64,000 nt of DNA from Paracoccaceae bacterium (GTDB lineage: Bacteria; Pseudomonadota; Alphaproteobacteria; Rhodobacterales; Rhodobacteraceae): contig REBU01000041.1 in the NCBI GenBank assembly GCA_007692585.1, positions 1-64,000 of the forward strand, given 5' to 3'. How positions within the stretch are numbered: position 1 is the first letter of the stretch; every line of letters begins with the position of its first letter. A program made the position numbers and the translations under genes. Below are positions 1 through 64,000 of this stretch, piece by piece. Below the pieces are notes generated by a model. It ran no database searches and was not told the DNA's origin. It saw only the letters and a program-made list of their open reading frames with translations.

Positions 1-364
1 CGGTGCCCCGGCAAGTCAGGAGTTATTGACGCGCGCCCCGGTCCCGCTTAGCCCTTGAGCGCCACTCGCAACCGCGTCGTGTCAATCTGGCTCAGCTCCG
101 TTTGCGGGAAAACCCCGCAGTCGCAGATGCCGCAAGCCGCAGCGTTCTCGACAGGGCAAATCAGGATCTGCGCAGCTGCCTTTGGCTGCCAAGGCGCCGG
201 ATGTAGGCCCGCCTCGTGCTCGCATACTGCGCGGCGCTTCGATCCCAAACATGGCTCCCGGCGCGCCCGTGCTACTCTGACACCACGACTGTTCCTTCGG
301 TCTATTCCCGTCTCAGACTGGTCGCGCCACAAACATGAAAGCAGACCCCGGAGGCCCCCTTTTT

Positions 365-2626
365 TCATCTCGCAAGCGTTTGATCGGCAGCGTCCAACGC
401 GAGAAGGGCGCGCGCGGCCGTCAGTTCTTCGTGCATGTGATCCAGCATCCTCTCAACCGTCGCCACAGATGCACTGTCCGCGCGCAAGGCTTCCGCCTGC
501 CGACCGGACGCTTCCAGGCCAAGGGTAAGCGCGGCCCCTTTCAGCGTATGCAATTCGATATCGAGCGCAGTGGTGTCAGGAATGGCGATGGCATCCAGAA
601 GTTTGCGCCGGCTCTCGGGCAAGGAGGCCTCAAACCGTTGCAGCAACCCATTCACCTTGACGCGGCCGAGCGTTGCTGCAAGGTCACGGAATTGCTGGCT
701 GATGCTGACCGTGCCGCCATCCGGCACCGGCTGATGACCTGCCATCGCGTCGGGGGCTATGGCCGGGCTTGGCTCATGGGCGATGACGGGCGCCGGATCG
801 CGCGGCCTGATCTCGCGCAACACAGACACGAGACGATCAAGGTCGATGGGCTTTGACAGAAAATCATTCATGCCCGCCTCCGCGCACATCTTCCGATCCT
901 CTGCCGAAGCGTTGGCGGTCACGGCAATGATGGGCAGGCTGTTGCCTTGCGCCCGGATCTGGCGCGCTGCGTCCGTGCCCGACAGGACAGGCATCTGCAT
1001 GTCCATCAGAACGACATCCAGACCGCCTTCGGCAACCCGCGCGACCGCTTCAAGACCGTTGGTGGCAATGCACGCGGTGTGACCCAAGTGTTCCAGCAAA
1101 TCGATCAGGATTTCGCGGTTGATCGGGTTGTCTTCCACCACCAGAACGCGCAGCGGCGCAAGATCCGGGCTGGACGGCCCCGCCGGGCGCGCCTGAGAGC
1201 CGATGGCCGCAGGCTCCGCACTGGCAGGGCCGATGATGCGAACAGGCAGGTCGAACCAGAATGTGCTGCCGACGCCAACAGTGCTTTCGACCCCGATCTC
1301 CCCCCCCAGCGCCTTGACGATCCGGCGTGAAATCGCAAGCCCCAGGCCCGTTCCGCCGAATTGGCGCGCGTAGGAGCCGTCGATCTGGCGAAACTCTTCG
1401 AAGATCACTTTCTGATCTTCCTCAGATATGCCGATGCCGGTATCGGTCACCTCGACCCGCAAAAGATCCGGTCCATGCAAGTGACCAGAAAGCGTCACCT
1501 GCCCGGCGCGTGTGAATTTCAGCGCATTGCCCATCAGATTGACGATGACCTGACGCAGGCGCTTCGGATCTGTTTCGACGTCAAACGGCGGTAGGCCGAC
1601 ATCGAGGACAATGCCTGTCGCCTCAGCGCGGGTCTCAAAAGCCGAGCGGATCAGGTCCGCAATGCCGGGAAGGCTCACAGCCTCGCTGGAAAATTCGAGC
1701 CCAAAGGATTCCAGTTTCGAAAAATCGAGGACATCATTGATCACATCGAGCAGAAGCTGCCCAGAGTTGCGGATGGTCATCAGACGGCGGGCCTGATCGG
1801 GACGCATATCGCTCACGCCAAGCAATTCGGTGGATGCAAGGATGCCGTTCAGGGGCGTGCGGATCTCGTGGCTCATCGTGGCGAGGAAGGTGGATTTCGC
1901 CTGACTGGCCGCCCGCGCCCGCATCGCCTGTCTGTGACTGCGCTCTTGCAGATGCGCCATCCGCCGATGCGCGCGACGCAGATGCGTCACTTGCAACGCA
2001 AGGATCGCACCAATGCCCAGAAAAGCCAGGACAAGCAGTCCACCGCTGGCCCCAAGGCGATCGACAATATATTGCCGCTCGGCACGCTCCTCGACGCGCA
2101 GCAGGTTCATTGCGTGGTTTGTCTTCAGGACCAGGTCCGCGTGGCGCTCGCGGATATGCTCGAAAGTGGGATAAAGGGTGCGAAGCGCGCTGAAGTAATC
2201 CTCTGACCCGGGTGCAAGTGCATCGATCCGATCTGCGAGGCTATGGACCAGCCTCGCGGTGCTGCTGGCGAGCGTCCCAAGCTCGTTGGTTCCGCGCAAA
2301 TCGATCAGAAAGGCCCCGCCTTCAAGCAGCGTCGCCCGGCTGTAGAGAATGTCATAGGCGCGGATCAGGTCATTATGCAGCGCCGTATCTTGCGTGCGGA
2401 TCGCCAGATCCGACAGATGCAGCAATGTATGCGAATGCCGGTCGGCCTGAAACACCGCCCACATGGCATCTTCGCGCACACGCGTGTCCATCGCGCGATC
2501 CGCTTCAAGCAGCTTCGCAAACAGCACCACCCAGGCGGTCATGAAGGCCAACGCGATGCCGCCGAGCAGGACGAGGCCCTGCGTCATCCGTCGTGTGGAA
2601 AACGCAGCACCCCGTCGGCTGATCAC
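365..2626 (-). CDS. Hybrid sensor histidine kinase (TM sensor region, HisKA, HATPase, REC, HPt)
   Basis: Motifs FLATMSHEIRTPLNGI (H box), GTGLGLAISRRIV (G2 box), REC domain VLVVEDNPINREI...VLMDMQMPVLSG, C-terminal HPt-like ELHTLKGAALTLG. Confidence 0.93.
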   Translation of the reverse strand: MISRRGAAFSTRRMTQGLVLLGGIALAFMTAWVVLFAKLLEADRAMDTRVREDAMWAVFQADRHSHTLLHLSDLAIRTQDTALHNDLIRAYDILYSRATLLEGGAFLIDLRGTNELGTLASSTARLVHSLADRIDALAPGSEDYFSALRTLYPTFEHIRERHADLVLKTNHAMNLLRVEERAERQYIVDRLGASGGLLVLAFLGIGAILALQVTHLRRAHRRMAHLQERSHRQAMRARAASQAKSTFLATMSHEIRTPLNGILASTELLGVSDMRPDQARRLMTIRNSGQLLLDVINDVLDFSKLESFGLEFSSEAVSLPGIADLIRSAFETRAEATGIVLDVGLPPFDVETDPKRLRQVIVNLMGNALKFTRAGQVTLSGHLHGPDLLRVEVTDTGIGISEEDQKVIFEEFRQIDGSYARQFGGTGLGLAISRRIVKALGGEIGVESTVGVGSTFWFDLPVRIIGPASAEPAAIGSQARPAGPSSPDLAPLRVLVVEDNPINREILIDLLEHLGHTACIATNGLEAVARVAEGGLDVVLMDMQMPVLSGTDAARQIRAQGNSLPIIAVTANASAEDRKMCAEAGMNDFLSKPIDLDRLVSVLREIRPRDPAPVIAHEPSPAIAPDAMAGHQPVPDGGTVSISQQFRDLAATLGRVKVNGLLQRFEASLPESRRKLLDAIAIPDTTALDIELHTLKGAALTLGLEASGRQAEALRADSASVATVERMLDHMHEELTAARALLALDAADQTLAR

Positions 2627-3147
2627 GGATGAACCTCAATCGCCTTCACCTGCCAGACAGACCGCGAGAAATAGAGCTCATTGAACAGATCCGGGTTCTC
2701 GTCGAACGGGTAAATGACAAAGAGCGGGCCCTTGTCGCGCACAGACATGGGCGCATCATTCTGGCGCGATGCCAGAATGACCGGGTTGTCATAGAGATCA
2801 GCGACGGGAATTTCGACCGCGTAATCATTGATCGCGACCACCCGCAGCGTTCCGCCCTCGGCACCGACAAGTTCCAGCAGATCGGCGATCTGCGGCCCGG
2901 TGAATGTCTGGACGCCCTCATGCCACGGGGTCGCCGTGACAGTTTCGCGCTGTGGCAGCGCATCGAGCATATCCATGTCGAAACGGGCAAGCGGGCCATC
3001 ATTGGTGTTCGTGATGGCCCCACCGATTTCAAGAACAGGCGATCCGACAGGCGAGGACAGGGCTTCGGCCGCCGCGAGCGGCGCGGAAAGGGCCGCGGCG
3101 AACAATCCCGCAGTGACACTCAGCGCGACTGATTTCAAAAACTTCAT
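2623..3147 (-). CDS. Exported small oxidoreductase molybdopterin-binding-fold protein
   Basis: N-terminal signal peptide MKFLKSVALSVTAGLFAAALSAPLAAA; GAITNTNDG...FDMDMLDALPQ...TPWHEGVQTFTGPQIADLLELVGA pattern typical of the small SUOX-like domain; 4-bp overlap with the downstream kinase. Confidence 0.7.
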   Translation of the reverse strand: MKFLKSVALSVTAGLFAAALSAPLAAAEALSSPVGSPVLEIGGAITNTNDGPLARFDMDMLDALPQRETVTATPWHEGVQTFTGPQIADLLELVGAEGGTLRVVAINDYAVEIPVADLYDNPVILASRQNDAPMSVRDKGPLFVIYPFDENPDLFNELYFSRSVWQVKAIEVHP

Positions 3148-3200
3148 GGTCTGGGTCTCCTTTTTTTGTGTTTTGGGTCAAGTTCAGGGGGAATCCGGTA

Positions 3201-5504
3201 TCAGCTGGCCTGCGGTTCGCGCATCGAGGGCTCTGAGAGGGACGTCGTATCCAGCCATGACAGCATGGCGGCGATGTTGTCGCGCCCGATGGGCTTGGCG
3301 ATGCAGTCGTCGAAGCCCGCATCGAGATAGCCTGCGACCTGCTCGGGCCGGGCATTCGCACTCACAGCGCAGGCAAAGATGCGCGGCAGATCGCCCGCGG
3401 CTTCGCGGTGCCGGATTTCGCGCATGACATCCGTCCCTGCGAGGCGCGGCATGTTGATATCGAGCAAAAGCGCATCGAAGCGATGCGGCTCCCAGATCTC
3501 CAACGCCTCGGCACCGTCCTCGCAAACAGTGACTGCCGCACCGAGCCGCTCCAGGATCATCGACAGGATCTTTCGATTGGCGTGATTGTCATCGGCCACC
3601 AGGATGTGACGGCGCTGCAAGCTGATTTTTTGCGGCCGTTCAGCCGGGAGCACCGCATCGCAAGCCGGCAGTGGCAACGAAAACCGGAAGGTCGCGCCCG
3701 CGCCGATGCGTGAGCTGACGCTGATCTCGCCCTGCATGGCCGTTATCAGGCCGCGCGTGATGCTCAGGCCAAGCCCGCTGCCCTCGCTCCGTCTGGCGAT
3801 GCCGTCATCGAGCTGAACAAACGCCGCAAAAATGCGCTCCGCATCCGCCAGACCAATCCCGGTATCGGCAACTTCGACCTGCAGCGCGTCCGCAGTCGTC
3901 AGGTCCAGACGTATCTCGATGCTGCCCGCTTCGGTGAACTTTATCGCATTGCAGACAAGGTTCTTGAGGATTTGCCGCACGCGCACCGGATCCCCGATGC
4001 GATAGGCGCCGCCTTGCCCAGTCACGGAAAGCGTGAGCGCGAGCGATTTGGCCTCTGCCGCGGTGCTGAACAGCGTGCGCACCTCCTCGCAGAGCGCGAC
4101 CATGGAAAACGGAGATTGCGCAAGCGTCAATTGACCGCTTTCGATCTGCACCTGATCCAGAACATCGCTGAAAACCGAGCTCAAGCGGCCCGCCGCGTCA
4201 CGGATCGTGGCGAGATGCGCCTGCCGCTCCGCAGGGTTTTCAACGCTCTCCAGCAACTCGGCAAGCCCCGAGATTGCGGTTATTGGTGTCTGGAGTTCAT
4301 GGCCCATCATGGCGAGAAAAGACGATTTCGCACGTTCCGCTTGCCGGGCCGCATCGCGCGCGGCGACAATCTCGCTGACATCGCTGCCAAAGCCGCGAAA
4401 GCCCTCGAACGCCCCGGATGTCGTATAAAACGGTATGACGCTGGTCTGGACCCACAACACGCTCTGATCCGGCAGCGTCACCATGACAGGCAGGTTGCTC
4501 AGCGCTTTTCGCGGCAGAAGTCGCTCATGCAGCGACGCCGGGCCCCGGCCCTCGTCAATGACGATCTTGCCGCCTATTTGCTCAAATGTCAGGCCGTAAA
4601 GCTCCTGAGGCGTTGTCGATAAAGCATCGCTGACGGCACGCGAGACATAAACAAGCCGCAGATCACTATCGAGTTCGAAAAACCAGGCAGCGCTCAGTTG
4701 CGCAATATCGGAGAGGCGCGCGTCGATGCGATCGCGCGAATTTCTGGCCTCGACCTCGCGTGAGATGTCAAACTGGGTGGCGACGATATAGCGCGCATCC
4801 GCGCCCGGCCCTGGCACGGGGCGCAAGTCCAGCTGATTCCAGAATTCTTCGCCATGACGCCGACGATTGCGCAGTCGAAACTGACCGGCAAGCCGACCTG
4901 CAACCGTGCGTCGCAGGTCATCGCGGACCTGCGCGCCGGGGGGCTCGGCATTGAGAAAGCGGCAATTCTGGGCGAGCACTTCCTTCCGGCTGTATCCCGA
5001 AAGGCGCTCGAAAGCCGCATTCACATAGATCAGCGGCGTTTCGGGCTGGGTCGCGTCGCCGATCGCAATACTTGCCGTGGACGCCTCGATCACGGCATCA
5101 AGAAGCGCTTCACGCTCTGCCGCGGCGCACTGTGCGCGGCGCATGGCGAGCAGGTTGCCGACACGCAGGCGCAATTCCTCGATATTCACCGGCTTGGTCA
5201 GAAAGTCCGTCGCACCTGCGCGGATCGCGTCAAGCCGCACAGCGATATCATTGTCGCCCGTCAGCATGACCAGGGGCACATGGCGGTAGCGTTCTTTCGC
5301 GCGCAGTTTGCGGATCGCGTCGATCCCGTTGCCATCGGGCAGCCGGTAGTCGAAGATCATCAGATCAAACAGGTGGTCCTCGCATCCGGCAAAGGCACCC
5401 CCGACACTGTCAAACCCGTGTACAACGCAACCGTCAATGACCTCCAGCGTGGACAGAAGCACGCTGAGGATAACTTCATTGTCTTCGACCACGGCGATCA
5501 GCAA
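3201..5504 (-). CDS. Hybrid histidine kinase with N-terminal REC, LOV-type PAS, second PAS, HisKA/HATPase and C-terminal REC
   Basis: REC (VEDNEVILSVLLSTLE...FDYRLPDGNG), LOV signature NAAFERLSGYSRKEVLAQNCRFLN...FWNQLDLRPV...ATQFDIS, H box FLAMMGHELQTPITAI, G2 GSGLGLSITRGL, C-terminal REC ILVADDNHANRKI. Confidence 0.92.
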   Translation of the reverse strand: MLIAVVEDNEVILSVLLSTLEVIDGCVVHGFDSVGGAFAGCEDHLFDLMIFDYRLPDGNGIDAIRKLRAKERYRHVPLVMLTGDNDIAVRLDAIRAGATDFLTKPVNIEELRLRVGNLLAMRRAQCAAAEREALLDAVIEASTASIAIGDATQPETPLIYVNAAFERLSGYSRKEVLAQNCRFLNAEPPGAQVRDDLRRTVAGRLAGQFRLRNRRRHGEEFWNQLDLRPVPGPGADARYIVATQFDISREVEARNSRDRIDARLSDIAQLSAAWFFELDSDLRLVYVSRAVSDALSTTPQELYGLTFEQIGGKIVIDEGRGPASLHERLLPRKALSNLPVMVTLPDQSVLWVQTSVIPFYTTSGAFEGFRGFGSDVSEIVAARDAARQAERAKSSFLAMMGHELQTPITAISGLAELLESVENPAERQAHLATIRDAAGRLSSVFSDVLDQVQIESGQLTLAQSPFSMVALCEEVRTLFSTAAEAKSLALTLSVTGQGGAYRIGDPVRVRQILKNLVCNAIKFTEAGSIEIRLDLTTADALQVEVADTGIGLADAERIFAAFVQLDDGIARRSEGSGLGLSITRGLITAMQGEISVSSRIGAGATFRFSLPLPACDAVLPAERPQKISLQRRHILVADDNHANRKILSMILERLGAAVTVCEDGAEALEIWEPHRFDALLLDINMPRLAGTDVMREIRHREAAGDLPRIFACAVSANARPEQVAGYLDAGFDDCIAKPIGRDNIAAMLSWLDTTSLSEPSMREPQAS

Positions 5505-6574
5505 GTTGGCATCCTACATGCACTGGCGTGACAACAATGCAGTGCGGAGGTTAAGATTTCTTTGCTGCACGCCCGCGATTTCAGTCGTGTCTGCTCCGTT
5601 CCCTGAAGCGCCGCGCGCAGTAAGCCGGAAAACGCCTATCCACCCTCACCAGAGCACCCATTGCGGGCGCTCTGCGTGTTCTGCTGTGCGCGCATGTTGC
5701 GATGGGCTTTGCCAAACGCTGCTCACGCTGCCAGATATGACAAGCCCTTTGCCATCGGCTGCCGGGCTGATGAATCTGTCGCAGATCGCCTTTCCCGCTT
5801 GCCTATGGATGGCGACTGCAGGTTTTTTCGCAACGGCGTCTTGGGGCTGACGCTGCTTTTCATCCTGATCCTCGTGATTAACGGGTTGGCGTGTCAAAAT
5901 CCGGTGACGGGGGCGCGCGGTCCTGCATGCACAAGGGTCTGCCCTTGCTGTGCGTGCGCACCTGACGGCAGGTCATATCGCGTGCCCCCGCCGCGATCTC
6001 TCCGGTAGAGTGTACAGAAGAATGTCTTGCGCTGACATGACGGAATGCAGGAAGCTTTCGCCGCATGTTTGGTTTGCTTGCCAATCTGATCGCGCTCCGA
6101 TGGTCCCACTGCCTCGGGCGACCTGGGCCAAACCTCATCCCGGAATGCTGGTGAAAATGCAGCGTCCTGGACGTCTGGTGTCAAATCTCTAACGCAGCGG
6201 TCGTCGTTTTTGTCCCGATTCTCAACGGACTTTCTCGTTCAAGCCATTGCCCATAAATAAAAAAATGAAACAAAGGCGCAAGGTCAGGCCGGAGGCAGCA
6301 CTCTAACAAACTCCTAACGTCAGATTGGCGATAAATCGGCATCCGGAATATGCCTGGAGGCCCAAGTGTCTGTTCCCGACGACCTCGTTGCATTGCTTAC
6401 AGGCTCGCCCGATCAGCGGACGAAGATGGCTGGACGGGGCCAACGTGTCGCAGCGCATGACCCCGGAGGCAGCATGGCGACTTGGGGGACACCATGACGC
6501 TGCCGGAGCGCATGCGCGTCGTCGCGCAGATGCGCAAGACCCGTTTCTCTCCCCGTTTTCTGAAAGGCGAGACC

Positions 6575-6931
6575 ATGTATTCAGATAGCACTTTGCCCGA
6601 AATTGCCGCTGATCCGCATATATTGCGTTGGATCGGCGTGATCGTGATTGCGGCCCTTGGATATACTGTCGCCACTATCGGCATGAAATTTGCGGCTCTC
6701 GGCAGCTATCCGGTCGCAGCCGCGCTTATTGTGGCAGGATTTGTGCTTGCCACGATCACCGAAGTCTTTCTTCTCAGACGGGGTGATCTCTCGGTGGTCT
6801 ATGTCACAATCATTGGCATAGAAACACTGATGATCCTCGCCGCGGCGGCATATCTGGGCGAAATTGTCGACCTGCGCCGCATGCTGGGTGCGGGATGTGT
6901 TGTCGTGGGCATCGCACTCTGCTCCAGCTGA
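6575..6931 (+). CDS. Small 4-TM membrane protein, SMR/EmrE-like
   Basis: 118 aa, hydrophobic segments; start moved to ATG 6575 inside ORF 6482..6931; sequence IRWIGVIVIAALGYTVATIGMKFAALGSYPVAAALIVAGFVLATI resembles the SMR fold. Confidence 0.55.
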   Translation: MYSDSTLPEIAADPHILRWIGVIVIAALGYTVATIGMKFAALGSYPVAAALIVAGFVLATITEVFLLRRGDLSVVYVTIIGIETLMILAAAAYLGEIVDLRRMLGAGCVVVGIALCSS

Positions 6932-7157
6932 GACAAGGAGGGCTGGCACGACCTTGCAAATCGATATCTGTCAGCCCAAGGGTGCCCGCCGAAAGCTTTG
7001 ACACGCGATATCGCCACTGGGCGCGCGCGACACGCCCCGGAGGCGTGGAAGCCTCTTCCAAGGGCGGGCCCACAAGCGCGGGGGGGGGGGCGTGACCCGC
7101 GCATATGTGGCAGGGCCGATCAAGGGCGATCATTCAGAACATGCGACCACTGCAAGT

Positions 7158-8600
7158 TTAACGTGCGAGAGCCAGCAGCCCGGTGACATCCAGATGCGTC
7201 TCGACATGGGCAGCGAGCGCGTCGAGCGTCTCCGTCACGCGCGCGCTGTAATTGGTCTGCGCGGCCACGCCGAACCCGGCCAGCCAGGCCGCGCGAAAGG
7301 CGTCATCGCTGAACATGCCATGCAGGTAACTGCCCTGAACCTGCCCTGTGACATCGCAGGCCCCTTCGGGCTGACCCGCCACCTGCGCGAACGGGCGCGC
7401 GCGGTCTGGCCCGTCGGTCTGGCCAAGATGAATCTCGTAGCCGCTGAATATCTGCCCCGAGGCCATATGCCGCGCGCTGACCCGGCTGAGCCGCTTGTCG
7501 GGGCCCATCACGGTCGCGACCTCCAGCAGCCCCAGACCAGGGTCACGCCCGGGCGGTCCTTCCAGACCTTCGGGATCATCGACCCATTGCCCGAGCATCT
7601 GATACCCGCCGCAAATCCCCAGCACATGGCCGCCGCGGCGCACATGCGCGGCGATATCGACGTCCCAGCCCTGCGCGCGCAGAAATGCCAGATCCCCCCG
7701 CGTCGATTTTGTGCCGGGGAGAATGACCAGATCCGCATCCCCGGGCACCGGCTGGCCGGGGGGCAGCATGGTCAGGCGCAGCCCCGGCTCTTGCGCCAGC
7801 GGGTCGAGATCGTCGAAATTCGCGATCCGGCTGAAGTGCAGGCAAACTACATGCAGCCCTTCCGTCCGCCGGGGTGCGTCTATGTCAAGCGCGTCTTCGG
7901 CAGGAAGCCGCCATGCATCCCCAAACCATGGCAGCACACCATATCCACGCCACGCGGTGCGGGTCTCGATCCAGCGATACCCGTCATCGAACAGGCGGGG
8001 ATCCCCGCGAAACTTGTTGATCACGAAGCCTGCGATCAGGGCGGCGTCATCGGGGTCGATCACCGCCTGCGTGCCCACCAACTGCGCGATGACACCGCCG
8101 CGGTCGATATCGCCCACCAGCACGACCGGCACATTGGCGGCACGCGCAAAGCCCATATTGGCAATGTCGCCGGCGCGCAGATTGATCTCTGCGGGACTGC
8201 CTGCGCCTTCGATGATCACCAGATCATGCGCCGCGCATAGTCGCTGAAAGCTGTCGAGAACGGCCTCCATCAGGCGGGGTTTCAGCGCCGGATAGTCGCG
8301 CGCCCGCGTCGAGGTCAACCGTTTGCCCTGCACGATAACCTGCGCGCCCGTCTCCGTTTCGGGCTTCAGCAGAACCGGGTTCATGTCTGTCATCGGCTCT
8401 AGCCCGCAGGCCAGCGCCTGCAGCGCCTGAGCACGCCCGATTTCGCCCCCGTCAGCAGTCACGGCGGCATTGTTTGACATGTTCTGCGGCTTGAACGGGG
8501 CCACGCGCAGTCCACGCGCCCGCGCCGCGCGACACAGACCCGCCACCAGCATGGACTTCCCGACATTGCTGCCAGCGCCCTGAATCATCAAGGCGACCAT
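7158..8600 (-). CDS. cobQ: Cobyric acid synthase
   Basis: [62 protein letters not shown]; glutamine amidotransferase triad region [11 protein letters not shown]; start moved to ATG at 8600. Confidence 0.96.
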
Positions 8601-8647
8601 GGCATCCCCCCTTGCGGGGTGGCGGAGCGCAGATGTGCGCCTCCGGC

Positions 8648-8822
8648 GGGGATATTTGGGCAAGGATGAAATGACATGGGGCGGCACCGCGCCTCGGGCC
8701 GGTCAACCGGGGGAGGCGCGGTGCTTTCACCCTTGGCGGTCATCGGGATCCCTCCCTGTACCGCGCGATGATCGTCGCAAAAAATGGTAAACAATGTCTT
8801 TTCATCCTTGCCCAAATATCCC
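8648..8822. repeat. Inverted-repeat pair in the cobO-cobQ intergenic region
   Basis: gggatatttgggcaaggatgaaa (8648-8671) and its reverse complement tttcatccttgcccaaatatccc (8800-8822), read directly. Confidence 0.8.
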
Positions 8823-8870
8823 GGGGGGCGCGACCGCAGGGAGCGGGGGGCAGCGCCCCCCAACCCACGC

Positions 8871-9479
8871 TCAGAACTCGATGCCATGCTGCGCTTTGAT
8901 CCCATCGCGGAAGGGATGCTTGACCATCGTCATTTCAGTGACCAGATCGGCGGCCTCGATCAATTCGGGCTTGGCGTTGCGCCCGGTCAGGCAAACATGC
9001 GTCATTGCCGGTTTGCGTGTCTGCAGGAAATCCACGACTTCGTCGATATCGAGATAATCGTAGCGCAATGCGATGTTAATTTCGTCGAGCAGCACGAAGC
9101 GGATCTCTGGGTCCAGAATCTGCTCCTGTGCCAGACGCCAACCGTTTTGGGCGGCCGCAATGTCGCGCTCGCGGTCCTGGGTTTCCCAGGTGAACCCTTC
9201 GCCCGACACGAAGAACCGGCAGTCTTTGGCGTGGCGCTCGCGCAGGAATGTTTTTTCGCCAGTGGCCCAGTTGCCCTTGATGAATTGCACCACCGCGCAG
9301 GGGATCCCATGCGCGATGCAGCGCATGATCATCCCGAAACCGGAAGAGGATTTGCCCTTCCCAGAGCCCGTATGCACGATGATCAGGCCCTTTTCTTCGG
9401 TCTTCGTCTTCATGATCTCGTCTCGCGCGGCCTTGATGCGCTTCATCTTCTCATTGTGACGGCGGGTCAGTTCATCCAT
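8871..9479 (-). CDS. cobO: Cob(I)yrinic acid a,c-diamide adenosyltransferase
   Basis: GLIIVHTGSGKGKSSSGFGMIMRCIAHG P-loop and LLDEINIALRYDYLDIDEVVDFL motifs of CobO/BtuR. Confidence 0.95.
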   Translation of the reverse strand: MDELTRRHNEKMKRIKAARDEIMKTKTEEKGLIIVHTGSGKGKSSSGFGMIMRCIAHGIPCAVVQFIKGNWATGEKTFLRERHAKDCRFFVSGEGFTWETQDRERDIAAAQNGWRLAQEQILDPEIRFVLLDEINIALRYDYLDIDEVVDFLQTRKPAMTHVCLTGRNAKPELIEAADLVTEMTMVKHPFRDGIKAQHGIEF

Positions 9480-9657
9480 CGGTCTTCCCTTTATAGGTGT
9501 GTCACGGCCTTGGCACTGGTCTGTGTGCGGGGTCGCCTGGCAAGAGGAAAGGAAAGGCGCGAGGTTGCTTTGTCAACCCACGCGCCGCTGCCCCCGTGTC
9601 CGAGTTCGTGTCCGTGCCGACGACATCAGGCAGCGCCACGCCGATGCGTTGGCGCGT

Positions 9658-9682
9658 CCCGCCGGTCAGACCGACCGGCGGG
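9658..9682 (-). terminator. GC-rich hairpin between the COG0523 gene and cobO
   Basis: 10-bp perfect stem cccgccggtc/gaccggcggg with 5-nt loop, just downstream of the minus-strand COG0523 gene; no clear U tract. Confidence 0.4.
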
Positions 9683-9725
9683 GGGGGGATCCGCGCGCCC
9701 TTGGGCTGTCTTTGGGCGAAACCTC

Positions 9726-10934
9726 TTACCTCGCCCCCCAGCGCGGAAACGGGTCGGGGAGTTGCGTCCAGTCACCCGGCGTGAAATCGCCCGCATGCAT
9801 CAGCGCCGCATTGAGCCGCGCGCAGATCGCCTCGCGGTCCATCTCGACCCCGATAAAAACAATCTCCTGCCGCCGGTCGCCCCAAGGCTCAACCCAGTTC
9901 TTCGCGATTTCGGCCTGCGCATCTGGGTGCTGTGGCAGCCGCTCCTCCGGGACCGAGGCCCACCAGCGGCCCAGCGGCGAAACCGAGGACATGGCACCTG
10001 CAAGGCTGAACTCGGCGGCCCAATCGGGCCGCGTAGCGATCCAGAAATGCCCTTTCGCGCGGATCACACCGGGCAAGGGGCCGTTCAGCACCTCATGCAC
10101 GCGGGCGGGGTGGAAGGGCGCGCGGGCATGAAAAACGAAGCTCGTGACGCCGTATTCCTCGGTCTCGGGCGTGTGATTGGCGAAACCGTAAAGCTCTTTC
10201 GCCCACATCGGATGTTCCTGTGCGCGCTCGAAATCAAACCGGCCTGTGTCAAGGATGGCATCCGAGGCGACATCCGAATGCGTGGTCTCGATGATCTTGG
10301 CATCGCCGTTCAGCGCCCGGATGATCTTGCGCGCGGCATCGACCCGCGCGGGGCCAGCATCCGCGCATTTGTTCAGGATGATGACATTGGCAAATTCGAT
10401 CTGCTCGGTCAGCAGCGTGACAAGACTGCGGTCATCCTCATCGCCCAAGGACTCGCCCCGGTCACGCAGGAAATCATGGCTGGAGAAATCCTTGAGCAGG
10501 TTCACCGCATCCACCACCGTCACCATCGTATCCAGCCGCGCCACATCCGACAGGCTGGCGTCATTCTCATCGCGGAAATCGAACGTCGCGGCGACAGGCA
10601 GCGGCTCGGAAATGCCGGTCGACTCGATCAGCAGATAGTCAAACCGCCCCTCGGACGCCAGCCGCCGGACCTCTTGCAGCAGATCATCGCGCAAAGTGCA
10701 GCAGATGCAGCCATTGCTCATCTCGACCAGCTTTTCGTCCGCGCGCGACAGCTCTGCCCCCTCGCGGATCAGATCAGCGTCGATATTGACCTCGGACATG
10801 TCATTGACGATCACCGCCACGCGGCGGCCTTCGCGGTTGTTCAGAACGCGGTTGAGAAGCGTCGTCTTGCCTGCGCCAAGAAAGCCGGACAGAACCGTGA
10901 CAGGCAGGCGTTTATCCTGAATATTCATATGCAC
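9726..10934 (-). CDS. COG0523 GTP-binding metallochaperone, ZigA/ZagA-like
   Basis: [61 protein letters not shown] (CxCC), NKCD-like LNKCADA; CobW C-terminal domain. Confidence 0.9.
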
Positions 10935-10997
10935 CTCGGCGATGGTTGGAATTGCGCAACTGCGTCGTCTGCGCGGAGATTTCAGTCGGGACGGCCA

Positions 10998-12104
10998 TCA
11001 GGCCAGCTGATCCTGAGCCGGGATTGCAAGCCCCAGCGCCTCTGGGCCGTGGCGCAGCAAGGCAAGGCTTTCTTCCAGCTCCGCGCGCGGCATATCCCGC
11101 GCGATGATGACGACGCGACTTGTCGGCTCTGTCCGGGGCAGGTGCGTCAGGGGCACGGGCGGGTCGAACAGGGATTGCACGCCATGAAAGGCGAAAGGGT
11201 GATCGCAACCTTCGATATACGCGATCCCCTTCATGCGCAGGATCTTGTCACCGCGCAGGGCGATCAGCGTATCAAGCCAGAAATCGAAGCGCTCGGCCGG
11301 GATCGGATCGGTCAGCGTGATCGAGGCTGTGGTGATCCTGCCATCGCGGGTGTGGTGCGACGCGGCAGGCTGCGCCGGCGCAGCTGTGCCGGGGCGTGTC
11401 AGACCCGACAATCCTTCCAGCGGCGCGGGGGCAGGCCGGGTTTGCGGGGCCGCCAGCCAGTCCAGCGCCTGCCGCGGCGATGTGGCGCGGCGCAGGCGGC
11501 CTGGCCCCAGAACGGCCTGTGCAGGCACCGTGCCTTTGTCCGCCGTCAGGCGCGGCGCGCCGGGGTTCAGCTGGTCCAGCCGCAATTGCAGCGCCGCGAT
11601 GGTGCGGGCATCCGCCAGATCGGATTTGGTCACGATGATCCGGTCGGCCATGGCGACCTGCGCCTGCGCTTCCAGATGCTGATCCAGCGTCGCGGTGGCG
11701 AGAACCGCATCCACGGCGGTCACGATCCCGTCGAAGACATAATTTGCGGACAGCACCGGATCGATCAGCAGTGTGTGATGGATCGGGCCGGGATCTGCCA
11801 GGCCAGTCGTCTCGATCACCAGCCGGTCGAAGGCCAGTTCCTGGCGCAGGCGCCGGGCGAAAAGCGCGCTCAGCGTCTTGGACAGATCGCCCCGGATCGA
11901 ACAGCAGATGCACCCTGCAGGCATCAGGACAACATCCTCGGCGGCTGTTTCGATCAGATCATGGTCGAGCCCGGCCTCGCCGAATTCATTGACCACAACC
12001 GCAATCCGCCCGGCCGCCGGATCGCGCAGAAGGTGATTGAGGATCGTGGTCTTGCCCGCCCCCAGAAAGCCGGTAAGCAACGTGACAGGGATCGGATCAT
12101 GCAT
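10998..12104 (-). CDS. COG0523 GTP-binding metallochaperone, second paralogue (YjiA/CobW-like)
   Basis: [70 protein letters not shown]. Confidence 0.9.
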   Translation of the reverse strand: MHDPIPVTLLTGFLGAGKTTILNHLLRDPAAGRIAVVVNEFGEAGLDHDLIETAAEDVVLMPAGCICCSIRGDLSKTLSALFARRLRQELAFDRLVIETTGLADPGPIHHTLLIDPVLSANYVFDGIVTAVDAVLATATLDQHLEAQAQVAMADRIIVTKSDLADARTIAALQLRLDQLNPGAPRLTADKGTVPAQAVLGPGRLRRATSPRQALDWLAAPQTRPAPAPLEGLSGLTRPGTAAPAQPAASHHTRDGRITTASITLTDPIPAERFDFWLDTLIALRGDKILRMKGIAYIEGCDHPFAFHGVQSLFDPPVPLTHLPRTEPTSRVVIIARDMPRAELEESLALLRHGPEALGLAIPAQDQLA

Positions 12105-12143
12105 GATGGGCCTCCGGGTTGCACAATTGGGCCGGGTGTGATT

Positions 12144-12156
12144 GTTATATTATAAC
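12144..12156. promoter_or_regulatory. Zur-like operator
   Basis: gttatattataac, near-perfect 13-bp palindrome (odd centre) matching the classical GTTATAwTATAAC Zur core; 40 bp upstream of the COG0523 start and upstream of the divergent small ORF. Confidence 0.75.
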
Positions 12157-12235
12157 GCAACCCAAGACAAGGCCGGGCGATGCTCGATTGCATCCATTTC
12201 CCCGACATCATCGCAGACCTTGCGCGCGGGGCCAG

Positions 12236-12505
12236 ATGAGCCTTGCCCAAGCCCTGCGTCAGCGCAGCGCGGAGCTGTGGCATGTCCAGCGCATCAAGCG
12301 GCTTGTGCGTGACAGGTTCGATCTGGGGCCGCATGCGCTGATCCGCGTCGAGCAGATGCCATGCAAGGACGGGCTGTGTCCGGGGCCGGTCACGCAGATC
12401 ACAGTCCTGTCGGTTGCGCTGACGCGCCGCAGCTTTGCGCTGCATCGCCCCCTCGCCGCGATCACGGCCGCCGAGCTTGCAGAGCTTGATTTCCTCGACA
12501 GTTGA
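12236..12505 (+). CDS. Small Cys-containing conserved protein divergent from the COG0523 pair
   Basis: MSLAQALRQRSAELWHVQRIKRLVRDRFDLGPHALIRVEQMPCKDGLCPGPVTQITVLSVALTRRSFALHRPLAAITAAELAEL; resembles a short family I recall beside COG0523 genes in alphaproteobacteria. Confidence 0.6.
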   Translation: MSLAQALRQRSAELWHVQRIKRLVRDRFDLGPHALIRVEQMPCKDGLCPGPVTQITVLSVALTRRSFALHRPLAAITAAELAELDFLDS

Positions 12506-12644
12506 CAAATCCGATTCTTTTAGTCAAGAAAGGGGCCGCGCCTAGCCACAACCCCGTTGCAGCCCGGCTTTCCTTCATATCTCCAGGGCTGACCGCAATG
12601 ACTGATGTTGAATATCTGACCCCTATCGCGAGGGCCGTGTCGTG

Positions 12645-12809
12645 ATGGCCAAGATCCAGGACCAGACAGAGCGCAGCTGGCCCGACTGCATCCCGCTGCA
12701 TCAGGCGCTTGATCTGACGGCGCGGGGCAATGTCGCTCATATCGACCTCAGCGGGCAGGTCTATACCCTGCGCATCACGCGCGCGGGCAAGCTGATTCTC
12801 ACCAAGTAA
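12645..12809 (+). CDS. hemP: Hemin uptake protein HemP/HmuP
   Basis: 54 aa, MAKIQDQTERSWPDCIPLHQALDLTARGNVAHIDLSGQVYTLRITRAGKLILTK; C-terminal YTLRxTRxGKLILTK is the HemP signature; below the length cutoff of the supplied ORF track. Confidence 0.9.
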   Translation: MAKIQDQTERSWPDCIPLHQALDLTARGNVAHIDLSGQVYTLRITRAGKLILTK

Positions 12810-12854
12810 CCCAGCCGCGTCCCGCATTGCCGGGCGCTGTCAGGACAAAAAAGC

Positions 12855-13094
12855 ATGAGCAAACTTCCCTCCCCCTGCATCGGTGTCTGCAAGTTCAAGC
12901 GCGAAGGGCACTGCATCGGCTGTTCGATGACCAAAGCGCAGAAATCCCTGTTCAAGACCCTGAAGAAGGAAAAGCACCAGCACGCCTTTATTGGCATGCT
13001 GGTGCATCAGCAGGGCGATCTGGGCAAATACAGCCACTGGCCCAAAGCCTATGAGCGGCGCTGCGACAAGAAAGGCGTGAAAAGCCCGATCTGA
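12855..13094 (+). CDS. DUF1289 family protein
   Basis: SPCIGVCKFKREGHCIGCSMTKAQKSLFK four-Cys motif. Confidence 0.85.
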   Translation: MSKLPSPCIGVCKFKREGHCIGCSMTKAQKSLFKTLKKEKHQHAFIGMLVHQQGDLGKYSHWPKAYERRCDKKGVKSPI

Positions 13095-13109
13095 CGCAGG
13101 CCCGCCGCC

Positions 13110-13583
13110 TCAGCCCAGATGGGCCCGCAAGAGCCAGACAAATTTCTCGTGGGTCTGCCCGCGCGCGATGCACAGATCCTGTGTCAGCAGATCGCCATGC
13201 TCTTCCGCGACGGACGCCGTCCCGGCGAGGGTCGCGGCCAGTGTCTCCTGCGCCTTGGCCAAGGCGTCGATCATGGCTTCGGCTTTGGCGTGACCATCAT
13301 GCTCGACCACTTTCGAGCGTTTGAGCATCGCGGCCAGCTGCCCTTCCGCATGGCCACCCAAAGCCTTGATGCGCTCGGCAAGATCATCTTGCGCGGCAAA
13401 ATGGTCTTCGTAGATTGTCTGAAACAGCGCGTGCAGCGGGCCAAAGGCCATGCCCGTGACGTTCCAGTGAAAATTTTGTGCCAACATCGTGGTCACGGCC
13501 GTTTCCGCGACGCATTGGTTCAGCGCCTCGCAGACGGCTTCCTTGGCAGAGAGTGTCAGTTGTGCTGCGGTCTGGGTCATCAA
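13110..13583 (-). CDS. dps: Dps/ferritin-like DNA-binding protein from starved cells
   Basis: AQNFHWNVTGMAFGPLHALFQTIYEDHFAAQDDLAERIKALGG ferroxidase-site signature. Confidence 0.95.
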   Translation of the reverse strand: MMTQTAAQLTLSAKEAVCEALNQCVAETAVTTMLAQNFHWNVTGMAFGPLHALFQTIYEDHFAAQDDLAERIKALGGHAEGQLAAMLKRSKVVEHDGHAKAEAMIDALAKAQETLAATLAGTASVAEEHGDLLTQDLCIARGQTHEKFVWLLRAHLG

Positions 13584-13699
13584 CCCTTCCCCCTTGAATG
13601 TTGTTTCATGGAATCCCGAACGACGAACCTGGCTGGCGATGGCTGGCTATCCGTCTTGACAACGAAGATAGCGCGGCGCGGTTCCGGGTTCAAGATAAA

Positions 13700-13714
13700 T
13701 TAGAAAGATTCTAA
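13700..13714. promoter_or_regulatory. ICE-like (Irr) iron-control box
   Basis: ttagaa-aga-ttctaa: perfect 6-bp inverted repeat with 3-nt spacer matching TTTAGAA-N3-TTCTAAA core; about 117 bp upstream of the dps start. Confidence 0.6.
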
Positions 13715-14481
13715 TCGTGAGCGTTTCACTTGCCGTATCCTGCCATGCAGCGCACCCGCTCTCAGGTCAGCCAGCCCACCGGGCGGCGCATGCGATGCGG
13801 CAGGCGCGCGCAACAGAAAGGCCGCGCTGGCACGATCATCGCGCGCGATTGCGGCAAAGAGCGACAGAAGCCAGGTTTCATCGAAGGACCGCTCAGGGGC
13901 TGGCAAGTGATGGATCAAAGGCCCGTTTGGCAGCGCCTGCGCGAGAATGCGCGGGCAGAGACATGACCACTCCTTGGCCGATGAGACATAAACTCCAGGG
14001 GGCAAATCCCCAAAAGCGACTCTTTTGCCGACAATTTCAGTCAGAAAACAGATCACTTTTTGCAACATGTTGTCTGTAAATGCCTTTGGCCCGCGCGCGA
14101 CTGGCTCGGGTCGATACGGACAGCCAACGAAAAATGCGCGCAGACGGAGGCGTATTTTGAAAACATTGCCGACCTTGTTGCCGCGCGGGAAGCCGGTGGC
14201 GCTGGTGCAGGCGCGTTTTGCGACCGCTTGCATCAGGAAGGGGCGCTAAGCAACAGCGGTCAATCCACAACTCCCATAGCCCGGTATCAAGCCCATTCAG
14301 GCAGTCACAGGCGGTAGTTTCGGCGGAAATTGACGAAAGCGTTTCCAGCAGCAGATCTTGCAAGCGGTCGGGCATGGGGCGTGTCCAGAGTGAGGATGCG
14401 TATTGCCGGGCCGCCTGAGTGGCATAATTCCCGACATAAACACTCGACTAAAACAAGGAAAAACTGCGCACACTGCGGCTG

Positions 14482-15369
14482 TCAGCTCTCTGCCGTCAGA
14501 TTGGCCGCCACCCCGACTTTCGCTGAAAACCCGGATCTGGGGGCAGAGGGCAGGCCCGCGCCCGCATGACCATGAACTGGCGACGCAGCCCCCACAGCAT
14601 CGTCTGACAACGCACAGTCAAACAGAACATCCGTCCCCAGCGAAAACACCCGCGTTTCAGGGCGGATGCAATCGGCAAGCCGCAATTCGGGCCGCTGCGT
14701 CGTCAGCGCGGCCGGGCCTGCGCCGATCAGCAGCGGGGCCACAGCGACATGCAACCGCTTGAGCAAGCGCGCCTCCAGAAACCGGGAAATGGTGATCCCG
14801 CCGCCTTCGATCAGCAGGCTGTGCACCCCTGCCTCGCGCAACACCTGCAGGACGCTGCGCGCCGGGAAAAACCGCTCACCCAGCGGCATGCGGATCACTT
14901 CGACCCCGGCGGGCCGCGCCCGGTTGACCGCCTGAATGACGATCCGGCGCACCCCGTCATCGCGCAGCATCGGCGCATCATCGGGCAGCCTGCCGCGCGG
15001 GTCGATCACGATCCGCGCCGGGTTGGGACCGGGACAGAGCCGGACCGTCAGCCGCGGATCATCGTGCAAGGCCGTGCCGACCCCGATCACCACACCATCG
15101 ACCAGCGCGCGCAACCGGTGCAGATGCGCCAGCCCGCCTTGCCCCGACACATCGCGCGCATCCCCTGCCACCGTCGCGATCCGCCCGTCCAGCGACTGGC
15201 CGATCTGGGCGACGATCGCGGGGCCAAGATCACGGCGCGCAAGCGGGCCGTAAAGGGCCAGGGCTGCCTGTTCCCCCGCGCTCCACACGCCGCAACAGGC
15301 GCAGGCCTGACCCGCCCGCACCGCCAGAAGACGGTCCCAGACGCGCGGTGTGACATCGAGTGACTGCAT
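14482..15369 (-). CDS. RibD C-terminal reductase-domain (DHFR-like) protein
   Basis: GQSLDGRIATVAGDARDVSGQGGLAHLHRLRALVDGVVIGVGTALHDDPRLTVR...NPARIVIDPRGRLP...SLLIEGGGITISRFLEA; start moved to MQSLDV. Confidence 0.9.
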   Translation of the reverse strand: MQSLDVTPRVWDRLLAVRAGQACACCGVWSAGEQAALALYGPLARRDLGPAIVAQIGQSLDGRIATVAGDARDVSGQGGLAHLHRLRALVDGVVIGVGTALHDDPRLTVRLCPGPNPARIVIDPRGRLPDDAPMLRDDGVRRIVIQAVNRARPAGVEVIRMPLGERFFPARSVLQVLREAGVHSLLIEGGGITISRFLEARLLKRLHVAVAPLLIGAGPAALTTQRPELRLADCIRPETRVFSLGTDVLFDCALSDDAVGAASPVHGHAGAGLPSAPRSGFSAKVGVAANLTAES

Positions 15370-15383
15370 TCCGGTTCTCCTTT

Positions 15384-16181
15384 TCAGACCACGCCCAAGG
15401 CCTGCGCCGCTTGGCCCGGCGGCACGGCCAGCAGGTCGCTGTGTCCGATCCGGCACGCCGACTGCGCGATGCACGCCCTGCGCCGGGCAAGCCAGTCGCG
15501 CGCCTCTGCCGCCCCGGCCTCAGTGGCGGCATCGCCGACGCCGCCGAGAAACGCGTCCTGCAACGCGGCCTGATCCGGCCCCAGTTGCCAGGGACTGTCC
15601 GCCTCATGCAGCACATAGCCCTGATCCGCGAAAATGCGACCTGCCGCAGCACGCGCTTCCGGCCCCAGCGCAGGGCCAAACCCCTTGTCGCCCCGCTGAT
15701 GCGCATTGAACGCGGCCACAACAGCGCCATCCGCGCGGTCGGCAGGATCCCAGCCCATGACACCATCATAGGACAGGGCCGCGTAGAACGGCAGGCCACG
15801 CGCGGCCAGACGCTGCGCCAGCCCCGCAAGCCATGCCTCGCTGCACAGATCCAGCAGCGCCGAGGCTGTGACCAGCGTCGCGTCCACCAGCGGCAGCGCA
15901 TCCAGATCGGTCAGATCGCAGATATGGGTCTGCATATTCGCCCCGCCTGCACGCTCTGCCGCCTGCGCCAGTAAATTCGCGTCATGGTCGACCAGATGCC
16001 AGCGCGCACCGGGCCCCATATCCGCCCCGAGCGCGCGCAGCGTCGAGCCTGTGCCACTGCCCAGATCGACAATCACCGGCCGCGCCCCGGCCACGCGCAC
16101 GGCCTGCAGTGCAAGCGCGCGGTCGCGTGCGGCGTGATCGGCGGGTTCGCGCAAGCTCAGCCATTCGGCGGAAAACCCCAT
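15384..16181 (-). CDS. Class I SAM-dependent methyltransferase
   Basis: VIVDLGSGTGSTLRALGADMGPGARWHLVDHDANLL motif I and post I. Confidence 0.88.
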   Translation of the reverse strand: MGFSAEWLSLREPADHAARDRALALQAVRVAGARPVIVDLGSGTGSTLRALGADMGPGARWHLVDHDANLLAQAAERAGGANMQTHICDLTDLDALPLVDATLVTASALLDLCSEAWLAGLAQRLAARGLPFYAALSYDGVMGWDPADRADGAVVAAFNAHQRGDKGFGPALGPEARAAAGRIFADQGYVLHEADSPWQLGPDQAALQDAFLGGVGDAATEAGAAEARDWLARRRACIAQSACRIGHSDLLAVPPGQAAQALGVV

Positions 16182-16184
16182 GGC

Positions 16185-16580
16185 TCAGATCTCGGCCTCG
16201 AACCAGCCGCGCGCGACATGGCTTTCATGCAAGGTGATGCGCAAGCGCTTGACGCGGCCGTTATCCTTCAGCGCGCCCGCGCGCAGCTTCGCGGCCAGCT
16301 CTCTGAAGATATGCCCCGACAGAAATTCGGTGGTCGTGAAGATGCCCTTGAACTGCGCCTCATCATCGAGGTTCTTGTAGCGCAACGGCTCCAGCACCTG
16401 CGCCAGCGCCTCGATCGCAAGCCCGATATCGACGACCAGACCATGCTCATCAATGTCATCCGTGAAGAATGCCGCATCCACAGTAAAGGTCGCCCCATGC
16501 ACACCCTGCGCGGGGCCGAAGACCGGGGACGGAAAGGAATGTGCGATCATGATATGGTCGCGAACTTCGACAGCGTACAT
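16185..16580 (-). CDS. 6-pyruvoyl-tetrahydropterin synthase / QueD-like protein (divergent active site)
   Basis: MYAVEVRDHIMIAHSFPSPVFGPAQGVHGATFTVDAAFF...HGLVVDIG...LDDEAQFKGIFTTTEFLSGHIFRELAAKL; family fold recognisable, catalytic Cys and the HGH His absent. Confidence 0.85.
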   Translation of the reverse strand: MYAVEVRDHIMIAHSFPSPVFGPAQGVHGATFTVDAAFFTDDIDEHGLVVDIGLAIEALAQVLEPLRYKNLDDEAQFKGIFTTTEFLSGHIFRELAAKLRAGALKDNGRVKRLRITLHESHVARGWFEAEI

Positions 16581-16604
16581 GGAAAGACCCCTTGATGGTG
16601 GTTG

Positions 16605-17555
16605 TCAGGTGTAACGAATACGGTGGCAGATTGTTTCAGGTGCCGCGAGAATTTCGGGATATTGCGCCGGCAGATCCTCGAAATACGTCTCGCCGGAGAT
16701 CAGCGCGTCCAGCCGGGCATCTGCGCAGAGCAGCGTCAGCGCGGTCGCCATGCGGCGCGCATAGGACCAGCGCGGCGCGCGGTCGCTGGGCAGATGCCCG
16801 ACCTGCGAGCTGATCAGCCGCAAGCGCTGGCTGTGAAACCCCGCGCCCAGCGCCACCGGGACCGAGCGGGTGCCGTACCAGCTGGCCTCGACGACTGTGG
16901 CATTCAGCCCCGCCAGCGTCAGCGCGCAGCCCAGCCCACTCGCGCTGGCGCTGGTATGGATGACCACATCGCAGTCGCGCGGCGCGGCCTCTGGCAGGAC
17001 GCAGCGCAGCCCCAATGTGGCCGCAAGCCCCGCGCGCTGAGGCTGGATATCGACCAGCGTGACCTCCGCCCCCGGCAGCTGCGCGAGCAGCCCTGCGGTC
17101 AGCAGACCGACCACACCGGCCCCGATCACCGCAATCCTGTCCCCCGCCTGCGCACCGCTGTCCCAGACGATATTCAGCGCGGTTTCCATATTCGCGCCCA
17201 GCACCGCGCGGCCTGCAGGCAGGCCTTCGGGCAGGACGGTCAGGCTGGCCTCGGGCAGGCGGTACTGCGTCTGATGCGGGAAGAGCGCAAAGACCAACTT
17301 CCCGGCCAGCGCGCCTTCCATGACGCGGCCCACGCTGCAATAGCCGTATTTCACCGGAAAATCGAACGCCCCCTCCATCCCCGGCCCGCGCATCCGCTGG
17401 GCTTCGGATACGGGCACCTCGCCTGCGAAGACCAGCGCCTCCGTGCCGCGACTGATGCCGGAATAGACGGCCTCGACCAGCACGCCCGCGCCGGTCTGGG
17501 CCGGGCGGATCTCGACCTGTCGCGGTGCCGTGATCCAGAGCGCGCGCGCGGTCAT
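16605..17555 (-). CDS. Zinc-type alcohol dehydrogenase-like (MDR) oxidoreductase
   Basis: GISRGTEALVFAGEVP...IAVIGAGVVGLLTAGLLAQLPGAEVTLVDIQPQRAGLA; start moved to MTARALW. Confidence 0.85.
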   Translation of the reverse strand: MTARALWITAPRQVEIRPAQTGAGVLVEAVYSGISRGTEALVFAGEVPVSEAQRMRGPGMEGAFDFPVKYGYCSVGRVMEGALAGKLVFALFPHQTQYRLPEASLTVLPEGLPAGRAVLGANMETALNIVWDSGAQAGDRIAVIGAGVVGLLTAGLLAQLPGAEVTLVDIQPQRAGLAATLGLRCVLPEAAPRDCDVVIHTSASASGLGCALTLAGLNATVVEASWYGTRSVPVALGAGFHSQRLRLISSQVGHLPSDRAPRWSYARRMATALTLLCADARLDALISGETYFEDLPAQYPEILAAPETICHRIRYT

Positions 17556-17962
17556 GTCAGACCATGCCCAAATGGCACCGCCAGGATCGCCAGAGGCCGC
17601 GCAATCCGCTGCCGCACCCGTGTCGCCCGCGCCCACCCGGGCCGCGCCGCATCAACCCGAAAATCACCCCGGGCTGCGTCACGTCGCGCGGAATGATCGC
17701 CCGCCAGACTGTTCGCAGGCGCCAGCCCCGGCCCACAACTGCGCGTCGTGTCGCCGACAGCGCGCCTGCCCTGCACGACGATGTGCAGCCTGGCACAGCT
17801 AAAACCGGCAGACCGCCGCCGCATATCCGCTGTGGGCCATGACACCGGCAGTGCCGCGCTGCCGGTCAGGTCGGGGCGGGAAACGCGAGCGGGATGGGTC
17901 ATCTGGCCTCGGATTGCGATTGGACCGTTGGACTTAGCGTTTTGCAGCGGCAGGCAAGTGTG

Positions 17963-18826
17963 ATGCGCGGAAACTTGATCAGGACTGCGCGAGCTGCAGG
18001 TTTTCAGGGCACAAGGCTTGGTGCGGGGCTTGGCACAGGGACGCTGCGCGCTAAGCTCCCGAACAGAGCGAAAATGGCAATGGGGATGACTGTGGGGCTG
18101 GCTGTCTGGCGCGGATTCTTGCGATCTTTGTTCATCTACAACAACCCTGCCATCACGCACCCGATGCGGCGTTTCTACCGCAGCTTGCTGCGCGAGGGCG
18201 ATCTGGCTTTCGACATCGGTGCGCATGTCGGCACCCGCGCGCGGGCGATGCGGGCTGTTGGCGCGCGTGTCGTCGCATTGGAGCCGCAGGCCCCTTTTTC
18301 GGGATTCCTGCGCCTGACCCTGCCGCGCGATATCCGCTTTCTGGCCGTCGCCGCGGGGCCATCGGAGGCTGTGGCAAAGATGGCGGTGTCCTCGCGACAT
18401 CCGACCGTGTCATCGCTGCGCCACGGCTTTTCCGAGGAAGTCGGCGTCAAGCCGGGTTTCGAGCATGTGCGCTGGGATGCGGTGCAGGATGTGACCGTCA
18501 CGACGCTCGACAAGCTGATCGCCGAGGAAGGTCTGCCGCGCTACATCAAGATCGATGTCGAAGGCTTTGAACTGGACGTGCTGGCCGGGCTCAGCCAGCC
18601 GGTCGAGCTGATCTCGGTCGAATATCTGCCCGGCCTGCCGCATCTGAGCCATGCCGTGATCGACCGCCTGCTGGAACTTGGCCCCTATCGCTTCAATCCG
18701 GTCATGGGCGAAACCGGCGCGTTTCTCTGGCAGGGCTGGCGCGACGCGGCGGCGACGCGGGACTGGTTGCGCAGCCTGCCTACTGATGCGACGTCGGGCG
18801 ATCTTTATGCCCGACTGCCCGGCTGA
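17963..18826 (+). CDS. FkbM-family methyltransferase
   Basis: AFDIGAHVGTRARAMRAVGARVVALEPQ...VTTLDKLIAEEGLPRYIKIDVEGFELDVLAGL. Confidence 0.9.
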   Translation: MRGNLIRTARAAGFQGTRLGAGLGTGTLRAKLPNRAKMAMGMTVGLAVWRGFLRSLFIYNNPAITHPMRRFYRSLLREGDLAFDIGAHVGTRARAMRAVGARVVALEPQAPFSGFLRLTLPRDIRFLAVAAGPSEAVAKMAVSSRHPTVSSLRHGFSEEVGVKPGFEHVRWDAVQDVTVTTLDKLIAEEGLPRYIKIDVEGFELDVLAGLSQPVELISVEYLPGLPHLSHAVIDRLLELGPYRFNPVMGETGAFLWQGWRDAAATRDWLRSLPTDATSGDLYARLPG

Positions 18827-19662
18827 TCGCGCAAGATCGCGGCAAAGGAGTCAAAGACACCCGGACAGGCCGCCAGCACTGTGCCTGACTGCTCCGGCCT
18901 GTCCGCCGGATCAAGCGCCGTGACAGTTGCGCCTGCTTCCGCCAGCAGCACCAGACCAGCGGCGATGTCCCAGGGCTGCAACACACGTTCCCAGAACCCA
19001 TCGAGCCGCCCTGCTGCGACATAGGCCAGATCCAGCGAGGCCGCGCCCATCCGTCGCACACCGGCGCAATGGGGCATCAGGCGCGCGATATCGGCCGCAT
19101 GGGCGTCGATATGATCCATCCCGCCAAAGGGGATCCCGGTGCCAAACAGCGCCCCGGTCAGCGAACTGGTCGCGGCCACTTGCAGCGGGCGACCGTTCAG
19201 ACTGGCCCCGCCCGCGATGCGCGCCGCAAAGGTTTCGCGCTTGAGCGGGTCATGCACCACCCCGATCCGGCGCATGCCGTCAACCTCCAGCGCGACCGAT
19301 ACCGCCCAATGCCCGATGCCGCGCAGGAAATTTGTCGTGCCGTCCAGCGGGTCGACGATCCAGCGCCGCCTGTCCGCGGGTGCCGCGCCGGTTTCCTCGC
19401 CCAGCCAGCCATCGCCGCGCCGGGCCGTCAGCAGGATGTCACGCAGGCAGGCTTCGGCCTCGGTATCGGCGCGCGACACAAAATCGCCCGCCCGTTTGCT
19501 GCGCACCTGCAGCCTGTCGCGGTTTTCCCAATGCTGCATCAGCAGCGCGCCCGCGTCCTGCGCCGCGCGGATCGCCAGCGCCAGATCGGCGTCGTCCTGC
19601 GCGCAGCTCGTGGCGTCGGTCGGGAATGTCGCGGTCATCAGCAGCTGTCCCATCTGTTGCAT
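18805..19662 (-). CDS. Inositol monophosphatase family protein
   Basis: WLGEETG, WIVDPLDGTTNFLRGIGHWAVSVAL, QPWDIAAGLVLLAEAGATV signatures. Confidence 0.92.
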   Translation of the reverse strand: MQQMGQLLMTATFPTDATSCAQDDADLALAIRAAQDAGALLMQHWENRDRLQVRSKRAGDFVSRADTEAEACLRDILLTARRGDGWLGEETGAAPADRRRWIVDPLDGTTNFLRGIGHWAVSVALEVDGMRRIGVVHDPLKRETFAARIAGGASLNGRPLQVAATSSLTGALFGTGIPFGGMDHIDAHAADIARLMPHCAGVRRMGAASLDLAYVAAGRLDGFWERVLQPWDIAAGLVLLAEAGATVTALDPADRPEQSGTVLAACPGVFDSFAAILRDQPGSRA

Positions 19663-19743
19663 TGGCCGCGCCCTGACAGATCCAGCCCTGTGACGGGGCG
19701 ATCGGTCAAAGCCGCCAGTCCGGCGCGGCATCCTGCGCGCATC

Positions 19744-20166
19744 TCAATTCGTTTTGCGTGTTGGCATGAAGGGCAGGGGCAGGACCGGGACGCCGTCCTC
19801 GATCAGGGCCTTCGCTTCAGCCAGCGGAGCCTCGCCATAGATTGCGCGGTTGGGAATGTCGCCCAGATACATGGAGCGGGCTTCCTGTGCGAAGCGCGGA
19901 CCGACATATTCCGAATGGGCTTCGATCTCGGCACGCAGCGCGGCCAGTTTCGCGGCCGGATCGACCGGAGGGGCCGCGCTTGCGACCGGTTTCGCACTGC
20001 TCACCGCCGGGGCCATCAGGGCCTTCGTGATCTGCGTATCACCACAGACCGGGCAAGCCACCATGCCACGCGCGACCAGCGTGTCGTAGGCCGCGCCGGA
20101 TTGGAACCAGCTGTCGAAATCATGCCCTTCGTCGCATGATAAAGAAAATCTGATCATCTGACCCAC
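19744..20166 (-). CDS. DUF1178 family protein
   Basis: MIRFSLSCDEGHDFDSWFQSGAAYDTLVARGMVACPVCGDTQITKALMAPAV. Confidence 0.88.
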   Translation of the reverse strand: MGQMIRFSLSCDEGHDFDSWFQSGAAYDTLVARGMVACPVCGDTQITKALMAPAVSSAKPVASAAPPVDPAAKLAALRAEIEAHSEYVGPRFAQEARSMYLGDIPNRAIYGEAPLAEAKALIEDGVPVLPLPFMPTRKTN

Positions 20167-20265
20167 CTGACCTTCTGTCTGATCGAATTATATGGCCACG
20201 GGGTTAATTCAAGCTAAATTCGCGGTCGTTGGGGGAAGACCCCCCCGCGACAGGTTGAAAAGGAC

Positions 20266-20781
20266 ATGCTCATGTTGCGTTCATTGGCGACCGCCCTGCT
20301 CATATCTCTCGCCTGGCCCGCTGGGGCCTTCACCTTCACCGCGCTTGACGGCAGCGAGATCGCGCTCGACGAGTTTCGCGGGCGTCCGGTTCTGGTCGTC
20401 AACACGGCCTCGCTCTGCGGATTTACTCGCCAATACGGCGATATGCAGGCGATTTATGAGCGCTACGGGCCAGACGGGCTGGTGGTGCTTGCCGTGCCTT
20501 CCGATGATTTCCGTCAGGAGCTGTCAAGCAATGAAGAGGTCGAGCAGTTTTGCCGCGTCCAGACCGGCCTGACCTTCCCCATCACCCAGATCACCGCCGT
20601 GCGCGGACCGCAGGCGCATCCCTTCTATCGTTGGTTGGCCGAGACGCATGGCCATGTGCCGAACTGGAATTTCAACAAGGCGCTTTTGGGGCCGGACGGG
20701 GCGCTGCTGGGCTTTTGGGGGTCGGGCACCAGACCCACGGCGCGCGCCATTGCCGGGCCGATCCGGTCAGCGCTGCAATGA
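20266..20781 (+). CDS. Glutathione peroxidase family protein
   Basis: VLVVNTASLCGFTRQYGDMQAIYERYGPDGLVVLAVPSDDF, WNFNKALLGPDG. Confidence 0.92.
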   Translation: MLMLRSLATALLISLAWPAGAFTFTALDGSEIALDEFRGRPVLVVNTASLCGFTRQYGDMQAIYERYGPDGLVVLAVPSDDFRQELSSNEEVEQFCRVQTGLTFPITQITAVRGPQAHPFYRWLAETHGHVPNWNFNKALLGPDGALLGFWGSGTRPTARAIAGPIRSALQ

Positions 20782-20839
20782 AATCGTTTTTCACCCTTCG
20801 AAAAATGATTTGGCGGATCCGGGCGGATTTTTTCGCCTG

Positions 20840-21961
20840 ATGAAACCCTTTTTCATCGGCTCCGAGATCTATCGCGGCTCCAGCTACGGGGCGTGGCACC
20901 CGCTGCATATCCCCCGCGTCTCGACCGTGATGGATCTGTCGCGGGCGCTGGGCTGGCTGCCCGCAGAGCGCTATCGCACCAGCCCCCGCGCCAAGCCCGC
21001 CGCGCTGACGGGCTTTCATACCCCGGACTATATCGCGGCGCTGCAAGATGCGGAGGCCCGCCAGAGCGTCGATGAGACGGCGCGAAATCGCCACGGGCTC
21101 GGCACCACCGCAAACCCGGTTTTCGCAGAGATGTTCCGCCGCCCGGCAACCGGCGCTGGCGGGGTGATGCTGGCTGCGGAACTGGTGCGCGACGGGGGTG
21201 TGGTGCATGTGCCCGGCGGCGGAACGCATCACGCCATGGCCGACCGTGCCAACGGGTTTTGCTACCTCAATGACCCGGTGCTGTGCCTGCTTGCGTTGCG
21301 GCATCTGGGCCTGAGCCGCATCGCCTATGTCGATATCGACGCGCATCACTGCGACGGGGTGCAGGACGCGCTGGGCGCAGCCGAGGACATGCTTCTGATT
21401 TCGGTCCATGAGGAAAAGCGCTGGCCCTTCACGGGCGCGCTGGACGATGACGGGGGTGGCCGGGCGCTCAATCTGCCCGTGCCGCGCGGGCTGAATGACA
21501 CGGAAATGGCGCTGATCCGCGAGCGGCTGATCCTGACCGCGCTCGACCGTTTCGCGCCGCAGGCGATCGTGCTGCAATGCGGGGCCGATGCGCTGGAGGA
21601 AGACCCGCTGTCGCGTCTTGCGCTGTCCAATAACGCGCATGTGGCGATTGTCGGCGCGCTGGCGGCCATGACGCCGCGGCTGATCGTGCTGGGCGGGGGC
21701 GGCTATAATCCGTGGTCCGTGGGGCGGCTCTGGACGCGGATCTGGGGCGCGCTGAACGGTCGGACCGCGCCGGGCCTCTTGCCCGCTCCGGCGCAGCAGG
21801 TGTTGGCGGGGCTGCGCTGGAACCGGCGCGGGCCGGGGCGGACCCCTGCGCAGGCCTGGCAGCAGACCCTGGAAGACCCGCCGCGCGAAGGCCCGCTGCG
21901 CGCGGAGTTGCAGGGCCGGGTGGACGCGCTGCGCGCGCGCTGCGTGTTTGTGAAGTCCTGA
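20840..21961 (+). CDS. Histone deacetylase / acetoin utilisation family hydrolase
   Basis: GGGTHHAMADRANGFCYLNDPVL, AYVDIDAHHCDGVQDAL; start moved to ATG 20840. Confidence 0.93.
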   Translation: MKPFFIGSEIYRGSSYGAWHPLHIPRVSTVMDLSRALGWLPAERYRTSPRAKPAALTGFHTPDYIAALQDAEARQSVDETARNRHGLGTTANPVFAEMFRRPATGAGGVMLAAELVRDGGVVHVPGGGTHHAMADRANGFCYLNDPVLCLLALRHLGLSRIAYVDIDAHHCDGVQDALGAAEDMLLISVHEEKRWPFTGALDDDGGGRALNLPVPRGLNDTEMALIRERLILTALDRFAPQAIVLQCGADALEEDPLSRLALSNNAHVAIVGALAAMTPRLIVLGGGGYNPWSVGRLWTRIWGALNGRTAPGLLPAPAQQVLAGLRWNRRGPGRTPAQAWQQTLEDPPREGPLRAELQGRVDALRARCVFVKS

Positions 21962-21968
21962 GCAGGGC

Positions 21969-23825
21969 TCAGCTGAATTCCTCGGACTGGATTTTCAGCT
22001 TCTTGATGCGCGAATGCAGCGTTGTGGGTTGCAGCCCCAGAAGCTCTGCCGCGCCCGCATCGCCCGAAACCTTGCCTTGCGTCAGGCGTAGCGCGGCCAC
22101 GAGGTTGTCGCGGGCGAGGCGGGTCAGTTCGGCCTCGGTCAGGATGGTGTCCTTGGCCCCGCTGCGGCGCAGCATGGGCTGCGCCAGATCGACCTGCAGC
22201 TTGCCGCCCTTCGAGATGATCGCGCCCCGGTCGATCACATTCTGCAATTCGCGCACATTGCCTGGCCAGTCATAGCCGATCAGCTTGTCCATCGCCTGCC
22301 GTGTGATGGTCGGCGGGGTCATGTTCAGCCGTTTGCACGACAGCGCGAGAAAATGCGCGGCCAGTGCCGGGATGTCTTCGGGGCGCTGGCGCAGGGCGGC
22401 GCAGACAATCGGGAAGACATTGAGATAGATGTACAAATCCTGCCGGAACGCGCCCTGGCGCACCAGGGTTTCCAGCGATCTGCGGCTGGCGGCAATCAGG
22501 CGCAGATCGATGCGGCGGGCCTGCGTGTCGCCAAGCCGCGTGACCGAGCGTTCCTGCAGCGCGTGCAGCATCCGCCCCTGAATCGCCAGCGGCAATTCAT
22601 CCACATCATCGAGAAACAGCGTCGCGTTATGCGCCAGTTCCAGCATGCCGGGCTTGTCGCGCAGCGCGCCGGGATAGGCGCCGCGCATCTGACCAAAAAG
22701 CTCGGCCTCGATCGCGTCGGATTTCACCGCGCTGCATTTGAAATGGATCAGGGACCGCCTGCGCCGCGCGCTGCCCTTGTGGATGGCCGAGGCGACCAGC
22801 GCCTTGCCGGTGCCCGCTTCGCCTGTGATCAGCACATTGGCGTCCGTGCCGGCCACAAGGTCGATCTTGCTGATCACCTGCAGGATCGCGGGCGAGGTCC
22901 CGATGATTTCGTGATGCGCCCGCGCCGAGGCGATGGTTTCCTGCAGATAGGCGTTTTCCTGTTCCAGCCGGTCGCGCAGATCCTGCACTTCCTGCATCGC
23001 CTCGCGCAGCTTGCGTTCGTTTTCCTTGCGCTCGGTGATGTCGCGGAAGATCACCACGGCGCCGGCCAGAACATTCTGGTCATAGATGGGCGTCGAGACA
23101 TATTCGACGCGGATCGGTTTGCCATCCTTGCGCCAGAACACCTCATCCTCGATGCGGTTGACCTGCTCGAAGCGGAAGGACTGGTAGATCGGGCAGTCAT
23201 GGGAGGGGTAGACCTCGCCATTGAGGTGGTGATGGTGGATCATCGAATGGATGTCGCGGCCCAGCAGATCCTCGGCGCTCCAGCCCAGCATTTCGCGCGC
23301 GGCGCGGTTGACGAAGGTGGTCTTGCCATCGGCATTGACGCCGTAGATGCCTTCGCCTGCGGCATTCAGGATCAGCTGGTTCTGGCGCTCCAGTTCCGTG
23401 AAGAAATCCTGCGCGCGTTGCCATTCCAGCAGGCCAAGGCGCTGCAACTGGTTGGCTTCGGTGATCTGGTCATGGCGCGAGAGCTCATTGAGGTCGATCA
23501 GCGTGAGCAGGATCGCGCCGTCGATCCCGTCAAGGCGCGTGCCGCGCAGCTCGCAGCTGAGCGGGTGGTGGTTCAGATCCTGCAGCGCGATATCGCGTCG
23601 CCAAGCCTGGCCGCGATGGGCCAGTTCGTCGAGAAATACCAGAAAACCGGGCAGGCTGCCCGCAAGATGCGGCGCGAAGGCAAAGCCCGACGGCGCGGCT
23701 TGGCCGAGCAGGCGCATGGCGCGCTCATTGGCCGCGCGCACGCGGTCGCGCGCGGTGTCGAGCACCAGCACCGGATGGGGAAAGGCGTCGAGCAGGGAAT
23801 CGGCGGGCAGGTCATCGCATGTCAT
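21969..23825 (-). CDS. PAS-AAA+-Fis transcriptional regulator (bEBP/NtrC superfamily) with degenerate GAFTGA loop
   Basis: PAS repeats, Walker A GEAGTGKALVASAIH, Walker B LFLDDVDELP, loop position GAYPGA instead of GAFTGA, YDWPGNVRELQNVIDR, C-terminal Fis HTH. Confidence 0.93.
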   Translation of the reverse strand: MTCDDLPADSLLDAFPHPVLVLDTARDRVRAANERAMRLLGQAAPSGFAFAPHLAGSLPGFLVFLDELAHRGQAWRRDIALQDLNHHPLSCELRGTRLDGIDGAILLTLIDLNELSRHDQITEANQLQRLGLLEWQRAQDFFTELERQNQLILNAAGEGIYGVNADGKTTFVNRAAREMLGWSAEDLLGRDIHSMIHHHHLNGEVYPSHDCPIYQSFRFEQVNRIEDEVFWRKDGKPIRVEYVSTPIYDQNVLAGAVVIFRDITERKENERKLREAMQEVQDLRDRLEQENAYLQETIASARAHHEIIGTSPAILQVISKIDLVAGTDANVLITGEAGTGKALVASAIHKGSARRRRSLIHFKCSAVKSDAIEAELFGQMRGAYPGALRDKPGMLELAHNATLFLDDVDELPLAIQGRMLHALQERSVTRLGDTQARRIDLRLIAASRRSLETLVRQGAFRQDLYIYLNVFPIVCAALRQRPEDIPALAAHFLALSCKRLNMTPPTITRQAMDKLIGYDWPGNVRELQNVIDRGAIISKGGKLQVDLAQPMLRRSGAKDTILTEAELTRLARDNLVAALRLTQGKVSGDAGAAELLGLQPTTLHSRIKKLKIQSEEFS

Positions 23826-23860
23826 GGCGCGAGCCTTGCCGTCGCAGCGGGCAGGCGCAA

Positions 23861-23892
23861 TACGAAATTTCGTAAGTTATGAAATATCGTAA
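23861..23892. promoter_or_regulatory. Tandem palindromic operator-like sites
   Basis: tacgaaatttcgta (perfect 14-bp palindrome, 23861-23874) followed by related ttatgaaatatcgtaa (23877-23892), between divergent regulator and transporter genes. Confidence 0.55.
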
Positions 23893-24033
23893 TTAAAATT
23901 TGAAAAAAAGTCACTCAAGAAACTGAAATTAAAACAAAGTCTATTCTTTGAGCAGTTCCTGTTTTCGGGTGGAGTCTGCGCAAGCTGCGGGTCATCCTTG
24001 GACAGGAGCAGCAGATCGCAGACAGGAGTCACT

Positions 24034-25410
24034 ATGTCGAACAAGAGCCTTGGGAATCCGTTTTCGGCCAAATCCGACCTGCGCCACGGAGCCGCCTGTG
24101 GCTGTGCCGAGTGCAAATCCGATGCCCATGCGCGGGTCGCAGCGCCGATGACGCGCGAGGCCATGCTGGAACGCGCGGTCGAGAGTGCGGTCGTGCGCTC
24201 GGTCTTTGGCCATAACGAATTGAACCGCCGGTCGATGCTGGGCATGCTGGGCGGCGGGGCCTTTGCGGCCGCGCTCGCATCCGTCTTTCCGATGGACAAG
24301 GCCAAGGCGCTGATCCTCGATGATCTGGGGCCGATCGAGAAGCCGGATCTGAAGGTCGGCTTTGTCGCGATTACCTGCGCCACGCCCATCATCATGGCCG
24401 AGCCGATGGGATTTTATGACCGCTACGGGCTGAATGTCGAGATCATCAAGACGGCCGGATGGGCGGTCGCGCGCGACATGTCGCTGTCGGGCCAGTATGA
24501 TGCCAGCCATATGCTGACGCCCATGCCACTGGCGATGACGCTGGGGCTGGGCTCTTCGGCGGTGCCCTATATCATGCCCGCGGTCGAGAATATCAACGGG
24601 CAGGCCATCGTGCTGTCCAATGAGCATCTGGACAAGCGCGACCCGGCGCAATGGAAGGGCATGACCTTTGGCGTGCCGTTCGAATATTCGATGCATAATT
24701 TCCTGCTGCGTTACTATGTGGCCGAGCATGGTCTGGACCCGGATCGCGACATCCAGATCCGCGTCGTGCCCCCGCCCGAGATGGTGGCGAATCTGCGCGC
24801 GGGCAATCTGGACGGCTATCTGTCGCCTGACCCGTTCAACCAGCGCGCGGTCTGGGAAGGGATCGGCTATATCCATCTGCTGACCAAGGATCTGTGGGAA
24901 GGTCATCCCTGCTGTGCCTTTGCGACCCCGCGTCGCTTCGCGGTTGAGAACCCCAACACTTACGGCGCGCTGTTGCGGGCGATCATCGACGCCACGCAAT
25001 ATGCGTCCAACCACGACAACCGCCGCGAAATCGCGGAAGCCATTGCGCCTGCGGCCTATCTCAACCAGCCTGTGCCCGTGCTGGAGCAGGTGCTGACCGG
25101 GACGTTTGCCGATGGTCTGGGCAATGTGCAGCGCGAGCCCGACCGGATCGATTTCGATCCCTTCCCCTGGCATTCCATGGGGGTCTGGATCCTGACGCAG
25201 ATGAAGCGCTGGGGCTATATCCAGAACGAGATCGACTACAAGGCCATCGCCGAGCAGGTCTATCTGGCCTCGGATGCGCGCAAGGTCATGGCGGAGCTGG
25301 GCTATGACGCGCCTGAGGTCAGCTACAAATCCCATACGATCATGGGCAAGACGTTCGATCCCGACCAGCCGCAAGCCTATATCGACAGCTTTGACATCAA
25401 GCGGGGCTGA
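24034..25410 (+). CDS. CmpA/NrtA-type ABC transporter substrate-binding protein (cyanate/nitrate family), Cys-rich N-terminus
   Basis: LKVGFVAITCATPIIMAEPMGFYDRYGLNVEIIKTAGWAVARDMSLSGQYDASHMLTPMPLAMTLGLGS; adjacent permease, ATPase and cyanase. Confidence 0.92.
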   Translation: MSNKSLGNPFSAKSDLRHGAACGCAECKSDAHARVAAPMTREAMLERAVESAVVRSVFGHNELNRRSMLGMLGGGAFAAALASVFPMDKAKALILDDLGPIEKPDLKVGFVAITCATPIIMAEPMGFYDRYGLNVEIIKTAGWAVARDMSLSGQYDASHMLTPMPLAMTLGLGSSAVPYIMPAVENINGQAIVLSNEHLDKRDPAQWKGMTFGVPFEYSMHNFLLRYYVAEHGLDPDRDIQIRVVPPPEMVANLRAGNLDGYLSPDPFNQRAVWEGIGYIHLLTKDLWEGHPCCAFATPRRFAVENPNTYGALLRAIIDATQYASNHDNRREIAEAIAPAAYLNQPVPVLEQVLTGTFADGLGNVQREPDRIDFDPFPWHSMGVWILTQMKRWGYIQNEIDYKAIAEQVYLASDARKVMAELGYDAPEVSYKSHTIMGKTFDPDQPQAYIDSFDIKRG

Positions 25411-25413
25411 GCC

Positions 25414-26247
25414 ATGCAAACCCTGTCTGTCAACAAACGTGCGGCGATCCTGTCGGTTCTGCTGCTGATCTTCGCGCTGGGGGCCTGGGAAGTCTCGGTC
25501 ACCCGGCAGGAGGTCGGCGTAGCGCTGACCGAATACGAGATCCTGATGGGTCTGGGCCAGCCCCGCGCGGCGGTCCCGCCGCCCAGCGATGTGATGATCC
25601 GCGCCTGGGAACAGCTGAGCGATCCCTTCTACGACAACGGACCCAACGACAAGGGCATCGGCATTCAGCTGGCCTATTCGATCCAGCGCGTGCTCACAGG
25701 GTTCTTGCTGGCCGCCGCCATGGCGATTCCGTTGGGCTTTCTGATCGGCATGTCGCCTGTCGCATACAAGGCACTGAACCCGTTCATACAGGTGCTGCGC
25801 CCGATTTCGCCGCTGGCCTGGATGCCGCTTGCGCTGTTCATCATTCAGGACAGTCAGGCGAGTGCGATTTTCGTGATCTTCATCTGTTCGGTCTGGCCGA
25901 TGCTTCTGAACACGGCCTTTGGTGTGGCAGGGGTGCGGGCCGATTGGGTCAATGTGGCGCGCACGCATGAGCTGGGCAGTCTGCGCACCGCGCTGACCGT
26001 GATCCTGCCTGCCGCCGCGCCCACGATCCTGACGGGGATGCGGATTTCCATCGGGATTGCGTGGCTGGTGATCGTGGCCGCCGAGATGCTCGTGGGCGGC
26101 ACCGGGATTGGCTATTACGTCTGGAACGAGTGGAACAACCTCGATCTGACCTCGGTCATTTTCTCGATCCTGATGATCGGCCTTGTGGGCATGGTGCTGG
26201 ATGCGATCTTCGCCAGCCTGCAGCGCGCCGTCACCTATGCCGAATGA
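25414..26247 (+). CDS. Nitrate/cyanate-type ABC transporter permease
   Basis: IQVLRPISPLAWMPLALFIIQDSQASAIFVIFICSVWPMLLNTAFGV; NrtB/CynB-like. Confidence 0.93.
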   Translation: MQTLSVNKRAAILSVLLLIFALGAWEVSVTRQEVGVALTEYEILMGLGQPRAAVPPPSDVMIRAWEQLSDPFYDNGPNDKGIGIQLAYSIQRVLTGFLLAAAMAIPLGFLIGMSPVAYKALNPFIQVLRPISPLAWMPLALFIIQDSQASAIFVIFICSVWPMLLNTAFGVAGVRADWVNVARTHELGSLRTALTVILPAAAPTILTGMRISIGIAWLVIVAAEMLVGGTGIGYYVWNEWNNLDLTSVIFSILMIGLVGMVLDAIFASLQRAVTYAE

Positions 26248-26260
26248 AAAGGAAGCTTCC

Positions 26261-27199
26261 ATGTCCAAACCTTTCCTGAGCGTCGAGCGGCTGACCCAGA
26301 GCTTTCCTGACGGGGCGGGCGGCACGCTGACGGTCTTCGAGAATGCCAGTTTCGGGATTGAGAAGGGCGAGTTCGTCTGCATTCTGGGCCATTCGGGCTG
26401 TGGCAAATCCACGATCATGAATGTGCTCGCGGGGCTTGCCGAGCCCACATCCGGTGTCGTCAAGATGGACGGGATGGGGGTTTCCGGTCCCAGTCTGGAC
26501 CGGGGGGTGGTGTTTCAGAACTATTCGCTGCTGCCCTGGCTGAGTGCGCTGAAAAACGTCACTTTCGGCGTCAAGGCGCGCTACCGCGACTGGTCGCGCG
26601 ACAAGGTGGTGGACCATGCCACGCGCTATCTGGCCATGGTCGGGCTGGAAGGCGATGTGATCCATCGTAAGCCCAGCCAGCTGTCGGGCGGCATGCGCCA
26701 GCGTGTCTCCATCGCGCGGGCTTTTGCCAATCAGCCGAAACTTCTGCTGCTCGATGAACCTTTCGGCGCGCTCGATGCGCTGACACGCGGCACGATTCAG
26801 GAGGAGCTTTTGCGCGTCTGGAGCAAGACCGAGCAGACCGTCTTCATGATCACCCATGACATTGACGAAGCGATCTTGCTGGCCGACAGGATTTTGCTGA
26901 TGACCAACGGGCCCTTCGCGCGGATCGCGGAATCGGTCGAGATCACCATCCCGCGCCCGCGTGTGCGCACCGAGATCGTGGAGCACCCCAATTACTACGC
27001 CATCCGCAACCATCTGGTGCAGTTTCTGGGCAAGCGCTCGAAGGAACTGGCCGGGCGCGCCTCGGATGGGGCCAGCCAGAGCCCGGCGCCTGTGCGCATC
27101 GATCTGACCGCCCCGGCGGAAAACCCCGAACCTGGCCCCCAAACCGGCCCCGAATCTGGCCGTGAACCGCGCGCCCATCTCAAGGCCGTGCATGGCTGA
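26261..27199 (+). CDS. Nitrate/cyanate-type ABC transporter ATP-binding protein
   Basis: LGHSGCGKSTIMNVLAGL Walker A, LSGGMRQRVSIARAFA signature, LLLLDEPFGALDALTR. Confidence 0.95.
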   Translation: MSKPFLSVERLTQSFPDGAGGTLTVFENASFGIEKGEFVCILGHSGCGKSTIMNVLAGLAEPTSGVVKMDGMGVSGPSLDRGVVFQNYSLLPWLSALKNVTFGVKARYRDWSRDKVVDHATRYLAMVGLEGDVIHRKPSQLSGGMRQRVSIARAFANQPKLLLLDEPFGALDALTRGTIQEELLRVWSKTEQTVFMITHDIDEAILLADRILLMTNGPFARIAESVEITIPRPRVRTEIVEHPNYYAIRNHLVQFLGKRSKELAGRASDGASQSPAPVRIDLTAPAENPEPGPQTGPESGREPRAHLKAVHG

Positions 27200-27229
27200 G
27201 TGATGACAATTTCAAGGAAGGAGACCAAG

Positions 27230-27700
27230 ATGAAAGACCTGATGCAAGATGCAGAGATGCTGACCAAGGAGGATGTCACGGCGCTAATTCTCGCCGCAAA
27301 GAAGCGCCGCGGCCTGAAATGGGAGGAGATCGCCGCCGCTATCGAGCTGTCGCCGGTTTTCACGCATTCGGCGGCGATGGGCATGAATTCCATGCCCGCC
27401 GACAAGGCGGCGGCGCTGGTGGCGTTCCTCGATCTGCCCCCGGAAGCTGCGGAAGTGCTGCAGGACTATCCCACCAAGATCTGGGAACAGGCCGTGCCGA
27501 CGGACCCCTGTATCTACCGGCTTTATGAAATCGTAGGCGTTTACGGGCCGACGATGAAGGCGATCATTCAGGAAGAATTCGGCGACGGGATCATGTCGGC
27601 GATTGATTTCGACATGATCATCAGCCGTGTGCCCCATCCCAAGGGCGACCGGGTGAAGGTCGAGATGACGGGCAAATTCCTGAAATACAACGACTGGTAA
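27230..27700 (+). CDS. cynS: Cyanate hydratase (cyanase)
   Basis: KKRRGLKWEEIAAAIELSPVFTHSAAMGMNSM...DPCIYRLYEIVGVYGPTMKAIIQEEFGDGIMSAIDFDM; catalytic R, E and S present. Confidence 0.97.
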   Translation: MKDLMQDAEMLTKEDVTALILAAKKRRGLKWEEIAAAIELSPVFTHSAAMGMNSMPADKAAALVAFLDLPPEAAEVLQDYPTKIWEQAVPTDPCIYRLYEIVGVYGPTMKAIIQEEFGDGIMSAIDFDMIISRVPHPKGDRVKVEMTGKFLKYNDW

Positions 27701-27713
27701 GCTGCAACGAAGG

Positions 27714-27748
27714 ACGCCCCCCTGCCACCCGTGGCGGCAGGGGGGCGT
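27714..27748. terminator. Bidirectional hairpin terminator between convergent cynS and hydrolase genes
   Basis: Perfect 13-bp stem acgcccccctgcc / ggcaggggggcgt, 9-nt loop. Confidence 0.75.
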
Positions 27749-27752
27749 TTGG

Positions 27753-28778
27753 TCACTTCAGGCCCAGATGTCTGCGCGTGGCCGCCAGAACCTGCGCATG
27801 GATTGCTGCGCGCTCTGCGCCTTCGGGGTCCGTGCAGACAGGATCATCATTTTCTTTCTCAAGGATCATCGCGCCCTGGGGTGTGCAGAGCGGCAGGACC
27901 GAGAAATGCGCGGCGTGCGCGATCTCCAGCAGCTCCGCACCCGGCAGAAGCCCGGTCAGATGGCTGCCCGCAGACGAGATGTCGGTGGCGTCCAGTCGAT
28001 CCGCGCCGGTGCCAAGCTGGATCAGCAGCGTGGGACCGCTGAGCGCCGTCACGTCCTTCGGTCCAAGCCCGTAGGTCAGGCCCGGATCGATGGCGACCAC
28101 GCGGCGGATGCGGGGGTCTGCGTGCACCCCGTCCCATAAGGCCGCATCGATCTGGCGCAGATCGGCGCCAGCGCGGGCGAGATCGGCGCAATGCCGGGTC
28201 GGCCTGTCATCGCAATGCGCGATATAGCCCGCCAGATTGCCGCGCAACCCGCCAAGGCTCAGCGCCGTCCAGCCGCCATAGGAAAACCCCAGCGCCGCGA
28301 TGCGCGCCGTGTCGATCGCGGGGCCGATGGCAGGGTCGGCCAGCAGATGATCGAGCGCCAGCGTCAGATCTTGTGCGCGGGTCCAATGCGCAAGCCCCGC
28401 CTGCATGTCGAAATCAAAGACTGTGCTGTTGGGGTGATTGACGGCCAGCACCACGGCCCCGGCCCGGGCCAAACCTGTGGCCAGCCAGCCCAGCGCGCGC
28501 GCATGACCGCCCAGCCCATGCGACATGAGGATCAGCGCAAAGCGCCCTTCGGCCAGCATGGCGTCCGGCGCGACCAGATTGGGCAGGAACACGGCATTGC
28601 CGCCAGAGGGGACCGGGGCGCTGTCTTCGGCCGCCGGATACCAAAGCGCATACTCCATGGTGCGGGCGTGATGGGGGGCGTCGATCCGGCCCTCGCGATA
28701 GCCTGCAATCTGCGCCCAAAGACTGGCGGGAAGCAACGCGGCCGCAAGGGCAAGCGGGATAAGGCGGGCAAATGTCAT
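27753..28778 (-). CDS. Exported alpha/beta hydrolase (dienelactone hydrolase/PAF-acetylhydrolase-like)
   Basis: Signal peptide MTFARLIPLALAAALLPASLWAQ; ALGFSYGGWTALSL nucleophile elbow. Confidence 0.85.
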   Translation of the reverse strand: MTFARLIPLALAAALLPASLWAQIAGYREGRIDAPHHARTMEYALWYPAAEDSAPVPSGGNAVFLPNLVAPDAMLAEGRFALILMSHGLGGHARALGWLATGLARAGAVVLAVNHPNSTVFDFDMQAGLAHWTRAQDLTLALDHLLADPAIGPAIDTARIAALGFSYGGWTALSLGGLRGNLAGYIAHCDDRPTRHCADLARAGADLRQIDAALWDGVHADPRIRRVVAIDPGLTYGLGPKDVTALSGPTLLIQLGTGADRLDATDISSAGSHLTGLLPGAELLEIAHAAHFSVLPLCTPQGAMILEKENDDPVCTDPEGAERAAIHAQVLAATRRHLGLK

Positions 28779-28932
28779 GGTCGATCTCTGCTGATGTCTG
28801 GATGCGCCGGATTTGCGCAGAAATGGCACGGGCTGGCGTCCTCGATCCGGTTCCGGCTTGAGCAAAACCGGTTTCAGCACTATGCACGTTGGCCCGACCT
28901 GATCGGGATCAGCACGATTGTCGCGAGCCCAT

Positions 28933-29925
28933 ATGATCACGCTCCCCCTGCCGCTGGTGTCCAGTCTGATCCTTGTCTTTCTGCTGCTGCGCCTGCTGGT
29001 GCGCGGGGGCGGGGTGGCATGGGTTGCGACCCTGCTCGGGGGGCTGGCGCTGCAGGGGGTGGTGATCACGCTGGCCCAGCATCACGGGATTGCCGCCGCG
29101 CGCTGGGTGCAGCCGGTCAGCGCGCTGGCGCTGCCGGTGCTGGCGTGGCTCGCGTGGAAGGTCGATGGGTTGGGTCTGCGGCTGTCCGCGCGCGACGCGC
29201 TGCATCTGGCAGGGCCCGCGCTGGGGCTGGTGCTGCGCTGGGGCGATGGCTGGCTGCTGGAAGCGCTGGTGCCGCTGAGTTTCGCCGGCTACGCGCTGGC
29301 GCTGGCCGTGTCGTTGCAGCGCACCGGCCCTGACCTGCCGCGCGGGCGGCTGGGGCAGGGGGATGTCCCGCGACTGGTCTGGGCGGGGGTGGCGGTGGCG
29401 CTGGGGCTTTCGGCGCTCAGCGATCTGGGCATTGCTGTGGCGATTGCGCGGGGCCATGCCGCCTATGTGCCGCTGATCGTGGATCTGGCGACTTCGGCCT
29501 TGCTCTTTGGCACGGGGCTTCTGGCGCTGGGGGTCGCGCAGGTGACCGCGCGCGCGGCAGAGCCGGACATCGCCCCGCCTGCGCCCAGCGAGGATGATCA
29601 CGCGCTTTTCGCCCGGCTTGAGGCGCTGATGCAGGCCCGACGCGCATGGCGCGACCCGGATCTGACGCTGGCGCAGCTGGCGCGCAGGCTGTCCGTGCCT
29701 GCCAAACGGCTCTCGGTGGCGGTCAATCTGGTCACTGGCGACAATATCTCGCGCTATGTCAACGCCCGGCGCGTGGCTGCGGCCTGCGCCGCGCTGGGCG
29801 CGGGGATGACGGTGACCGAGGCGATGCTGGAGGCGGGGTTCATCACCAAGTCCAATTTCAACCGCGAGTTTCGTCGTGTCACGGGCCAGACCCCGACCGC
29901 GTGGCAAAAGCAGCGCCGGGGCTGA
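28933..29925 (+). CDS. AraC-family regulator with N-terminal membrane domain
   Basis: Multiple TM segments followed by LTLAQLARRLSVPAKRLSVAVN...VTEAMLEAGFITKSNFNREFRRVTGQTPTAWQKQ. Confidence 0.88.
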   Translation: MITLPLPLVSSLILVFLLLRLLVRGGGVAWVATLLGGLALQGVVITLAQHHGIAAARWVQPVSALALPVLAWLAWKVDGLGLRLSARDALHLAGPALGLVLRWGDGWLLEALVPLSFAGYALALAVSLQRTGPDLPRGRLGQGDVPRLVWAGVAVALGLSALSDLGIAVAIARGHAAYVPLIVDLATSALLFGTGLLALGVAQVTARAAEPDIAPPAPSEDDHALFARLEALMQARRAWRDPDLTLAQLARRLSVPAKRLSVAVNLVTGDNISRYVNARRVAAACAALGAGMTVTEAMLEAGFITKSNFNREFRRVTGQTPTAWQKQRRG

Positions 29926-29936
29926 TCCGCCGCGCC

Positions 29937-31229
29937 TCAGAACTGCGTGCGCAACAGGCTCCAGGCCCCGTCGTGCAGGCGCTGCAAGGCCGGGCGATCT
30001 TGCCATTCCTGCAAGCTGACCTGCCGCGACTGCGCCAGATCCTGCGCGAAGATCGCGATCTTGGCGGCGGCGAATTCCGCGTCGAAGACATTCAGGTTGG
30101 CTTCATCATTCAGCCGGAAAGAACGCTCGTCGAAATTGGTCGAGCCGATGGAGGCGAAGCTTTCGTCCACGATCAGCAGTTTCGCATGCATGAAGGTGGG
30201 CTGATATTCATGGATGCGCACGCCCGCTTCCAGCAGCGGCCCCCAGAGATGGCGCGAGGCGCGGCGCACGATTTCCTTGCTCATATGGGGGCCGGGCACG
30301 ATGATGTCGATCTCGACACCGCGCGCGCGGGCATCGCGCAGCTGTTCGACGGCGACATGGTCGGGCACGAAATACGGTGTGGTGATCCGGATATGGCTCT
30401 GCGCCGAGGCGATGGTGGTCATCAGCATCAGATGGATGTAATTGCGGCTGCCGGTCGCGCTGAGCACCAGTTGTGTCGTCAGATCGCCCGTGGGCGCAAG
30501 CGGCGGGAAGAACGCATCGCCCTGCAGCATTTCGCCGGTATCTTCCACCCAGTTGGAGGCAAAACCGCCCTGCATCGCCGCGACCACTGGTCCGGTCACG
30601 CGGTAATGCGTCTCGCGCCATTCGTCGGGGTTGCGCGCGCGGCCCCGCCATTCATCGCCGATCCCAACACCCCCGATAAAGCCCACGCGTCCATCGATGA
30701 CCAGAAACTTGCGATGGGTGCGGTTGTTGATCCGGTCCAGCGTGTACCAGCGCAAGGGGCGGAAGCGGGTGACATGCACGCCCCCGGCTTCCATCGCGTC
30801 GATCAGGTCGAAATCCATCGCGTTGGAGCCTGCCCAGTCCAAGAGCACGCGCACCTCGACCCCGGCCCGCGCGCGTTCGATCAGCGCTTCGGCAAAGTTC
30901 TGCGCAATGGCGCCGGACCAGTAGATATAGGTCTCGAAATTGATGCTGGTTTCGGCCTGGGCAATGGCGTCGAGCATGGCGGGGAAAATCTCGTCACCGT
31001 TTTGCAGGATCTCGATGGCGTTGCCTGCGCTCAGGTTCGAGCCGAACAGCCCTGCCAGACTGCGCTGGAATTCCGGGCTGGTGGGGGTCATCGCACTTGT
31101 CACAGGGCCGCGCAGCTCGCGCCGGTCGGGCACAAGGTTCAGGCCCGCAATCACGGCGGCGAGTGTCAGCGCCAGCACAGTGACGCCAATCCTGATGCGC
31201 GTGCGATGGGCGTGGAGCCAGTCACGCAT
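29937..31229 (-). CDS. Phospholipase D-family protein / cardiolipin synthase-like
   Basis: Two HKD motifs: THRKFLVIDGRVGFIGGVGIGD and FMHAKLLIVDESFASIGSTNFDERS. Confidence 0.92.
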   Translation of the reverse strand: MRDWLHAHRTRIRIGVTVLALTLAAVIAGLNLVPDRRELRGPVTSAMTPTSPEFQRSLAGLFGSNLSAGNAIEILQNGDEIFPAMLDAIAQAETSINFETYIYWSGAIAQNFAEALIERARAGVEVRVLLDWAGSNAMDFDLIDAMEAGGVHVTRFRPLRWYTLDRINNRTHRKFLVIDGRVGFIGGVGIGDEWRGRARNPDEWRETHYRVTGPVVAAMQGGFASNWVEDTGEMLQGDAFFPPLAPTGDLTTQLVLSATGSRNYIHLMLMTTIASAQSHIRITTPYFVPDHVAVEQLRDARARGVEIDIIVPGPHMSKEIVRRASRHLWGPLLEAGVRIHEYQPTFMHAKLLIVDESFASIGSTNFDERSFRLNDEANLNVFDAEFAAAKIAIFAQDLAQSRQVSLQEWQDRPALQRLHDGAWSLLRTQF

Positions 31230-32853
31230 GCTGGTTTTCCGCGGCAGGGCGCGGCTGTGCAGGGGGCAGGGCAAGGCGTTCGGCCCATGCGCGGGTCATG
31301 GCACCATAGCAGTCGAGCAGCGAATCCGCCGCGATGCTGCGCCCTTCGGTCATCCGTCCCAGCACGGTCAGGCCGGGTGCCGCGCATCCTGTGGCATCGA
31401 CGTCAATGCCGCCTGTGGCAGGGGCTTCGCGCAAGCCCCCCTCGCGCAGGAGCGCGGTGATCAGCGGGTCATCGATCCGGTCAAGCCGGGGCGGCGGCAG
31501 CACTGCGTCAATCATCACTGTGGCCTGCGTGTCACGGTCAAGCGCCCAGCCTTGCGCCGTGAGCCTGATCGCCGGGTCATCGGCCAGTGTCAGCTGCACC
31601 AGCCCGTCCTGCACCAGTGCCAACAGCAATCGAGCAGAGCCGAGCGGCGGGCCATAGGTCAGCCGTTTCAGCCCGCGATCAAAGGCCAGAACTGCGGCCC
31701 GCGTGTCCGGGCGGCTGTCGGCGGTCAGAAAACTGCGGCGCAAGGCCGGTTGCAGGCTGCGCCAGATCTGCCCGATGCAATAGCCGACCCCCGCCGGGCG
31801 ACAGCCTGCCGCCATCTCGATCCCCTCGCGCAGGATATCGCGGGGGGTGCGTCCGGCATCCTGCGCACCGGGGCTGTCGCGCTCGATGCGCAGCCAGTCG
31901 GTGGGGGCGGCCCCGCTGATGCGTCGGGCGGGGGCTTCGAGCGCCTGCGCGATGTCATCCATGGCCGCGTCCGGGTCCAGCGTCAGGGCGCGCGCGATGG
32001 CCGCGTGCAGCTGCGCCGTCTCGGCGTCGCGCAGCGCGAAGCGGGGCTGCAGCGTCCGGGCGGGTTTGGGCAGGGGCGGCACCCCATCGAGCGAGAAGGG
32101 CAGGATGCGCGCGGGTTCGCGGCCAGACCGCAGGTAGCGCCCGCCGGCCATTTGCCCGCCCTGACCCAGTGTCAACAGCGCCACCACATCGAGCGCGGCC
32201 AGCCCCAGCCCGCGCAGCGCGACGGTCTTGCCCGCCCAGCCCCGCGCCTTGCGTTGCAGCGCGTGACCGGGATAGGCCGTGGCCATGAGCGCGCCGCATG
32301 CCGCCGCTTGCGCGCGCCAGCTGGCCCATGTCGGATCCGCCCGCGTGACCGGCTGGCCCATGGTCAGAACCAGTTCGTCATAGGGGCCGTATGCACCAGC
32401 ATGTGTCTCGATCCACCAGCCTGCCGCATCGCGCGTGGCATTGGTGGCGATCTGGCGGTGATGGCGGATCGCGCCGGGATGGGCCTGTTGCAGCGCGGTG
32501 AAGCGCGCTTGCAGATACTGGCCCATACGTCTGCGGGGCGGGTAATCCTCGGCTGTCGGGCCGGGCGCGCTGGTCTGTGCGATCCAGTCGCTGAAGCTGA
32601 TGCGTTCGGGGAAGGGCAGCGTTACCTCTTCGGCGCGCAGATTGAGCAGGCAATGCGGACTTTCCTCGGGCGCGTAATTCGGCCCTGCCGCCGGGGTGGC
32701 GGAGGGGTCGAAGATGGTGATCCGGCAGGACGGCATCTGGTCCAGCGCCATTTCGGCGGCGGCCAGCCCGCGCGGGCCGCAGCCGATGAGTGCAATCCGC
32801 AGGGGATGCGCGCGGCGCGCGGGCAGGGGGCGGGCGTGCATCATGCGCTCCAT
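31222..32853 (-). CDS. FAD/NAD(P)-binding protein (HpyO/CreE-like)
   Basis: LRIALIGCGPRGLAAAEMALDQM...AAGPNYAPEESPHCLLNLRAEEVTLPFPERISFSDWI. Confidence 0.85.
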   Translation of the reverse strand: MERMMHARPLPARRAHPLRIALIGCGPRGLAAAEMALDQMPSCRITIFDPSATPAAGPNYAPEESPHCLLNLRAEEVTLPFPERISFSDWIAQTSAPGPTAEDYPPRRRMGQYLQARFTALQQAHPGAIRHHRQIATNATRDAAGWWIETHAGAYGPYDELVLTMGQPVTRADPTWASWRAQAAACGALMATAYPGHALQRKARGWAGKTVALRGLGLAALDVVALLTLGQGGQMAGGRYLRSGREPARILPFSLDGVPPLPKPARTLQPRFALRDAETAQLHAAIARALTLDPDAAMDDIAQALEAPARRISGAAPTDWLRIERDSPGAQDAGRTPRDILREGIEMAAGCRPAGVGYCIGQIWRSLQPALRRSFLTADSRPDTRAAVLAFDRGLKRLTYGPPLGSARLLLALVQDGLVQLTLADDPAIRLTAQGWALDRDTQATVMIDAVLPPPRLDRIDDPLITALLREGGLREAPATGGIDVDATGCAAPGLTVLGRMTEGRSIAADSLLDCYGAMTRAWAERLALPPAQPRPAAENQHA

Positions 32854-33788
32854 TTCGGATCAGCGGTGAAGGTCACCGACAGCCAGCGATCAGGCCCGGC
32901 ATTGCCCAGCGCCGCGCTGACCTCGTCGCGGATCGCGTCCCAGTCCGAGAGCGGGCGGGCTGGCGCGTCGGGGGCGGCGATGAAATACATCTCGATCTGC
33001 TCGGCCCGGCCGACCCGCGCGACATAGCTTTGATGCGACTGGAACCCGTGCTTTGCCGTGATCTGGCGGGCCACGGCGTCGACGCGCGCCCGCAGGTCGC
33101 CGGGGGTCACAAGCAGCATGTCGGACAGCGCGCGGCGTGTGATGGCGGCGGGCACAGGGATCAGCACCAGACAGATCAGCGCCAGGATCGCCGGGTCGAT
33201 ATAGGGCAGCAGCCATGCAGAAGGCGTGTCGGCGATCACGGCGGCCAGCGCGAAGGCCACAACCAGCGCGGCGCTGAGCGCGCCTGCAGACAGCCAGCCC
33301 TGCGCGTCAAGCTTGACAAAGGCCGAATTCAGATGCCGGTTGGCGCGGTAGCCCAGCGCGCCCATCGCAAAGCAGATCACCATCGCCGCGCCCGCATAGT
33401 AAAGCGCCAGATCGAAGGCCAGAAGCCGCCCGCCGCCAAGCAGCGATTCAATGGCGTTGATCAGCCCGTAAGCGGCCACGGCCATCAGCAGCACGCCGTT
33501 GAGCGCCAGAACCATGGGCTCCAGATGCCAGAAGCCGAAATTGAACCGCGCCTCCAGCCGCTGGCCGCGCGCAGTTGCGAGCGCGTAGGATTTCATCAGC
33601 CCCAGCACCAGCAGCGACACGGCGCTCATGGCCGCATCGACGAGCGAGAAGGCCCCGTCAAAGACAATCGCCCGCGAGCCTGTCCACAGCCCCATGCTCA
33701 CCCCGAGCGCCGCCACGATCAGCGTGGCCGCAATCGAGAGCTTGAGCAGCGTTTCTTCCCTGAGATCGCTCATCCGTGCACCTGTCAT
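32841..33788 (-). CDS. Cation diffusion facilitator family transporter
   Basis: IVFDGAFSLVDAAMSAVSLLVLGLMKSYALA; multiple TM segments. Confidence 0.85.
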   Translation of the reverse strand: MTGARMSDLREETLLKLSIAATLIVAALGVSMGLWTGSRAIVFDGAFSLVDAAMSAVSLLVLGLMKSYALATARGQRLEARFNFGFWHLEPMVLALNGVLLMAVAAYGLINAIESLLGGGRLLAFDLALYYAGAAMVICFAMGALGYRANRHLNSAFVKLDAQGWLSAGALSAALVVAFALAAVIADTPSAWLLPYIDPAILALICLVLIPVPAAITRRALSDMLLVTPGDLRARVDAVARQITAKHGFQSHQSYVARVGRAEQIEMYFIAAPDAPARPLSDWDAIRDEVSAALGNAGPDRWLSVTFTADPKWSA

Positions 33789-33799
33789 CCCATCGCGCG

Positions 33800-36247
33800 T
33801 TACTGTGGCAGCGCATAGGCGATGATGTGATCCCCGACAGTGGTTTCGAGCTGCGAATGTCCGGCGGCATGCAGGATGACATATTGGCGGCCATCATGGA
33901 CGAAGCTCATCGGTGACGCCTGCCCGCCAGCAGGCAAGCGCGCTGACCACAGGAGCCGGCCCGTCTCGGTCTCGTAGGCGCGGAAGAAATTGTCCTGCGC
34001 CGCCCCGATGAAGGTGATGCCGCTGGCGGTCACCAGCGGCCCGCCGATATTCACCGTCCCAAGCGGCACGCGCAGGAAGGTCGGCAGGCCCATCGGACCT
34101 GTATCGAAGCCGGTCCCGAAAGGCAGCGACCACAGCAGCGCGCCGCTTTGCAGATCCGTCGCGGCCACATAGCCCCATGGCGGTGCGATGCAGGGCGCAC
34201 CCAGGATCGACAGCCACATCGGGCGGTCCACGCCATACGGGGCCAGCCATTGCGGCGCGACCTCCTGATCGGGGCGCGCGCCGCCCAGACCCACGGGCAT
34301 GTCATTCACCTCGGCCCGCGGGACCATGGTGACGACATTGGGCAGGCGCGAATGGTTGGTGATCACGATGTCACGCGCCAGATCGAGCCCCACACCGCCC
34401 CAGTTGATGCCACCCACCGTGCCGGGATGCAGGAGCATGCCATGCGGGTTCTCGGAAGGCGGGGTATAGATGCCGCGATAGTCCATGCGCAGGAAGTCGC
34501 GCCGACACAGCGCCGCGTCGATCATCGCCACGCCCCATGTCTGGGAATGGTGCAGGGTTTCGGGGTCAGGTCCGATGCGGCCTGCGAAATTGGGGTAGAA
34601 CACGGCTTGCGGCTGGGTCTCGTGCGTCCAGTCCCCCGGCAGCGCACCTTGCGGGGCGGGGCGCGGCTCAACGGGGCGCAGATGTTCGCCCGTGGCCGCG
34701 TCGAGCACATAGAGCGAGCCCTGTTTGGTGCCCTGCACCACGACGCGGCGCATCTCGCCGTCGATCTGCATGTCCATCAGCGCAGGCTGCGCGCCCAGAT
34801 CGTAATCCCACAGATCATGGATCACTGTCGCGAAATCCCAGATCGTCTCGCCTGTCTGCATGTCGATGGCGATCACGGCCGAGGTGAAGCGGTCTTCCTC
34901 CGCGCTGCGCGCGCCGCCCCAATGGTCATTGGCGGAATTGCCCGTGGCGATATAGATGATCCCGGCCTCTGGGTCGCCCGAGATCACGTTCCACACATTC
35001 GGTGTGCCGCGCGGAAAGATCTCGCCTTCGGCCAGCGGCTCTGCGGCGATGCCCTGCCGCAAGGCGTCCCAGGCCCAGATCAGATCGCCCGAAACCGCAT
35101 CATAGGCGCGCACCACGCCCGATGGCGCGTCGCGGCGCTGGTTGTCGCTGACCTGCTGCCCGATCACCACCAGATCACCCACCACCGCCGGGCCGGATGT
35201 CGAAGATGCAAGCCCGGTTTCCTGCAGACCCAGCCCGAGCGCCAGATCGACCACGCCCTGCGTGCCGAAATCGGGGCAGATCGCGCCGCTGGCGGCGTCG
35301 AGCGCATAGAGCCTGCTGTCCACAGTCGTCACGAAAATCCGCGCGGAACAACGCTCATCCCCGGCGGCATTGCGGTGATGAGCGACCGCACGACAGGCCA
35401 CGGAAAAGAGCGATTCCATATCGCTCTCGGAGGTTTCGGGGTCGAAATGCCAGAGCCTGACGCCGGTTGCGGGATCGAGCGCGATCACCTGCTGCGAAGG
35501 GGTGCAGGCAAACAGCGTGCCATCGACGTAAATCGGTGTGTTCTGGGCGCTGTAGCTGATCCGCGTATTGTCGGTCATGTCGCCGGTCTGGATGCGCCAG
35601 ACCTCGGTCAGATCGGCAATATTGGCGCGGGTGATCTGCCCGGCGGGGGTGTAGCGCGCGCCGAGCGGCGAGCCGCCGAAAGCGCTCCAGTCCTCGGCTG
35701 TGTTATGGCCGGGAAAGCTCTGTGTGTCCACGTCCTGCCCGGCGGGTGCGGTGGGGCGTTCCCAGACCAGCGCAAGGGTCAGTCCGGCCCCCGCCACACT
35801 GGCAAGCACGGCGCCCCAGGCCGTGGGGCGCAGCCAGCGCGGCTGCAACTGGCGCGGGCTGCCCCAGATCACCACGGCCAGCAGCAGCGCGAAGATCAGC
35901 CCCGGCACGGCGATCCGTCCCAGAAGGTCGAATTGCCATGACACCAGCCAGTCATTCGCCGCGATCTCGATCAGCCCCCAGAGGAAGGTCAGACCCAGCA
36001 GCAGGCCAGAGGGCAGAAGCGCAAGCGACACCGGCGCGAGCACCAGCGCCGCCAGACCGGCCCAGAACAGCAGCCCTGCGCCGATGAAATAGACCCCGCC
36101 GCCATTGCGGGCGATCTCGAACCCGATCCAGATCAGCGCGGCACCAAGGATGAGTTTCAGCGCCGCACCCCCCATGAGCACAAGCTTCGCAATGATGTGA
36201 TACTGCGCAAACCGCGTTTTGACGAAGGGGGGGATGGGCGACGGCAT
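33800..36247 (-). CDS. Membrane-bound PQQ-dependent dehydrogenase (glucose/quinate/shikimate family)
   Basis: N-terminal TM region; DWSAFGGSPLGARYTPAGQITRANIADLTEVWRIQTGDM; GGARPDQEVAPQWLAPYG; PVTASGITFIGAAQD. Confidence 0.93.
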   Translation of the reverse strand: MPSPIPPFVKTRFAQYHIIAKLVLMGGAALKLILGAALIWIGFEIARNGGGVYFIGAGLLFWAGLAALVLAPVSLALLPSGLLLGLTFLWGLIEIAANDWLVSWQFDLLGRIAVPGLIFALLLAVVIWGSPRQLQPRWLRPTAWGAVLASVAGAGLTLALVWERPTAPAGQDVDTQSFPGHNTAEDWSAFGGSPLGARYTPAGQITRANIADLTEVWRIQTGDMTDNTRISYSAQNTPIYVDGTLFACTPSQQVIALDPATGVRLWHFDPETSESDMESLFSVACRAVAHHRNAAGDERCSARIFVTTVDSRLYALDAASGAICPDFGTQGVVDLALGLGLQETGLASSTSGPAVVGDLVVIGQQVSDNQRRDAPSGVVRAYDAVSGDLIWAWDALRQGIAAEPLAEGEIFPRGTPNVWNVISGDPEAGIIYIATGNSANDHWGGARSAEEDRFTSAVIAIDMQTGETIWDFATVIHDLWDYDLGAQPALMDMQIDGEMRRVVVQGTKQGSLYVLDAATGEHLRPVEPRPAPQGALPGDWTHETQPQAVFYPNFAGRIGPDPETLHHSQTWGVAMIDAALCRRDFLRMDYRGIYTPPSENPHGMLLHPGTVGGINWGGVGLDLARDIVITNHSRLPNVVTMVPRAEVNDMPVGLGGARPDQEVAPQWLAPYGVDRPMWLSILGAPCIAPPWGYVAATDLQSGALLWSLPFGTGFDTGPMGLPTFLRVPLGTVNIGGPLVTASGITFIGAAQDNFFRAYETETGRLLWSARLPAGGQASPMSFVHDGRQYVILHAAGHSQLETTVGDHIIAYALPQ

Positions 36248-36368
36248 GGCATGTCCCTGAATGTTGTTTTCAGGAACAACCCGTCAGGCCTGCGGCGGTT
36301 CCCTGCCTTGGGGGGGCGATGGGGGGGGCAAGGCTTTGGGCGGGGAAGGGGGGGGCGGTGTGCGACGC

Positions 36369-36392
36369 AAGGGGGCATGGGCTTGCCCCCTT
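36369..36392. terminator. Hairpin between purU and the PQQ dehydrogenase gene
   Basis: 9-bp perfect stem aagggggca/tgccccctt, 6-nt loop. Confidence 0.4.
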
Positions 36393-36638
36393 GATTTCTG
36401 CGTCCGTCTCGCTGAAGCGTCAGGCGCGTGGGGGCTGGCGTCTGTCCTGCCGAAGGACGCGGACAGGCTGGCAGCGTGGTGCTGCGGACAGGCTACGAAG
36501 GCAGGCGGCGAGGCAGAGCGCTGTCGCGGTGATCAGCGTGGCGACCATGAGTTCCATCGATCGATCCTTCCTGTTTGCGTATTTGGTCAACGCGTGACTG
36601 CGCCGCGCGTTCCATCACCCGGATGGGGCCCTGCGCGC

Positions 36639-37523
36639 TCAGCCCATCCGTTCCGAAGCATAGGAGCCCGGCGAGGCGGGGAAAACGACGGTCTTGTTGC
36701 CGTTGAGAAAGACCCGGCGGTGGATATGCGCGTGGATCGCGCGGGCGAGAACCTGGCTTTCCACATCGCGCCCGAGGCTGACATAATCGCTGGGCGATTG
36801 CGCATGGGTGACGCGCACCGTGTCCTGTTCGATGATCGGACCTTCATCGAGATCCGCCGTGACATAATGCGAGGTCGCGCCGATCAGCTTCACGCCGCGC
36901 TCATAGGCTTGTTTATAGGGGTTCGCGCCCTTGAAGCTGGGCAGGAAGGAATGGTGGATATTGATGATGCGCCCCGACATCTTCGCGCACATCGCGTCTG
37001 ACAGAACCTGCATGTAGCGCGCCAGAACGATCAGCTCGGCCCCGGTGCTCTCGACCACATCCATGATGCGGGCTTCGGCGTCGGGCTTGTTCTGTTTCGT
37101 GACCGGGATGCAGTGGAAGGGGATGTCATGGTTCACCACGACTTTCTGATAATCCATGTGATTGGAAATCACGGCCACGATGTCGATGGGCAGTGCCCCG
37201 ATGCGCCAGCGATAGAGCAGATCGTTCAGGCAATGGCCAAAGCGCGACACCATCAGGATCACTTTCATGCGCACAGCGTCGTCATGGAATGCGTAATCCA
37301 TCCCCATCTCTTGCCCGATGGGGGCGAAATTCCCGGTCAGCTGGGCCAGATCCGCGCCGGTTTCGCTGGCGAAACTGACCCGCATGAAGAAGCGCCCGGT
37401 TTCCATATCGTCGAATTGCGAGCTGTCGGTAATATTGCAGCCCTGCTGGGCGAGAAAACCGGCGATGGCGGCCACGATGCCACGCGCTGTGGGGCATGTC
37501 ACAGTCAGGGTGTAATGCGTCAT
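36639..37523 (-). CDS. purU: Formyltetrahydrofolate deformylase
   Basis: ACT-like N-terminus MTHYTLTVTCPTARGIVAAIAGFLAQQGCNITDSSQF; IINIHHSFLPSFKGANPYKQAYERGVKLIGATSHYVTADLDEGPIIEQ. Confidence 0.96.
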   Translation of the reverse strand: MTHYTLTVTCPTARGIVAAIAGFLAQQGCNITDSSQFDDMETGRFFMRVSFASETGADLAQLTGNFAPIGQEMGMDYAFHDDAVRMKVILMVSRFGHCLNDLLYRWRIGALPIDIVAVISNHMDYQKVVVNHDIPFHCIPVTKQNKPDAEARIMDVVESTGAELIVLARYMQVLSDAMCAKMSGRIINIHHSFLPSFKGANPYKQAYERGVKLIGATSHYVTADLDEGPIIEQDTVRVTHAQSPSDYVSLGRDVESQVLARAIHAHIHRRVFLNGNKTVVFPASPGSYASERMG

Positions 37524-37805
37524 GTCAGGTCTCTTTATGTGGATCAGGGCGACGTTGCCCTGACACATTCCACAGGCCGGGGGCGCAAACAAGCGTAAGA
37601 TGGGCGATGTCGTATCTGGCTTTGAGCGCGTGTCGGATGCGTCAACGGGCACTGCGGGGATTAGCGGCGTCCGGCGCAGGGTCACGCTTGACTTGCCTGC
37701 GTTTTCCACGGAACATTTCACCATGGGACCAGCGCAACACAGAGAGGTTGCGCCGGGAAGACCAAGCACAACATGCATGATGCCAATAAAATCAGGGAGA
37801 ATGAT

Positions 37806-39404
37806 ATGAAGATGACCCCAATCCTGCGCCGGGCACGCGCGGGCCTTCTGGCGGGTGTGGCGGCGACAGCGCTCGTCGTCTCGGGCAGCGTGGCCATGGC
37901 CGAAACCATCCGCTGGGCGCGCGTCACCGATGCGCTGACGATGGACCCGCACAGCCAGAATGAAGGGCCGACCCATACGCTGAACCATCACATCTATGAA
38001 ACGCTCGTGGGCCGTGATGATGACGGTACGCTGACCCCGCGTCTGGCGACGCAATGGGGGATCTCGGAGGAAGATGAGACCGTCTGGGTCTTCACCATCC
38101 GCGACGGTGTGAAATTCCATGATGGCAGCGACATGACGGTGGAAGATGTGGTCTTCTCGCTCGACCGCGCGCGCACGCCGCCTTCGGGCATGGCAGCACT
38201 TCATGCCGCCGTTGAGGAAGTGACAGCGGTGGATGAGAGCACGGTGCATGTGCGCATGGCAGGCCCCGCGCCGCTTTATGTGCAGAACCTGACCAACACG
38301 TTCATCATGTCCAAAGCCTGGGCTGAAGCCAATGGCGTCGAGGCCGCACCGAATTTTGCGGCTGGCGAAGAAGCCTATTCGGTGCGCAACACCAACGGCA
38401 CCGGCCCTTACCGTCTGGTCGAGCGGGATCCCGAAGTGCGCACGGTCCTGCAGGTTTTCGAGGATCACTGGGACGATGCGCCTGCGGTGACCGAGATCAT
38501 CTACACCCCGATCTCGGAAGCCGCGACCCGCGTGGCGGCCCTGCTGTCGGGCGAGGTCGATATCGTGCAGGACGTGCCGGTGCAGGATATCGCGCGGCTG
38601 GAACAGACCGACGGCATCCGCGTGGTGCGCGGCCCGGAGAACCGCAACATCTTCTTCAGCTATGACATGAGCTCGGAGACGCTGGCCTCGTCGGATGCGG
38701 CGACCAATCCTTTCGCGGAACCGCTGGTGCGCGAAGCGATGGCGCTGGCGCTGGACCGCAATGCGATCCGGCAAGTGGTCATGCGCGGGGAAAGCCAGCC
38801 TTCGGCTGCGCCCCTGCCGCCCTTCGTGAACGGCTGGACCGAAGAAATGGACGCGTTCGGCGATCCTGATCTCGCGCGGGCGCGCGAGTTGATGGAAGAA
38901 GCCGGGTTTGCCGATGGCTTCTCGGTGCGGCTCGATTGCCCCAATGACCGTTATCTGAACGACGAATCCATCTGTCAGGCGCTGGTGGGGATGATGGCGC
39001 AGATCGGCATCCGGGTGGATCTGAACGCGCAGACCCGGTCGCTGCATTTCCCGCTGATCGAGAATTGGGAAACCGATTTCTACCTGCTGGGCTGGGGGGT
39101 TCCGACCTTCGACAGCCAGTATGTGTTTGATTTCCTTGTTCATACGCGGGAAGGCAGCTACGGCTCATTCAACGGCTCGCGTTACTCCAACCCGGAACTC
39201 GACGCCAAGATCGAAGCGCTGGCCACGATGACCGATCTGGAAGAACGCGACGCGCTGATCGCAGAGATCTGGGCCGAGGTGATGGACGAGCGCATCTTCC
39301 TGAACGTGCATAACCAGGTGCTGGCCTATGCGATGCGCGACAGCATCTCGCTGGATGTGCACCCGGAAAACCAGCCGCGCATGACCACGGTCAGCTTCGA
39401 CTGA
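37806..39404 (+). CDS. Dipeptide/oligopeptide-type ABC transporter substrate-binding protein
   Basis: Signal peptide; RWARVTDALTMDPHSQNEGPTHTLNHHIYETLVGRDDDGTLTPRLATQWGISEE SBP family 5. Confidence 0.95.
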   Translation: MKMTPILRRARAGLLAGVAATALVVSGSVAMAETIRWARVTDALTMDPHSQNEGPTHTLNHHIYETLVGRDDDGTLTPRLATQWGISEEDETVWVFTIRDGVKFHDGSDMTVEDVVFSLDRARTPPSGMAALHAAVEEVTAVDESTVHVRMAGPAPLYVQNLTNTFIMSKAWAEANGVEAAPNFAAGEEAYSVRNTNGTGPYRLVERDPEVRTVLQVFEDHWDDAPAVTEIIYTPISEAATRVAALLSGEVDIVQDVPVQDIARLEQTDGIRVVRGPENRNIFFSYDMSSETLASSDAATNPFAEPLVREAMALALDRNAIRQVVMRGESQPSAAPLPPFVNGWTEEMDAFGDPDLARARELMEEAGFADGFSVRLDCPNDRYLNDESICQALVGMMAQIGIRVDLNAQTRSLHFPLIENWETDFYLLGWGVPTFDSQYVFDFLVHTREGSYGSFNGSRYSNPELDAKIEALATMTDLEERDALIAEIWAEVMDERIFLNVHNQVLAYAMRDSISLDVHPENQPRMTTVSFD

Positions 39405-39421
39405 GCACGGCTTGACCTGCC

Positions 39422-39449
39422 GACCCGCGCGGGATACTCCGCGCGGGTC
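39422..39449 (+). terminator. Intra-operon attenuator-type hairpin after the SBP gene
   Basis: 11-bp stem gacccgcgcgg/ccgcgcgggtc, 6-nt loop, followed by ttctgattt. Confidence 0.6.
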
Positions 39450-39502
39450 TTCTGATTTCAGGGCAGCATTGCTGACCTTGTTTTCCGCCCGCGAGGTTCG
39501 CC

Positions 39503-40489
39503 ATGATCGCCTTCATCCTGCGCCGCCTGCTGCAATCGGTCATGGTCATGCTGACTGTGGCGCTGGTCGCTTTCGCGCTGTTTCGCTTCGTGGGCGATCC
39601 GGTCGCGTCGATGGTCGGGCAGGAAACCACGCTGGCCGAACGCGCCGAAATCCGCGAGGCGCTGGGCCTGAATGATCCGTTCCCGGTGCAATTCGTCAAG
39701 TTCATCGCCCGCGCAGTGCAGGGGGATTTCGGCATTTCCTACCGGCTGCAACAGCCGGTGATGGAGCTGATCCTGTCACGCTTGCCGGCCACGCTGGAAC
39801 TGGCGCTGGTGTCTGGCGTGCTGGCCTTTGCCTTTGGCGTGGGGTTCGGGGTCTATACTGCGCTCAGGCGGGGAAATTGGCTCTCGGGCACGATCATGAC
39901 CGTCTCGCTGATCGGCGTGTCGTTGCCGACCTTCCTGATCGGGGTGCTTTTGATCTGGGTTTTCGCGGTCGAGCTGCAATGGCTGCCCAGTTTCGGGCGC
40001 GGCGAGGTGGTGCAGGTCGGCAATTGGTGGCGCACGGGGCTACTGACCGAAAGCGGGCGTGCCTCGCTCATTTTGCCTGCGATCACGCTGGGCCTATATC
40101 AGATGACGCTGATCATGCGACTGGTGCGCGCCGAGATGCTGGAAGTGCTGCGTACCGATTACATCAAATTCGCCCGCGCGCGGGGTCTGTCGAACCGCGC
40201 TGTGCATTTCGGCCATGCGCTGAAAAACACGTTGGTTCCGGTCATCACCATCACCGGGCTGCAGATGGGCAGCATCATCGCGTTTTCGATCATCACGGAA
40301 ACCGTGTTCCAATGGCCGGGCGTCGGCGCGCTGTTCATCAATTCCGTGCGTTTTGTCGATGTGCCGGTGATGGCGGCCTATCTGATGCTGATCGCGCTCG
40401 TCTTCGTGGTCATCAATCTGATCGTGGACCTGCTTTATTATGCGGTGGATCCGCGCCTGCGCGTCGACCGCGCCAATGCCCGCAGCTGA
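39503..40489 (+). CDS. Dpp-type ABC transporter permease
   Basis: MIAFILRRLLQSVMVMLTVALVAFALFRFVGDPV...YIKFARARGLSNRAVHFGHALKNTLVPVIT. Confidence 0.95.
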   Translation: MIAFILRRLLQSVMVMLTVALVAFALFRFVGDPVASMVGQETTLAERAEIREALGLNDPFPVQFVKFIARAVQGDFGISYRLQQPVMELILSRLPATLELALVSGVLAFAFGVGFGVYTALRRGNWLSGTIMTVSLIGVSLPTFLIGVLLIWVFAVELQWLPSFGRGEVVQVGNWWRTGLLTESGRASLILPAITLGLYQMTLIMRLVRAEMLEVLRTDYIKFARARGLSNRAVHFGHALKNTLVPVITITGLQMGSIIAFSIITETVFQWPGVGALFINSVRFVDVPVMAAYLMLIALVFVVINLIVDLLYYAVDPRLRVDRANARS

Positions 40490-40500
40490 GGGGGGCTGAC

Positions 40501-41442
40501 ATGACCGATTTCACACCCGAAGACCGCCCCAATGCCTTCGCCCGCGCCTGGGACAGCGACATCGCCTGGTCCTTCCGCCATTCGCCGCTGGCGATTGTCG
40601 CGGCCGCTGTGTCGCTGCTGATCATCGCGGCCGCGATCTTCGCGCCCTGGCTTGCGCCGCATGACCCGTTCAACCCGGCCTCGCTGAACCTGATGGACGG
40701 CTTCACGCCACCGATGCAGCCCAACCAGTTTACCGGCAATGTCTATTGGCTGGGCACGGATAATCAGGGCCGCGATGTGTTCTCGACCATCCTTTACGGG
40801 GCGCGGATTTCGCTTTTCGTGGGGTTCATGGCGGTGCTGTTTGCGATGGTGCTGGGGATCACGCTGGGGCTGATCGCAGGCTATCGCGGCGGCTGGATCG
40901 ACAGCTTGCTGATGCGCATCGCGGATGTGCAGCTGACCTTCCCGGCGATCCTGCTGGCGCTTCTGATCTTCGGCGTGGCGCGCGGCTTCATCCCGCCCTC
41001 GATGCGCGACGCGATGGCGATCTGGGTGCTGATCGTGGCCATTGGCCTGTCGGAATGGGTGAATTATGCGCGGGTCGTGCGCGGCGCGGCGATGGTCGAG
41101 AAGAGCAAGGAATATGTGCAGGCCGCCCGCGTCATCGGCGTGCATCCCGCGCGGATCCTGATCCGCCATATCCTGCCCAATGTCATGGGGCCGGTGCTGG
41201 TCATCGCCACGATCGGCCTTGCGCTCGCGATCATCGCCGAGGCGACGCTGTCCTTCCTGGGCGTCGGCGTGCCGTCCACGCAACCCTCGCTTGGCACGCT
41301 GATCCGCATCGGGCAGGGGTTCCTGTTTTCGGGCGAATGGTGGATATTGCTGTTCCCCTCGCTGACGCTGCTGGCGCTTGCGCTGTCGGTCAATCTGCTC
41401 GGCGACTGGCTGCGCGACGCCCTGAACCCGAGGCTCCGCTGA
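40501..41442 (+). CDS. Dpp-type ABC transporter permease
   Basis: WLGTDNQGRDVFSTILYGARISLFVGF; YVQAARVIGVHPARILIRHILPNVMGPV. Confidence 0.95.
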   Translation: MTDFTPEDRPNAFARAWDSDIAWSFRHSPLAIVAAAVSLLIIAAAIFAPWLAPHDPFNPASLNLMDGFTPPMQPNQFTGNVYWLGTDNQGRDVFSTILYGARISLFVGFMAVLFAMVLGITLGLIAGYRGGWIDSLLMRIADVQLTFPAILLALLIFGVARGFIPPSMRDAMAIWVLIVAIGLSEWVNYARVVRGAAMVEKSKEYVQAARVIGVHPARILIRHILPNVMGPVLVIATIGLALAIIAEATLSFLGVGVPSTQPSLGTLIRIGQGFLFSGEWWILLFPSLTLLALALSVNLLGDWLRDALNPRLR

Positions 41443-42425
41443 TGACCCCGCTTCTGTCTGTCCGCGATCTGATCGTTGAATTTCCCACCCGGCGCGGCAC
41501 GCTGCGCGCGCTCGACCGGGTGTCGTTTGACATTGCCGAGGGCGAAGTGCTGGGCATGGTCGGCGAATCCGGGGCGGGAAAATCGCTGACCGGGGCCGCG
41601 ATCATCGGGCTGCTGGAGCCGCCGGGTCGTATCGCAGGTGGCGAGATCTGGCTGCGCGGCGCGCGCATCGACAATCTGCCGCGCGAGAAGATGCGCCGTA
41701 TCCGGGGCCGGCGGATCGGGATGGTGTTTCAGGATCCGCTGACCAGCCTCAACCCGCTTTATACGGTTGCGCAACAATTGATTGAGACGATCCGCACGCA
41801 TATGGATGTGTCCGAGCGCGAAGCGCGCGCGCGCGCCGTGGGGCTTCTGGACCGCGTGGGCATCCCGGCGGCGGCGCGGAGGATCGATGATTACCCGCAT
41901 CACTTCTCGGGGGGCATGCGCCAGCGCGTCGTGATCGCGCTCGCCCTCGCCGCCGAGCCGGAACTGGTGATCGCGGATGAGCCGACCACCGCGCTTGATG
42001 TGTCGGTGCAGGCGCAGATCATTGATGTGCTGAAGGAAATCTGCGCCGAGCGCGGCGCGTCGGTGATGCTGATCACGCATGACATGGGCGTGATTGCTGA
42101 AACTGCCGACCGGGTGGCGGTGCTTTATGCCGGGCGGCTGGCCGAAATCGGGCCGGTGCGCGACGTCATTCAGGCCGCCGAGCATCCCTATACGGCGGGG
42201 CTGATGGGCTCTATCCCGACACTGACGCAAGAGGCTGCGCGGCTGACGCAGATCCCCGGTTCCATGCCCCGGCTGAACGCCATCCCGCAAGGCTGCGCCT
42301 TCAACCCGCGCTGCCCGCGCGTGTTCGATCAATGCCGCACCGCGCGCCCGGAACTGGTGGCGCGGGCAGGCGCGCGGCAGGTTGCCTGCTGGCTCTATGA
42401 GAAGGAGGCACAGAATGTCGGGTGA
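41442..42425 (+). CDS. Dpp-type ABC transporter ATP-binding protein
   Basis: GESGAGKSLTGAAIIGL, HHFSGGMRQRVVIALALA, VIADEPTTALDVSVQAQI. Confidence 0.95.
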   Translation: MTPLLSVRDLIVEFPTRRGTLRALDRVSFDIAEGEVLGMVGESGAGKSLTGAAIIGLLEPPGRIAGGEIWLRGARIDNLPREKMRRIRGRRIGMVFQDPLTSLNPLYTVAQQLIETIRTHMDVSEREARARAVGLLDRVGIPAAARRIDDYPHHFSGGMRQRVVIALALAAEPELVIADEPTTALDVSVQAQIIDVLKEICAERGASVMLITHDMGVIAETADRVAVLYAGRLAEIGPVRDVIQAAEHPYTAGLMGSIPTLTQEAARLTQIPGSMPRLNAIPQGCAFNPRCPRVFDQCRTARPELVARAGARQVACWLYEKEAQNVG

Positions 42426-43419
42426 TGTCCTGCTGCGGGTCGAGGGTCTGACGCGGCGTTTCGATATCTCCAAACCCTGGTTGAACCGCGTGGTCGAGCG
42501 GGCGCAGAAGCAATATCTGACCGCCAATGCTGATGTCAGTTTCGAGATCCGGCGTGGCGAGACCTTCGCGCTCGTAGGCGAGTCGGGGTCGGGCAAATCG
42601 ACCATCGCCAAGATGATCGTAGGACTGCTGGAGCCTTCGGCGGGCAGGATCCATTTTGATGGGCATGAGATGGATTTCGCCTCGGGGGCGGAAATGCGCA
42701 AGCTGCGGCGGCGGTTTCAGATGATTTTCCAAGACCCGTTCGCCAGCCTGAACCCGCGCTGGCGCGTGGGCGATATCATCGCCGAGCCGATCCATACCTT
42801 CGGGCTGCTGAAGGGTGCGGAGGTCACACGCGAGGTCGGCCGACTGCTGGACCTTGTGGGCTTGTCGAGCGCGGATGCCGGGAAATTCCCGCATGAGTTT
42901 TCGGGCGGTCAGCGCCAGCGCATCGCGATTGCCCGCGCGCTGTCGTCGAAGCCGGAATTCATCGTCTGCGACGAGCCGACTTCGGCGCTGGATGTGTCGG
43001 TTCAGGCGCAGATCCTGAACCTGATGCGCGATCTGCAGGACGAATTTGGCCTGACCTATCTGCTGATCAGCCATGATCTGAGCGTGGTGCGGCATATGTC
43101 GAACCGGATCGGGGTGCTCTATCTGGGCCGTCTGGTCGAGGTCGCGGAGGCCCGCGCGCTGTTTACTGATCCGCAGCATCCCTACACGCGGATGCTTCTG
43201 GATGCGGTGCCGGATCTGGCGCTGTCAGGGCGACGGCGCAGGCCCGTCACGGGCGAGATCCCGAACCCCATCGACCCCCCGCCGGGCTGCGCCTTTCATC
43301 CGCGCTGCCCGTTGGTCATGGATGTCTGCCGCCAAACGCTGCCGCAACCGCGTGCCACCGCATCAGGCCATGCGTCCTGTCATGCTGTGGCTGCGCAGGA
43401 TGCGCTATCAGTGGATTGA
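42415..43419 (+). CDS. Dpp-type ABC transporter ATP-binding protein
   Basis: GESGSGKSTIAKMIVGLLEPSAG, HEFSGGQRQRIAIARALS. Confidence 0.95.
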   Translation: MSGDVLLRVEGLTRRFDISKPWLNRVVERAQKQYLTANADVSFEIRRGETFALVGESGSGKSTIAKMIVGLLEPSAGRIHFDGHEMDFASGAEMRKLRRRFQMIFQDPFASLNPRWRVGDIIAEPIHTFGLLKGAEVTREVGRLLDLVGLSSADAGKFPHEFSGGQRQRIAIARALSSKPEFIVCDEPTSALDVSVQAQILNLMRDLQDEFGLTYLLISHDLSVVRHMSNRIGVLYLGRLVEVAEARALFTDPQHPYTRMLLDAVPDLALSGRRRRPVTGEIPNPIDPPPGCAFHPRCPLVMDVCRQTLPQPRATASGHASCHAVAAQDALSVD

Positions 43420-43586
43420 CGCCGCCGCTGTCTGTCGGCTTGTCGGCAGGGGGTATCATAACGACACTTGGCGCGCGCTCTTCTATCGGCGCGCGCGCAA
43501 TGTCTGATCACAGTCAGGTATTTGCCCAAATGCGCAGGTAGCGCGACCCTCGCGCTGCGAAGGTCTTGTTGCCTGCGCGCTCGGTG

Positions 43587-43898
43587 TCAGGAGCAGGCGC
43601 GTTCGGCAGCGGCCCCGAATTCGCGGTAGCGCGTCCAGAAAGCGTTGTCGCGGTCGCTGCGCGACATGCGCACGTCCTGCGCCAGTTGTGGATCACGGAA
43701 GAAGCTGGCCGCGCGGCGCTGTTCGGCGCGGGTCAGGGTCTGGCGGGCCACATTGTCAATGCAACGGCACATCGAGCGCGTCGCTTGTGCGCGATCCGAG
43801 CGCAGGCAAGCTGTCTCGATCGGGCCTGCGCTGACCATGCTGGGGAAAATCGGTGCCATCAGGATGGCAAGGCTTGCGGCCAGGAAAACTTGTCTCAT
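43587..43898 (-). CDS. Small exported conserved protein
   Basis: Signal peptide MRQVFLAASLAILMAPIFPSMVSAGPIETACLRSDRAQATRSMCRCIDNVA; resembles a short family I recall from Rhodobacteraceae. Confidence 0.7.
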   Translation of the reverse strand: MRQVFLAASLAILMAPIFPSMVSAGPIETACLRSDRAQATRSMCRCIDNVARQTLTRAEQRRAASFFRDPQLAQDVRMSRSDRDNAFWTRYREFGAAAERACS

Positions 43899-44175
43899 CG
43901 GTCCCTCATCAACTTGTGTCTGTCGCGCCAGTGTCGGTTCTTGTGACCGTTCCATTTGGATAATCGCGCGCACTGCCTCTGGTCTCAGTCCGCAGACTAT
44001 ACCAGACATCCTTTCCAAATCGCTAACAATTTCCCGGGCTTGAGGCGTATTGTCTCAGGCGTTATCGCAGCTGCATCATATGTTGAGGATCTGGGCGCTG
44101 TGGCTACCAGACTTGGGCCGGGCGGCGACGGTGATCGGGCGGCAATCGGCGGATCTCCGCGCAGGAGAGGCGCGC

Positions 44176-44853
44176 TCAGCGCGCCACTTCGACAGTGGCG
44201 ACGAAGGCCGAGGACAGAATCGCAAAGCGTCCCGGCAGTTCGGTCTCTGGCGCGAAGCCGGGCAGGGCGCAGTTGAAACGCGCCGTGAAGCGGCTGGCCT
44301 GCAGGTCGATGTCCAGTCCGACAGCCTGAAAATCCAGCTCTGTCCGGCTGATCTGGAATTGCGCCTTGTAGACTGCATGTTTGGCGCAAAGGATCAGTTG
44401 GGCGAAATTGCCGCGCTGGGTGGGGCCGAGCCGGGCCAGCCAGTTCATTTCAGGCATTGTGCAGACGACGGGCCAGAGGCTGGGTTCCAGCGCAGTGGCG
44501 GGTTCCAGATCAATGCCGAGCGCGGCGATTTCGGGCGCGTCAGTGACCACAGCCAGACATGCGGTGTCCGTGTGGGTGATCGAGCCGGTCAAACCCGCGG
44601 GCCAGACCGGTGCCAGATCGATGCCCTGCAGCACTGGGCGTGGGATGAGGCCGAGCTGGGCCATCGCTTCGCGCGCGGCCTGCCGACCTGCGCCGAATGC
44701 CCGCGCGCGCGCGGTCGAGACCTGCTCGATGGCAAGCACTTCATCGCCCATCAGGCGCGGCATGGGCGCGCGCGGATCACCAGAGCCCATGGCAACAGTT
44801 TCGGGCAACAGATGGCGAAGAAATTCGGGGAAGGCGAATTTTTGCTGGATCAT
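44176..44853 (-). CDS. 4'-phosphopantetheinyl transferase (EntD-like)
   Basis: GSITHTDTACLAVVTDAPEIAALGIDLEPA, LILCAKHAVYKAQF; overlaps the NRPS stop by 4 bp. Confidence 0.93.
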   Translation of the reverse strand: MIQQKFAFPEFLRHLLPETVAMGSGDPRAPMPRLMGDEVLAIEQVSTARARAFGAGRQAAREAMAQLGLIPRPVLQGIDLAPVWPAGLTGSITHTDTACLAVVTDAPEIAALGIDLEPATALEPSLWPVVCTMPEMNWLARLGPTQRGNFAQLILCAKHAVYKAQFQISRTELDFQAVGLDIDLQASRFTARFNCALPGFAPETELPGRFAILSSAFVATVEVAR

Positions 44854-47800
44854 GTGCGGGCTGTCCTTTCCTGGCGCATGGCGCGTCGGCGTGCCATGGC
44901 GGTAGTGCGCTCGCTGGCGGTGAGGGCGGGTTGAGTGGGCGGTGGTGCGGTGGTGGTCTGAGCTGATCTTGCGGCGCTGTCCCCTGCGCGGTCGAGATGA
45001 TGCGCCAGATCCCCCAGGACCGGAAAGCGGAACAGATCGGTGATTGAGAGGCCCGGCAGGTTCAGCCGGTCGCGAAACGCGCGATGGGCCTGCACCGCCA
45101 GAAGCGAATGGCCGCCAAGATCGAAGAAATTGTCTGACGGGCTGACCTGCGCCAGCCCAAGCACGTCGCACCATACCTGCGAAAGCACGGCCAGCGTCCC
45201 GTCGCTGCGCGCGCGCATCTGCGGCGCGCTGGCCTGTGCGACGGGCTGGATCGGCGCGGGCAGCGCCGCGCGGTCGATCTTCTTGTTGGGGGTGAGCGGA
45301 AACTCTGCCAGCGGCACCAGCGCTGCGGGCCGCATATGCGCGGGCAAGACCTGTGCCAGCGCTGCGCGCAGATCCGTTCCAGGGGTGCCTGTATAGTAGC
45401 CCACCAGCCGCTGGTCGCCTTCGCGATCTTCGCGCGCGGTGACCACGGCCTGGGTGATCCCCGGTTGCGCGGCAAGCGCGGCCTCGATTTCGCCCAGTTC
45501 GATCCTGTGGCCCCGGATCTTGACCTGATGATCGATCCGGCCCAGGAAGCCGAGGCCCCCGCCCGCGCGTCGCCGCACCAGATCGCCTGTGCGATAGAGT
45601 CGCCCCGGCCCGAACGGGTTGGCGATGAAGCGCCGGGCGGTCAGTGCGGGCTGGCGCCAATAGCCGCGCGTCACCCCGTCGCCGCCGATGAGCAATTCCC
45701 CCGTCCCCCCCGGCGGCACTTCCGCGCCCTGCGCGTCGACGACATGGAGCGTGGTATTGGCAATCGGAAGGCCAAGCTCTGCGACCCCGCTGCCGCCGCG
45801 CGTCAGCCCGGTGGTGGACCAGATCGTCGTTTCGGTCGGCCCGTACATGTTTTGCACCGGCTGGCCTGTCAGGCCCGCGATATCCTGTGCAAGTGCGCCG
45901 GGCAGGGCTTCGCCGCCGATCATCACATGGGGCACCTTGGCGAGAGCTGCACGGGCGGCGTCATTCAGGCACAGCATCCGTGCCATGGACGGCGTGCATT
46001 GCAGATGCGTGACCTTGTGGCGCCGGATTTGCGCGGCAATCGAATAGTCATCGGCCGCCACTTCCGCGCCCGCATTCGTGCGGCGCACCACTTCGGCCAG
46101 CGGATAGAGGGCTTCCAGCACCTGATCGGCTGCGATGCCGTAATCGATCAGGCAGCCCACCTCGCCCACCCCGATGGATTTGAGCTGCTCGACCCGCGCC
46201 AGACAGTCTTCGACCGTGCCAAACAGGCCCGACTCCTCGAAATAGCGGTGGAACGCATGCTCAAGGATGCCGTCCACTTCGTCCTGCGAGAGCGACGCAA
46301 GGTCAATATCCATGGGCTTTGTCGCGCCTGCAGGGCGTTTGAAGGCCGGAAAGGCCCAGGCATATTGCTGGACCAGCCCGGCGGCGGCCAGCAGATAGGA
46401 TTTCATCGGGCCTTGCGCGACCTGCCGGGCATGCTCGCGGTCGCGCGCGGCGAAGGTATGCAGCATCAGCGTGACCGTGAAATCCTGCGGATCATGGCCC
46501 GCCTCGCGCAGGGCAGCGTGGTAAAGGGTGATCTTCTCGGCCACTTCGGGGATCGACTGTCCGAGCAGATGGGTCAGCACATTGGCCCCGATCCGGCCTG
46601 CATCGCGCCATGTCTCGGGATTGCCCGCCACAGTCAGCCAGAGCGGCAAGTCCTTCGAGACTGGGCGCGGCAGGGTCTGGACCGGCACCATACCGTCGCC
46701 CTTGTCGAATTCCACCGGCTCGCCCCGCCACAGGCGGCGCAGCGTATCGATCATGTCGAACATGGCGCGGCGATTATGCGGCGGGCGGTTTTCAGGGCGG
46801 ATCACGAAATCGACCGGGTGCCATCCCGAGGCGATCCCCAGCCCTGTCCGCCCATTGGTCAGATTGTCGATCACCGCCCAGTCTTCGGCGATGCGGATCG
46901 GGTGATGCAGGGGGGCCACGCAGGAGCCTGCGCGCACGGCCAGGTTTTTCGTGACCGCAGCGACGGCCGCGCCGGTCACGGCCGGGTTGGGGAATGGCCC
47001 GCCAAAGGCGTGGAAATGGCGCTCGGGGGTCCAGATGGCGCAGAAGCCGTGGGTGTCGGCGAATTTCGCCCCCTCCAGCAGCAGGCGGTATTTCTGCGGG
47101 CCGGGGCCGTCATCATTGCCCCAATACATCAGGCTGAAGTCCATCTTCCTGTCAGAGACAGGGACCGGGCCGTGCGCGACCATGGCGCGATCTGCGTCGC
47201 CTTGCAGCACGACCTTGAAGCCGCGCGCCAGCGTCCAGAACAGCTCCAGCACCGAGATGTCGAAACTCAGCGAGGTCAGCGCCAGCCACACACCCGGCGT
47301 GTCATGGGCGATGCGCTCGTCCATTCCGGCGAAGAAATTCGCGACATTGCCATGTTCGACCATCACCCCCTTGGGCCGCCCGGTCGAGCCGGAGGTGTAG
47401 ATCAGATAGGCCAGATGGTCGGCGGTCACATCTGTTTGCGGGTTGGTGTCCGGGGCCTGATCCAGCCGCGCATCAGTGTCGAGCAGCACGATGTCGCCCT
47501 GATGGGCCGGCAGGCTGTCGCGCAGGGCGCGTTCACTGACGATCACGCTTGCGCCCGAATCGCTGAGGAAATGCGCCAGCCGGTCGCTTGGATAGTCCGG
47601 GTCCATCGGCACATAGGCCCCGCCCGCCTTCAGGATGCCGAGCGCGCCCACCACCAGTCCGGGGCCGCGCCGCGCACAGAGCGCCACCGGCATGTCCGGC
47701 CCGACGCCCATGCTGATCAGCACATGCGCAAGCTGGTTCGCGCGGGCGTTCAGCGCGGCGTAGCTCAGCTCCTCGGCCTCGAAACTCAGCGCGATGGCGT

Positions 47801-49328
47801 CGGGTGTGCGCGCCACCTGCGCTTCAAAAGCGTGGTGGATGCAGTCGCGCGCATAGGCGCGGGTGGTGTCAAGCGGTGCCGGATCGTCACGTCCCAGCGC
47901 CACGCGCATCAGGGCGGCGAAGTCCTGCGCGTCGGCTGGCGGGAAGCTGTCGGGGTCGTGATGCAGCAGATCCGTGTCGAGATCGAAGACCAACGAGGCG
48001 CGCACCTGCGCCCCATCGGCACAGATCGCCACAGGCGGCGCGTTGATCGGCCCCAGACCCGGGTCGCGCGCTGCCAGATCCAGAGCAAATCCCGGTGCGC
48101 GCGCCGCCCGCGCCAGCTGGCGTTCCAGCGCCTGTGTCGCATTGGGTGCGTCGAGATCGATGCGCAGCGGCACCCAGCCCGACAGGATCGCAGGGGCTGC
48201 AGCCATCGCAGGGGTGACATAGCGCAGATCGAAACGGCGCAGGCCCGTGCGCGTGGCGAGCGCATGGGCAAAGCCCAGGATACGGGCGGCGGGGCTGTCG
48301 CCTGCCGTGTCCAGCGCCAGCGTTGCGCGGGGCTGGCCGAAATGCCAGGGCGCAGGCTCCATCGCGCGCAGCGCGGCGCGCATTGCGGCTTCGGCCGGAA
48401 CGACGCGCGCGAGCGCCGCGCCGAGGGCCGGATCAGGTCGGGGCAGGCGCGCGCCGCGCTCAACCAGCGTATCGGGGGCAATCGGCAGACCCTGCTGGCA
48501 CAAAAGCCCCGTGCAGATCAGCGCGCCTGTGCCACAGGCCAGCGTGATGCTGTCAGCATCGACTGCGAGCACGTCGCCCGGCACGCCCTGCGCGTCGCTG
48601 ACGCTGGCCGTGCTGACACAGACAATGCGCGGGCCAAGCGGCAGTTTGGCCGTCGTCAGCGGGTTCCAGTAGGGGCCATGATCGAGCGCGCGCACCTGCC
48701 GCGCGAGGGTCTCGGCGGGCTGCGTGAAGTCGAGAAACCCCGCATCTGCAGGCCGGTCATCGCGCAGGCACTGGGTCCGCTGGTCCAGATCCTGTGCCTG
48801 CCCGTTCGCGTTGAGCGCCATCGCGGTGATGACCTCGGCGAAGCTCTCGCAGGCGGCGGCGAAGCATTTCGCGTTCAGCGTCAGCGCGGTGTCATCCGGG
48901 GCGATGTCAAACGCGCGGCGCACCAGCACCGGGCCTTCATCAATGCCCTCGGTAATCCGATGCCAGCAGATTCCGTGCTGTGTTTCGCCCGCGATCAAGG
49001 CCCAGACCGGCGCGTTCAGCCCGGCATAGCGCGGCAAGGGGCCGTCGTGGAAATTCACCGCACCGCGCCGGGGCAAGGCCAGAAGCTCCATGTCCAGTCG
49101 GTCGAGCCCGGCGATGTTCAACAGCCAGTCGAGGCTCTGTGCTGACAGGTGTGTTGCCAGATCCGTGCCGGGCTGCAGGATGCGCAGCCCTGCGTTCTGC
49201 GCCCAGCTGGCCACATGCGGGTTGCGGGTCGCCACGGCCCGAATCGTGTGCCCTGCCTGCAAGAGTTGCGCGCCACATTCGGCGAGCAAGGCTTCGTCGC
49301 CGATCAGGACTGTGGACATCGGCTGCAT
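44850..49328 (-). CDS. NRPS: formyltransferase-like domain, degenerate linker, A domain interrupted by an FMN-dependent luciferase-like monooxygenase, T domain
   Basis: FT motif GAVNFHDGPLPRYAGLNAPVWALI; A3 YTSGSTGRPKGVMVEH; A4 SLSFDISVLELF; LLM domain MDFSLMYWGNDDGPG...IASGWHPVDFVIRPENRPPHN; A5 QNMYGPTETTIW; A7 YRTGDLV; A8 GRIDHQVKIRGHRIELGEIE; PCP DNFFDLGGHSLLAVQAHRAF. Confidence 0.95.
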   Translation of the reverse strand: MQPMSTVLIGDEALLAECGAQLLQAGHTIRAVATRNPHVASWAQNAGLRILQPGTDLATHLSAQSLDWLLNIAGLDRLDMELLALPRRGAVNFHDGPLPRYAGLNAPVWALIAGETQHGICWHRITEGIDEGPVLVRRAFDIAPDDTALTLNAKCFAAACESFAEVITAMALNANGQAQDLDQRTQCLRDDRPADAGFLDFTQPAETLARQVRALDHGPYWNPLTTAKLPLGPRIVCVSTASVSDAQGVPGDVLAVDADSITLACGTGALICTGLLCQQGLPIAPDTLVERGARLPRPDPALGAALARVVPAEAAMRAALRAMEPAPWHFGQPRATLALDTAGDSPAARILGFAHALATRTGLRRFDLRYVTPAMAAAPAILSGWVPLRIDLDAPNATQALERQLARAARAPGFALDLAARDPGLGPINAPPVAICADGAQVRASLVFDLDTDLLHHDPDSFPPADAQDFAALMRVALGRDDPAPLDTTRAYARDCIHHAFEAQVARTPDAIALSFEAEELSYAALNARANQLAHVLISMGVGPDMPVALCARRGPGLVVGALGILKAGGAYVPMDPDYPSDRLAHFLSDSGASVIVSERALRDSLPAHQGDIVLLDTDARLDQAPDTNPQTDVTADHLAYLIYTSGSTGRPKGVMVEHGNVANFFAGMDERIAHDTPGVWLALTSLSFDISVLELFWTLARGFKVVLQGDADRAMVAHGPVPVSDRKMDFSLMYWGNDDGPGPQKYRLLLEGAKFADTHGFCAIWTPERHFHAFGGPFPNPAVTGAAVAAVTKNLAVRAGSCVAPLHHPIRIAEDWAVIDNLTNGRTGLGIASGWHPVDFVIRPENRPPHNRRAMFDMIDTLRRLWRGEPVEFDKGDGMVPVQTLPRPVSKDLPLWLTVAGNPETWRDAGRIGANVLTHLLGQSIPEVAEKITLYHAALREAGHDPQDFTVTLMLHTFAARDREHARQVAQGPMKSYLLAAAGLVQQYAWAFPAFKRPAGATKPMDIDLASLSQDEVDGILEHAFHRYFEESGLFGTVEDCLARVEQLKSIGVGEVGCLIDYGIAADQVLEALYPLAEVVRRTNAGAEVAADDYSIAAQIRRHKVTHLQCTPSMARMLCLNDAARAALAKVPHVMIGGEALPGALAQDIAGLTGQPVQNMYGPTETTIWSTTGLTRGGSGVAELGLPIANTTLHVVDAQGAEVPPGGTGELLIGGDGVTRGYWRQPALTARRFIANPFGPGRLYRTGDLVRRRAGGGLGFLGRIDHQVKIRGHRIELGEIEAALAAQPGITQAVVTAREDREGDQRLVGYYTGTPGTDLRAALAQVLPAHMRPAALVPLAEFPLTPNKKIDRAALPAPIQPVAQASAPQMRARSDGTLAVLSQVWCDVLGLAQVSPSDNFFDLGGHSLLAVQAHRAFRDRLNLPGLSITDLFRFPVLGDLAHHLDRAGDSAARSAQTTTAPPPTQPALTASERTTAMARRRAMRQERTART
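46080..47150 (-). other. Luciferase-like (MupA/Atu3671-type) monooxygenase domain inserted between A4 and A5 of the adenylation domain (approximate borders)
   Basis: Translated segment from MDFSLMYWGNDD to ...GIAADQVLEALYPLAEVV interrupts A-domain core motifs. Confidence 0.85.
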
Positions 49329-49331
49329 GTC

Positions 49332-50324
49332 TTACCTCGCATCAGGCGCCGCCTGCGCCTTGGCCATGCTTTGTGCGCGGTTGTTTTCAGGCCGCAGGTT
49401 TCGAAGACTATGTGCCAGAAGATCGCGGAGAAAATATGGCGCGATGCGGTCGTCTTTGCGTTGCACCCGGCGTCGCAACTCCCAGATCAGCCCGCCCGTC
49501 AGATGGGCCAGTGTCGCAAGCCAGAAATGGATCTGCCCGCCGCGTTTGCGAAAATAGAGTGCGCGACTGTCGAACCAGTACTCCGGTTTGCGCGCCAGCC
49601 CTTTCACCCCGGTCGACGCGGCCGTGATATGCACGGCCCGCGCATGGGGCAGATAGACCCCGTGATAGCCCGCCTGATGGATGCGCAAACACAGGTCGGT
49701 TTCTTCGAAATAGAGGAAAAACCCCTCGTCAAAGAGCCCCACCTCATCCAGCACGCGGCGCGGGAACATCACGCTTGCACCTGCGCACCAGTCGATCCGG
49801 GTGATCTCGGTGGGCACGCCCTGCGGCACGATGTAGCGCGCGAGCGCGCGGCTGATGAAGCGCGTATGCGCGGCCCCCTCGAATTCCGACCAGATCGTGG
49901 GGAAGCGGAACACCGAGACATGATCCGTGCCGTCTTCGGCGCGCAGATGCCCGCCTGCGAAGCCGCAATCGCGATGGGCCAGCAGGTAGTCGCGCAGCGT
50001 TGCAATGGCGTCGGGGTCGGGGAAGGCGTCGGAATTGAGCAGATAGATGAAATCGGGTCGCCCGCCATCTGGCAGCCCCGCGCGGATTCCGGCGTTATTG
50101 CCTGCGCCGAAGCCGCCATTCTGGCCCGCCTGCAGCACCTGCACGCGCGGCCAGTCGGCGGTCTGCGTGCAAAGCCAATCGAAAGAGCCGTCCTGGCTGT
50201 CATTATCGACGATGGTGATGGCGCCCGCGACGCCCTCCATCGCGCGGAACGCGGCCTGCGCGGCGCGCAAGGTCATCTCTGCGGTGCGGTAATTCAGGAT
50301 CACGGTGAGCACGGTTTCAGTCAT
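49332..50324 (-). CDS. Family 2 glycosyltransferase (rhamnosyltransferase-like)
   Basis: VLTVILNYRTAEMTLRAAQAAF...ITIVDNDSQDGSFDWL...NAGIRAGLPDGGRPDFIYLLNSDAFPDPDAI; 4-bp overlap with PKS. Confidence 0.92.
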   Translation of the reverse strand: MTETVLTVILNYRTAEMTLRAAQAAFRAMEGVAGAITIVDNDSQDGSFDWLCTQTADWPRVQVLQAGQNGGFGAGNNAGIRAGLPDGGRPDFIYLLNSDAFPDPDAIATLRDYLLAHRDCGFAGGHLRAEDGTDHVSVFRFPTIWSEFEGAAHTRFISRALARYIVPQGVPTEITRIDWCAGASVMFPRRVLDEVGLFDEGFFLYFEETDLCLRIHQAGYHGVYLPHARAVHITAASTGVKGLARKPEYWFDSRALYFRKRGGQIHFWLATLAHLTGGLIWELRRRVQRKDDRIAPYFLRDLLAHSLRNLRPENNRAQSMAKAQAAPDAR

Positions 50325-53300
50325 TCGGCAGCCTTTCCCAGTCCCGAGCGCGCGGCGATCATCTGGCGCAGTTTCGCGGCGAGCACGCGGACGTTTGGTT
50401 CAAGTACCATCGAATCGTGATTGCCCGGAACCTCGAAAACCTGCAGCTGAGGCGCGAAGGGCGACCAGCCGTTATCGGGCAGGACATATTCCTTGGCGCG
50501 GCTGACCCAGGCCCCTTTCGTGACGCGCCAATGCTGATCAAGTGCCGGGCGGAAGAGCACCAGATTTCCCGCCCATGGCTGCACCTGATAGGCCGCAACC
50601 GCGCTGCGAAACGCGGCTTCGATCGCGGCATTGTGGAAGGCATCTGCACTGTCGATGGCAGGGCCTTGCGCGAGCGTGCCCTGCCATGCGCGGCGCGCGC
50701 GCCACCATTCGAGCGCATAGCCTGGCCCCTTGCGGCGAAATTCGGCAAGCTTGATCAGCATCCGGTCGGGCCTGGACAGGCGCGGGGTGACCGGCAGGGG
50801 CGTGTCGAGAAGCACCACGATCTCGACGCTTTCGCCTGCCGCTTCAAGCTGGCGCGCGATTTCATAGGCTGTGATCCCGCCGCCCGAAAAGCCGCCCAGC
50901 AGATAGGGCCCATGTGGCTGGACCTGCCGCATTTCCGCGATGTAATCGGCGGCGGCGTCCTCGATGCGGTCATGGGGGGCGGCGCCCCCGAACAGGCCAC
51001 GGGCCTGCAGCCCGTAGAAGGGCCGGTCGCGGCCCAGGAGCATGGCAAGATGGCGCAGGTTGAGCACATTGCCAAACATGCCCGCGACCAGAAAGAAGGG
51101 GCGGCGCTGACCGCCTTCGCCCTCATGCATCGCCACCAGATGGGTGAAGCGGCGCAGCGGTGTGGGGCTGCGCGGGGCCATATCCGGGCCTGCCTCTGGC
51201 GCGGTGGCGGCGGTGATGATTTTCGCACAGGCCGCAATGGTGGGGGCTTCAAAAAGCACTGACATCGGGAAATCGACCCCGAAGGTTTTGCGGATCTGTG
51301 CAAACAGCCGCACCGCGATCAGGGAATGGCCCCCGAGATCGAAGAAATCATCCTCGACGCCGATCTCTTCGACGCCCAGAAGATCTGACCAGAACCCTGC
51401 GAGCATGCGCTCCACGTCATTGCGCGGCGCGATGAAATCGGTCGCAAGTGTGGGGCGCGCGTAGCGGGTGGTCAGCCGGTCGCGCTGGGCGGCGCGGTCA
51501 AGCTGCGCGCAAAGCGACGCTGGCGCGATGGAGGAGACGATCAGCCGCGATTGCCCCAGTGTCAGGGCGCGCAGGAATGCCTCGGCCCCTTCCTGCGGGG
51601 TGATGCCAAGCGCCAGCATCTCGCGCAGGCGTTCTTCGGCGGGCGAGAATGTGGTGCGGGTGTCGGGCGTGTCGCGCTCGATCTCACTCGCGCGGATCGG
51701 GGCGGCGTCTGCGAAACTGCCTGCGCTCAGCCGCTTGACAGTGAAGCTTTCGATCTCGGCCAGCACGGTGCCGTCAGGGGTCGCGATGGTCACGTCGAAA
51801 CTGGCAAATCCCGGCTCTGCGCCGCTGCGCAGGCGGGCATGGCTGACCAGATCGGCGGGCAGCGCCTGCCAGACCGTGACCCGGCCATAGGAGAGCGGCA
51901 CCCAGAGGTTTGCGCCGCCATAGCCGGGGATCAGTTCCATCGCCCAGCCTGTCGCCAGATCCATCAGCGCCGGGTGCAGGATATGGCCTGCGGTCAGATC
52001 GCTGTGAAACTGTTCCGGCAGGGACAGATGCGCGAGTCCTTCGCGAGCCCCGTAAGCCAGCCGGGTCAGCACGCGCCAGCGCGGCCCGAAGGTCAGATGC
52101 GCCTCTTGCGGGCTGGCCAGTCCCGGCCCCGCGCGCTGATCGGGGCAGGCGGCGCTGATCGCGGCCAGATCCAGCGCTGCGGGTGCGGGCTGCGGCTCCG
52201 GGCGCAGCTGGGCCTGCGCATTGAGCACGAAGCCTGCGCTGCCGCCCTCGGTCACATCGCTGCGCAGGCTGAAGCGGTAGCCGGTCCCGGTCCGTTCCAG
52301 TGTCGCGCGCAGCGCGCGATGATCCGTGACCGTCACGGCGCGGAAGAAATAGAGATCCTCGATCGCGAAAGCGCCGATCTCGCCCTGCGCGCGCAGGGCC
52401 TGTGCCGCGATGTCGAGATAGGCCGTGCCCGGCAGCACCGCCATGCCGTCGCGGGTGCGATGCTCATCGACGACCCAGGCTTGCGCGTCGAGCCGCAGGC
52501 TGAGGCGGCGATTGCCGCGCGGGTCGACATCCATCTGGTCGATCAGCGGCAGGTCGCAAGGCGTCGCAGGCGCTTGCGGCAGCGTGCCGAGGCGCTGGGC
52601 CATGGCATCGGCGGCCATGCCCGCTTCGGCCCAGATCCCCCAGTTCAGCGTCAGGACACGGGTCTTGCCGCCAATGCGGGATTGCGCATAGGCATCGAGA
52701 TAGGCATTCGCCGCGACATAATCGACCTGTCCGGCAGGTGCGGTCAGCGTCGAGGTCGAGGAAAACAGCACCATCACCTGCAGCGCGCCGTCGGGCAGAA
52801 GCGCGTCGATTACATGCAGGCCATGCAGCTTGGGCGCAAACACGCTTTCGATATCGGCTGTGGATTTCGCCAGAAGCGGCGCGTCGTGAAGCGCACCTGC
52901 CGCGTGGATCAGCCCGTATGGCGCGCCAAAATCCGCGGTGGCCCTGTCCAGCGCGGTGCGCATCTCGTCGATATTGGCGACATCGGCCTGCACGGCCTGC
53001 ACCGCCCCGCCCAGCGCTTCCAGACGCTCCAGCGCCATGATCCGGCGGCTGGTCGCATCGGCAGGGCCGTGGCGGTCTTTCCACGCGGCCCAATCGGCGC
53101 GCGGTGGCAGGGGGCTGCGCGCGACAAGCGTGATGCGCGCGGCAAAACGGGTGATCAGCGTTTCGGCCAGCGTCAGGCCGATGCCGCCAAAGCCGCCGGT
53201 GATGATCCAATGCGCGGCTTCGGGCAGATCCGGCATGTCGGGGGGCAGCGGCACCGCGCGCAGCTGCTGCGCATAGCGCTTGGCGTTGCGGATCAGCGCC

Positions 53301-56300
53301 GTGCTGTTGGTCGGGCGGGCGCACAGCTCTTCGAGCAGCATCTCGACCCCGGCGCTGGCATCGATATCGAGCGTGGCACAGCTCAGCCCCGCAAGCTCGC
53401 GCGGGGCGACGCGGGCAGGCCCGGCGATCATGGCCTTTTCGGGGTTGCGCAGAACTTCCCCGTCCCGCGCCTGCGCCCCATTGGTGACCACGGTCAGATG
53501 CACCGGAAGGGCCAGATTTTCGCTTTGCATGGCCTGCGCTAGGAAGGTCAGCGCATAGAAGCCCTGTTCAAGATTGCGATGCAGGAAGTTCGAGCCGGGG
53601 CGGAAGGCCTCGCCCGATGTGACCAGCCAGAAATGCGCGATCCGCGTGGGCGCGATGCCTGCGGCGATCAGCTCGGCCAGAAGCCGCGCATAGGCGGCCT
53701 GTCCATGTTCGGGCGCAAGCGTGTAGAGCTGATCGGATTTGCGCGCGAACCTATCGCCCGCGCGGACTTCGACCACGCGCTGGCCTGCCGCGCGCAATGC
53801 AGCAATGACCGGCGCGGCGCGGCCTGTGTCATCTGCGAAAATCAGCCATGTCTCGGCCAGCTGATCAAGATCGCGCATCACGTCGAGGTCGCAATCGGCA
53901 TAGGCGGGTTTCCAGCGCGTCTGGCTGGCCCAGTCGCGCAGATCGTCCAGCCGTTCCAGACCCGGCGCGGGCGCAGTGGTGGCAGCGGTGCCGGGGTCGA
54001 TGAAATAGCGCGCGCGCTGGAACGGATAGCTGGGCAGGCGCACGCGATTGCGCCGCGCATCGCCCCAGATCTGCGCCCAGTCGAATGTCCCGCCCAGCGC
54101 CCAGATGCGCCCCAGAACGCCCAGATGATAGAGGTCATCGGCGATGTCTTCGTCGCGGTGGCGCAGCGCGCAGAGCACTTGCTGGCTGGCCACCCCGGCG
54201 GGCATCTGCGCCAGTGAGCTGAGCGCGCGGCCCGGTCCCATTTCGATATAGATGCGATTGGGGGCCGCGCTGAGCGTTTCCATGCAGGCGGAAAAGCGCA
54301 CGGTCTGGCGCAGATGCTGCACCCAGTAGTCGGGGTCGGTCGCCTGCGCGGCGGTCAGCGGCTGGCCGGTCGTGTTCGAGATCACCGGCAGCTGCGGCGG
54401 GTGCAGGCTCAGCCCTGCCAGATAGGCGCGGAATTCGGGCAGGATCGGCTCCAGCATCCGGCTATGGGCGGCGATATCGATGGCGATGCGCTGCGGCTCG
54501 ATCCCGTCGGCACGCAAGCGCGCATCGAGCGCGGCCAGCGCCGCTTCCGGCCCGGAAATCACGGTCAGCTCGGGCGCGTTGATCGCGGCCAGATCCAGCT
54601 CTGGGCTTAGATAGCGGGCCAGCGCGTCGGGCGAGAGCGGCACGGAGAGCATGCCGCCCGCAGGCACTGTGTCAAAGAGCTTGCCGCGCAGATGCACAAG
54701 GCCGATGCAGTCTTCAAAGGACATGACGCCCGCCAGACAGGCCGCGACATTCTCGCCCATGGAATGGCCGACGATGAGCGACGGGGTCACGCCCCAGCCG
54801 ATGAACATCTGCGCCAGCGCATATTCGGTGATCATGATCAGCGGCAGTTGCACCGAGGGCCGTGTGAGTGCGGCATTGGCCGCGTCCTCCGCACCCGTAT
54901 CCGGCAGCCACAGCGCGCGCAGGTCGTGGTCATGGCGCGGCTGCAACCAGTCGAGGCCCCGGTCCATCCATTCGGCAAAGACCGGCTCGGTCTGATAGAG
55001 GTCGCGCGCCATGCCCGCATATTGCGCGCCGCCGCCGGGGAACATGAAGACCATCTGCGGCGCGTCGAGCGCGTGATGGGTGAAGACCCGGCGGGGCCGC
55101 TCCTCGTCAAGCAAATCGGCGGCCTCGGCATGGGTTTCGGCGACAAGCACGCGGCGATGCTCGAAGCCCGTGCGGCCCTGCGCCAGTGTGAAGGCCACAT
55201 CGGCCAGCGGCTGGTCGGGATGGGCGCGCAGATGGGCGGCGAGATTGCGCGCGGCGTCCTTAAGCGCGGCTTTTGAGCGCGCCGAGAGCGTCAGGATCTG
55301 GAACGGCCAGTCGCTGGGCGCGGACGGGGGCTGTGCGGGCGCTTCTTCGAGCACCACATGCGCGTTTGTGCCGCCCACGCCCAGCGAATTGACGCCTGCG
55401 CGCAAGGGGCCGCGCGCCTGCCACGGGGTCAGGCGGTCATTGACGACAAAGGGGCTTGCGTCGAAATCAATGGCGGGGTTCGGGGAAGCATAGCCAAGGC
55501 TGGGCGGCAATTCGCGGTGCTGAAGCGCGCAGGCCGCCTTGATCAGCGAGGCGACGCCCGCCGCCGTGTCCAGATGGCCGATATTGGTCTTGACCGAGCC
55601 GATCCGGCAGAAGCCGCGCTTGTCGGTGCCGAAGCCTTCGGTCAGGGCCGCGACCTCGATCGGATCGCCGAGATGGGTGCCGGTGCCGTGACATTCGACG
55701 TAAGAGATGCTCTCGGCATCGACGCCTGCGACCTGATGCGCTTCGGCAATCGCGCGGGCCTGGCCTTCGACGGAGGGGGCCAGATAGCCCGCTTTCTGCG
55801 CGCCGTCATTGTTGATCGCGCTGCCCTTGATCACGGCGATGATCTGATCGCCATCGGCCAGCGCGTCGCTGAGCCTGCGCAGCACCACCGCGCCCGCGCC
55901 CGAGCCGAAGACCGTGCCCTGCGCGCGATGGTCAAAGGCATGGCATTGCCCGTCGGGCGACAGGATTTCATTCTCGCGAAACAGATAGCCGCGTCCCTGG
56001 GGCAGCTCGATGGTCACGCCGCCTGCCAGCGCCATGTCACATTCGCCCGTCAGCAGCGCCTGCACCGCGTAATGCACGGCCACCAGCGAGGTGGAGCAGG
56101 CGGTCTGCACATTGACCGACGGGCCGCGCAGGTCAAAGACATGGCTGACGCGGGTGGCGAGGAAGTCCTTGTCATTGCCGGTATGGCGCAGCAGGAACAG
56201 GCCCACATCCTCGACCAGATCGGGGTTCGAGCAGAGATTGAAATAGAAATAACTGCCCATCCCGCAGCCCGCGAAGACGCCCACGGGGCCGGGGAAGCCG

Positions 56301-56629
56301 CGGGGCGGGTGGCCTGCATGCTCGAAAGCTTCCCAGGCGACCTCAAGGAATTGGCGGTGTTGCGGATCGAGGATCGCGGCATCCTTGGGCGAGAAGCCGA
56401 AGGCGTCGGGATCGAAATCGGCAAAGCCTTCGAGCGGGGCCGCAAAGGGGACGTAATTGACCGCGCGCATCCGCGCGGGGCTCTCGCCTGCGGCCTCCAG
56501 CTCCTCGGGGCTGAGGCGGCGGATGCTGGAGCGCCCGGCGCGCAGATTGTCCCAGAACGCGGCCACTGACGCGGCACCGGGCAGATGCGCGGCCATGCCG
56601 ATGATGGCGATGTCACTGTCGCGTGTCAT
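50321..56629 (-). CDS. Type I PKS: KS-AT-KR-DH-ACP-TE
   Basis: KS VQTACSTSLVAVHYAVQALLTGECDMALAGG and VECHGTGTHLGDPIE; AT FMFPGGGAQYAGMA, GHSMGENVAAC; KR WIITGGFGGIGLTLAETLI and VDYVAANAYLDAYA; DH VVDEHRTRDGMAVLPGTAYLDIA and LHPALMDLATGWA; ACP DDFFDLGGHSLIAVRLF; TE LLGGFSGGGITAYEIARQL. Confidence 0.95.
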   Translation of the reverse strand: MTRDSDIAIIGMAAHLPGAASVAAFWDNLRAGRSSIRRLSPEELEAAGESPARMRAVNYVPFAAPLEGFADFDPDAFGFSPKDAAILDPQHRQFLEVAWEAFEHAGHPPRGFPGPVGVFAGCGMGSYFYFNLCSNPDLVEDVGLFLLRHTGNDKDFLATRVSHVFDLRGPSVNVQTACSTSLVAVHYAVQALLTGECDMALAGGVTIELPQGRGYLFRENEILSPDGQCHAFDHRAQGTVFGSGAGAVVLRRLSDALADGDQIIAVIKGSAINNDGAQKAGYLAPSVEGQARAIAEAHQVAGVDAESISYVECHGTGTHLGDPIEVAALTEGFGTDKRGFCRIGSVKTNIGHLDTAAGVASLIKAACALQHRELPPSLGYASPNPAIDFDASPFVVNDRLTPWQARGPLRAGVNSLGVGGTNAHVVLEEAPAQPPSAPSDWPFQILTLSARSKAALKDAARNLAAHLRAHPDQPLADVAFTLAQGRTGFEHRRVLVAETHAEAADLLDEERPRRVFTHHALDAPQMVFMFPGGGAQYAGMARDLYQTEPVFAEWMDRGLDWLQPRHDHDLRALWLPDTGAEDAANAALTRPSVQLPLIMITEYALAQMFIGWGVTPSLIVGHSMGENVAACLAGVMSFEDCIGLVHLRGKLFDTVPAGGMLSVPLSPDALARYLSPELDLAAINAPELTVISGPEAALAALDARLRADGIEPQRIAIDIAAHSRMLEPILPEFRAYLAGLSLHPPQLPVISNTTGQPLTAAQATDPDYWVQHLRQTVRFSACMETLSAAPNRIYIEMGPGRALSSLAQMPAGVASQQVLCALRHRDEDIADDLYHLGVLGRIWALGGTFDWAQIWGDARRNRVRLPSYPFQRARYFIDPGTAATTAPAPGLERLDDLRDWASQTRWKPAYADCDLDVMRDLDQLAETWLIFADDTGRAAPVIAALRAAGQRVVEVRAGDRFARKSDQLYTLAPEHGQAAYARLLAELIAAGIAPTRIAHFWLVTSGEAFRPGSNFLHRNLEQGFYALTFLAQAMQSENLALPVHLTVVTNGAQARDGEVLRNPEKAMIAGPARVAPRELAGLSCATLDIDASAGVEMLLEELCARPTNSTALIRNAKRYAQQLRAVPLPPDMPDLPEAAHWIITGGFGGIGLTLAETLITRFAARITLVARSPLPPRADWAAWKDRHGPADATSRRIMALERLEALGGAVQAVQADVANIDEMRTALDRATADFGAPYGLIHAAGALHDAPLLAKSTADIESVFAPKLHGLHVIDALLPDGALQVMVLFSSTSTLTAPAGQVDYVAANAYLDAYAQSRIGGKTRVLTLNWGIWAEAGMAADAMAQRLGTLPQAPATPCDLPLIDQMDVDPRGNRRLSLRLDAQAWVVDEHRTRDGMAVLPGTAYLDIAAQALRAQGEIGAFAIEDLYFFRAVTVTDHRALRATLERTGTGYRFSLRSDVTEGGSAGFVLNAQAQLRPEPQPAPAALDLAAISAACPDQRAGPGLASPQEAHLTFGPRWRVLTRLAYGAREGLAHLSLPEQFHSDLTAGHILHPALMDLATGWAMELIPGYGGANLWVPLSYGRVTVWQALPADLVSHARLRSGAEPGFASFDVTIATPDGTVLAEIESFTVKRLSAGSFADAAPIRASEIERDTPDTRTTFSPAEERLREMLALGITPQEGAEAFLRALTLGQSRLIVSSIAPASLCAQLDRAAQRDRLTTRYARPTLATDFIAPRNDVERMLAGFWSDLLGVEEIGVEDDFFDLGGHSLIAVRLFAQIRKTFGVDFPMSVLFEAPTIAACAKIITAATAPEAGPDMAPRSPTPLRRFTHLVAMHEGEGGQRRPFFLVAGMFGNVLNLRHLAMLLGRDRPFYGLQARGLFGGAAPHDRIEDAAADYIAEMRQVQPHGPYLLGGFSGGGITAYEIARQLEAAGESVEIVVLLDTPLPVTPRLSRPDRMLIKLAEFRRKGPGYALEWWRARRAWQGTLAQGPAIDSADAFHNAAIEAAFRSAVAAYQVQPWAGNLVLFRPALDQHWRVTKGAWVSRAKEYVLPDNGWSPFAPQLQVFEVPGNHDSMVLEPNVRVLAAKLRQMIAARSGLGKAAE

Positions 56630-58116
56630 CGGGCAAGCTCCTTGCCGCTGCGCCCGCGCGGATCATTGATCCGCGCGCCTGCCAGCAATCCGCCACGCGG
56701 CAGACCATCGGCCAAATGCGGGGCCTCGGCGCGCTGGCGGGCGCGGATCTGTTCGGCATGGCCCAGAAGCGCGCCCGCCAGCAGCCATGTCAGCGGGATC
56801 AGCGTGGCATTGGGCAAAAGATCGATCAGATTGGCCCCATGCAACAGCGCAACGATGCCCATAACGCGGGGCACCTGGGCTTTTGGCACGCGCCGATAGA
56901 GGCGGTAGAGCGCGAATAGCGGCAGGCATAACAGCCCGAACGTGCCCAGATAGCCGATCCAGCCATATTGGCCGATGACGATCACCCACATCCCGTCAGA
57001 GATGGTCACGATCTCGCCCGAGAGCGGATCGCGGATCAGATTGCGCCCCCAGCCGCCCCAGCCCACCAGCGGCTTTTCCCAGGCATGGGCCAGCAGCAGG
57101 TCTTCATTGTCGAACCGGAATTCCAGCGATTGCGCGCGTTCGGGCCAGCGCGTGTAGAGATACTCGACCACGGCGCGCGTGGGCAGCAGATCCGCACCGC
57201 GCAACAGCGGATAGGTGATCGCCACCAGCGCCATGCCTGCCGCAACGCGCAACTGCGCGCGCACCGACGCAAAGAGCACCAGCGGCGCCAGCGCCAGCAC
57301 GAACAAGCGTGCGCCCATGCTCTTGCACAGCCACAGGATCACCAGCAGGTAGAGCGCGATGGCCAGTTTCTGCAGGCGCTCAGCGGGTTGGGCCTCGCGC
57401 AGGAAATAGAGCGCGCTGAGCCCCGCGGTCGCCGCGAAAAACGCCACCCACAGCCCGTGGGGCATGAAGACGATGGGGCGGAAGCCGCCCTCGCGCATCA
57501 TCTGTGCGAAATCATGCTGGAAGAAGCCGTAGATATTGGTGTGCAGCTGCGGGCTGAAGCGGACTTCATAGAGCATCGGCACCGAATAGATCAGCCCGGC
57601 AATCACCAGCGCGCGCAGGACTTCGCGCAGCGCGGCTTCCGAGGCGAGCAGCTGGCGGGCCATGATGAAGGGCAACAGCAGAATGATCGCGCGCACCAGC
57701 GCTGAGATGGAATCATAGACCCGCATCCCCGGCAGGACGGTCACCTCTTCCAGCGCAAGTTGCATGCGACCAAGCTGGACATGGCCATAGACCAGCGAGT
57801 CGGTATTGGTGAAGACCGAGGCCACTGGCGCGGCGATCAGCAGCGCAAGGAAGACCCGCGCCAAGACGCCGTCAGGCAGGACCGCAAAGCGCAGGCGCGC
57901 GACCATGATCGCCAGGACAAAGGCCGTCAGGTTGGGGATCGACACCTTGTCGAAGGCGGGGATCATCGGCAAGTTGAATTCGGTCAACTCAGGCAGAAGC
58001 ATGTAGCCCCCGAGGATCGCCCAGATGAAGGCGCGTTCGGGCGGCATTTTGCGAAACATCCACCAGATCGCGAGCGGCCAGAGCAACAAAACCGTATAGG
58101 CGATGACATTGGGCAT
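56626..58116 (-). CDS. O-antigen ligase/polymerase-like polytopic membrane protein
   Basis: About 10 hydrophobic segments; PMLYEVRFSPQLHTNIYGFFQHDFAQMMREGGFRPIVFMPHGLWVAFF conserved loop; position next to Wzz-like gene. Confidence 0.75.
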   Translation of the reverse strand: MPNVIAYTVLLLWPLAIWWMFRKMPPERAFIWAILGGYMLLPELTEFNLPMIPAFDKVSIPNLTAFVLAIMVARLRFAVLPDGVLARVFLALLIAAPVASVFTNTDSLVYGHVQLGRMQLALEEVTVLPGMRVYDSISALVRAIILLLPFIMARQLLASEAALREVLRALVIAGLIYSVPMLYEVRFSPQLHTNIYGFFQHDFAQMMREGGFRPIVFMPHGLWVAFFAATAGLSALYFLREAQPAERLQKLAIALYLLVILWLCKSMGARLFVLALAPLVLFASVRAQLRVAAGMALVAITYPLLRGADLLPTRAVVEYLYTRWPERAQSLEFRFDNEDLLLAHAWEKPLVGWGGWGRNLIRDPLSGEIVTISDGMWVIVIGQYGWIGYLGTFGLLCLPLFALYRLYRRVPKAQVPRVMGIVALLHGANLIDLLPNATLIPLTWLLAGALLGHAEQIRARQRAEAPHLADGLPRGGLLAGARINDPRGRSGKELAR

Positions 58117-58134
58117 GATCGAACGCGCCCCGCT

Positions 58135-59415
58135 CTATCTCGGGGACAGGGTCAGGATGGCCAGCAGTGTCAGCACCACGGCCCCTGCGATGGCGCCCCA
58201 TTGCAACCGCGTGCGGCGGCGCTCGGCAGGCAGCACCAGTGCTGGCAGCACGAGCACAGGGCGCATCCCCAGTTCGCGCTGCACTTGTGCTGTGCTGCGC
58301 AACGCCGGGCGCAACACTTCGTAGCTGAAGGCGGCCAGAACAGCGAGCAGCCCACCCGCGATCACTGCCAGACGCGCGATCTGCCGCTTGGAGCGCGTGA
58401 TGGCGAATTGCGGGGCAGTGGCTTGTTCAACGATCTCGAAGGTGGCGCTGCGCGAATCCGCTTCGAGCCGCAGCGCGGCTTCGGCTGCGGCAACCTGCCC
58501 GGCCACATCGCTGATGCGGTCCTGCAGACGGGCTTCGCGTTCGCCAAACATGCCCAGCACGCGCTCGGCTTCGGCGACGCTCTGGAAAAACGGCTCGAAT
58601 TCGGTTTGGCGCTGTTCCAGCCGAGCGAGTTCGGAGCGGCGCACGCTGAGGGTTTCACGCAGCTGCACCTGGCGGCGCGGCGAAACATTCTGTGCGCTCA
58701 GCCCTTCCAGCTCGGCCTCGGCGGCGTCGATTTCGCTGCGCGTGGTTTCCATCGCGTCGATCAGGCGAGCCAGCTCGGCGCGGCGCATCTCGGCGCTGAA
58801 GGACATGACATTTGCGTTCTCGGTGCTGAAGGCGCGGGCCTCGGCGCGCAGGGCGTCAAGCTCGGCGGCAAGCCGCGCTTCCTCGGTTCGCAGAAAGTCC
58901 AGCGTCTGCTGCGCCCGGGCCGTGCGCCCCGCACCGGTTTCCTGCACCACGATCTGCGCGAGTTCATTGGCAATCGCGGCGGATGTCTCGCCCGACGGCG
59001 CGCGCACCATGATCACCATCGACGCCAGTGCGCCGTCCGAGCCGAAGCCCACATTCACGGCGGCTTGCGACAGAAGGGTGATCGACTGGCGCATCATCTC
59101 GGCGCGTTGCTGCGCGGGCAGGGCCATGAACAGCCCGTAATCATCGGCAATGCGCAGCATGTTCTCGCGCGAGGTCAGGCGTTGCTCGATCAGCTGCATC
59201 AGCCGCGCGGAGGATCCCGCAGGCGTGCCGCGCACAGCGTCTTCCGAGACCGATTCGACCCGCGTCGACAGGATCGCCACGGCCTGAAACACAGGCGTAT
59301 TGCGCAACGCGATGAACACCCCGATGCACAGCCCCAACCCCAGCCCGAGCAGGATGACGGGCCAGCGCCGCCGCAAGAAGTCGTAAAATTCCTGAAAAGA
59401 TTGGATCGGACCCAT
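58135..59415 (-). CDS. Wzz/GumC-like polysaccharide chain-length / export protein
   Basis: N-terminal FYDFLRRRWPVILLGLGLGLCIGVFIAL, long coiled coil, C-terminal TM. Confidence 0.88.
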   Translation of the reverse strand: MGPIQSFQEFYDFLRRRWPVILLGLGLGLCIGVFIALRNTPVFQAVAILSTRVESVSEDAVRGTPAGSSARLMQLIEQRLTSRENMLRIADDYGLFMALPAQQRAEMMRQSITLLSQAAVNVGFGSDGALASMVIMVRAPSGETSAAIANELAQIVVQETGAGRTARAQQTLDFLRTEEARLAAELDALRAEARAFSTENANVMSFSAEMRRAELARLIDAMETTRSEIDAAEAELEGLSAQNVSPRRQVQLRETLSVRRSELARLEQRQTEFEPFFQSVAEAERVLGMFGEREARLQDRISDVAGQVAAAEAALRLEADSRSATFEIVEQATAPQFAITRSKRQIARLAVIAGGLLAVLAAFSYEVLRPALRSTAQVQRELGMRPVLVLPALVLPAERRRTRLQWGAIAGAVVLTLLAILTLSPR

Positions 59416-59448
59416 GGAAGGAGTGCTTTCACGCAGTTCTGGCAGGCA

Positions 59449-60324
59449 TCAGACGAGTTCCCCACCACTGTAGTTGTTCAGGATCACCCCGAGAAATTCC
59501 GCCTGTCCGCTCAGCAGACGTTCACATTCCGCCATTTCCGCGGTCGAGCTGCGCTGACTGTCGGCCACGAGCAGCATGGCGTCGAGATGGCCGCACATCG
59601 CCAGTGCCATATCCCCGCCCAGCATCGGCGGCAGATCGCAGATGATCAGGTCGGGCGCGTAGCTGTCGTGCAGATCCGCGAGGGTCACGGCCAGATCATC
59701 CGCTGAAAACTGTGTGCTCAGCGCCATATCCCCGGCGGGTTGGCCGACGGCCAGCGCAACCGTATCCGTCAGGCGTTGTAGCGCGGCGTCGGGACCGACG
59801 AGGCCCGACAACAGGTCAAGCACCGGGTTTTGCGGGGTTATTTCGAAATATCGGTGCAGACCGGGCGCCCGCAGGTTCAGGTCCAGTCCGATGACGCGCA
59901 GATCGCCGCGCCGCGCCATCGACGCGATCAGCCCCGCTGCGACAAAGGATGTCCCCGCACCACTGCGCGGCGCGCTCACCCCGAGGCTGACCATCTGGCG
60001 GCTGCGGAATGTCTGAACAAGCTGCGTGCGCAAAACGTCGAAACGCCCGATGATGTCTGAGCTGCGCGCCTGCAGATTAAATTCGACCACCCGCGCGTCC
60101 GGCGCCGGGTCGCGGCTATGGTCCCCGAGCGCGGCCCAGTTCTCGTCGATGCAGGAGCGCCGATGCGCGATCGCAGCGCGCTCCTGGGCAGAGCGGCGCA
60201 TGTCGCGATGCCCCGACAGCGCAAGGCTGGGGCGCGGTGGGCTTGTTGCGCCACGCGCTTGGCCCTCGGGGCTTGCTTGCTCCCCAAGGTTCATGAATTT
60301 TTCCAGACGGCGCGTGTCGACCAT
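59449..60324 (-). CDS. CpsD/ExoP-type ATPase (BY-kinase family), degenerate Walker A
   Basis: LRTQLVQTF...VSLGVSAPRSGAGTSFVAAGLIASMARRGDLRVIGLDLNLRAPGLHRYF...LIICDLPPMLGGD; start moved to MVDTRRLE. Confidence 0.8.
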   Translation of the reverse strand: MVDTRRLEKFMNLGEQASPEGQARGATSPPRPSLALSGHRDMRRSAQERAAIAHRRSCIDENWAALGDHSRDPAPDARVVEFNLQARSSDIIGRFDVLRTQLVQTFRSRQMVSLGVSAPRSGAGTSFVAAGLIASMARRGDLRVIGLDLNLRAPGLHRYFEITPQNPVLDLLSGLVGPDAALQRLTDTVALAVGQPAGDMALSTQFSADDLAVTLADLHDSYAPDLIICDLPPMLGGDMALAMCGHLDAMLLVADSQRSSTAEMAECERLLSGQAEFLGVILNNYSGGELV

Positions 60325-60509
60325 TCTCTGACCAGTTTCCAACAGAGGGGCGTAGTTACCGGATTGTTTCCGACCCTTCACATAGTAACCGCTAATCGTG
60401 CAGTTTGACGACCAGATTAGGGCGAAAGCAAGGCGACATGACGTCGCCTGCATGCAAAACATGCCAATGCTCGAAAGGGCGCGCGCGCCGCGTCAGCTCT
60501 GTCGGGGTG

Positions 60510-61115
60510 TCAGCGACGCCGCGAATCGGCTTCCGCCGTAATGTTGAATAAGCGCGCCGAGAGGGTTGTTCCGAACTGCATGTTGCCCAGAATGACCGTC
60601 GTTTCCGCGCCCGTATCGTCGCGGATGATCCATTGCCGCAGCTCGGTCGGATTGGCCGAAAACACCAAGCGGATGGAACCGAATTGCGGGTTTTCAGGGT
60701 CTTGAGCGATCACGGTGGTGGTCGCGCCGTCATCGGTATGGCCCACGACCATGCGGCGGTTCTGGAAATTGACATTCTGTTCCAGAATCAGGTTCAGCGG
60801 GGTCTGGCGCAGCGGATACTGGCTTGGTCCCTGATTGGACCGCCCGTCAAAGATCGCCACCTGACCACCGCCTGCCATGACCAGCGAGCGATCGGGCGGG
60901 TCATATTCGAACCGTACGCGGCCAGGGCGGCGGATGAACACGCGCCCGGTCGAGATCGTTCCATCCGGGTTGATCTGCGTGAAATCCCCCTGCGCGGTAG
61001 AAAAGCTGTTGAAATAGCGCGAGATTTCATCCAGCGGGATGCGCTGCCCGAAGGCAGGGCTGGCCAGCGCGAAGGCAGGCAGGGAGAAAAGGAGGAAGCG
61101 GCGCGATATCGTCAT
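60510..61115 (-). CDS. LolA-family outer membrane lipoprotein carrier
   Basis: Signal peptide; ISRYFNSFSTAQGDFTQINPDGTISTGRVFIRRPGRVRFEYDPPDRSLVMAGGGQVAIFD. Confidence 0.92.
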   Translation of the reverse strand: MTISRRFLLFSLPAFALASPAFGQRIPLDEISRYFNSFSTAQGDFTQINPDGTISTGRVFIRRPGRVRFEYDPPDRSLVMAGGGQVAIFDGRSNQGPSQYPLRQTPLNLILEQNVNFQNRRMVVGHTDDGATTTVIAQDPENPQFGSIRLVFSANPTELRQWIIRDDTGAETTVILGNMQFGTTLSARLFNITAEADSRRR

Positions 61116-61465
61116 GCGCCCTTAAATAGCGGTTTTTGCCCTGCGCGGAAGCCTTGATCTGCTCACAGGCGCTACACAAGGCAGAGAGTCGCCGAAAACG
61201 CGGCCCCGGCCCTGTCCCACAGGTCGCCATCCTGCGCTCGGAACCGGGGTGTTTCGCGAGTGATGTGTAGGGAGTGACACACGGCAACGGGATAATGTGT
61301 CGAATTATACCCATCGGTCCGCCCGAGTTCCGATTGGTCGCGCGAATGCCCTTCCCGGCCTTGCTTTTTGTGACCGGCATCGCTTCAGTCCCGCCAGTGC
61401 CCTGCAGACCCCGGAGGGGGGGCTGCTGCGGGCCTGCAACAACGCAAAACAAAGGGGAGGTCCCA

Positions 61466-62443
61466 ATGCGTTTCACCAATTTCGCGGCTTTGGCCGCTGC
61501 GTCCTTCATGGCTGTCTCTGTGGCTTCGGCACAGGACCGTGACGGCTGGCCGTCCGATCTGACTGTCGGCACGGCAAGCCAGGGCGGCGTTTACTTCGTT
61601 TACGGCAACGGCCTGGCCGGGTTTCTGGGCGAAGAGCTGGGGCTGAACGCCTCGGGCGAAGTCACTGGCGGCCCGGTGCAGAATGTCACGCTCACGCAGA
61701 TGGGCGATCATGATATCGGTCTGGTCACGATGGGCCCGGCTTTCGAGGCCTGGAATGGCGAGAGCGAGCTGGCCCCCGGCCTGCCGCATAGCGATATCCG
61801 CGCGCTTTTCCCGATGTATGAAACCCCCTTTCAGGGCGTCGCGCTGCGCTCGAGCGGCATCACCTCGGTCAGTGACTTTGAAGGCAAGCGCGTCGGCGTC
61901 GGCCCTGCAGGCGGCACGCCCGGCACTTATTGGCCGCGCTTCCTGAACACGCTCGGGATCAATGCGACGATTTCGAATGCAGGGGCCGCGGATACGGCCG
62001 GCCAGCTGAAGGATGGTCTGGTCGATGCCTTCGTCTTTGCCGCCGGTCTGCCGATTGGCGCGTTTTCGCAGCTGGTTGCGGAATCGGATGTGGTGCTTTT
62101 CGGCTTCACTGAGGGCGAGCTGGCGCAGATCCTCGAAGCGCATCCCGAAGTGTCGGAATTCACCATCCCGGCGGGCACTTACACCACGCAGGAAGACGAC
62201 CAGATGTCGGTTGCGATGTGGAACTATGCGATTGCGCATGCCGACATGCCCGAAAGCCTGGCCTATGAGATCACGCGCCTTGTGATGGAAAACAACGACC
62301 GCATGCTGCAGATCCATGCCGCAGCGGCGGCGACGCTGCCGGAAAATGCCGTGCCCAATAACGGCTTCCTGCCGTTCCATCCCGGCGCCGTGCGGTATTT
62401 CGAGGAAATCGGGATCGAAATCCCAGAAGACCTGCGGGGCTGA
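61466..62443 (+). CDS. TAXI-family TRAP transporter solute-binding protein
   Basis: Signal peptide MRFTNFAALAAASFMAVSVASAQ; LTVGTASQGGVYFVYGNGLAGFL; VGVGPAGGTPGTY. Confidence 0.93.
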   Translation: MRFTNFAALAAASFMAVSVASAQDRDGWPSDLTVGTASQGGVYFVYGNGLAGFLGEELGLNASGEVTGGPVQNVTLTQMGDHDIGLVTMGPAFEAWNGESELAPGLPHSDIRALFPMYETPFQGVALRSSGITSVSDFEGKRVGVGPAGGTPGTYWPRFLNTLGINATISNAGAADTAGQLKDGLVDAFVFAAGLPIGAFSQLVAESDVVLFGFTEGELAQILEAHPEVSEFTIPAGTYTTQEDDQMSVAMWNYAIAHADMPESLAYEITRLVMENNDRMLQIHAAAAATLPENAVPNNGFLPFHPGAVRYFEEIGIEIPEDLRG

Positions 62444-62575
62444 TCCTGCGGGAGCGCTGAAACAGACCGGTCAGTGCGCCTGCGCGCTCTGACCTTTTTC
62501 GCAAATGGCGATGGTTGCCGCCCTGAAATAGGCAAAGCCCGCGCCTGATGCGTCATCCATGGATCGGGGGGGAAC

Positions 62576-64000
62576 ATGTCACAATCATCCGCGCAAACAG
62601 ACCCGGAGAAGCTCGACAATATCGCTGATGGCGTCGATAATGAGATCGTCATGGCCAACCAGCGGGTCTTCGCGGGTGTGGTCGGGCTGGTCGTGACGAC
62701 GCTCTGCATCCTCTATACCGTGTTCCATGTCGGCGCGATGAATGGATTGCATGACCGGCTGACGGATTTCCTGGGCCTGCCTTCGGTCGATCTGACTGAG
62801 CCATGGCGCTACCGTCTGGTCCATGTGGCCGGCGGGCTGGCGCTGGGGTTCATCCTGTTTTCCGCCCGCGCCCTGCATGATGACAGCCAGGATGCGCCCT
62901 ATTCGCTGATCGAGAAGGCGCTTCTGGCCATCGGTGGCGGACTGATCCTGCTGGCGCTGGGCCAGGTGGTGATGATGTTTGCAACGGGCGACCGGATCAT
63001 GACCGGCGCGCCTGCGGACAAGCATCTGTGGAGCTTCGGCTATCCGCTGATTGGCGGAACGGTGATCACGCTGATTGCGAGTTTCATCCAGCCCCAACGC
63101 AGCCGCACGCGCCTGTCGCTGGCTGATACGTTGCTGGCCGTCGCCGCCATCGTGGTGGGGATCTATATCATCGGCCACGCTGATCTGCTGCGCACCCGTG
63201 CACAGGTCTTCCCGCATCCCAATGACATGTGGGCCTCGGTCGCCGGGATCATCCTGATCCTGGAGCTGACGCGCCGGCTGGCGGGTCTTGCGTTGGTGGT
63301 TATTGTGGGTGTGTTTCTGGCCTATGGATTTGTCGGCCCCTGGCTGCCCGGCATCCTGAACCATCGCGGCTATGCGCCTGCGCGGTTTTTCGGCTTCATC
63401 TACACCGATAACGGGATTCTGGGGCCGACTACTGCGATTTCGTCCACCTATATCATTCTGTTCATCACCTTTGCGGCCTTTCTGCAGGCCAGCCGGGTGG
63501 GCGAGTATTTCGTGAATTTCGCCTTTGCCGCTGCCGGCGGCGCGCGGGGCGGTCCGGCCAAGGTCGCGGTCTTTGCCAGCGGTCTGATGGGCATGATCAA
63601 TGGCACCTCGGCGGGCAATGTCGTCTCGACGGGATCGCTGACCATTCCGCTGATGAAGAAGGTGGGCTACCGGCCCCAGACCGCGGCCTCGGTCGAGGCC
63701 GCCGCCTCGTCCGGTGGGCAGATCCTGCCGCCCATCATGGGCGCAGGCGCCTTCATCATGGCCGAGATCACCGGCATCGCCTATCGCGATATCGTCATTG
63801 CGGCGATCATCCCGGCGATCCTGTATTTCACGTCGGTTTATTTCATGGTCGACAAGGAAGCGCTGAAGAAAGGCATGAAAGGGCTGCCGCGGGACATGCT
63901 GCCGCGGTTTGATGTGCTGGCGCGGCGTGCTTTCCTGTTCATTCCCATCATCATCCTGATCGGGGCGCTGTTCATGGGCTATTCGGTGATCCGTGCGGGC
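62576..64000 (+). CDS. TRAP transporter fused permease (4TM+12TM), truncated at window edge
   Basis: Open frame from ATG 62576 to the window end; INGTSAGNVVSTGSLTIPLMKKVGYRPQTAASVEAAASSGGQILPPIMGAGAFIMAE signature; absent from ORF track because it has no stop. Confidence 0.93.
   Translation, partial: MSQSSAQTDPEKLDNIADGVDNEIVMANQRVFAGVVGLVVTTLCILYTVFHVGAMNGLHDRLTDFLGLPSVDLTEPWRYRLVHVAGGLALGFILFSARALHDDSQDAPYSLIEKALLAIGGGLILLALGQVVMMFATGDRIMTGAPADKHLWSFGYPLIGGTVITLIASFIQPQRSRTRLSLADTLLAVAAIVVGIYIIGHADLLRTRAQVFPHPNDMWASVAGIILILELTRRLAGLALVVIVGVFLAYGFVGPWLPGILNHRGYAPARFFGFIYTDNGILGPTTAISSTYIILFITFAAFLQASRVGEYFVNFAFAAAGGARGGPAKVAVFASGLMGMINGTSAGNVVSTGSLTIPLMKKVGYRPQTAASVEAAASSGGQILPPIMGAGAFIMAEITGIAYRDIVIAAIIPAILYFTSVYFMVDKEALKKGMKGLPRDMLPRFDVLARRAFLFIPIIILIGALFMGYSVIRAG

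Follow-up and report, generated by a model that had tools for sequence, protein, structure and literature searches.

The best sequence and fold matches to the domain studied here, at about 38-40% identity, are the short LOV proteins PpSB1-LOV and W619_1-LOV (PDB 3SW1, 5J3W and 5LUV). These proteins stand alone and carry the canonical Gln after CRFL, whereas here the LOV domain lies inside a REC-LOV-PAS-HK-REC protein and the Gln is replaced by Asn. LOV domains joined to a histidine kinase, as here, are found in Brucella LOV-HK, YF1 and SB2F1, and Brucella LOV-HK also has the LOV-PAS order seen here (6PPS and 6PH3 were among the Foldseek matches). What sets the present protein apart from these three is a HisKA hybrid architecture, with one receiver at each end and the LOV preceded by a REC; Brucella LOV-HK is an HWE kinase. 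Nearer in taxonomy are the Rhodobacterales GAF-LOV-PAS-PAS-HK kinases with a LuxR-type regulator (L012-L021 and L041), whose LOV belongs to the same clade (100/99) and likewise lacks Gln454. They differ in a GAF-type or unassigned N-terminus in place of REC, another kinase core, an often present LuxR neighbor and the absence of PruR.

The neighboring genes resemble a different group of systems. In the accessible part of PMC13259868, pterins are described as redox-active signals, pairs of PruR and a kinase of this type are named PruR-DTB systems, and the hallmarks of a DTB kinase are a DcpA-like periplasmic domain with a WX7E motif and a gene beside that of PruR. As in those systems, a PruR-like protein is followed here by a kinase with an alignable periplasmic domain; here, however, the motif is WX7H, the kinase carries an Hpt at its C-terminus, and the LOV hybrid kinase is encoded by a third gene upstream. 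That part of the paper mentions no LOV partner and no WX7H subclass, and a literature search of limited reach found no earlier link between LOV and PruR. In our view the protein makes a good LOV hybrid kinase, and we found no prior description of such a setting. If the circuit proposed below is right, it would tie blue-light sensing to a recently described pterin signaling pathway.

The window, i.e., the whole 64,000-nucleotide stretch analyzed, comprises positions 1 to 64,000 of contig REBU01000041.1 of a Paracoccaceae bacterium. The features of interest are collected in Table 1. The Rfam scan matched nothing in the window, and the promoter and terminator scan gave counts not above those of shuffled sequence.

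Table 1. Positions of the three genes and their domains in the window.
Feature	Position	Strand	Basis
LOV hybrid histidine kinase, 767 aa, TTG start	3201..5504	-	Pfam; start common to L039 and L040; catalytic motifs present
REC1, N-terminal receiver, residues 1-118, phospho-acceptor D52	5151..5504	-	Pfam; receiver tree
LOV domain, residues 130-250	4755..5117	-	PDB matches, residue table, model and Foldseek, tree
Adduct Cys181 codon (AQNCRFLN)	4962..4964	-	ORF translation, residue table
Second PAS, residues 272-378, not a LOV	4371..4691	-	PAS_4; without significant PDB match
HisKA (H402) and HATPase core, residues 392-613	3666..4331	-	Pfam; motif check
REC2, C-terminal receiver, residues 634-748, D682	3261..3605	-	Pfam; motif check
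PruR-type periplasmic pterin-binding protein (predicted), SUOX-like fold, 174 aa	2623..3147	-	PF00174; 7RKB/7KOS; alignment
DTB-like transmembrane hybrid kinase, C-terminal Hpt; periplasmic WX7H, not WX7E	365..2626	-	Pfam, alignment, motif check
Hpt of DTB-like kinase (H693), proposed phosphodonor to REC1	407..646	-	PF01627; HTLKGAA motif

The first PAS domain of the hybrid kinase

Pfam gave the domain order of the 767-aa protein as REC, PAS_9 (153-248), PAS_4 (272-378), HisKA, HATPase_c and REC. All of the hybrid kinase motifs checked were present (H402, NLVCNAIKF, DTGIGL, GSGLGLS, D52 and D682). The earlier note had read the first PAS domain (PAS1) as a LOV domain, and the peptide on which this reading was based lies at residues ~140-245 of the ORF at 3201-5504 (-), with the Cys at residue 181. 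The AQNCRFLN and FWN segments and the Gln of the I-beta strand (Q244) can all be seen in the translation. LOV-specific checks of sequence and fold supported the assignment. Specifically, a phmmer search of residues 128-262 against the PDB returned PpSB1-type short LOV proteins on top (E = 1e-23), and all of the 60 matches listed were LOV photoreceptors, LOV proteins or LOV-derived constructs. The second PAS domain, used as a control, had no significant match in the PDB. In Foldseek, an AlphaFold2 model (mean pLDDT 89.2) matched LOV structures best.

The loss of residues contacting FMN had been named as grounds for rejecting the assignment, and this is not what was observed. Eight listed residues were retained, N180, C181, R182, R198, N213, N223, L227 and Q244, which correspond to N449, C450, R451, R467, N482, N492, L496 and Q513 in oat LOV2 numbering. 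Only the Gln that ends CRFLQ, Gln454 of oat LOV2, was replaced, by Asn (N185). The flavin contacts described for DsLOV include N71, R73, Q76, R89, N104, N114 and Q135 (PMC4335406), and the PAS1 residues of our residue table correspond to contacts on that list. By sequence and predicted fold, PAS1 is a LOV domain, and the gene very probably encodes a blue-light-sensing kinase.

Replacement of Gln454 was not specific to this protein. In the sampled Cys-bearing LOVs of the two Rhodobacterales kinase families, this position held N, S, T, A or L. Gln did not occur there in any of them, while almost every other LOV domain sampled had it. The Gln-less Rhodobacterales LOVs, which come from many genera, formed one clade in the LOV tree (100/99), and in the sampled sequences the replacement is a mark of this clade. 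A few Cys-bearing LOV-like domains outside the clade also lacked Gln454, and for this reason the missing Gln was not taken as excluding a LOV. The clade may have unusual photocycle properties. The Cys and its NCR surroundings were conserved in every LOV-type member sampled from both families.

Two orthologues (L039 and L040; 89-90% identity) retained both the LOV motif and the in-frame TTG start. Among these three close orthologues, the LOV was the most constrained of the five domains, with the lowest dN/dS (0.07-0.09) in 3/3 comparisons, and is under purifying selection. These observations bear on the possibility that PAS1 no longer binds flavin and that the Gln-to-Asn change is an early step toward the Cys-less PAS1 of relatives; the Asn and a sister group of Cys-less domains in the LOV tree would fit, but this is very improbable given that every other listed contact is retained, dN/dS is very low and the Gln is missing throughout a Cys-bearing clade of many genera.

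The three-gene unit and its proposed circuit

The 174-aa product of the middle gene matched the solved pterin-binding PruR structures 7RKB and 7KOS with E values of about 1e-40. It has a SUOX-like fold, is close to the expected length of about 170 aa and apparently secreted (signal peptide judged by eye), and has a Trp in place of the Mo-ligating Cys and a Tyr at the pterin site, where Tyr or Phe is expected; in the alignment, the Trp and Tyr described for the pterin site of PruR were both retained. An assignment as a molybdopterin enzyme, from PF00174, was dropped in view of the PDB match to PruR. PruR-like proteins were found in 226/397 family genomes searched, and of the 20 additional PruR loci that were fetched, 19 had next to PruR a kinase that matches the DTB-like protein of the window.

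The kinase encoded at 365-2626 had the Pfam domain order HisKA-HATPase-REC-Hpt, and its periplasmic region aligned with those of other PruR-linked kinases. Alignment for the WX7E motif showed it to be absent, with WX7H in its place, and because of this replacement we call the protein DTB-like and not a DTB member, though the domain otherwise aligns. WX7H was present in all ten units that have a REC-PAS-PAS-HK-REC first gene, and WX7E in L133-L135 and L139. The periplasmic motif thus tracks the identity of the first gene, with WX7H accompanying the double-PAS kinase and WX7E accompanying REC-HD-GYP.

Genes for the REC-PAS-PAS-HK-REC kinase, PruR and the DTB-like kinase were adjacent in ten sampled loci (the window, L040, L119, L120, L126, L169, L170, L172, L174 and L177), and in four of these (L170, L172, L174 and L177) the unit was followed by a GAF-PAS-type kinase and a LuxR-type regulator. 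In L133-L135, which are from other genera, a REC-HD-GYP gene occupied the first slot before PruR and DTB. In the receiver tree, REC1 and the receivers of these slot-equivalent proteins formed one clade (96/94); the two share ancestry. Homology between the window and L040 spanned 402-5522, which holds little beyond the three genes; the flanks were not homologous.

We propose that the cytoplasmic LOV hybrid kinase works with the PruR-type protein and the DTB-like Hpt kinase and that light and pterin signals converge on it, a reading to which we give a probability of about 0.62. Blue light would produce a C4a adduct between Cys181 and a bound flavin. By altering the helical spine of LOV, PAS and DHp, this adduct would shift the kinase or phosphatase activity. 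Pterin-loaded PruR would act upon the periplasmic domain of the DTB-like kinase, and the Hpt of that kinase would give phosphate to REC1, which we infer to be its phospho-partner, or drain it. Pterin and blue-light inputs would then meet in one phosphorelay, and a single circuit may in this way respond both to light and to a chemical signal of redox type. No output domain was found in the three genes, and the circuit output would lie outside them. The contig starts 364 nt past the third gene, where the sequence downstream of the unit ends. These points weigh against the proposal, as do the Asn at the Gln454 position and the WX7H motif.

The LOV kinase could instead be genuine and signal alone, next to a PruR-DTB pair that is merely co-transcribed and exchanges no phosphate with it. 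Four loci (L171, L173, L175 and L176) are in its favor, with the kinase present and no PruR/DTB gene within the stretch fetched, and coupling is therefore not obligatory. We consider independent signaling unlikely nonetheless, as the gene order is retained in ten loci, the first-slot receiver has the same origin as the REC-HD-GYP receiver of that slot, and the block conserved between the window and L040 is made up of the three genes.

The three-gene block (402-5522) looks as if it was moved as a cassette, and L039 and L040 differ in their upstream genes. In a plasmid search, the best matches listed were other kinases, all at <60% identity. The earlier note had called the REC-LOV-PAS-HK-REC arrangement uncommon, and our sampling agrees: of the 397 family genomes sampled, only that of the window and G136 had it, and in the genus it was seen in 3/37 genomes, with a match to the kinase in 14/37 (many of the genomes compared are drafts).

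Relatives without the adduct cysteine

C181 was present in the window, L039 and L040, in L119 from another genus, and in L176, which has a GAF-LOV-PAS-HK-REC form. Eleven orthologues had a degenerate PAS1 with no Cys at this site and few flavin contacts, though the C-terminal part of PAS1 still aligned. Most of them lie within the REC-PAS-PAS-HK-REC/PruR/DTB-like unit. Since orthologues manage without the LOV Cys, light is not needed for retention of the unit. With other LOVs as outgroup, the eleven Cys-less PAS1 domains formed one clade (100/98) nested beside the LOV forms, and in a tree built without PAS1 the four REC-LOV carriers grouped together (91/91). The alternative topology, gain of LOV by domain replacement, was 13.75 log units worse. 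In an AU test, such a gain was not rejected (p-AU 0.217), and loss of light sensing is only the preferred reading. The L176 gene (4652-7159) appears to join a GAF-LOV front from one kinase family to the back of the family studied here.

More tentatively, the convergent circuit proposed above could be a dual-input phosphorelay with phosphate exchange between Hpt and REC1 in which the photoreceptor is optional, the Cys having been lost in some lineages and the circuit kept. Comparing orthologous units that have the LOV Cys with those that lack it offers a natural way to see the contribution of light to an otherwise similar circuit.

A LOV that binds flavin but acts chiefly as a redox sensor, light playing an incidental part, would suit a pterin-linked redox circuit, and the Cys-less orthologues are in its favor. 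The redox activity of pterins as signals (accessible part of PMC13259868) is in line with this, as is the description, in the accessible part of PMC4682037, of LOV receptors that lack the adduct Cys and still signal via flavin photoreduction. Against a mainly redox role stand the Cys and NCR, which every LOV-type member of the two families retains, and the strong constraint on the LOV, and we judge such a role to be quite improbable.

Genome context

The genome of the window encodes two photosynthetic reaction-centre proteins of the L/M family (L180 and L181, contig C74). The organism is therefore probably an anoxygenic phototroph, and light is relevant to it for the same reason, which accords with convergence of light and pterin signals on the kinase. 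UDP-glucose/mannose dehydrogenase and RTX genes lay near two loci of related LOV kinases, and these neighbors hint, indirectly, at a link to surface polysaccharide. Upstream of the LOV kinase, cobalamin-related genes (cobQ-like, cobO and two cobW-like) were present at 7158-12104. A second LOV was also found in this genome, a short stand-alone protein with the canonical GRNCRFLQG (L196 322-729; contig C109, about 151621-152028).
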